The translations under genes were made by a program, and so were the position numbers. This document shows, piece by piece, positions 1 through 32,474 of a DNA stretch of 32,474 nt; positions within the stretch are counted from its first letter, which is position 1, and each line of letters opens with the position of its first letter. Under the pieces are notes generated by a model. That model was not told where the DNA came from, made no database searches, and worked only from the letters and a program-made list of their open reading frames with translations. The stretch is from Bacilli bacterium (GTDB lineage: Bacteria > Bacillota_I > Bacilli_A > RF39 > UBA660). The stretch covers positions 1 through 32,474 of the forward strand of contig JAFVEF010000032.1 of assembly GCA_017478105.1 (NCBI GenBank), written 5' to 3'.

Positions 1-1613
1 ATATAGAGCATGATAGAGAATATTATGAAAAGAAGTATCCTGAACGAAATCTAGAGAATGGAGCTATGGTTACAAGATATGGTCCTAGTCCAACAGGAAG
101 TGTCCATTTAGGAAATTTATATTCTGCTTTTTGTGATATGATTTATGCAAGACAAAGTAATGGTATTTTCTTTTTACGTGTAGAAGATACGGACTCGAAA
201 AGGGAAGTAGAAGGTGGAGTGGATAATATCGTATCTGTCTTAAAAGGGTTTAATATTACTCCAAATGAAGGATATACATTTGGAGGAGAATACGGTCCTT
301 ATAAACAGAGTGAAAGAGTGGATATCTATCAAACATATGTAAAAGATTTAGTAATTCAAGGATATGCATATCCATGCTTTATGACAGAAGAAGAATTGGC
401 AGCAATTCGTGAAGAACAAGAAATTAATAAAGTAAGAACAGGCGTATATGGAATTTATGCAGCTGATAGAGATTTAAGTTTGGAAGAAATTAAAGAGAAA
501 ATAGAACATGGAGAAGAATATGTTGTTAGACTAAGAAGTGATGGAGATCCAAATAAAACAGTAGAATTTACAGATCTAATCAAAGGAAAAATAAAATTTC
601 CAGAAAATGACGAAGATTTCGTTTTGCTAAAAAAAGATGGAGTTCCAACATATCACTTTGCACATGCAATAGATGATCATTTAATGCATACAACACATGT
701 TATTAGAGGAGATGAGTGGGTATCTTCTATCCCAAAACATGTACAATTATTTAAAATATTAGGATTTAAACGGCCAGAATATGCACATATTGCTCCAATT
801 ACAATTAAAGATCAAGAAACAGGAGCAATTAGAAAATTAAGTAAAAGAAAAGATCCATGGGCAGGAGCAATTTACTATGAAGAAAAAGGAATTCCATTTG
901 ATGCTCTACATCTTTATCTAGCAACGATAACAAATTCTAATTTTGAAGAATGGTACTTACAAAATAGTGAAAAGGAAATATCTGAATTTACCTTTGATTT
1001 TTCAAAACATGCAGTTGGAGGATCAAGCTTCGATAATGATAAATTGACCAATATTTGTAAAACTTATTTTTCGCGCAAAAGTGGAGAAGAAGTATATGAA
1101 GAAACACTTGCTTGGGCCTTAAAACATGATAAAGAATATGCAGAACTTCTACTAGCAAATAAAGAAGATATGATTAGATTCTTAGATATCGAAAAAGAAG
1201 GACCTCGTCCAAGAAAAGATATCGCAATGTATAGTGATGTAAAAGAAGAATTCTCATATGCAATAGATTCATTATTTGAAAAAGAAAACTATTCTAAAAA
1301 TGAATCAGATAAAGAATATGACCTAGATTTAGTATTAGATTATATAAATAATTATTTAAAATTAGATACAGATAATGAAACATGGTTTAATACAGTAAGA
1401 GAATTCGCAAGTAAAAATGGTTATGCTGCATCTCCAAAAGATTATAAGAAAGCACCAGAAGAATATAAAGGACATGTAGGAGATATTTGTGAAGCAATAA
1501 GAGTAATGATAACTGGAAGATTAAAATCACCAGACTTATTTAGTATTATGAAAATTCTTGGCAAAGAAAGAATTTTAAAAAGAATAGATTTATATAAAAA
1601 TAGAAATAAATAA
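1..1613 (+). CDS. gltX: Glutamyl-tRNA synthetase, 5' truncated
   Basis: Class I aminoacyl-tRNA synthetase charging tRNA-Glu with glutamate in the cytoplasm. The HIGH-type motif VHLGN lies right after TRYGPSPTGS near the Met at 66, and the KMSKS-type motif KLSKR lies about 257 residues after that Met, followed by the helical anticodon-binding region. The reading frame stays open upstream of 66 to the window edge (codons from base 3). It encodes a segment ending KKYPERNLENGA directly before MVTRYGPSPTG, which matches the N-terminal extension of the clostridial/Bacilli long GluRS form (typically KYPKRxLPEGAxVTRFAPSPTG). The Met at 66 is therefore internal and the true start is outside the window. 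No terminator follows, so read-through into the next gene at 1661 is possible. Identity is clear; only the 5' end is missing. Confidence 0.95.
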   Translation, partial: IEHDREYYEKKYPERNLENGAMVTRYGPSPTGSVHLGNLYSAFCDMIYARQSNGIFFLRVEDTDSKREVEGGVDNIVSVLKGFNITPNEGYTFGGEYGPYKQSERVDIYQTYVKDLVIQGYAYPCFMTEEELAAIREEQEINKVRTGVYGIYAADRDLSLEEIKEKIEHGEEYVVRLRSDGDPNKTVEFTDLIKGKIKFPENDEDFVLLKKDGVPTYHFAHAIDDHLMHTTHVIRGDEWVSSIPKHVQLFKILGFKRPEYAHIAPITIKDQETGAIRKLSKRKDPWAGAIYYEEKGIPFDALHLYLATITNSNFEEWYLQNSEKEISEFTFDFSKHAVGGSSFDNDKLTNICKTYFSRKSGEEVYEETLAWALKHDKEYAELLLANKEDMIRFLDIEKEGPRPRKDIAMYSDVKEEFSYAIDSLFEKENYSKNESDKEYDLDLVLDYINNYLKLDTDNETWFNTVREFASKNGYAASPKDYKKAPEEYKGHVGDICEAIRVMITGRLKSPDLFSIMKILGKERILKRIDLYKNRNK

Positions 1614-1660
1614 ATAAATATTATTAAAACAACGATATATTAAAATGGGAGGTTTAGTTG

Positions 1661-2449
1661 ATGAGCGAAGATTTACAAAAAGAGATAAAAGAAATAAAAA
1701 AAGAGGTTAATAAAGAAAGAATTACTAATATAAAAAATTCTTCTATAAGAAACTTAAAAATAAATGGTAAAAGGCTGCTTACTAATGCACCTTTTGTTAT
1801 AGCAATAGCAGTACCATTAGGAATATCAAAAGTATTACTAGATGATATTCCCTTTATAAGAACTAATGAAAAAAGATATAAAGAAACTATTACTGAGATT
1901 AATTCTAATGAAGAACTATCATATCAAGAACAATATATTCAAGAAAGAAATTTATATAATAAAAAAATAATATCTATAACTTCAAAATGGTTAGAACAAG
2001 AAGATGGATCATTTTATAGAACAATAAAAAATTTTGAATTAGAAGATAAAACAATCTATGAACTAATACAAGATATTAAAGAATTACCTCAAGTTATCGA
2101 AGATAAATATAAAAAGCCTACTGAAGAAATAGTCGAAACGAAAAAGGATATTACAGAAGAAGAAAAAGGACAAGAAACAACAGTTGTCTTAAAAATATAT
2201 GAAAAGAATAAGGAATATATCTATGCTAAACAAAATTCTAAAGATAACATATATAAAACAATAGAATTTTTAGTATTAGTATTTATCGCTGAGTTATCCG
2301 CACTAGGTTATCATTCTGAATTAAATACTGATTTAAAAGAATATATTAATAAAGTTAATAAAAAATATCCAAAAATATATAATAATAAATTACATAAAGA
2401 ACTAAGTGCTAAACAAGAAGAATTAGAAAAAGTTAAAGTAAAAAAATAA
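1661..2449 (+). CDS. Two-helix membrane protein of amidoligase cluster
   Basis: Protein of unknown function, 262 aa. The start is ATG 1661, 8 nt after GGGAGG at 1647-1652, in preference to the in-frame TTG just before it. The N-terminus is a charged helix rich in Lys/Glu (residues 1-38), then a hydrophobic segment at about 41-60, a long charged middle region (about 65-195) that is probably on one side of the membrane, a second hydrophobic segment at about 201-217, and a Lys/Glu-rich C-terminal helix. The C-terminal part (second helix followed by a KYPKIY-type stretch and charged tail) resembles that of the gene at 2524, suggesting that the two are related. It follows gltX by 47 nt and ends in a terminator at 2449. 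No family was recognised. Its role can only be guessed from proximity to the amidoligases. Confidence 0.75.
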   Translation: MSEDLQKEIKEIKKEVNKERITNIKNSSIRNLKINGKRLLTNAPFVIAIAVPLGISKVLLDDIPFIRTNEKRYKETITEINSNEELSYQEQYIQERNLYNKKIISITSKWLEQEDGSFYRTIKNFELEDKTIYELIQDIKELPQVIEDKYKKPTEEIVETKKDITEEEKGQETTVVLKIYEKNKEYIYAKQNSKDNIYKTIEFLVLVFIAELSALGYHSELNTDLKEYINKVNKKYPKIYNNKLHKELSAKQEELEKVKVKK

Positions 2450-2471
2450 GCAGGTAATACACCTGCTTTTT
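2449..2471 (+). terminator. Intrinsic terminator after 1661 gene
   Basis: Perfect 7-bp stem AGCAGGT (2449-2455) / ACCTGCT (2461-2467) with loop AATAC and a run of T to 2471. The T-run merges into the -35 box of the next promoter. Confidence 0.8.
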
Positions 2472-2498
2472 GACTGTTTTAAGAAAATATGGTATAAT
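2470..2498 (+). promoter_or_regulatory. Sigma-A-type promoter for amidoligase cluster
   Basis: TTGACT (2470-2475), 17-nt spacer, perfect TATAAT (2493-2498), then a short leader to the ATG at 2524. The -35 box begins inside the U-tract of the preceding terminator, so a new transcription unit starts here. Confidence 0.8.
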
Positions 2499-2523
2499 AT
2501 ACTACGTTTTTAGAGGGGTTAAT

Positions 2524-3018
2524 ATGAATAAAGATATCAAATTGAATGAAGAACAATTAAAAAAACAAAAAGAAATGATGGATGGTTTTGAAAAAGAAAT
2601 TCAAAAACTAGAATTTCAAACTAAAAATACTAATTTAATAAACAAAAAAAATAATGTATTAAGAAAATTAAAACTTACCACAACTGTACTTAGATTTACA
2701 CTTCCATATGTACTTGCAACTACAACATCAATAGCATCTTATGTTTTAATAAAAGACTATAACGCAATAAAAATAAGCGAAAGTGGCGTAGAATTAATTA
2801 AAAACGTCGAAGAAAATCCAAATAAAGCATTTAATTCATTTCTTGTAATGTTTCCACTTACTGAAATAACAGCTTATTTATATAGAAAAAGTTCTAATTT
2901 TAATTTCGAAGAAGAAGTAGAAAAGGATTTAAAAAGATTTCCCGAAATATATCAACTAGACAAAGAATTAGAGTTAGAATTAAAAAAAGATAATTATTAT
3001 TGTCTTAAGAGGAAGTAA
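2524..3018 (+). CDS. Small two-helix membrane protein of amidoligase cluster
   Basis: Unrecognised 164-aa protein. The start is ATG 2524 with GAGGGG at 2513-2518. A longer frame from about 2470 would translate the promoter itself and is rejected. It has a charged coiled N-terminal helix (1-50), hydrophobic segments at about 54-76 and 103-120, and an acidic/basic helical tail containing RFPEIY. The last two elements resemble the end of the 1661 product (a KYPKIY-type stretch), so the two look like distant paralogs or share topology. It is the first gene after the strong promoter at 2470 and ends 2 nt before the first amidoligase gene, so it is almost certainly co-transcribed and probably works with that enzyme, for example as membrane anchor, transporter component or substrate. 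That role is inference. Confidence 0.8.
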   Translation: MNKDIKLNEEQLKKQKEMMDGFEKEIQKLEFQTKNTNLINKKNNVLRKLKLTTTVLRFTLPYVLATTTSIASYVLIKDYNAIKISESGVELIKNVEENPNKAFNSFLVMFPLTEITAYLYRKSSNFNFEEEVEKDLKRFPEIYQLDKELELELKKDNYYCLKRK

Positions 3019-3020
3019 TT

Positions 3021-4034
3021 ATGGAAAAAAAGAATACTATTTTTAATTTTATTTATCCATATGATAATGATTTATTAAAAGATCTTAGTGGAGAAGATTT
3101 ACAAATATTATTAGTATTACTAGACGAGTATAAACTAAAATTAAGAAAAGATACTAATATTCCTAAAGATGTAACATTTGGAATAGAAATAGAAGTAGAG
3201 AATCTAAAAGATAGTAAATCTCAAGAAATATATGATAATCTTCCAGATGAAGAATGGAAAGTTACAAATGATTTATCTTTAAGAAAAGGTATTGAAGTAG
3301 TATCTCCAATACTAATAGATGAAAAAAAGACTTGGAAAGAAATATCTAAAATATGTAAATATTTAAAAACAATATCAGAGATATCTTCTAATACAGCTGG
3401 ACATATTCATGTAGGTGCTCAAATAATGGAAGATGATACTAATAAGTGGTTGAATTTATTAAAACTATGGTCAGTATATGAGAATATAATCTTTCGATTT
3501 AGTAATGGGGAATATATAAACAGTAGAATGTCACAACAAAGATTTGCACCTGCTGTCAAAGAACAACTTGAAAAAGAATATGATATTTTAAAAAAATGTG
3601 GTTATGATGTAACAAATACACTTAGAATATTAAAACATGATAGAAACCAAGCAATTAATTTTGAAAATATTTATCTAGATAGATATAATGAATTCTATAA
3701 AAATAATACAATAGAAATAAGATGCCCGAATGGTACCTTAAATCCTATTATCTGGCAGAATAATATAAATTTCTTTACAAAATTTTTATTATATTGTAAT
3801 GATAATGCCTTTGATTATGACACTGTATTAAAAAGAGAAGAAAAAAATAATAAAAATAAAGTAAATTATACAAAGTATGAAACAATTTATCTAGAACAAG
3901 CTTTAGAATTAGCTGATTTATTATTTAATAATAATAAAGATAAAGTATATTTTTTAAGACAATATCTTAAATCTTTTGAAATAGATAAAAGTTATAATAG
4001 TGCTTTAAAAAAAGCAAAAGTATTTACAAAATAA
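3021..4034 (+). CDS. Amidoligase-family enzyme, paralog 1
   Basis: Putative COOH-NH2 ligase of the Amidoligase_2 (glutamine-synthetase-like) family, 337 aa, predicted to use ATP to join a carboxylate to an amine. Family landmarks visible in order: FGIEIEVE (53-60), giving clustered Glu for metal/ATP binding; a DLSLRKGIEVVSPIL segment (84-98); AGHIHVGA (126-133), the paired-His motif; ENIIFRF (154-160); and IEIRCPNGTLNP (231-242), the C-terminal Glu/Arg motif. No transmembrane helix or signal peptide, so it is cytoplasmic. The ATG is preceded by AGAGGAAG. It sits 2 nt after a small membrane-protein gene and 26 nt before its own paralog. Family assignment is firm. Substrate is unknown; members have been proposed to modify peptides, proteins or cell-wall-like metabolites. 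Confidence 0.85.
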   Translation: MEKKNTIFNFIYPYDNDLLKDLSGEDLQILLVLLDEYKLKLRKDTNIPKDVTFGIEIEVENLKDSKSQEIYDNLPDEEWKVTNDLSLRKGIEVVSPILIDEKKTWKEISKICKYLKTISEISSNTAGHIHVGAQIMEDDTNKWLNLLKLWSVYENIIFRFSNGEYINSRMSQQRFAPAVKEQLEKEYDILKKCGYDVTNTLRILKHDRNQAINFENIYLDRYNEFYKNNTIEIRCPNGTLNPIIWQNNINFFTKFLLYCNDNAFDYDTVLKREEKNNKNKVNYTKYETIYLEQALELADLLFNNNKDKVYFLRQYLKSFEIDKSYNSALKKAKVFTK

Positions 4035-4060
4035 AAAAAAGAATAATAGGGGGAATTCCT

Positions 4061-5071
4061 ATGAACAAATTATTTTCTTTCATCAATAAAGATGATAATA
4101 ATAAACTATCTAAAATGAAAGAAGAAGATTTAAATGAACTTTTTAATCTTTTACAAAAGTATAAACTTGAGTATCGTGATACTCTAAATTTAGATAGTAA
4201 TATTAGTTTTGGAACAGAAATAGAATTTGAATTTGCGAATAAAAGCGAAGTATTAGAAAGAATGGTATTAAATTATGCTGATAGTGGATGGTATGTTAAA
4301 CCAGATAAATCCCTTTATTTTGGTTTAGAAATAACATCTCCAATATTAACAGATAATCAAAATACTTGGATACAATTAAAAGATATGTGTACACTAGCAT
4401 CTAATAATGGAGTAGCATCTATTCATTCAGGAGCTCATGTTCATGTAGATAATAGAGTTTTAAAATATAAAAAAGAAAATGTAATAAAATTATTAAAAAT
4501 ATTTTCTGCTTATGAAAATGTAATATTTAGATTTGGTAATGGTGAATATATTAATTGTCGTCAAAAGATAAATCAGTATGCTGAACCAATTGCTCAAGAA
4601 ATATACTTTACTCCAGCTTTTGAATCAAGTAATTTAACCCAAGAACAAATAGATGGAATAATATACCAATTAAAAAGAGATCGCTTTAAATCTTTAAATA
4701 TTAATAATACAGTATTTGAAAAAGAAAAACTAAATGCACCTAAAAATACAGTAGAATTTCGTTCACCTAATGGAACTCTTAATCCAATTATTTGGCAAAA
4801 CAACATAAACTTTATAACTAAACTAGCAAAATATGCAACAAATAATAATTATGATGAAGATACCATTAGAAAAAGAATGTTAATCAATAGTGAAATAATG
4901 TCTAATATTTATGATTATAACATCATGGATATAGATGGTGCCTTAGAACTTGTAGATTTAATATTTGATAATAATTTAGATAAATTATATTTCTTAAGAC
5001 AATATACAAAAGATTTACGACAATCAAGAAGTAAAAATCTTTATTTAAAATCAAAATCATTCACAAAATAA
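4061..5071 (+). CDS. Amidoligase-family enzyme, paralog 2
   Basis: Second amidoligase-family protein, 336 aa, plainly homologous to the preceding gene along its whole length. Shared landmarks are FGTEIEFE (50-57), SLYFGLEITSPIL (84-96), GAHVHVD (124-130), ENVIFRFGNGEYINCR and EFRSPNGTLNPIIWQNNIN. The end, YFLRQYTK...KSKSFTK, also matches YFLRQYLK...KAKVFTK of paralog 1. All putative metal and substrate residues are kept in both copies, so neither looks degenerate. The pair may form a heterodimer or act on different substrates (inference). RBS is GGGGG at 4049-4053. No terminator lies between the two genes, so they form one operon. Confidence 0.85.
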   Translation: MNKLFSFINKDDNNKLSKMKEEDLNELFNLLQKYKLEYRDTLNLDSNISFGTEIEFEFANKSEVLERMVLNYADSGWYVKPDKSLYFGLEITSPILTDNQNTWIQLKDMCTLASNNGVASIHSGAHVHVDNRVLKYKKENVIKLLKIFSAYENVIFRFGNGEYINCRQKINQYAEPIAQEIYFTPAFESSNLTQEQIDGIIYQLKRDRFKSLNINNTVFEKEKLNAPKNTVEFRSPNGTLNPIIWQNNINFITKLAKYATNNNYDEDTIRKRMLINSEIMSNIYDYNIMDIDGALELVDLIFDNNLDKLYFLRQYTKDLRQSRSKNLYLKSKSFTK

Positions 5072-5128
5072 TACGTGTTCGATTGACTTTTATACTATTT
5101 AATAATAACCTAAATATAGGTGATTATT

Positions 5129-5911
5129 ATGCGAATACCAATATTTAATTTAGATAATAATACTAACTATAAAAAAGAGTATTTAAAGATGATTAAAATA
5201 CTAAATAGTAAATGTATTACATTTGATAAAAAAGATTATACTTATTTTGATTATATAAATAATCACATATTTCATAATTGGAAATATCGAAAAACATATC
5301 TTGATTGTTTTGAATACTTAGATAGTATAGGAATTAATTTAAAAAATAAAAAAGTAAATAAAGATTCATTTCTAAATTTATTAGAATTTATATTAAATAT
5401 GCAACTAATAATAGATAATATTAAGTATTATCAAGATAAAACAAAAATATCTATTAAAGGTAAAAGTATAATTAATCATAATATTCCTATAATATTAGAT
5501 GAACTAGGTTATCAAGCTTATCGATTAGAAGATAGAATTATTATTTTAGAAAAAGATATTAATTATGAAGATATCGAGTTATTATTACCAAATGATATAT
5601 TAGAATTATTATATTCATATAAAAACATAAATAATAATAGTATAAAAATGAAAAGATTAATTCTAAATAAAATATATAATTATTTAGAAGATAACATAGA
5701 TAAATATAAGACTCTAAATAATCAAATATATAATACTATAAAACTAATAGTAACAAAAATGGGTATATCAAAAGAAATAGATAAAAAATATCAAGATTTA
5801 TCTAATTATAAATTAAAAAAATATTATGATTACTGTTTTCAAATGATTTGTTACCTAGTAAAAACAGAGAATATTAATAAATATAGAGACGAAATAAAAA
5901 GAGAAGGATAA
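5129..5911 (+). CDS. Unrecognised helical protein after the amidoligases
   Basis: Protein of 260 aa with no family I recognise. The start is ATG 5129, 6 nt after TAGGTG; an in-frame GTG at 5120 overlaps that RBS and is rejected. It is very rich in Lys, Asn, Ile and Tyr, predicted mostly alpha-helical, with no clear membrane segment or signal peptide. A TTGACT at 5083-5088 could be a -35 box, but the matching -10 is poor, so it may be expressed from its own promoter or from the amidoligase operon. The terminator at 5942 follows. Its position next to the amidoligase pair is the only functional hint; it could be a partner or substrate of that system. Confidence 0.65.
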   Translation: MRIPIFNLDNNTNYKKEYLKMIKILNSKCITFDKKDYTYFDYINNHIFHNWKYRKTYLDCFEYLDSIGINLKNKKVNKDSFLNLLEFILNMQLIIDNIKYYQDKTKISIKGKSIINHNIPIILDELGYQAYRLEDRIIILEKDINYEDIELLLPNDILELLYSYKNINNNSIKMKRLILNKIYNYLEDNIDKYKTLNNQIYNTIKLIVTKMGISKEIDKKYQDLSNYKLKKYYDYCFQMICYLVKTENINKYRDEIKREG

Positions 5912-5941
5912 TCTAAATATATAAGAAAAATACAATAATAT

Positions 5942-5977
5942 AGTTAAGTAGAAATACTTAGCTTTTTTTGTTATAAT
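5942..5977 (+). promoter_or_regulatory. Terminator fused to extended -10 promoter
   Basis: A 9-bp hairpin AGTTAAGTA (5942-5950), loop GAAA, TACTTAGCT (5955-5963; one G-T pair) and T-tract to 5969 ends the upstream unit. The last T of the tract plus G5970 begin an extended -10, TGTTATAAT (5969-5977), for the gene at 5996. No good -35 is seen. Confidence 0.7.
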
Positions 5978-5995
5978 CGAATAGGAGGTATCGAT

Positions 5996-6664
5996 ATGAA
6001 TATAAAAAAACTAATAGTAATGGAAGGGGCTTGTGATGGTATAGGTAAAACTACGCAGTTTAATTTATTAAAAAATAAACTAATTGAAGAAAATCACAAT
6101 GTAATATCCCATCATTTCCCAAGTTATAATACATACCAAGGAGTACCGGTAGAAAAATACTTAAATGGAGAATATGGTTCTCCAAAAGAATTATCGCCAT
6201 ACTTTATAAATAGTCTTTATGCCTTAGATAGAGCTATTACTTGGAAAAAAGATTTAAAAGAAAAATATGAAAATAATAATACTATTTTATTAGATAGATA
6301 TACAACATCAAGTATCATATATCAATCAAGTTTAATAGAAGATATAGAAGAAAGAAAAAAGTTTATAGATTATGTATGTGATTTTGAATATAAAAAGTTA
6401 GAAATAAAAGAACCAGATCAAGTAATATTTTTATATGCACCATTTGATGTTGTAACTAAATTAAGAAATAAGAGAAAAACAAATGAAGGAATAATAAATG
6501 ATATTCATGAAAGAGATTTAACTTTTATGAAAAAAGTATATGATAACGCTATGTTTGTAGCAGAATATCTTAATTGGGATATGGTTAACTGTAGTAAAAA
6601 TGATGAAATGGATTCTATAGAAAATATTCATAAAAAGGTATATCAAAAAGTAAAATCAAAATAA
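5996..6664 (+). CDS. tmk: Thymidylate-kinase-like nucleotide kinase
   Basis: P-loop kinase of the dTMP kinase family (222 aa, normal length), expected to phosphorylate dTMP to dTDP for DNA synthesis. Walker A lies in EGACDGIGKTTQ (10-21), the substrate-side ALDRA motif at 76-80, and the DRYTTSSIIYQ motif at 100-110; a Lys/Arg-rich stretch near NKRKTNEG could be the LID. The P-loop has one residue more than the usual EGxDGxGKTTQ, so the Walker A begins with Ala12 instead of Gly. The start ATG follows AGGAGG at 5983-5988, and the gene has its own extended -10 promoter. It is monocistronic and not next to holB, the usual tmk neighbour. A deoxynucleoside kinase of related specificity is the main alternative. 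Confidence 0.8.
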   Translation: MNIKKLIVMEGACDGIGKTTQFNLLKNKLIEENHNVISHHFPSYNTYQGVPVEKYLNGEYGSPKELSPYFINSLYALDRAITWKKDLKEKYENNNTILLDRYTTSSIIYQSSLIEDIEERKKFIDYVCDFEYKKLEIKEPDQVIFLYAPFDVVTKLRNKRKTNEGIINDIHERDLTFMKKVYDNAMFVAEYLNWDMVNCSKNDEMDSIENIHKKVYQKVKSK

Positions 6665-6692
6665 TACTTATGTCAAATCAAGTAAAGAATCG

Positions 6693-6721
6693 TTGAAAAA
6701 AAAGACATTTTTCGTTATAAT
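6693..6721 (+). promoter_or_regulatory. Promoter of parE
   Basis: TTGAAA (6693-6698), 17-nt spacer, TATAAT (6716-6721), followed by AGGAG and the ATG at 6754. Near-consensus housekeeping promoter. Confidence 0.8.
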
Positions 6722-6753
6722 GTAATAGAGAAAATATTAGGAGTGATAATTTT

Positions 6754-8658
6754 ATGGCAAAATATGATGCTTCATCAATTAAGATTCTAGAAGGTTTAGA
6801 AGCAGTAAGAAAACGTCCTGGTATGTATATCGGTTCAACAGATAGAAGAGGGCTTCATCATTTAATTTGGGAGATAGTAGATAACTCTGTTGATGAGGCT
6901 ATAAATGGATATGGTGATTATATTAAAATAACACTTCATAAAGATAAATCAGTAAGTGTAGAAGATCATGGTCGTGGTGTACCGACAGGAATGCATGAGT
7001 CGGGAAAAAGTACTCCAGAAGTTATATATACAGTTTTGCATGCTGGTGGTAAATTTGAAAGTGATGGTTATAAAGTATCAGGTGGTCTACATGGAGTTGG
7101 TTCAAGTGTTGTTAATGCACTATCTAAATGGATGGAAGTAACAATCAAAAGAGACAAAGAAGAATCATTCATAAGATTTGAAAACGGTGGGCATGTAAAA
7201 GTGCCTTTAAAAAAGATAGGTACTACAAATAAAACAGGGACAACAGTTCGTTTTATGCCAGATGATGAAATATTTACAAATACTAATTTTTCATACACTA
7301 CAGTATGTGAAAGAATGCAAGAGTCTGCATTCTTACTAAAAGGTATTACTATTGAAGTAGTAGATGAAGAAGATGAAAGAGATATTAAATATCATTATGA
7401 TAGAGGAATTGAAGAATTCGTAGAAGAATTAAATAAAGGTAAAAACACTCTTCATAAAGTATTATCTTTTCAAGGAACAAAAGATAAAATAGATGTTGAA
7501 ATATCAATGCAATATACAGATACTTATAATGAGAACATAGTATCATTTGTTAATAATGTAAAAACTATAGATGGTGGATCACACGAAGTTGGTTTTAAAA
7601 CAGCTCTAACAAGAGTATTTAATGATTATGCTAAAAGTAATGGCTTTGTAAAAGAAAAAGATAAAGCTTTTGAAGGTAGTGATGTTCGTGAAGGACTAAC
7701 TGCTGTAATAAGTTTAAAAATACCAGAAGGAATTCTTCAATTTGAAGGACAGACTAAAGGTAAATTAGGTACTCCTGCAGCTAAAAATGCTGTAGAACAA
7801 ATTGTTACAGAACAATTAAGAGTATACTTAGAAGAAAATAAAGCTATTGCAACTGAGATTATAAATAAAAGTTTAAAAAGTAAAATAGCTCGTGAAGCAG
7901 CAAGAAAAGCCAGAGAAGAGGCCAGAAAAGGAACAAAGAAAAATAATAAAGAAAGATCATTGTCTGGAAAACTTGCTCCCGCTCAAAGTAAAGATAAAAC
8001 AAAAAATGAATTATTCTTAGTCGAGGGAGATTCTGCAGGTGGTTCTGCAAAACAAGGAAGAGATAGACGTTATCAAGCCATTCTTCCACTCCGTGGTAAA
8101 GTATTAAATACCGAAAAGACAAAAGAAGATGACATATTAAAAAATGAAGAAATTAATACAATGATATATACAATAGGTGCAGGCTATGGATCTAACTTTG
8201 ATATAAAAGACTGTGAATATAATAAAGTAATAATAATGTCCGATGCTGATGAAGATGGAGGACATATACAGTGTCTATTATTAACATTCTTTTATCGTTA
8301 TATGAAGCCATTGATAGAAGATGGACGTCTTTTTGTAGCTCTACCACCATTATTTAAAATACAAAGTGGTAAAACAGTAGAATATGCCTACACCGTAGAA
8401 GAAATGAAAGAAAAATCACGTGGAAAAAAGTGTGATATTCAAAGATACAAAGGACTTGGTGAAATGAACGCCGATCAATTATGTGAAACAACTATGAAAC
8501 CAGGTAGTAGAACACTAATAAGAGTAAATATAGAAGATGCTCAATTAGCCGAAAAACGTGTATCTATTCTAATGGGAGATGATGTTCCACCACGTAAAGA
8601 ATGGATAGAAGAAAATGTTGAATTCTCCCTAGAAGATGACTATGTAATAAGCCAATAA
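6754..8658 (+). CDS. parE: DNA topoisomerase IV subunit B (ParE)
   Basis: ATPase subunit of topoisomerase IV, which unlinks replicated chromosomes together with ParC. The 634-aa protein has a GHKL ATPase domain (EIVDNSVDEA with Glu40 and Asn44; DHGRGVPTG at 71-79; GGLHGVGSSVVNAL), a transducer domain with the QTKGKLGT switch-lysine loop, and a TOPRIM domain with FLVEGDSAGGSA (acidic Glu424) and SDADEDGGHI (Asp497, Asp499, Asp501; the family usually reads DADTDGAHI), plus a C-terminal RYKGLGEMN motif. Length and the ParC downstream favour ParE over GyrB. It has its own promoter at 6693. In most Bacillota parC follows immediately; here a DinD-like gene intervenes. No terminator follows. Confidence 0.93.
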   Translation: MAKYDASSIKILEGLEAVRKRPGMYIGSTDRRGLHHLIWEIVDNSVDEAINGYGDYIKITLHKDKSVSVEDHGRGVPTGMHESGKSTPEVIYTVLHAGGKFESDGYKVSGGLHGVGSSVVNALSKWMEVTIKRDKEESFIRFENGGHVKVPLKKIGTTNKTGTTVRFMPDDEIFTNTNFSYTTVCERMQESAFLLKGITIEVVDEEDERDIKYHYDRGIEEFVEELNKGKNTLHKVLSFQGTKDKIDVEISMQYTDTYNENIVSFVNNVKTIDGGSHEVGFKTALTRVFNDYAKSNGFVKEKDKAFEGSDVREGLTAVISLKIPEGILQFEGQTKGKLGTPAAKNAVEQIVTEQLRVYLEENKAIATEIINKSLKSKIAREAARKAREEARKGTKKNNKERSLSGKLAPAQSKDKTKNELFLVEGDSAGGSAKQGRDRRYQAILPLRGKVLNTEKTKEDDILKNEEINTMIYTIGAGYGSNFDIKDCEYNKVIIMSDADEDGGHIQCLLLTFFYRYMKPLIEDGRLFVALPPLFKIQSGKTVEYAYTVEEMKEKSRGKKCDIQRYKGLGEMNADQLCETTMKPGSRTLIRVNIEDAQLAEKRVSILMGDDVPPRKEWIEENVEFSLEDDYVISQ

Positions 8659-8663
8659 GCCTC

Positions 8664-8692
8664 TTGACATTCGAATATATGTATGATAATTT
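8664..8692 (+). promoter_or_regulatory. Promoter of DinD-like gene
   Basis: TTGACA (8664-8669) with, 17 nt on, TAATTT (8687-8692) preceded by TG at 8684-8685, an extended -10 arrangement. The -10 is not consensus. It lies 5 nt after the parE stop codon and could also drive parC. Confidence 0.55.
8672..8685. promoter_or_regulatory. Candidate LexA (SOS) box
   Basis: CGAATATATGTATG matches 11 of 14 positions of the Bacillus subtilis LexA/DinR box CGAACATATGTTCG. It lies exactly in the spacer between the -35 and -10 of the DinD-like gene, where a repressor would block RNA polymerase. The DinD resemblance of the downstream product supports SOS control. The AT-rich background makes partial matches easier, so this is tentative. 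Confidence 0.4.
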
Positions 8693-8729
8693 CAAATTAG
8701 AGATTAACTATATATAGGGGGAAATGTCA

Positions 8730-9560
8730 ATGAATAATAAAATAGAACTAATTTCTAATCTTTTTGAAGGACACGAAATTCGCTGTCTTTGGGATTCAAA
8801 TAAAGAAGATTATTGGATAAGCGTAGTTGATGTTATAGAAGTGTTAACTGGAACCAACTATCAAAAATCTAGAAACTACTGGAAAGTATTAAAAAGCAGA
8901 TTATCAAAAGAAGGAAGCCAGTTGGTTACAATTTGTAACCAACTAAAAATGAAATCATCTGATGGAAAATATTATCTGCAAGATACTTTGAATACAGATG
9001 GAATATTTAGGTTGATAGAATCAATACCATCAAAAAAAGCTGAGCCATTTAAAATATGGCTTGCTAATCTTGGCAAAGAAAGAGTAGATGAAGTGTTTGA
9101 TCCATCATTGGGAATTGATAAGATGATAGATTTTTATCTAAATAAAGGCTATTCACTAGAATGGATAAAAGAAAGAATAGATGCAATTATAAATAGAAAA
9201 AAGCTCACACAAACATGGAAGAGTCATGGTATAAGTGATAGCAGTGAATATGCAATATTAACTAATGAAATATATAAGACTTGGTCTGGAATGACTGCTA
9301 AAGAATATAAAGAATATAAAAATATTAGAAAAGAAAGTCTAAGAGACAATATGTCTGATTTAGAAATACTTCTTACTAATATTGGTGAAGTGGCAACCAG
9401 GGAATTAACAAATACTCATCATCCAATAGGTTTAGAACAAAATAAACTAATATCAGAAGTTGGTGGAGGAATTGCTAAAAACACCAAAAAAGATTTAGAA
9501 GAAAAACTGGGAAAAACAGTTATAAACAGTAATAATAAAATGATAGATAATTATAAATAG
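8730..9560 (+). CDS. BRO-N / DinD-like protein between parE and parC
   Basis: Protein of 276 aa with a BRO-N type domain (about 1-115; WISVVDVIEVLTG, EGSQLVTICNQLK, IESIPSKKAEPFKIWLA), as in phage antirepressors. The C-terminal half (about 165-276; EYAILTNEIYKTWSGMTAKEYK, TRELTN, EVGGGIAKNTKKDLEEKLGKT) resembles E. coli DNA-damage-inducible protein D, whose product inhibits RecA filament assembly. The start is ATG 8730, 8 nt after GGGGG; ATG 8724 is too close to it. A candidate LexA box overlaps the promoter. It is inserted 71 nt after parE and 14 nt before parC, so parC is probably co-transcribed with it. A perfect 11-bp inverted repeat lies in its coding sequence (8920-8944). Family firm; DinD function is inference. 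Confidence 0.8.
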   Translation: MNNKIELISNLFEGHEIRCLWDSNKEDYWISVVDVIEVLTGTNYQKSRNYWKVLKSRLSKEGSQLVTICNQLKMKSSDGKYYLQDTLNTDGIFRLIESIPSKKAEPFKIWLANLGKERVDEVFDPSLGIDKMIDFYLNKGYSLEWIKERIDAIINRKKLTQTWKSHGISDSSEYAILTNEIYKTWSGMTAKEYKEYKNIRKESLRDNMSDLEILLTNIGEVATRELTNTHHPIGLEQNKLISEVGGGIAKNTKKDLEEKLGKTVINSNNKMIDNYK

Positions 9561-9574
9561 AAAGTAGTGATATC

Positions 9575-12130
9575 GTGGCAAAAAAGAAAACTGAAACACA
9601 AGAAATAATTGAGAAGATATTTGACTATACTTTGGAAGATATCATGGGTGAAAGATTTGGAAGTTATTCAAAATACATCATCCAAGATCGTGCAATTCCA
9701 GATGCAAGAGATGGATTAAAACCAGTTCAAAGAAGAATTCTATACTCAATGCATAAAGAAAAAAATACATATGATAGAGGATATCGAAAAAGTGCCAAAA
9801 CAGTAGGAGATGTAATTGGTAATTACCATCCACATGGTGATACATCAATATATGATGCCATTGTAAGAATGTCTCAACCTTGGAAAACTAGACTTCCTTA
9901 TATTGATATGCATGGTAATAATGGATCAATCGATGGTGATAGTCCAGCAGCTTATCGTTATACAGAAGCCCGTCTTTCCAAAATAGCTAATGAAATGCTA
10001 AGAGATATCGAAAAAGACACAGTTGAATTTGCACCAAACTTTGATGATACAACAATAGAACCAACTGTATTACCTGCCAGATTTCCGGCATTACTTGTCT
10101 ATGGAGCCCAAGGTATCTCTGCTGGATATGCAACAAATATTCCACCTCATAACTTAGGTGAAGTTATCGATGCAACAATTCATAGAATCGATAATCCAAA
10201 TTGTTCTCTAGATACACTTATGAAATATGTTAAAGGACCTGACTTTCCAACAGGAGGAATCGTTGAAGGAATATCTGGAATAAAAGATGCCTATGAAACT
10301 GGACGTGGAAGAATAATAATTAAAAGTAGATATACAATAGAAAAAGAAAAAGGAACTCCACAAATTGTTATTTCCGAAATACCATTTGAAGTTAATAAAT
10401 CACAAATGGTAAAAAAGATAGATGATATAAGAATTGATAAAAAAGTAGAAGGTATTGTTGAAGTAAGAGATGAATCAGCTGCCGATGTACGTATCGTAAT
10501 TGAATTAAAGAAAAATGCTAATACTGAACTAATTATCAATTATTTATTAAAAAATACTGACATGCAAATTAGTTACAATTTTAATGTCGTATCAATAGTT
10601 AATAGAAGACCTAAACTTTTAGGATTAAGAGAAGCTCTAGATGCTTTTATAAATCATCAAAAAGAAGTCGTAAAAAGAAGAACGGCCTTTGATTTAGCTC
10701 ATGCAAAAGCAAGATTTCATATAGTAGAAGGACTAATTAAATGTATTTCTATCTTAGATGAAGTTATCAGAGTAATAAGAGCCAGTAAAAATAAGCCAGA
10801 TGCAAAAGATAACTTAGTAAAAGAATTTGCTTTTTCAGAAGCACAAGCAGAAGCAATAGTAACATTACAACTATATAGATTAACTAATACTGATGTAGTT
10901 GCCTTAGAAGAAGAATTAAAAGATTTAGAAAAGAAAATTTCTATTTGGGAACAAATTCTTAACAATGAAGCTGCTCTAAAACATGTAATGAAAAAAGAAT
11001 TACAAAATATTAAAAAAGAATATGTAACACCAAGATTAACTGATATTAAAGATGAAATAACTGAAATTAAAATAGATGAAACAGAAATGATTCCAAAAGA
11101 AGATGTAGTAGTCGCAATTACTAAAGATGGCTATATAAAAAGAACATCATTTAGAAGTTATACATCTACTAATAAAGAAGATATTACTTTAAAAGAAAAT
11201 GACTATATTATTGGTTTATATGAAATGAATACTATAGATACATTATTAGTATTTACATCAGGTGGTAATTACCTACATATACCAGTTCATATAATTCCTG
11301 ATTTGAAATGGAAAGATATGCCAAAACATGTAAGTAATGTAATTGAACTACCTGCTGAAGAATCAGTTGTCTCTGCAATACCAGCATATGACTTTAAGAG
11401 TGATAAAAATATAATAATTATTACTAAAAATGGTATGATTAAACGTTCTAAATTAAAAGAATTTAAACTACAAAGATATAATAAAGCCACTAGTTGTATG
11501 AAACTAAAAGATAATGATTTAGTAATAAGTGCTATAGAAGAAAATTATGACACTATCTTCCTAACAACCAATACTGGTTATGGATTATCTTTTAAAACAG
11601 AAGAAATACCTCTTGTTGGAGTAAAAGCTAGTGGAGTAAAAGCCATGAAATTAAAAGATGATTATCTAGTAAGTAGTAATAACTTCTCATATAATGAACA
11701 TGAATTTATTTCTGTAATAACTACTAAAGGTACAGGAAAAAGAGTAAGATTACAAGAATTTGAATTGTCAACACGTACTAGAAGAGGAATTCAAATAATT
11801 CGTGAAGTAAAATCAAATCCATATATCATTTTAAATACCTTTATAACAGATTCTAGAAATCAACTTGGTCTAAAAAATGGTGATATTAAAATTATAAAGA
11901 ATACTGAACTACCTATAACAGATCGTTATTCTACAGGAAGTCAAATAATAAAACATCAATTAACAGATGCCTTTGTAGTATCAGAATTAAGAACTATAAA
12001 GAAAGAACAAGAATCATTAATTGATAATAATAATGAAATACAAGAAGAAAAGAAAGAGACTAAAAAAGATAAAATATCACTACAAGAAATAGATGATAGA
12101 TTAATGACTATAGATGACTTTCTAAAATAA
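9575..12130 (+). CDS. parC: DNA topoisomerase IV subunit A (ParC)
   Basis: DNA-cleaving subunit of topoisomerase IV, 851 aa. The N-terminal breakage-reunion domain begins GERFGSYSKYIIQDRAIPDARDGLKPVQRR, with the catalytic tyrosine Tyr129 in RYTEARLS. The C-terminal part contains beta-pinwheel repeats (for example the segments around TKDGYIKRTS and TKNGMIKRSK). The IIQDRAIPDARDGLKPVQRR and RKSAKTVGDVIGNYHPHGD segments are typical of ParC rather than GyrA. The start is GTG 9575 with a weak RBS, 14 nt after the DinD-like gene; MAKKK is a usual ParC beginning. In the quinolone-resistance region the residues equivalent to E. coli Ser80 and Glu84 are Thr90 and Asp94. A highly charged 50-residue tail follows the last repeat. 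A terminator follows at 12136. Confidence 0.94.
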   Translation: MAKKKTETQEIIEKIFDYTLEDIMGERFGSYSKYIIQDRAIPDARDGLKPVQRRILYSMHKEKNTYDRGYRKSAKTVGDVIGNYHPHGDTSIYDAIVRMSQPWKTRLPYIDMHGNNGSIDGDSPAAYRYTEARLSKIANEMLRDIEKDTVEFAPNFDDTTIEPTVLPARFPALLVYGAQGISAGYATNIPPHNLGEVIDATIHRIDNPNCSLDTLMKYVKGPDFPTGGIVEGISGIKDAYETGRGRIIIKSRYTIEKEKGTPQIVISEIPFEVNKSQMVKKIDDIRIDKKVEGIVEVRDESAADVRIVIELKKNANTELIINYLLKNTDMQISYNFNVVSIVNRRPKLLGLREALDAFINHQKEVVKRRTAFDLAHAKARFHIVEGLIKCISILDEVIRVIRASKNKPDAKDNLVKEFAFSEAQAEAIVTLQLYRLTNTDVVALEEELKDLEKKISIWEQILNNEAALKHVMKKELQNIKKEYVTPRLTDIKDEITEIKIDETEMIPKEDVVVAITKDGYIKRTSFRSYTSTNKEDITLKENDYIIGLYEMNTIDTLLVFTSGGNYLHIPVHIIPDLKWKDMPKHVSNVIELPAEESVVSAIPAYDFKSDKNIIIITKNGMIKRSKLKEFKLQRYNKATSCMKLKDNDLVISAIEENYDTIFLTTNTGYGLSFKTEEIPLVGVKASGVKAMKLKDDYLVSSNNFSYNEHEFISVITTKGTGKRVRLQEFELSTRTRRGIQIIREVKSNPYIILNTFITDSRNQLGLKNGDIKIIKNTELPITDRYSTGSQIIKHQLTDAFVVSELRTIKKEQESLIDNNNEIQEEKKETKKDKISLQEIDDRLMTIDDFLK

Positions 12131-12135
12131 TAATT

Positions 12136-12161
12136 AAAGCATAACATTGTTATGCTTTTTT
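12136..12161 (+). terminator. Intrinsic terminator after parC
   Basis: Ten-bp perfect stem AAAGCATAAC / GTTATGCTTT (12136-12145 / 12149-12158), loop ATT, then T-run. Confidence 0.85.
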
Positions 12162-12162
12162 A

Positions 12163-12191
12163 TTGACAAAAAAACACTCAATTAGTATACT
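12163..12191 (+). promoter_or_regulatory. Promoter of surface-protein gene
   Basis: Consensus TTGACA (12163-12168), 17-nt spacer, TATACT (12186-12191), then AGAGGTGG and the ATG at 12212. A second TATAAT at 12192-12197 is badly spaced. Confidence 0.75.
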
Positions 12192-12211
12192 TATAATAGA
12201 GGTGGTATATC

Positions 12212-13486
12212 ATGAGACAAAGATACCTATATGCTGTTTTATTCGTTATTTTATTAACGCTTTCATTAGGTTATGCCCTCCTAACTACTAATTTAAACAT
12301 AGTAGGAACAACAGTAGTAAAAGATAATAAATGGGATATTTATTTTGATAATGTTCAAGTAAAGTCTGGCAGTGTTACGGCATCTACTCCAGTAATAGAT
12401 ACTGCTAAAACTACAGTATCTTATAGTGTAACTTTGAATTTACCAGGAGATTATTTTGAATTTACAGTTGATGCAGTTAATGATGGAACAATAGATGGAA
12501 TGATATCAACAATATCAAATAAACTAAATGGAACAGAAATCACAACACTTCCAAATTACTTAGAATATAGTGTTTCTTATTCTGATGGAATAGCTATTCA
12601 AAATAATCATCTATTAGAAGCAGGAAAGACTGAAACCTACAAAGTAAGAGTAGGCTATAAAAAAGATATAAGTGCAACAGATTTACCAAGTACAGAACAA
12701 ACACTAAATTTATCATTTTCAGTAACTTATGTTCAAGCAGATGATAATGCCGTTAAGCCAGATCATCCGGAATCATTTGAAACAGATTCATGGAATACAA
12801 TAGTTAACGCAGTAAAAACAGGAAATACTAGTGTTTATAATGTCGGAGATACTAAGACAGTAGATATGGGAACACTTGGAACTCATACATTAAGAATAGC
12901 TAATAAATCAACACCAACAGAGTGTTCTACAACAGGATTTAGTCAAACTGCTTGTGGTTTTGTCTTAGAATTCGCCGATATAATCACAACTCATAATATG
13001 AATTCTACAAGTACAAATGTAGGAAGTTGGCCAGCAAGTGAAATGAGAACATATGTAAATACTGATATTTATAATGCCCTACCAACAGAATTAAAAAATG
13101 GAATAATAGATACAATAGTAGTATCCGGACATGGAGATACTTCTGGAGAGACAAACTTCACATCAACTGATAAACTATATTTACTATCAACACATGAAGT
13201 ATGGGAAGATGTAGATGGAAATACAAGTGGTGGAATAGACTGTTATGATACAGCCTATAATAATACAAGACAATTAGATTATTACGCAGGTTTAAATGTC
13301 ACAACATCAAGTTACTCAGGAGCAATTAAACAACTAAATGGTACAAACTCTTATTGGTGGCTGCGCTCGGCTAGTTCTTATACTATTAGTACGGGCAATT
13401 TTAACGATGTGAACAGCTATGGCTGGTGGGATAGCGCCAGTGCTTATTATGCTGATGGCGTCTCACCGGCTTTTAGAATTGGATAA
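12212..13486 (+). CDS. Anchored surface protein with lectin-like variable domain
   Basis: A 424-aa exported protein. Residues 5-24 form a hydrophobic signal/anchor, followed by GYALLTTNLNIVGTT. Residues about 35-175 are a Thr/Ser-rich beta-sandwich resembling TasA/camelysin-type modules (KWDIYFDNVQV, LPGDYFEFTVDAVNDGTIDG, LEAGKTETYKVRVGY). After a short linker, residues about 190-424 look like a DUF6273 / C-type-lectin-like domain (GTHTLRIAN, WPASEMRTYVNTDIYNALP, KLYLLSTHEVW, YWWLRSA, GVSPAFRIG). The final ~120 bp have a sharply different composition and NNY codons, as in a DGR variable repeat. It has its own promoter and terminator, so it is monocistronic. Likely role: cell-surface ligand-binding protein whose binding face may be hypermutated. 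No reverse transcriptase is nearby; lectin fold and DGR targeting are inference from motifs. Confidence 0.8.
   Translation: MRQRYLYAVLFVILLTLSLGYALLTTNLNIVGTTVVKDNKWDIYFDNVQVKSGSVTASTPVIDTAKTTVSYSVTLNLPGDYFEFTVDAVNDGTIDGMISTISNKLNGTEITTLPNYLEYSVSYSDGIAIQNNHLLEAGKTETYKVRVGYKKDISATDLPSTEQTLNLSFSVTYVQADDNAVKPDHPESFETDSWNTIVNAVKTGNTSVYNVGDTKTVDMGTLGTHTLRIANKSTPTECSTTGFSQTACGFVLEFADIITTHNMNSTSTNVGSWPASEMRTYVNTDIYNALPTELKNGIIDTIVVSGHGDTSGETNFTSTDKLYLLSTHEVWEDVDGNTSGGIDCYDTAYNNTRQLDYYAGLNVTTSSYSGAIKQLNGTNSYWWLRSASSYTISTGNFNDVNSYGWWDSASAYYADGVSPAFRIG
13355..13483 (+). other. Candidate DGR variable repeat (VR)
   Basis: Covers residues 382-424 of the surface protein. By hand count bases 13355-13470 are about 51% G+C (59/116), against about 30% in flanking DNA. 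Codons CTG CGC TCG and repeated GGC/AGC/AAC occur here although neighbouring genes use TTA, AGA and TCA. Of the 30 codons for residues 388-417, 26 end in C or T (NNY), compared with 14 of the 30 preceding residue 382. AAY template codons mutated at A by a DGR would give this pattern. The conserved frame YWWLRSA...GVSPAFR matches known DGR variable proteins. No template repeat or reverse transcriptase was found in the window. Confidence 0.55.
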
Positions 13487-13500
13487 TAGTGATTTGTTAT

Positions 13501-13526
13501 AGACACATTTGATATGTGTCTTTTTT
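13501..13526 (+). terminator. Terminator / hairpin downstream of VR
   Basis: Eight-bp perfect stem AGACACAT (13501-13508) / ATGTGTCT (13514-13521), 5-nt loop TTGAT, then six T. It acts as a plausible terminator. DGR targets often need a hairpin just after the variable repeat, so a second role is possible. Confidence 0.75.
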
Positions 13527-13533
13527 GTATGAT

Positions 13534-13562
13534 TAGACAAATAATTGAAAATACTATATAAT
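13534..13562 (+). promoter_or_regulatory. Promoter of yqeG-yqeH
   Basis: TAGACA (13534-13539), 17-nt spacer, TATAAT (13557-13562), then AGGAGTGG and the ATG at 13580. Confidence 0.7.
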
Positions 13563-13579
13563 ATTATAGGAGTGGTTTT

Positions 13580-14098
13580 ATGAGTTATTTTAAACCGGAT
13601 TGTTATAAAAAGAATATATTTGAAATAGATTATAAGAAATTAAAAAAGATTGGTATTAAGTGCCTTATTTTTGATTTGGATAATACTTTAGGATTAGTAT
13701 CTAATAAGAATTGTCCGGATGAAGCTGTTAAACTTATTAAAAAGTTGAAGAAAGATTTTATTGTAGAAATATGTTCTAATAATACAACTGGTAGATTAAA
13801 ACCATATTTAGATGAATTAGAGATAGATGGTGTTTCTTGGAGTTTTAAACCTTCTATTAAAGGAGTTTATAAAATTAGAAAGAAATATAATCTTAATAAA
13901 AAAGAAATGTGTATAATAGGAGATCAGATTGTTACTGATATATTTACTGGTAAAAGATATGGTATATATACAGTATTGGTTGATCCACTTGGAGTAAAAG
14001 ATTTGAAAATAACTAGTTTAAATAGAGTTATTGAGAATTTTATTTTAAAAAGATATAAAAAGAAGAATATATTTGAGAGAGGTAGTTATTATGGATAA
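13580..14098 (+). CDS. yqeG: YqeG family HAD-IIIA phosphatase
   Basis: HAD-superfamily phosphatase of the YqeG subfamily (172 aa, normal length). The nucleophile motif FDLDNTLG places Asp32 and Asp34. Motif II is the CSNNTTGR stretch, and motif IV is GDQIVTDIFTGKRYG, with the acidic residues intact. Substrate is unknown; in Bacillus the gene is adjacent to yqeH and the pair is conserved, so a link to ribosome assembly is usually assumed. The gene starts a two-gene operon with a clear promoter at 13534, and its last 8 bases overlap the start of yqeH, which implies translational coupling. From this gene onwards codons favour T in the third position, unlike the genes to the left. Confidence 0.9.
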   Translation: MSYFKPDCYKKNIFEIDYKKLKKIGIKCLIFDLDNTLGLVSNKNCPDEAVKLIKKLKKDFIVEICSNNTTGRLKPYLDELEIDGVSWSFKPSIKGVYKIRKKYNLNKKEMCIIGDQIVTDIFTGKRYGIYTVLVDPLGVKDLKITSLNRVIENFILKRYKKKNIFERGSYYG

Positions 14099-15101
14099 TC
14101 AAAAAAGATGTTTAGGTTGTGGTATTGTATTACAAGATCAAAATGTCTTACAAGAAGGATATACTACTAGTTTAGATAATGATATTTGTCAAAGATGTTT
14201 TAGAATGAGAAATTATGGTGAATATCAAATGGTAGCTAAATCTAATGAAGAATATTTAGAAATACTAAGAGGTGTTAGTGAAACTAAAGATTTAGTATTA
14301 TATGTTACTGATTTATTAAATTTAGAAAAGAATTTAGATGAAATACGTTCTTTGATACCTAATAAGATGATATTAGTTCTTAATAAGTTTGATGTACTTC
14401 CTAAATCTGTTAAAGAAGATAAAATTATTAATTATTTAGAAGGAGAAAATATTCATTTTGAAGAAGTGATTGTTGTTTCAGCAGCTAAGAATTATAATAT
14501 GGATTATTTATTAAAGAAAATTAAATATCATCAAACAAGTCGTAATGTTTATGTTGTTGGACATACAAATGCTGGGAAGAGTAGTTTAATTAATAAAATG
14601 ATTCATAATTATTCTGAAAGTACAAGAGAACTTACAATGAGTCCTCTTCCTTCAACTACTTTAAATACTATTAGTATTGATATTGATGATTATCTTACTT
14701 TAATTGATACTCCAGGACTTGTAGATAATGGATCTATTTTAAATCATGTGGATGATAAGTTAGTTAAAAAAATATCTCCAAAAGTAGAGATTAAACCACG
14801 TACTTATCAACTTAGAAAGAATCAATCTTTAATAATAGAAGGAATACTTAGAATAGATTATGTTGAAGGGGAAAAGAATAGTTTTACATTGTTTATATCT
14901 AATGATTTAAAGGTGAAGAGATTATTAAATTTATTTCATAATGAAGAATTAAAAGATAAGAATAAAATTACTTATGATTTAAAATATGAAAATGATTTAG
15001 TTATTAGTGGACTTGGATTTATTAAAATAGTAAATAAAGGTGTTATTGACTTATATATTGATAAAGATGTGGAAACTTTTACTAGAAAGAGTTTAATTTA
15101 G
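14091..15101 (+). CDS. yqeH: Ribosome biogenesis GTPase YqeH
   Basis: Circularly permuted GTPase (336 aa) needed for 30S subunit assembly. A zinc finger (Cys7, Cys10, Cys33, Cys36) precedes the permuted G-domain, in the order G4 NKFD (98-101), G5 SAAK (130-133), G1 GHTNAGKSS (157-165) and G3 DTPG (206-209). This order is diagnostic of the YqeH/YlqF type. A C-terminal beta-rich domain follows. The start is ATG 14091, behind GAGAGAGG; an in-frame TTG at 14073 lies upstream of that RBS and is rejected. The start overlaps the yqeG stop (ATGGATAA). The usual next genes aroE and yhbY are absent; a strong terminator and the division cluster follow. Confidence 0.92.
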   Translation: MDNQKRCLGCGIVLQDQNVLQEGYTTSLDNDICQRCFRMRNYGEYQMVAKSNEEYLEILRGVSETKDLVLYVTDLLNLEKNLDEIRSLIPNKMILVLNKFDVLPKSVKEDKIINYLEGENIHFEEVIVVSAAKNYNMDYLLKKIKYHQTSRNVYVVGHTNAGKSSLINKMIHNYSESTRELTMSPLPSTTLNTISIDIDDYLTLIDTPGLVDNGSILNHVDDKLVKKISPKVEIKPRTYQLRKNQSLIIEGILRIDYVEGEKNSFTLFISNDLKVKRLLNLFHNEELKDKNKITYDLKYENDLVISGLGFIKIVNKGVIDLYIDKDVETFTRKSLI

Positions 15102-15125
15102 ATTGTAAAAAAGATGTAAATGTTG

Positions 15126-15159
15126 GTAAATATCAAGTTTTGATATTTACTTTTTTTTT
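15126..15159 (+). terminator. Intrinsic terminator after yqeH
   Basis: Eleven-bp perfect stem GTAAATATCAA / TTGATATTTAC (15126-15136 / 15140-15150), loop GTT, then nine T. One of the strongest terminators in the window. Confidence 0.9.
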
Positions 15160-15184
15160 ATGATTTTGTATTATTATAGTAAGT

Positions 15185-15209
15185 AGTGGTTGAAAGTGGT
15201 GAAAAGTGG
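15185..15209 (+). promoter_or_regulatory. MraZ operator: three AGTGG boxes, 10-bp period
   Basis: AGTGG occurs at 15185-15189, 15195-15199 and 15205-15209, exactly one helical turn apart; the last two are within AAAGTGG. It lies directly before the mraZ RBS, downstream of a possible TATTAT -10 (15169-15174). MraZ is known to bind such tandem GTGG boxes upstream of its own operon in E. coli and mollicutes, so this is the predicted autoregulatory site. Confidence 0.75.
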
Positions 15210-15218
15210 GGGATGAAT

Positions 15219-15656
15219 ATGTTTATAGGAGAATTTCATCATACTATTGACGATAAGGGTCGTATTATAATTCCTTCTAAGTTTCGTGAAAAGCTTGGTA
15301 ATCAATTTATAATTACTAGGGGAATTGATAATTGTCTTTTTGTCTACTCATACGATGATTGGATGAATATTACTAATAAACTTAATTCGCTACCTTTTAC
15401 TAAGAGGGATGCACGTGTTTTTAATCGCTTCTTTTTATCAGGCGCTACAGATGTAGAATTAGATAAACAAGGTCGTGTTAATATTTCTAGTCCACTTATT
15501 TCTTATGCTAATCTTACGAAAGATTGTGTAATTATTGGTACAGGTGATAGATTAGAAATATGGGCAAAAGAATCTTGGGATAATTTCTTTAATTCTACTA
15601 AGGACAATATGTCAGACATAGCTGAAAATTTATTTAATGAGAGTGTGAACTTATGA
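15219..15656 (+). CDS. mraZ: Transcriptional regulator MraZ
   Basis: DNA-binding regulator of the division and cell-wall cluster, 145 aa, with two AbrB-like MraZ half-domains: the first has FHHTIDDKGRIIIPSKFRE near the N-terminus, the second SGATDVELDKQGRVNISSPL near the middle. The DxKGR and DxQGR signatures are both intact. The start is ATG 15219, 6 nt after GTGGGGG; ATG 15213 and a GTG at 15186 would place the start inside or before the RBS and the operator boxes. It is the first gene of mraZ-rsmH-ftsL-pbp, overlapping rsmH by 4 nt, and probably controls its own operon through the boxes at 15185-15209. Confidence 0.93.
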   Translation: MFIGEFHHTIDDKGRIIIPSKFREKLGNQFIITRGIDNCLFVYSYDDWMNITNKLNSLPFTKRDARVFNRFFLSGATDVELDKQGRVNISSPLISYANLTKDCVIIGTGDRLEIWAKESWDNFFNSTKDNMSDIAENLFNESVNL

Positions 15657-16588
15657 TGAATGAAAAGCATATAAGCGTGTTGTTGACAGAATCTATTTCC
15701 TCCCTAAATTTAAAAGAAGATAGTATTGTAGTTGACGCAACTCTAGGCTATGGTGGACATAGTAGTAACATCTTGATGAGAATAAATAAGGGGTATTTAT
15801 TCGCCTTTGACCAAGATAGTGAAGCAATTCGGCATAGTACCGATAGATTAAAAAATATCGGTACTAACTTCACTATCATCAAGAGTAATTTTGTAAAAAT
15901 GAAAGACGAATTAGAAAAACTTGGAGTAGAAAAAGTGGATGCGGTTTTATTTGATTTAGGTGTTTCATCACCACAATTAGATGACGCTGATCGAGGTTTT
16001 TCTTATCATAATGATGCTAGACTAGATATGAGAATGGATAAAGAGGCTAAGTTATCTGCTTATGAAGTTGTGAATGATTATTCTAGGGATGAACTTGCTT
16101 TAATATTTAAAAAGTATGGCGAAGATAAGTTTGCAAAAATAATCGCGAAAAAGATTGTTGAGTACCGCAAAAATAAACCAATAGAAACAACTTTAGAACT
16201 TGTAGATATTATCAAGAGTGCAGTACCAATTAAGTTTCGTTTGGATAAACATCCAGCAAGGCAAATATTTCAAGCTATAAGAATCGAAGTAAATCATGAA
16301 CTAGATGTAATTGAACCAGCTTTATCTCAGGCATTAGATTTATTAAATGTTGGGGGAAGATGTGCAGTTATTACCTTTCATTCTTTAGAAGATAAGATTG
16401 TAAAGAATTATTTTAAAAAAATGTGTGAAGTAGATCCTAAAGTAAAGGGTATGCCTAACATTCCATCTAGTTACTTACCAGACTTTCGTTTGGTAGAGAA
16501 TAAAGCAATTACTCCTAGTGAGGAAGAAATTAATAATAATCCTCGTGCTAGAAGTTCAAAACTAAGAGTAATTGAAAGAATAAAATAG
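15653..16588 (+). CDS. rsmH: 16S rRNA m4C1402 methyltransferase RsmH
   Basis: S-adenosylmethionine-dependent methyltransferase (formerly MraW) that modifies C1402 in the P-site region of 16S rRNA. The 311-aa protein shows the N-terminal HISVLL stretch, the SAM loop DATLGYGGHS (28-37), FDLGVSSPQLDDADRGFS (the family signature), the HPARQIFQAIRIEVNHEL motif, and ITFHSLEDKIVKNYFK near the C-terminus. It starts at ATG 15653, overlapping the mraZ stop codon (ATGA); the adjacent in-frame ATG 15656 is an equally close alternative. Position in the mraZ operon is standard. Confidence 0.95.
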   Translation: MMNEKHISVLLTESISSLNLKEDSIVVDATLGYGGHSSNILMRINKGYLFAFDQDSEAIRHSTDRLKNIGTNFTIIKSNFVKMKDELEKLGVEKVDAVLFDLGVSSPQLDDADRGFSYHNDARLDMRMDKEAKLSAYEVVNDYSRDELALIFKKYGEDKFAKIIAKKIVEYRKNKPIETTLELVDIIKSAVPIKFRLDKHPARQIFQAIRIEVNHELDVIEPALSQALDLLNVGGRCAVITFHSLEDKIVKNYFKKMCEVDPKVKGMPNIPSSYLPDFRLVENKAITPSEEEINNNPRARSSKLRVIERIK

Positions 16589-16600
16589 GAGATGATTTTG

Positions 16601-16900
16601 GTGAAAAAAGTAAAAAAGAGAGTTAAGATATCGAAATTTGAAAAATTACTATATACTTTGGCTGTATTTTTATTAGTTGTTTCACCAGTGTCTATAGTTT
16701 TTTCAAAAGCGACATTAGCAAAAGTTAATTTCGAAGTAGAAAAGCAAAAAAAAGAAATTGATGAACAAAAAAAGACAAATGAGTCTTTAGCAATGACAAT
16801 TGATGAATTGGCTTCACTTACTAAGATACAACAAGTTGCAGAAGAACAAGGATTGAGTTATAATAATAATAATATAAAATCTGTAAGTGAAGATAACTAA
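16601..16900 (+). CDS. ftsL: FtsL-like cell division protein
   Basis: Small bitopic division protein (99 aa): a basic N-terminus, one membrane segment at about 15-35, and an extracytoplasmic coiled coil (KVNFEVEKQKKEIDEQKKTN). FtsL proteins recruit and activate the septal wall synthase with FtsB/DivIC. Sequence identity is low, as is normal for the family; the assignment rests on size, topology and the position between rsmH and a class B PBP. AGGAG at 16587-16591 directly abuts the ATG at 16592, so the real start is most likely GTG 16601 (9-nt spacing; TTG 16598 also possible). It ends in NNNNIKSVSEDN, 18 nt before the PBP gene. Confidence 0.75.
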   Translation: MKKVKKRVKISKFEKLLYTLAVFLLVVSPVSIVFSKATLAKVNFEVEKQKKEIDEQKKTNESLAMTIDELASLTKIQQVAEEQGLSYNNNNIKSVSEDN

Positions 16901-16918
16901 TTAAGGTGTGATAAACAT

Positions 16919-19066
16919 ATGAAGAAAAAGAAGAGAAAAAATAACATTAGATATTCGAGACTAGTTATACTTGGTTCTCTTCTTTTATTTTGCATAATGA
17001 TAGGGAGAGTTATTCAACTAGGATTATCTAAGAAAATAGATGGTATTGATCTTGCGACACTTGCGAGTAAAAGGACAACTAGAACTGATGTAATTACTGC
17101 TTTAAGGGGAAACATTTATTCTAGTAATGGAGATGTTTTAGCTCAAAATGTTTCTTCTTATAAGTTGATTGCTTATTTGGATCCTAAAAGAACTACTAAT
17201 CCTAAGAAGCCACAACATGTTGTAGATAAAGAGGATACTGCTTTGAAGTTGGCTCCTATTTTAGGTATGGAAAAGGATGAGGTTTTGTCTTTTCTTTCTA
17301 AAGAAGGGGTTTATCAAACAGAATTTGGAACTAATGGTAAAAATTTAAATGAACTAGTAAAAAAGCAAATTGAAGATTTAAATCTTCCGGGACTTGATTT
17401 TATTGAAAGTTATAGAAGGTATTATCCAAAGGGAAATTTTGCTTCTTATACAATTGGTTATACTAAACCTACTAGTGATTCTGATGATACTATGAAGGGT
17501 GAAATGGGAATTGAAAAACAATATAATGAAATACTTAAAGGTGAAAATGGTTCTGTTTCTTATCAAAAGGATTTAAAGGGTTATAAAATTGCGAATACTC
17601 CGGTAGTTACTGTTGATGCTGTTCAAGGAAAAGATGTTTATTTAACAATAGATTCTAGTATTCAGTTTTTTATTGAGCAGGCTATAAATAATCAAGATAA
17701 GAGTTATGATTGGGATTGGTTTACTATTACTTTATTAGATGCGAAAACTGGTGCTGTTCTTGGAACATCTTCTTCACCTTCATTTGATCCTAATTTGAGA
17801 AACATATCTAATTATTTGGATTTATTTGTATCTAGTCCATATGAACCAGGAAGTACAATGAAAACTTTTACTTATATGTGTGCGTTAGAAAATGGTGTTT
17901 ATAATGGTGGAGAAACATATAAATCAGGTGTTTTTGTGACTAGTGATGGTACAGAAATTGGTGACTGGAATAGAAATGGTTGGGGATACATAACTTTTGA
18001 TAAGGGTTATGCAATGAGTAGTAACGTTGGGGTTATTAATATGATTAACCGTTATATGTCTAGTAGTATGTTACGTCAATGTTTTAAAACATATGGTTTT
18101 GGTAGACGTACTGGAATTGAGTTACCTAATGAGTCTAAAGGGCATTTAGATTTTAAATATGAAACTGAAATTTATAATGCTGGTTTTGGTCAAGGTATAA
18201 CTACAACACCAATTCAAAACGTTAAAGCATTAACACCACTTACTAATGATGGAATGATACTTGAACCATATTTGGTTTCTAAGATTGTTAATCCTACTAC
18301 GGGTGAAGTCGTTCTTGAAAATTCTCGTGAAGAAATAGAGAGAGTTGCTTCTACACAAACTGTTTTAAAGATGATACAACTTATGGATGATTGCGTAAAT
18401 GGTATTGGAAATACTGGTAGTGGTTATCGTATAGAAAGTGGAGAGCTAATTGGTAAGACAGGAACTGCTCAAATAGCTAATGAAAATGGTGGTGGATATT
18501 TATCTGGTCAAGCTGATATTATTTCTTCTTTTTCTGGTATTTATCCTAAGAGTAATCCACAAGTTATAATATATGCATCTGTTAAAAGACCTAGTGGTGG
18601 TAGTCAAAAACCAGTTAGTAATGCGGTTAAAGAGATTGTTCAAAATATATCTAAATATTATGGTAATCCTGATAGTAATACTAATTCTTTAAATATAGTT
18701 GATTATAAGGTGGATAGTTTTAGTAATAAAAAAGTTGATAATGTTAAAGTACATTTGGATTCTTTAGGAATTAAATATGTCGTTTTAGGTAATGGTTCTA
18801 AAATAGTTAGGCAATCTCCCAATCCAGGAGAGGTTATTACAAATAATGATACTGTATATTTAATTAGTAATGATAGTAATTTTGTGGTTCCTGATGTTTA
18901 TGGAATGTCTTCTAAGGTATGTCGTGATCTTTTACAAAAACTAGGTTTAAAAGTTAATTTTGAAGGTGTTGGTTATGTTACTTCTCAATCTGTTCCTGCA
19001 GGGACTGTTATTACTCCGGGAATGGAGGTAAATATATCTTTAGCACCTAAGTACAGTTTAGAGTAG
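16919..19066 (+). CDS. pbpB: Class B penicillin-binding protein with PASTA domains
   Basis: Septal peptidoglycan transpeptidase (715 aa), PBP2B/SpoVD-like. It has a basic N-terminus, one membrane anchor (about 16-36), a PBP dimerisation domain with RGNIYSSNGDVLA, and a transpeptidase domain with SxxK at Ser312 (STMK), SxN at 367-369 (SSN) and KTGT at 513-516. Two C-terminal PASTA modules follow (about 590-650 and 655-715), beginning VDYKVDSF and FVVPDVYGM. Position directly after ftsL matches Bacillus pbpB. A sporulation-specific SpoVD role cannot be ruled out from sequence alone. It is probably co-transcribed with the gene at 19077, 10 nt downstream. Active-site motifs are intact, so it should bind beta-lactams. 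Confidence 0.9.
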   Translation: MKKKKRKNNIRYSRLVILGSLLLFCIMIGRVIQLGLSKKIDGIDLATLASKRTTRTDVITALRGNIYSSNGDVLAQNVSSYKLIAYLDPKRTTNPKKPQHVVDKEDTALKLAPILGMEKDEVLSFLSKEGVYQTEFGTNGKNLNELVKKQIEDLNLPGLDFIESYRRYYPKGNFASYTIGYTKPTSDSDDTMKGEMGIEKQYNEILKGENGSVSYQKDLKGYKIANTPVVTVDAVQGKDVYLTIDSSIQFFIEQAINNQDKSYDWDWFTITLLDAKTGAVLGTSSSPSFDPNLRNISNYLDLFVSSPYEPGSTMKTFTYMCALENGVYNGGETYKSGVFVTSDGTEIGDWNRNGWGYITFDKGYAMSSNVGVINMINRYMSSSMLRQCFKTYGFGRRTGIELPNESKGHLDFKYETEIYNAGFGQGITTTPIQNVKALTPLTNDGMILEPYLVSKIVNPTTGEVVLENSREEIERVASTQTVLKMIQLMDDCVNGIGNTGSGYRIESGELIGKTGTAQIANENGGGYLSGQADIISSFSGIYPKSNPQVIIYASVKRPSGGSQKPVSNAVKEIVQNISKYYGNPDSNTNSLNIVDYKVDSFSNKKVDNVKVHLDSLGIKYVVLGNGSKIVRQSPNPGEVITNNDTVYLISNDSNFVVPDVYGMSSKVCRDLLQKLGLKVNFEGVGYVTSQSVPAGTVITPGMEVNISLAPKYSLE

Positions 19067-19076
19067 TGGTGATTAT

Positions 19077-19589
19077 ATGAATAAAAGTAAATTAAATATT
19101 ATTTATATTTGTACAATTATTGTTTTGGCAATAGGCTTTATTTTAGTTTCTTTAAAAGTAGGGGAATTATCTAATAAAAAGATTGTTCATAGAGTTGTTT
19201 TTTCTGATGTTTCACTAGCATCTGCTGTTAAAGGTTCTTCAATTGATCCGGTACATAATTATAGTATTAGTGAAGATAAGACTGAGGTAAGCTTTAATTA
19301 TGGAGTTAATTACACTCATGATGAAATAGTTTATAATGCTGTAATTAAAAATGATGGTAATGTTGATTGTGAGATCGTAAAATTAGTTGAAAGTCCGGAC
19401 TATTCAATGGATTATTTTAATCGTTTTATTTCTCCTGTTACTATTAAGGTTACTGATGTTAAAGGGAAAGTATTAAAGCCTGGAGAAGAAATACCTTTAA
19501 AAATAACTGTTTATTATAACCCTTCAACACAAGAGGTATCTGCTAAGAATTTTCCTTATAAGATTTCTTTAATTACAAAAGCAAGATAG
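19077..19589 (+). CDS. Membrane-anchored beta-module protein
   Basis: Exported or anchored 170-aa protein. One hydrophobic segment (about 7-26) is followed by a beta-rich domain. The order of features (HRVVFSDVSL, then the PVHNYSISEDKTEVSFNYGV stretch, then YNAVIKNDGNVDCEIV, then VLKPGEEIPLKITVYY) can be laid over the TasA/camelysin-like module of the surface protein at 12212 (KWDIYFDNVQV, DTAKTTVSYSVTL, FTVDAVNDGTIDG, LLEAGKTETYKVRVGY). That suggests a common stalk domain, here free-standing. It lies 10 nt after the PBP gene and its stop codon is inside the terminator stem, so it is the last gene of the division operon. Function unknown; an envelope or division-site role is plausible. Confidence 0.75.
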   Translation: MNKSKLNIIYICTIIVLAIGFILVSLKVGELSNKKIVHRVVFSDVSLASAVKGSSIDPVHNYSISEDKTEVSFNYGVNYTHDEIVYNAVIKNDGNVDCEIVKLVESPDYSMDYFNRFISPVTIKVTDVKGKVLKPGEEIPLKITVYYNPSTQEVSAKNFPYKISLITKAR

Positions 19590-19605
19590 TCTTTGACTAT
19601 CTTTT
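19583..19605 (+). terminator. Terminator of the mraZ-PBP operon
   Basis: Nine-bp stem AAGATAGTC / GACTATCTT (19583-19591 / 19595-19603), loop TTT, then TTTATTTTATT. The stem contains the preceding stop codon. Confidence 0.75.
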
Positions 19606-19611
19606 ATTTTA

Positions 19612-19639
19612 TTGACTTATATAGTAGTTTTGATATAAT
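19612..19639 (+). promoter_or_regulatory. Promoter of 19663 gene
   Basis: TTGACT (19612-19617), 16-nt spacer, extended -10 TGATATAAT (19631-19639). Confidence 0.75.
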
Positions 19640-19662
19640 TATTTTAATAGGATGTGGGTTGT

Positions 19663-21000
19663 ATGAAGAAAAAAAGCATTATAGTTTTTGTTATCCTAAT
19701 TACTATTTCAATTGTCTTTTTTAGTGTTGGATTATTTTTAAACAATAAAACTAAACCACAAAATATATATAACAGTATTATTGATAAGACTAGTAATAAT
19801 GTTTTAAATTTTATGGATCATTTTAATGGTTATTTAGAAAAAAATGATTTTATGATTAATTCTTTAATAACTAATAATTTAATTAGTGAAGAATATAAGA
19901 ATAAAGGGGTATATGATTTAGAATATTTAAAAAAATATAATTATATTAATAATTTAAATTTATATAAGACAAATATTATATTAAAACATGATACTACTAA
20001 TAATAAGTTTTTATTTAATACTTTAAAATATAATGATACTGCTAGTTTTATGAATTATAAGTATTTAATTGATAATTCAACTGGTTATGTTTTATTTAGT
20101 GATTATTCTAATCAATTTGTTAATATGGGTAGTTCTAATTATTTTGAAAATTATACTAATAATAAATCATTGAATGATAATGTTAGTTATTTATATAAGA
20201 AAGTTTTAGATTTATTTAAGAGTAATATAATTAAATATGGATTTGATACTTACTATGTTGATACTAAAATTAATGATAAGAATGTAAATACGCGAAAATT
20301 ATCTATTAAGATTGATGATTTATATTTACATAAATTATTTAGTAATATTATTGATGGATTAAAAAATGATGATGTTAGTAATAAGATTCTTAGTAATACT
20401 TTTAGTAATTTTTCTAAATATAAAATAAAAGATAGTTATAAATTTTTAAATAATAATGAGAATTATATTTTTAATATTTATTTATCTAAGATGATGTCTC
20501 GTCCATTGAAGTATGAACTTGAATATTTGAATGGTAATGAAAAGAAGAGTTATATTTATGATGTTGAAAGTAATAATATTTATTTTTATAATACTGATCA
20601 GTTGAAGTATAGAGGAGTATGTAAATTTGAAAGTGATAATTATAAGATAGATTTATTTGATAATAGTAATAATGAAATAGGAGAGTTTAAACTTGAAAAG
20701 GATAATGATAATTTGAGTTTATTGTTTGATATGGATAGTGATAATAAATCTTTAGAATACCATTTTGAATCTAGTATTAAAGATAATACTAATAAAATTA
20801 CTATTGGTATTAAGAATGTTAGTGATAATGTTAGTATATTATCTGGAAATATTGATATTGAATCTAAGATTTTAGATTGTGATAAGACTAATGAAGATCT
20901 TTCTACATCTGTTTTATATAGTACTTTATCAGAAGATTTGAAAAATAAATATAATAATATTTATAATTATGTAGTTGATAAGATGGAGGTTAATTCATGA
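19663..21000 (+). CDS. Anchored extracytoplasmic protein, unknown
   Basis: Unrecognised 445-aa protein with a basic N-terminus and one hydrophobic anchor (about 5-26), then a long Asn/Asp/Lys/Tyr/Ser-rich extracytoplasmic part. The order of short beta-strand-like stretches suggests a lipocalin-like or multi-beta envelope domain, but no motif was recognised. The start is ATG 19663, 8 nt after AGGATG; an in-frame GTG at 19654 overlaps the RBS. It has its own promoter. Its last bases overlap the deaminase gene (ATG 20997 within TTCATGA), so it is translationally coupled to an enzyme that looks unrelated. Cysteines are few; no lipobox is seen. Confidence 0.75.
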   Translation: MKKKSIIVFVILITISIVFFSVGLFLNNKTKPQNIYNSIIDKTSNNVLNFMDHFNGYLEKNDFMINSLITNNLISEEYKNKGVYDLEYLKKYNYINNLNLYKTNIILKHDTTNNKFLFNTLKYNDTASFMNYKYLIDNSTGYVLFSDYSNQFVNMGSSNYFENYTNNKSLNDNVSYLYKKVLDLFKSNIIKYGFDTYYVDTKINDKNVNTRKLSIKIDDLYLHKLFSNIIDGLKNDDVSNKILSNTFSNFSKYKIKDSYKFLNNNENYIFNIYLSKMMSRPLKYELEYLNGNEKKSYIYDVESNNIYFYNTDQLKYRGVCKFESDNYKIDLFDNSNNEIGEFKLEKDNDNLSLLFDMDSDNKSLEYHFESSIKDNTNKITIGIKNVSDNVSILSGNIDIESKILDCDKTNEDLSTSVLYSTLSEDLKNKYNNIYNYVVDKMEVNS

Positions 21001-21449
21001 TAGATTATTATTTGGATATGGCTTGTGAAGAAGCAAAGAGGGGTGTAGAAGCTAATTCTGGTGGACCTTTTGGAGCCGTTATATGTGATAGCTCAGGAAA
21101 GGTTATTAGTTGTGGTCATAATAGAGTTTTAGAAACTCATGATCCTACTAATCATGCTGAGGTTGTCGCAATACGGGAAGCTTGTTTGAAGCTTGGTACT
21201 CATGATTTAAGTGGGTGTACAATTTATTCTAGTTGTGAACCTTGTCCTATGTGTTTATCTGCTATTATATGGGCAAATATTGGAAAAGTTTATTGTGGTG
21301 CAAGTCGCATTGATTGCGATAATATAGGTTTTAGGGATAAAGAGATATATGATTATATTAATGGTAAAAATAATATGATTAGTGTAGAAAAGGTTACTAA
21401 TAAAAAGTGTGTTGATGTATTAAACAATTATTCTAATGAGGTATATTAA
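20997..21449 (+). CDS. guaD: Guanine-deaminase-like nucleoside deaminase
   Basis: Zinc-dependent deaminase of the cytidine-deaminase fold (150 aa). The active site is His53-Ala-Glu55 (NHAEV) and Pro-Cys83-x-x-Cys86 (EPCPMC), with GGPFGAVI before it. These positions and the GFRDKEIYDYI segment resemble the Bacillus guanine deaminase, which converts guanine to xanthine, more than the tRNA adenosine deaminase TadA; the TadA-type alternative is less likely but not excluded. It overlaps the end of the anchored-protein gene and shares TAATG with the next gene, so three genes form one operon with unrelated envelope proteins. Confidence 0.75.
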   Translation: MIDYYLDMACEEAKRGVEANSGGPFGAVICDSSGKVISCGHNRVLETHDPTNHAEVVAIREACLKLGTHDLSGCTIYSSCEPCPMCLSAIIWANIGKVYCGASRIDCDNIGFRDKEIYDYINGKNNMISVEKVTNKKCVDVLNNYSNEVY

Positions 21450-21955
21450 TGAAGAAAAAAGCAAAGAAAAAGAAGAAAAAAATAGATATTTTAGATTATA
21501 TAAAAACTAATTATTTACTTATAATATTTTGTTTACTTTTATGTTTGGTAATATTTTTAGGTTGGAGAGTATTTTTACTTAAAAATAGTAAAAATAAACA
21601 AATTAAAGGAGATATGCTAATTCCTATCGTAAGTGAAGATTTTAATTATGAATTTTATATTGATGGGAATGCTTTGAATGATAAAGACGGGTATATTTTA
21701 AGATTATGTAATTATAAAGATGATAAAGTAATTTCTAATGATATTAGTTATCGTATTGAGGTAGTTAATGAAAGTAATTTATCGCTTCAAGTAACTAAGA
21801 ATAATAATTTAGAGGATCTTTTAAGTAAGGGAAATGTTATTGAAGATAGTTTTAGAAGTAAAAAGATGGATGATCATTTGTTTTATATAAAGCTACTTGA
21901 TAATAAGAATATATCTAGTGATTCAAAAGTACTTATTAAAATATATAACGCATAA
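21449..21955 (+). CDS. Single-pass membrane protein, unknown
   Basis: A 168-aa protein with an extremely basic N-terminus (MKKKAKKKKKKID), one membrane segment (about 21-43) and a beta-rich extracytoplasmic domain, possibly an Ig-like or TasA-like small sandwich (YILRLCNYKDDK, SYRIEVVNESNLSLQ, FYIKLLDNKN). The start overlaps the deaminase stop (TAATG). Family not recognised. It is the last gene before the terminator at 21971. Topology is N-in/C-out by the positive-inside rule. Confidence 0.75.
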   Translation: MKKKAKKKKKKIDILDYIKTNYLLIIFCLLLCLVIFLGWRVFLLKNSKNKQIKGDMLIPIVSEDFNYEFYIDGNALNDKDGYILRLCNYKDDKVISNDISYRIEVVNESNLSLQVTKNNNLEDLLSKGNVIEDSFRSKKMDDHLFYIKLLDNKNISSDSKVLIKIYNA

Positions 21956-21970
21956 GTTGTCTATAATTGT

Positions 21971-21991
21971 AAAACATCTTATGTTTTTTTT
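21971..21991 (+). terminator. Intrinsic terminator after 21449 gene
   Basis: Seven-bp stem AAAACAT / ATGTTTT (21971-21977 / 21981-21987), loop CTT, T-tract continuing. Confidence 0.75.
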
Positions 21992-22019
21992 ATGTTAATT
22001 AGAAATGGTTATTCTATTG

Positions 22020-22028
22020 TGATATTAT
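22020..22028 (+). promoter_or_regulatory. Extended -10 of 22047 gene
   Basis: TGATATTAT (TGn + TATTAT). No good -35 is seen. A TATAAT at 22029-22034 also occurs but runs into the RBS. Confidence 0.45.
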
Positions 22029-22046
22029 TATAATAGGAGTGGTATT

Positions 22047-23585
22047 ATGAATTATAGTAATGAAGAGTTAGTAAAATTTTATAGTAAGGCAATTTCTTTG
22101 GGATTAGATAAGTTAATAGAGACTAAACAGCATTTTCTTGATAAGAGTAAAAATGAAAAAAAGTCCTCTTCTGGATTGTTTGGTAAATCTAAAATACAAA
22201 TGGATATTAATAAATATGAAAAAGATATTAGTAGTATAAATAAAGCTAAAAAGTATGTTTGGAGTATTCAAAATACTAGATCTATTTCAATGAATGATAC
22301 TTGTATTAAAGCTATAATTGATATGATGCCATATTTAGAAGCAAAAGAACAAAAGGAATTACAAAAATTAGTTAATAATTCTTTAAAAGAAGCAAATAAA
22401 AGACAGTTTTCTAATATAAAGAACAATAAGAAATTAATAGTTTCTTCAATTAAAAATATTAATCCTAATGTAAGGGTTGAAGTTCATAATGATAATGATG
22501 ATTGGATTACAAATGTTTCTATGGAAGAAGCTATAAATAGGTTAATTGAATTAAAAGAGTCTGAAAAGAATATTAGTTTATTTAATGGTGATGAAGCTCA
22601 ATACAAGGAAGATATTCCTTTGATTGAACAAGTTAATACTATTTTATCTTCTGGTAAGACAAACAGTCCAACATATAAATATGTTTCTAAAAATAAAGAT
22701 AATATAATTGAGTTGTCTAAAAAAATAGTTATGCTTGAAAAACAAAAATCTATGATTTCTACATGTCGTAATTTGCTTAAGTCATATGATGGAGATAAAT
22801 CAGAATATAGAGATGTCATTGATTATGTATCATCATTAGTTGATAAAAGAATAAAAGATTCTATGGATTGTCGTAAAAGTTTAAATAAATATGATTTAGA
22901 TAGTATTAGTAATGTGGTTAATAATATAACTGAGGAGAATAAGAAAAAACAAGAAAAAGAAGATAAAGTAAATAATACTGAGATGGAGTTATCTAATTTA
23001 TATTTTAAGTTAGCGGAACTAAATCTACAACATGGTGATATTGCTGAGATAGCTGCTATAGAAGATAGAATTAGAGAACTTGAAGAGGTTGCTAGTAATA
23101 ATGTTAATATAGATGTTTCAAAGGCTAAAGAGGAAGCTAAAAGTCGTCTTGCTGATAAAATGGTTGAACAAGAAATGAGAGATGAAGAAGATAAAGCTTC
23201 ACAAAGACTTATTGGTCTTATGATTGCTGCTGATGAAGCGTTAGAGGCAGAAGCTTTAAATGTTTATAGAGAAAAACATCGAAAGAATTGGAATTTTGAA
23301 GACTTGGATAAGGGACCTGCTAGAGAAGAAATTGAACAAATTAAATCTGGTCTTAGATATAATGCTTTATTATCTCCTGAAGAAAGATGTTTTAATGATC
23401 TAAAAAAAGCAGGGGTTATACATGAGACTGCTACTTTGGAAACATTAACTAATGAGGAGAGAATAACTTTAAATAAAAACGTTCGCTTCTATGATGATTC
23501 TAAGTATTCTTATGTGACTCAATATAAAGAGTATTATGAGGCTTCAATGCCTTCTCAAGGAAGAGATGAAACACATCATAAATAA
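22047..23585 (+). CDS. Large charged helical protein, unknown
   Basis: Cytoplasmic 512-aa protein with no membrane segment and no recognised family. Residues 1-250 are mostly helical, with a Ser/Lys/Phe-Gly-rich loop (KSSSGLFGKSK). The region about 295-400 is strongly charged, with heptad-like coiled coil (EENKKKQEKEDKVNNTEMELSNLYFKLAELN, then AKEEAKSRLADKMVEQEMRDEEDKAS). A C-terminal segment about 420-512 is less charged. RBS is AGGAGTGG; it has its own promoter and terminator. It lies upstream of a second large coiled-coil gene and may work with it, but no direct link is seen. Confidence 0.7.
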   Translation: MNYSNEELVKFYSKAISLGLDKLIETKQHFLDKSKNEKKSSSGLFGKSKIQMDINKYEKDISSINKAKKYVWSIQNTRSISMNDTCIKAIIDMMPYLEAKEQKELQKLVNNSLKEANKRQFSNIKNNKKLIVSSIKNINPNVRVEVHNDNDDWITNVSMEEAINRLIELKESEKNISLFNGDEAQYKEDIPLIEQVNTILSSGKTNSPTYKYVSKNKDNIIELSKKIVMLEKQKSMISTCRNLLKSYDGDKSEYRDVIDYVSSLVDKRIKDSMDCRKSLNKYDLDSISNVVNNITEENKKKQEKEDKVNNTEMELSNLYFKLAELNLQHGDIAEIAAIEDRIRELEEVASNNVNIDVSKAKEEAKSRLADKMVEQEMRDEEDKASQRLIGLMIAADEALEAEALNVYREKHRKNWNFEDLDKGPAREEIEQIKSGLRYNALLSPEERCFNDLKKAGVIHETATLETLTNEERITLNKNVRFYDDSKYSYVTQYKEYYEASMPSQGRDETHHK

Positions 23586-23610
23586 AGTCAAATTAATTGA
23601 CTTTTTTTTA
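23584..23610 (+). terminator. Terminator after 22047 gene, overlapping next -35
   Basis: Eight-bp stem AAAGTCAA / TTGACTTT (23584-23591 / 23597-23604), loop ATTAA, T-run. The 3' arm contains TTGACT (23597-23602), which with TAAACT at 23620-23625 (17-nt spacer) may be the promoter of the next operon; that -10 is weak. Confidence 0.65.
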
Positions 23611-23658
23611 TTGGAATGATAAACTTAATTAATAGAATAATGATAGTAGGTGAGTATA

Positions 23659-23946
23659 GTGATTGTAGGTTTTGATGGTGAAAAAGTTATATTAAAAAAG
23701 GGTGATAAAGAAGTATCTTGTGATATTTTATTTACATTTGATTGTGAAGATACTATGAAGTCTTATATTGGTTATTCAAATAATGAGATTGCTTCTAATG
23801 ACAGAAAAAATATTTATATTTCTTCCTACAGTCCTTTAAGTGGTGATTTTAAGTTACATGATATAAGTGATCAAAAGGAATTTGATATGATTCTTAAAGT
23901 ATTAGAGAATTTAAGTAAAGATAGTGAACAGGAGGTAAACTCATGA
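23659..23946 (+). CDS. DUF1292 domain protein
   Basis: Small 95-aa protein of the DUF1292 (YrzB-like) family: DILFTFDCEDTMKSYIGYS followed by NIYISSYSP and a C-terminal LHDISDQKEFDMILKVLENL segment matches the family pattern LLTFDxxxxxKSYVVY...VYASSY....E.EWDLIEEVLE. The function of the family is unknown; in Bacillus it often lies near yrzL/yrrK. The start is GTG 23659, 6 nt after AGGTG; a GTG at 23650 lies within that RBS. It overlaps the next gene by four bases (ATGA), so it is co-translated with a large coiled-coil protein, an unusual neighbour. Confidence 0.7.
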   Translation: MIVGFDGEKVILKKGDKEVSCDILFTFDCEDTMKSYIGYSNNEIASNDRKNIYISSYSPLSGDFKLHDISDQKEFDMILKVLENLSKDSEQEVNS

Positions 23947-26822
23947 GTGATGATTATAAACCAATACTTGAGGGTGTTTTAAAACAAGAAGATTTAAATG
24001 GAAGAGAGCCTCTAGAGATTGTTAAAGAGGAGTTATTAAAGAATGGTTATCCTGTTTCAGATATAAATAATTATGATGTTATCTTTAGTGGAGTAGATGA
24101 TCAAGATACAAGGTATGAAGTTCATATGAAGGACGATACTAATGATTTAGAATTAAAAGATAATTTAAAGGAAATTGAGGATTTAAGAAATTCTATCGAA
24201 TATTCTAATAAGAGCGATCAAGAAAAATTATTAGATTTAGCTTTTCAAAAAATAGATAAACTTGAAAAAGAAATTAAAGATAAGACTAATATTAATGACT
24301 ATTTACTTACCGAGATTAAAAGTGTTGATACAGCATTAGATAAAGTTAAAAGTGTTATTCAAGAGTATGTTAAAAAGTTCAATGAGTTAGAAGATGAAAT
24401 GAAAAAAATAGTAGCTTCACAAAAAGAGGCTTTTGAAAATTTAGAACATTTATCTGAAGAGGATATTAATAAACTTAAGAATGATTTTAGAGATAAGAAG
24501 AAAGAAAGAAATAAATCTTCTGTTTCAGTACTTAAGATGATTAATCTTGAAAAAGGAAAGATTAAATCTTTACAAAGAAAAAAGAATCATTTGAAGAATG
24601 ATTTATTAAAAGCTGAGGCTTTAGGATTAAATGTCGATGAATATTTAAATATAAATAAAACATTACGTAGTAGAAAACTTATGAATAGTATTCTTGAGAA
24701 TAAGGGTTTAAAAGATATTATTTCTAAGAAAAGTGAAGAGAGAAGTGCTGAAGAAAAGAATTTATTAAAAGATGCTAAGGAAGAAATATTATTAGAAGTT
24801 ACTAATCTTTATAAGAAGAATAATGATTCTTCAATAGAGAAGATAATTGATGCATTATATAATGTAGATACTTCTTTGAAAAAAGAAAATGAAAGTAGAA
24901 AACTTCCATTATCTGTTAATGATATTAAAGAAGTTCGTAATAAAAAGAAAGCTTTAGTAGAAAGGGTTGTTGGTAATAAGAAGAAAACTAATTATAAACC
25001 TAGTAAAGCGCCTCTTGATATGAAAGATGTTTCTATTGCTTCATTTGCGAATAATGCGAATAAAGAATATAGGGAAAAACTACTTTCAGATGCTGCTAAA
25101 AAGAAAAATAGTGTTTCAGTTGATAAAAAATCCGATCAATTAAATATTCCATCTTTTGCGAATAATGAATATTTAAGAAAACATTCTAATGATAAATTAG
25201 TAGTTTCTAAAAAGAGTTTAAATAATTCTTTGGATAAACCTATTAAAAATAAAACTAATTTAGATGCAACTGTTGATTTAAATGATGTATTAAATCTTTT
25301 ACCTAAAGATGTTATTAGTGATAATAAGAATGAAAATACTAATACTGTTTCTGTTTCTAGTATTGCTAAAAAATTAACTAAGGGTTTAGTTATATATGAT
25401 AAAGATGTAGAGCATTATACTGCTTCTAATGTATGGGCTAGTCGTGAATTTACTGAGGAATTAGAAAAGAATGATTATTCTTATAATTTAATTACCATGG
25501 TAAAAGAAACTGCTAAAGTTAGTGGTAAAATTCTTAAGAAATTAGGAAATAATTTACTTACTTCTAATCGTTGTCGTGAGGCTATGAGTGAAGTTAAGAA
25601 TAGATTTAATAGTTTAGATGATTTTGAAAAAGATGCTTTATTAAATAGTTATTTAGATGGATCTTTGAGTAATAATTTACCATTTTCTATAGATGTATTA
25701 TTAAATTCTAGTATAGTTAATTATTCTTTAGAAAAAATGGATAAAGAAGTAAGCTACTGTTATCAAGATTTAGTTCCTTGTATTGGACAGATACAAGCTT
25801 GTGAGCAAATACTTACTCATGAAAAGTTATCTGAGAATGAAAAAAATGCTTTTTTAAGAGAATATCAAGTTTTAAATAATAGAGCTAGTAGTTCTATTTC
25901 AATGATTTTTGAAAATAGAAAAAAAGCTTATAAGATATTTGATAAGGAAAAAGATAATTCTTTAGTAAAGAAATATACTACTGTTGGTTATTATTATGAT
26001 AAAGATAAAAATTGTGATGATCAGGTATCTTTAGATAGATATTCTAGAACTTTAGATAAGAAAATTGAAAATAATGATTCGCAAGGAATAGTTGATTATT
26101 TCTTCTTAGTTGAAGCTTTATATTCTAAAGAGTTTTATAAGCCTAATGAAAAATATGAATATCTATGTGGAGTTTTAGGACTTAAAAATAATGAAGATGT
26201 TAATCAAGGATTAAGTGTTATGACTGTATCTGAAGCTATTTGTAGAGATATAAATGTTCATTCATTAAGAAGTGCTAAACTACAAAATTTACTTGATGAT
26301 AATAATGTGACTATGAAGGATTTAGATTTATCTAAATGGAAGTATAATAATTTAATAAATCATGATAATAATAAGTTTGTAAATCCATTTATGGAAGATG
26401 TTAATACAACTATGAATTATGAATTTTTGCAATTACAAGCTGGTAAGGAAGATACAAATAAGTTTTTAACTGATATGGATAATATAGTTGAACAGAGTAA
26501 TAAAAAAACTATAGATGTATTTAAAAATAGTATGAATTTATTAAATGAATATAGTAAAACTGATAGTAAATATCCTATATCCGATGTTGAAGAAATATTA
26601 GTAGATTTATCTTCTTCTGATTTAATAGATGATTTAGTTAAAAATTATCCTAATCCTTCTAAATGGAATAAATATTTAAAAGAAAAGGCTGAAGGATTTC
26701 AAGCAATACCTACAGAGATATTACTTGCGGTATTTAACTCAAGAATTACTGATAGTTATACTAATATTGTTTCTTCTTATATGAAGAATGAATTAGATAA
26801 GAGTAATGATATAAAAAAATAA
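23943..26822 (+). CDS. Giant coiled-coil protein, unknown
   Basis: A 959-aa cytoplasmic protein with no recognised family. Residues about 65-245 are a coiled coil (LEDEMKKIVASQKEAFENLE and neighbours), followed by a linker (about 320-460) with two copies of a short motif SFANN (367-371 and 404-408, encoded by an identical 12-base repeat, TTTGCGAATAAT), then a C-terminal helical domain to 959. The start overlaps the DUF1292 stop (ATGA). It is the last gene before the bidirectional terminator. Low complexity and coiled-coil content suggest a cytoskeletal, polar or phage-like structural protein, or an adaptor; no enzymatic motif is seen. Confidence 0.75.
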   Translation: MSDDYKPILEGVLKQEDLNGREPLEIVKEELLKNGYPVSDINNYDVIFSGVDDQDTRYEVHMKDDTNDLELKDNLKEIEDLRNSIEYSNKSDQEKLLDLAFQKIDKLEKEIKDKTNINDYLLTEIKSVDTALDKVKSVIQEYVKKFNELEDEMKKIVASQKEAFENLEHLSEEDINKLKNDFRDKKKERNKSSVSVLKMINLEKGKIKSLQRKKNHLKNDLLKAEALGLNVDEYLNINKTLRSRKLMNSILENKGLKDIISKKSEERSAEEKNLLKDAKEEILLEVTNLYKKNNDSSIEKIIDALYNVDTSLKKENESRKLPLSVNDIKEVRNKKKALVERVVGNKKKTNYKPSKAPLDMKDVSIASFANNANKEYREKLLSDAAKKKNSVSVDKKSDQLNIPSFANNEYLRKHSNDKLVVSKKSLNNSLDKPIKNKTNLDATVDLNDVLNLLPKDVISDNKNENTNTVSVSSIAKKLTKGLVIYDKDVEHYTASNVWASREFTEELEKNDYSYNLITMVKETAKVSGKILKKLGNNLLTSNRCREAMSEVKNRFNSLDDFEKDALLNSYLDGSLSNNLPFSIDVLLNSSIVNYSLEKMDKEVSYCYQDLVPCIGQIQACEQILTHEKLSENEKNAFLREYQVLNNRASSSISMIFENRKKAYKIFDKEKDNSLVKKYTTVGYYYDKDKNCDDQVSLDRYSRTLDKKIENNDSQGIVDYFFLVEALYSKEFYKPNEKYEYLCGVLGLKNNEDVNQGLSVMTVSEAICRDINVHSLRSAKLQNLLDDNNVTMKDLDLSKWKYNNLINHDNNKFVNPFMEDVNTTMNYEFLQLQAGKEDTNKFLTDMDNIVEQSNKKTIDVFKNSMNLLNEYSKTDSKYPISDVEEILVDLSSSDLIDDLVKNYPNPSKWNKYLKEKAEGFQAIPTEILLAVFNSRITDSYTNIVSSYMKNELDKSNDIKK

Positions 26823-26850
26823 AGTATTAGATTAGTTCTAATACTTTTTT
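26821..26850. terminator. Bidirectional terminator
   Basis: Eleven-bp stem AAAGTATTAGA / TCTAATACTTT (26821-26831 / 26837-26847), loop TTAGT, with T on the right and A on the left. It serves the + strand gene ending at 26822 and the - strand exporter ending at 26849. Confidence 0.8.
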
Positions 26851-27991
26851 AATTGAATAATACTTTTTCTGATTTATATTGTTTAATTATTATATATAAG
26901 ACTATTGTTATTAAGAGAATTGTTGAAATAAACATAGATATTATATACAAATAGTTATAATTATTTTTATTTATATCATTATATATTTGAATATAATTTA
27001 TAAATGGAGTAATTGATATTAAAAAGTTTGTTTTTATATCAGCAAGAAAGGTAATCATTCCTGGAAAAACACTAATAAATGTAAGAGGGGTTAATTTACT
27101 TTGGGCTTCTTTAAATGATTTAGATAAAGAGGCAATTGAAATACATAAACCACTTATTAGAAGAGAATAACTTATAATTATTAAAAGAGTTATTGTTGCT
27201 TGTTTAATATTTGGAATGATACTTAAATCTTTAAATAAACTGATATTATTAGAAATATAAATAAATGCAAGTGTCGTTAAAATAAAACTTAGTATTCCTG
27301 TTACCATGGAAGATAGGGATACACTTAAGAATTTTCCAATTATTATATCTTTACTTTTAATTGGATAAGTAAGGAGTGTTTCTAGTGTACCTCTTTCTTT
27401 TTCTCCGGCTGTTGTATCAGTTGCTGGATAAGTTGCAGATATAGTAATAGCCATTATAATAAATAGAAAAGCATAACTAGTTATATAATTTATATAGAAA
27501 TTATCATTCTTTTTATTAAGTGTATTATAACTAATTTTTATTATATTAATTACTTCATCTGGATTAATATTTTTATCTATTAAATAATTATTTTGAAGAT
27601 ATAATTTATATTGTTCTAGATAAGAAGTAGCTTTAGCCATAGTTTTTAGACTTTCAGGATTATTCTCATCATAGTTTATATAGTAATTATTATTTTCTTT
27701 TTCAATATAGGCATTAATATCTCCTTTTTCATATAATTCTTTGATATTTTTATTTTTACTATTTATGTTTAAATTTGTAATTATTTCTTTTTCAATTTCA
27801 TCTAATTGATAATTAAAACCAATATTATATTCTTTTTCAGGGTTTTCTTTTTGTTCTATTTCAAATAAATAGCATAATCCAATTAATAATAAAGGCATTA
27901 TTATTGGTATTACTAACATCATTGATAAAGACTTTTTATCTCTAAATATTTCTCTTATTTCTTTTTTTAATACTAATAATATTTTATTCAT
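26849..27991 (-). CDS. ABC-2 type exporter permease, NatB-like
   Basis: Integral membrane subunit of an ABC exporter (380 aa). A cytoplasmic N-terminus (LKKEIREIFRDKKSLSMM) and a first helix at about 22-44 precede a large external domain (about 45-170) and five more helices. The hallmark cytoplasmic coupling segment TTAGEKERGTLETLLTYPI after the second helix is typical of the NatB/ABC2_membrane_3 group (sodium, drug or peptide export). The start is ATG 27991, 6 nt after GGAGGAG; it overlaps the stop codon of the ATPase gene by 8 bases, so the two are coupled. Longer starts add MEEKS and overlap the RBS. Transported substrate is unknown. Confidence 0.88.
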   Translation of the reverse strand: MNKILLVLKKEIREIFRDKKSLSMMLVIPIIMPLLLIGLCYLFEIEQKENPEKEYNIGFNYQLDEIEKEIITNLNINSKNKNIKELYEKGDINAYIEKENNNYYINYDENNPESLKTMAKATSYLEQYKLYLQNNYLIDKNINPDEVINIIKISYNTLNKKNDNFYINYITSYAFLFIIMAITISATYPATDTTAGEKERGTLETLLTYPIKSKDIIIGKFLSVSLSSMVTGILSFILTTLAFIYISNNISLFKDLSIIPNIKQATITLLIIISYSLLISGLCISIASLSKSFKEAQSKLTPLTFISVFPGMITFLADIKTNFLISITPFINYIQIYNDINKNNYNYLYIISMFISTILLITIVLYIIIKQYKSEKVLFN

Positions 27992-28733
27992 ACTTTTCTC
28001 CTCCAATTATTTTAAAGAAACTATCTCGTAAATTAGTTGTTTTTGTTTTTTCTTTTATAGCTGTTGGAGTTCCTTCAGCAATTATCTTTCCATGATTTAT
28101 TAGATAGACATAATCACAAATATTTTCAGCTTCTTCCATATAGTGAGTAGAGTATATTATACCTTTATTTTTCTTTCTTTCATCTTTAATAAAATCTAAT
28201 ATTATTTGACTAGATATTATATCTAGACCTGATGTTGCTTCATCTAAAATATAGTATTTAGGATTATGTATAAGACATCTTGCGACTCCTACTCTTTGAG
28301 TTTGTCCAGTAGATAAATTTTCTATTCTATTATATAAGAATGAGTCTAATTCTAATAATTTTGATATTTCTTTAATTCTTTTGTCATAGTCTTTTTTATA
28401 ATCATAAAACTCTAGTGTCATTTTTAATAATTCATAGGGAGATATAGTATTATATAATTTAGTATTTCCTGATAAATAAGCCATATCTTTTTTTATTTCT
28501 ATTTCATTATCTTTAATAGTTTTATCATCGTATAATATACTTCCACTGGTAGGATATAGAATACCTCCTATCATTCTAAGAAGAGTAGTTTTACCTGCTC
28601 CATTAGGGCCTAAAATACCTATGATTTTTCCTTCTTTTATTTCTATTGAAACATCGTTTACTGCAAAAAACTTTTCTTTTTTGTTATTGGTTTGTTTTGT
28701 GAATTGTTTCTTTAGATTAATTATTTTTATCAT
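27984..28733 (-). CDS. ABC exporter ATPase, NatA-like
   Basis: ATP-binding subunit (249 aa) partnering the permease at 26849. Walker A GPNGAGKTT (42-50), signature LSTGQ (140-144; variant of LSGGQ), Walker B YYILDE (160-165), D-loop SGLD and switch His197 (STHYMEE) are all present. An RBS AAGGAGG precedes ATG 28733, and an extended -10 lies just upstream. It is the only operon on the - strand, diverging from the superoxide reductase gene. NatA-type exporters are commonly regulated by two-component or MarR-type genes; none is adjacent here. Confidence 0.9.
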   Translation of the reverse strand: MIKIINLKKQFTKQTNNKKEKFFAVNDVSIEIKEGKIIGILGPNGAGKTTLLRMIGGILYPTSGSILYDDKTIKDNEIEIKKDMAYLSGNTKLYNTISPYELLKMTLEFYDYKKDYDKRIKEISKLLELDSFLYNRIENLSTGQTQRVGVARCLIHNPKYYILDEATSGLDIISSQIILDFIKDERKKNKGIIYSTHYMEEAENICDYVYLINHGKIIAEGTPTAIKEKTKTTNLRDSFFKIIGGEKYE

Positions 28734-28761
28734 AAATCCTCCTTGAATATTTTATAAAATA

Positions 28762-28770
28762 ATTATATCA
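28762..28770 (-). promoter_or_regulatory. Extended -10 of ABC exporter operon
   Basis: On the - strand this reads TGATATAAT (28770 to 28762), 29 nt before ATG 28733. The -35 is poor. On the opposite strand TTGAAT (28743-28748) with TATCAT (28766-28771), 17 nt apart, may drive the divergent gene at 28821, so the two promoters would overlap. Confidence 0.55.
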
Positions 28771-28820
28771 TAATATTAGGACTGATATGATTTTTTTTGT
28801 AATATTAGGAGTGGTGATTT

Positions 28821-29153
28821 ATGAAAATTATAAAAGATGATACAGGAAATATTTTGGCTTTATTAAAAGAAAATGGTCCTGTTAATGAGATGAAGTATAA
28901 TTGTGTTGAGGCATCTTTTGAAAAGCATTTACCGCAGTTTATTGTAAAAGGTGATAGGGTAGATGTAGTTGTTAATCATGTTATGGAAGATGATCATTAT
29001 ATTGAATGGATTTTAGTTGATTATTTAGATTGTCAAGTTATTAAGCATTTTATGCCAGGAGAAGAATGCGTTTTAAATACTTATTATAAAGAGGGAATGG
29101 TTGCCTATAGTTATTGTAATAAGCATGGTTTATGGAAAAATGAATTAAAATAA
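28821..29153 (+). CDS. Superoxide reductase (desulfoferrodoxin-type)
   Basis: Iron superoxide reductase (110 aa), reducing superoxide to hydrogen peroxide in anaerobes. The square-pyramidal Fe site ligands are all present: His36 (EKHLP), His53 and His59 (NHVMEDDHYIEW), Cys99 and His102 (YCNKHGLW), with Lys35 beside the first His as in the family. The N-terminal 25 residues (IIKDDTGNILALL) resemble the desulforedoxin domain (FYKCEVCGNIVELL) but have lost its Cys, so the rubredoxin-type Fe centre is gone, as in Treponema-type class III enzymes. It is divergent from the ABC exporter and 17 nt before a zinc-ribbon membrane protein gene. Confidence 0.85.
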   Translation: MKIIKDDTGNILALLKENGPVNEMKYNCVEASFEKHLPQFIVKGDRVDVVVNHVMEDDHYIEWILVDYLDCQVIKHFMPGEECVLNTYYKEGMVAYSYCNKHGLWKNELK

Positions 29154-29170
29154 TAAGAGGTGGTGATTTG

Positions 29171-30439
29171 ATGAAATTAGTTGCGGCAAAGTGTCCTAGT
29201 TGTGGGGCTAATATTAAAGTTGATACAAGTTTAAAATTTACTAAGTGTGAATATTGTGATAGTCAAATTGTAGTGGAAGAGGCAGTAGAAAACTTATTAA
29301 AAGTTGAATTGAAGGATTCTCCTACACTAGATAATTATCTAAAACTAGGAGAAAGATATTATAATAATAGAGAGTTTGGGGAAGCTTATAATGCTTATTC
29401 TAAAGCAGAAGAAATAGAACCAGATAATCCTATTGTGGTACTTAGAAAAGGAATAGCAAGATCTATGATATCTGAGTATAATAATTTTGATGTTAATTCA
29501 GCTACTTATGGATTAAAAAATGCTTTAGATTTAATGAAAAAAATGAAGTTTTCTCATGATGAGATGGATGATAGTATTGATGAAGTTGGATCTTGTTTAT
29601 ATGCTTCTTATAAATATTTATTAGATGTTTATAGAAATAATAAATTAGATAAAGATCAAACTAAAGGATATATAAATAGATTAGAAGCTTGTTTAGATGG
29701 TTTTGTTTATTTAGATTCAATTGAAGATAAAGGTAAAGCTTTAGATGAAAAAATAGTCTTAACAATCTTAGAAATAATTAATTCTATTATCGATAATTCT
29801 AATGGTAATTATCATTTAAGTACTTCATATTTAAATAAGTTAAAAGATATGAAAAAGAATTATCTAGAAAGAAGTGGTAATAGGGATGTTAAACCTAAGT
29901 ATAATTATTCAGAAAAAGTAGTAGAAGTTGATAATAAAAAAACTAAGTTTTATAATATTCTATCTTATGTAATGGTATTTTTCTTAGGTATATTATTACT
30001 TGGATCAATATTTAATAGTGAGAGTTTTTGGGTAATCTTATTATGGTTGTTGGCTACTTTGAGTTTTGTTCCTTATTTTAAAAGTCTTTTAATTAAAAAA
30101 TTTGGAAGTAATATGAAGACAATAGTATTAATAATTAGAGTCGTGTTAGTAGTTATATGTCTTATTTTACTTGGAACTACTCCAATGGTATTTGAAAATA
30201 CTTTTAAGAGTGATAATATAGCAATTGTTTTAAAGGAAGGTAAATATACTTATAAAGATGGTGATACTATTATTAGAGGTACTTATCAATGGGATAGTAA
30301 GAATAATAAATATTATATAAATGTTGAAGATGAGAATTCTAATAAATACACTTATGAGTATTATGATAATGGTGAAGGTGGTAGACTTTGTTTATATGAA
30401 ACAGATAAGTGTACTAAGATTTATTTACCAGTAGATTAA
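29171..30439 (+). CDS. Zinc-ribbon / TPR-like membrane protein, unknown
   Basis: A 422-aa protein with a modular layout: N-terminal zinc ribbon (Cys8, Cys11, Cys26, Cys29; KCPSCG...CEYCD), a short TPR-like helical repeat (about 50-90; LGERYYNNREFGEAYNAYSKAEEIEPDNP), a helical region to about 230, about three membrane segments within 262-340, and a C-terminal extracytoplasmic beta domain. The start is ATG 29171, 7 nt after AGAGGTGG; a TTG just before is rejected. It lies 17 nt after the superoxide reductase gene and so is probably co-transcribed with it. Function unknown; the zinc-ribbon membrane layout resembles many Bacillota sensor-like proteins. Confidence 0.75.
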   Translation: MKLVAAKCPSCGANIKVDTSLKFTKCEYCDSQIVVEEAVENLLKVELKDSPTLDNYLKLGERYYNNREFGEAYNAYSKAEEIEPDNPIVVLRKGIARSMISEYNNFDVNSATYGLKNALDLMKKMKFSHDEMDDSIDEVGSCLYASYKYLLDVYRNNKLDKDQTKGYINRLEACLDGFVYLDSIEDKGKALDEKIVLTILEIINSIIDNSNGNYHLSTSYLNKLKDMKKNYLERSGNRDVKPKYNYSEKVVEVDNKKTKFYNILSYVMVFFLGILLLGSIFNSESFWVILLWLLATLSFVPYFKSLLIKKFGSNMKTIVLIIRVVLVVICLILLGTTPMVFENTFKSDNIAIVLKEGKYTYKDGDTIIRGTYQWDSKNNKYYINVEDENSNKYTYEYYDNGEGGRLCLYETDKCTKIYLPVD

Positions 30440-30459
30440 AGGAGATTTTATCTCTTTTT
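30438..30459 (+). terminator. Terminator after 29171 gene
   Basis: Nine-bp stem AAAGGAGAT / ATCTCTTTT (30438-30446 / 30450-30458; one G-T pair), loop TTT, T-run following; begins at the stop codon. Confidence 0.75.
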
Positions 30460-30484
30460 TTGTTATAAAGCAATGTTATATTGT

Positions 30485-30513
30485 TTGACTTTTATATAAG
30501 ATTAACCTATAAT
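30485..30513 (+). promoter_or_regulatory. Promoter of LysR gene
   Basis: TTGACT (30485-30490), 17-nt spacer, TATAAT (30508-30513), RBS GAGGGG at 30521-30526. Confidence 0.8.
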
Positions 30514-30532
30514 AAGCCCTGAGGGGATTCAT

Positions 30533-31381
30533 ATGAATATAGATTATAATTTATATAAGATTTTTTTATACTTATATGAAGAAAAGAGTATTTCAAAAAC
30601 AGCTAGTAAACTATATGTATCACAACCGGCAATTAGTTATAGTTTAAAAGAATTAGAATCACAACTTGGTTATCCTTTATTTACTAGAAATTCTAAGGGA
30701 ATTGAACCTACATTAGAAGCTAGAGAATTATATGGATATATTAGTACAGCTTTTAATATATTAAATGATGCAGAAGAGCATTTAAAAAATTTAAATGATT
30801 TGAATATTGGATCAATTAGAATAGGTATTTCTAAGGAATTAAGTGGTGTTTATTTAAATAATTTCTTAGTTTATTTTAAAGATAATTATCCCAATATTAA
30901 TATTTCTATTATAGTTGATGATTTAGATAAGATTATGGATATGCTTGAAGTAAGACAGATTGATCTTGCATTAGGTAAATATGATGGTGTTTTAAAAAAA
31001 GATATTAGTGAAGAAAAGGTAGAAGTATTACAAACTTGTATAATTTATGATGATAATCATAAGATAGAAAAATTAGAAGATATAGATGATTTAATAATAC
31101 AAAAAAAATCTTTCATTTGTGATCGATTAGATGATTGTTTGAAACTATTAGGACTTAACATAACTTATTCAATTGAAGTGGATGATTATTTATCTTTAGT
31201 AGAGTTTGTTAAGAGGGGTATTGGTGTTGGATTTGTTGTTTATCAAAATTATTTAGATAGTAATATTCATGTATTATTTGATGATAGATTACCTAAATAT
31301 GAAGTTTCTTGTTTTTATAATAATGATTATCTTACTATGGCATCTAGAAAGTTATTGGATTGTATTAAAAATAGAAGTTAG
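30533..31381 (+). CDS. LysR-family transcriptional regulator
   Basis: LysR-type activator or repressor (282 aa, normal length). The N-terminal winged helix-turn-helix (about 1-60) contains the family pattern SISKTASKLYVSQPAISYSLKELESQLGYPLFTRNSKGIEPT. The effector-binding domain (about 90-282) follows, starting IGSIRIGISKE. Effector unknown. It has a near-consensus promoter and a terminator whose loop contains its stop codon. The next gene, on the same strand, is a second class B PBP; LysR genes usually regulate a neighbour, often divergent, so regulation of the PBP is possible but not shown. Confidence 0.88.
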   Translation: MNIDYNLYKIFLYLYEEKSISKTASKLYVSQPAISYSLKELESQLGYPLFTRNSKGIEPTLEARELYGYISTAFNILNDAEEHLKNLNDLNIGSIRIGISKELSGVYLNNFLVYFKDNYPNINISIIVDDLDKIMDMLEVRQIDLALGKYDGVLKKDISEEKVEVLQTCIIYDDNHKIEKLEDIDDLIIQKKSFICDRLDDCLKLLGLNITYSIEVDDYLSLVEFVKRGIGVGFVVYQNYLDSNIHVLFDDRLPKYEVSCFYNNDYLTMASRKLLDCIKNRS

Positions 31382-31399
31382 ACTTCTATTTTTTTTAAT
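31369..31399 (+). terminator. Terminator after LysR gene
   Basis: Ten-bp stem AAATAGAAGT / ACTTCTATTT (31369-31378 / 31382-31391), 3-nt loop TAG, which is the LysR stop codon, followed by T-run. Confidence 0.8.
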
Positions 31400-31426
31400 T
31401 ATTCATATTATTTATTGGGGTGTAAT

Positions 31427-32474
31427 ATGTTTAATAAAAATATTAATATTAGAATTAAAATATTGTTTTTATTATTACTTATTCCTTTATTATTAGTTAT
31501 TATTAAAGTATTTTATATTCAGGTTTTTCAATATACTAAATTAAATACATTAGCTAAAGATTTATGGAGTAGAAATCTAGAGATAGAAGCAGATAGGGGA
31601 AAAATATTAGATAGAAATGGTAATGTTTTAGCAGATAATCTTACTACTACTTCTTTAGTATTAGTTCCTAATCAAATAAAGAATAAAAAGGAAGTTAGTA
31701 AGAAATTAGCTAATGTTCTTGGTATTGATTATGAAACAATGAAAAAACATGTTTATAAGAATGTATCAATTGAGAGGGTTCATCCTTATGGGAGAAGATT
31801 ATCTTATGATGTTGCGGAAAAGATTAGAGAGTTAAAACTAGATGGTGTTTATTTAGTAAAGGAATCAAAAAGGTATTATCCTTATGGTAATTTTTTATCT
31901 CATACATTAGGATATGTAGGTATTGATAATCAAGGACTTAGTGGATTAGAATTACAATATGATAAGTATTTGAAGGGTACTAATGGAGCAATTAAATATT
32001 TTAGTGATGCACATGGTAATAGATTAGAGATGAGTGATTATTATGTTGCGCCTACTAGTGGTTTAAATATTAATTTAACGATTGATATAAATATACAGAA
32101 ATCACTAGAAAGAGAAATGCGTAATATTGAAGATATGTTTAAAGCAGATATGGCTTTAGGAATAGTAGTTGATCCTAATAATGGAGAGGTTTTAGGTATG
32201 AGTGCAACTCCTTCTTTTGATCCAAATAATTATAAAGACTATAGTAAGGAAGTTTTAAGTAGAAATCTACCAATATGGGCCTCATATGAACCTGGTAGTA
32301 CTTTTAAAATTGTTACTATGGCTAGTTCTGTTGAAGAAAAAATCATTGATATATTTAATGATCATTTTTATGATAGTGGTAAAGTGTCAGTAGATGGTAG
32401 TGTTATTAAATGTTGGAAAGCGGGAGGTCATGGTGATCAAACCTTTTTACAGGTATTACAAAATTCATGTAATC
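31427..32474 (+). CDS. Second class B penicillin-binding protein, 3' truncated
   Basis: N-terminal 349 residues of a PBP2/SpoVD-type peptidoglycan transpeptidase; the frame is open to the window end. The start is ATG 31427 behind GGGGTG. One membrane anchor (about 11-28) is followed by ADRGKILDRNGNVLAD (the class B PBP signature) and a dimerisation domain (YYPYGNFLSHTLGYVG). The transpeptidase domain has the SxxK motif at Ser291 (EPGSTFK) and the SxN motif at 347-349 (SCN) in the last bases. The KTG motif and any PASTA domain lie beyond the window. It differs clearly from the PBP at 16919, so the organism has at least two class B enzymes; elongation versus septal or sporulation role cannot be decided here. 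Confidence 0.88.
   Translation, partial: MFNKNINIRIKILFLLLLIPLLLVIIKVFYIQVFQYTKLNTLAKDLWSRNLEIEADRGKILDRNGNVLADNLTTTSLVLVPNQIKNKKEVSKKLANVLGIDYETMKKHVYKNVSIERVHPYGRRLSYDVAEKIRELKLDGVYLVKESKRYYPYGNFLSHTLGYVGIDNQGLSGLELQYDKYLKGTNGAIKYFSDAHGNRLEMSDYYVAPTSGLNINLTIDINIQKSLEREMRNIEDMFKADMALGIVVDPNNGEVLGMSATPSFDPNNYKDYSKEVLSRNLPIWASYEPGSTFKIVTMASSVEEKIIDIFNDHFYDSGKVSVDGSVIKCWKAGGHGDQTFLQVLQNSCN

Follow-up and report, generated by a model that had tools for sequence, protein, structure and literature searches.

Positions 13355-13480, at the 3' end of a 424-aa gene in the window (the whole 32,474-nucleotide stretch of DNA analysed here), are very probably the variable repeat (VR) of a remote target of a diversity-generating retroelement (DGR), a bacterial system that randomises particular codons; the template would contain some 18 AAY codons and one ACT codon, and the cassette is missing from the assembly. 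The window is contig C50 of genome G000, which comprises 61 contigs and 1.28 Mb and is 86% complete, and genome-wide statements for G000 derive from searches of its assembled contigs. The initial annotation had read the gene end as a DGR VR, and this reading is supported: the VR and its relatives differ on the inferred template-A columns, and two DGRs comprising template repeat (TR), accessory gene and reverse transcriptase (RT) lie in the same genome.

The target gene (Table 1) is chromosomal and located amid housekeeping genes, without an RT nearby. Its product is predicted to be secreted or membrane-anchored and to carry a DUF6273 ligand-binding domain, and it may bind variable ligands at the surface. 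The VR covers residues 382-423, at the 3' end of the gene portion encoding DUF6273, whose C-type-lectin-like fold is taken from the literature (PMC10743442); the frame WWLRSA...GVSPAFR, noted earlier as the one known from lectin-fold variable proteins, is present. An AlphaFold2 model of the 424-aa protein (mean pLDDT 78) contains a helix at residues 2-27 and strands at residues 43-175. Predicted structures of viral DUF6273 proteins match this full-length model, with target TM values reaching 0.68, and a fold search of the PDB with it returned no significant match. A separate model of the C-terminal part was of lower quality (pLDDT 60) and was set aside. Elsewhere in the window, two neighbouring paralogous genes (3021-5071) appear amidoligase-like by eye, and an ORF at 8724-9560, lying between two topoisomerase-type genes, resembles a phage BRO/KilA-type protein.

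Table 1. Features of the target gene and its VR in the window, and places of the hairpin element found 3' of related VRs
Feature	Position	Strand	Description
Target gene, 424 aa	12212..13486	+	ORF; predicted N-terminal hydrophobic helix, beta-sandwich domain and C-terminal DUF6273 domain
DUF6273 domain, residues 257-423	12980..13480	+	Pfam, E=2e-17; C-type-lectin-like according to PMC10743442
VR 5' anchor	13355..13372	+	TGGTGGCTGCGCTCGGCT; hardly varies among 19 VRs from the genus
VR mutable core	13373..13456	+	NNY codons, residues 388-415; 6 bp longer than in most relatives
VR 3' end	13457..13480	+	GGCGTCTCACCGGCTTTTAGAATT (GVSPAFRI); conserved across relatives
Terminator-like hairpin with T-run	13501..13526	+	3' of the stop codon; read from the sequence
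Hairpin element, G000 contig C3	L021:5715-5912		
Hairpin element	L144:1095-1310		
Hairpin element	L103:5920-6105		
Hairpin element	G030:C18:23412		

The gene end is set apart by both base composition and codon structure. The G+C content of 13355-13483 is 48.1%, against 31.6% in the remainder of the gene and 26.2% in the window, and only nine of the 32,346 possible 129-bp segments reach this value, all of them at the same site, the next separate place having 41%. The initial annotation had put the figure at about 51%, which was too high, although the segment is indeed the most G+C-rich 129 bp of the window. A recount of NNY codons reproduced the earlier figures exactly (26/30 at residues 388-417 vs 14/30 in the preceding 30). 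Among 9,152 thirty-codon stretches in open frames of at least 150 codons in the window, 26 or more NNY codons occur twice, both times at 13355-13483. The conserved 3' end GGCGTCTCACCGGCTTTTAGAATT sits where an initiation-of-mutagenic-homing site would be expected, and this position suggests a role in homing.

Related VRs recur in the genome. With one mismatch allowed, GGYTGCGCTCGGC is found at six sites in G000 (the window, C44, C55, C9 and two on C3), each within the VR of such a DUF6273 gene. In addition, C55 carries two further DUF6273 genes with more divergent VR-like ends, and the rewritten family in G000 numbers about seven genes, the window gene included. For column comparison, 19 equal-length, gap-free VRs were used, five from G000 and 14 from congeners, with the window VR excluded. 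Across 19 variable codons, mean entropy at positions 1, 2 and 3 is 1.54, 1.55 and 0.61 bits; A makes up 51%, 50% and 1% of the bases, respectively, with all four bases occurring at positions 1 and 2, and 97% of the bases at position 3 are T or C. One additional codon (NCT) varies almost exclusively at its first base, as a template ACT predicts. Upstream control codons of the same genes have entropies of 0.57, 0.52 and 0.78, position 3 being the most variable, which is the ordinary pattern. The template, deduced from the repeats rather than read, would contain one ACT and about 18 AAY codons. The composition contrast alone would be compatible with a history free of any retroelement, in which a G+C-rich segment was imported or positive selection acted on a lectin loop. 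However, selection on the protein does not keep position 3 at T or C while positions 1 and 2 take four bases, and a paralog on C37 encodes the same frame (WWLRSA...GVSPAFRIG) in host-like codons (TTA AGA AGT GCA), indicating that the DNA rather than the peptide is special; we consider such a history very improbable and largely refuted by the codon-position pattern.

When the window VR, with its 6-bp insertion removed by hand, is compared with the majority sequence of its relatives, mismatches occur in 23 of the 40 columns predicted to be template A and in 9 of the remaining 76 (P=4e-7, a guide rather than an exact probability because the 19 VRs are mutually related). Given the nine non-A differences and six extra base pairs, either the window VR's own template differed or the VR has drifted. 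The expectation that mismatches would fall on template adenines is therefore borne out against the inferred template, whereas the nearest TRs that could be read, both from congeners, fit the window VR poorly: that of G023 differs at 17/42 A and 24/87 non-A positions, and that of G012 at 21/42 A and 32/91 non-A positions.

Searches for a near-copy and a DGR RT, proposed with the initial annotation, returned near-copies that are themselves VRs, together with two DGR RTs of other types. By contrast, the 86%-complete assembly yielded neither the cognate TR, sought by pattern and with the inferred template (only VRs matched), nor an RT of matching type. The exact TR pattern had one match in GTDB genome contigs, a congener's VR, and none in IMG/VR. 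Neither the RT nor the target was found in IMG/VR, and the target was not found in plasmids; in phages the target had four distant matches with 31-33% identity. An Rfam search of the window and the C3 locus gave no hits.

One of the two other DGRs, on C25, consists of a target with VR, a TR, a small gene that lies where Avd would be expected but had no family match, and an RT running off the contig; the RT gene continues at the start of C32, where a 46-residue stretch is identical to the C25 RT end. The RT bears the motifs IGAMTSQ and YMDD, the locus classes as a DGR cassette, and the best PDB match of the RT is chain 8ub7, which we take to be the BPP-1 RT. Differences between the C25 TR and its targets are biased towards A; one of these targets lies on a separate contig, C7, and differs from the TR at 16/44 A and 5/86 non-A positions, indicating that this DGR acts on remote genes. 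The other, on C21, comprises a target, a TR and an Avd-like gene that matches bAvd and DivGenRetAVD, both below cut-off, and its TR and VR differ at 17/39 A and 1/97 non-A positions. The C21 RT gene (L023:4560-5686, minus strand) has a frameshift between its halves, and the A pattern of TR and VR at this locus is near-perfect. Either of these DGRs might be considered the writer of the window VR, and C25 has both an RT and a remote target; however, their TRs, tried as templates, fail to align over the window VR, from which they depart in frame and at numerous non-A positions, making this origin very improbable.

A better candidate for the writer comes from the genus. The nearest intact relative is a cassette in the congener G012, where Avd, TR and RT lie in a row; its TR has a similar frame (WLRPANSNNNNN...GLAP) and reads WLRPANSNNNNNFRNVNYGNLNNNNANNTNNGLAP. 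DGR RTs usually carry xGxxxSQ, and the G012 RT has GVEIAQ at the place of this motif, a departure that counts against the reading. Another congener, G023, holds a VR and TR of the window-VR frame that differ at 25/45 A and 4/87 non-A positions, and no RT was found in the stretch around them or by family search. In G000 itself, downstream of a paralog VR on C3 lie, in order, a hairpin element, a 31-codon Avd stub and other genes. The stub shares 71% identity over 31 aa with the G012 Avd (E=8e-8; E=2.7e-7 in the genome search), and a search for Avd across the genus yielded just three loci, namely this stub, the intact gene of G012 and a truncated second copy in G012 (G012:C2:97385-97660) that runs into a target-like GGFPAFRVG tail, as in a VR gene. 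On contig C128 of G020, a VR and the hairpin element precede the opening bases of this Avd, after which the sequence is unrelated, as judged by eye below the search threshold. An Avd-TR-RT cassette of the type seen in G012 and in the C3 stub would have written the window VR. The earlier proposal that the composition of the gene end comes from a template elsewhere is supported as history rather than for the present, since the cognate template is absent from the assembly, the C25 and C21 TRs do not fit, and the remnant of matching type is the C3 Avd stub.

The hairpin element, containing YCCGARYGNAAGYGAGGAC and lying 3' of family VRs, has five exact matches in the 39 genomes and occurs at VR loci in G000, G020, G023 and G030, whereas the reversed YCCGARYGNAAGYGAGGAC control has no matches in these genomes. 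Separately, G061 carries fifteen RT copies of equal score and length, which are probably group II introns.

Error-prone reverse transcripts of the template would have replaced the 3' end of the window gene and about six paralogs, randomising the A positions and leaving the remaining positions unchanged, and the template/RT cassette would subsequently have been lost from at least one locus. With such a loss, the window VR may now be frozen, its diversification having perhaps ceased in the assembled strain. If the cassette was deleted from the lineage, to which we give nearly an even chance, the targets retain whichever variants were written last and evolve in the ordinary way, consistent with the unrelated sequence that follows the C3 Avd stub, with a stop codon just ahead of the VR in the C9 target, and with congeners bearing partial cassettes. 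However, an incomplete assembly and true loss predict the same absence, and five G000 VRs of the 19-VR set have kept the NNY pattern. Ongoing diversification, with TR and RT in the missing ~14% of the genome and the C3 stub an old second copy, is distinctly possible, if short of probable. The assembly is only 86% complete, G012 combines an intact cassette with a truncated copy, and family VRs lie within 700 bp of a contig end more often than chance predicts (8/28 vs 2.0 expected, P about 3e-4; indicative only, the limit having been chosen after viewing the list), which points to heterogeneity or repeats breaking the assemblies. Against continued activity, an RT of the G012 type was found in just one of the 39 genomes of the genus, in which each species is represented by one genome, whereas such VRs occur in about a dozen; a VR-carrying congener that is 96% complete yielded no RT, and several genomes contain stubs or partial cassettes. 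Congeners with such VRs are so often without this RT that its loss, or a location outside the binned chromosome, has to be taken seriously. A broader scenario, in which a mobile or extrachromosomal DGR cassette is repeatedly gained and lost across this genus of gut Bacilli, rewriting chromosomal DUF6273 VRs in trans and leaving stubs, is conceivable, though we hold it to be unlikely.

Surveys that seek a VR beside an RT miss remote or orphan VRs, as one states for its own method (PMC8144416). The window VR was recognised without its template, through composition and codon-position statistics across paralogs. Within the genus, one DGR type can be seen intact, as VR and TR with no RT, or only as a stub, which makes the fate of targets after loss of their engine testable.

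Collectively, VRs in remote targets, targets that outlive the DGR core and DUF6273 carriers are already known, and the window VR adds to these. The closest precedent is the Treponema denticola DGR with its TvpA family, in which targets are remote and are left behind after loss of the core (PMC4891356). As in T. denticola, where target genes persist in isolates without TR and RT, one TR would serve several remote targets and the target genes would outlast TR and RT. However, the T. denticola targets are lipoproteins, whereas those described here are DUF6273 proteins with a hydrophobic N-terminal helix from other bacteria; moreover, Avd stubs mark the sites of loss here, and three distinct DGR/TR types, one of them inferred, are tied to a single small genome. 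DUF6273 also carries the VR in DGR targets of Faecalibacterium prophages and of tentaclin phages (PMC11792537, PMC10743442), in the Faecalibacterium prophages likewise at the C-terminus of the domain, but those are proteins of DGR-bearing phages, while the window gene is chromosomal and has no RT nearby. By analogy with the BPP-1 DGR of the Bordetella phage (bRT-Avd), the system would operate through TR, VR, Avd and RT with mutagenesis at A, but BPP-1 acts on just one target, which is linked and encodes a tail protein of the phage.
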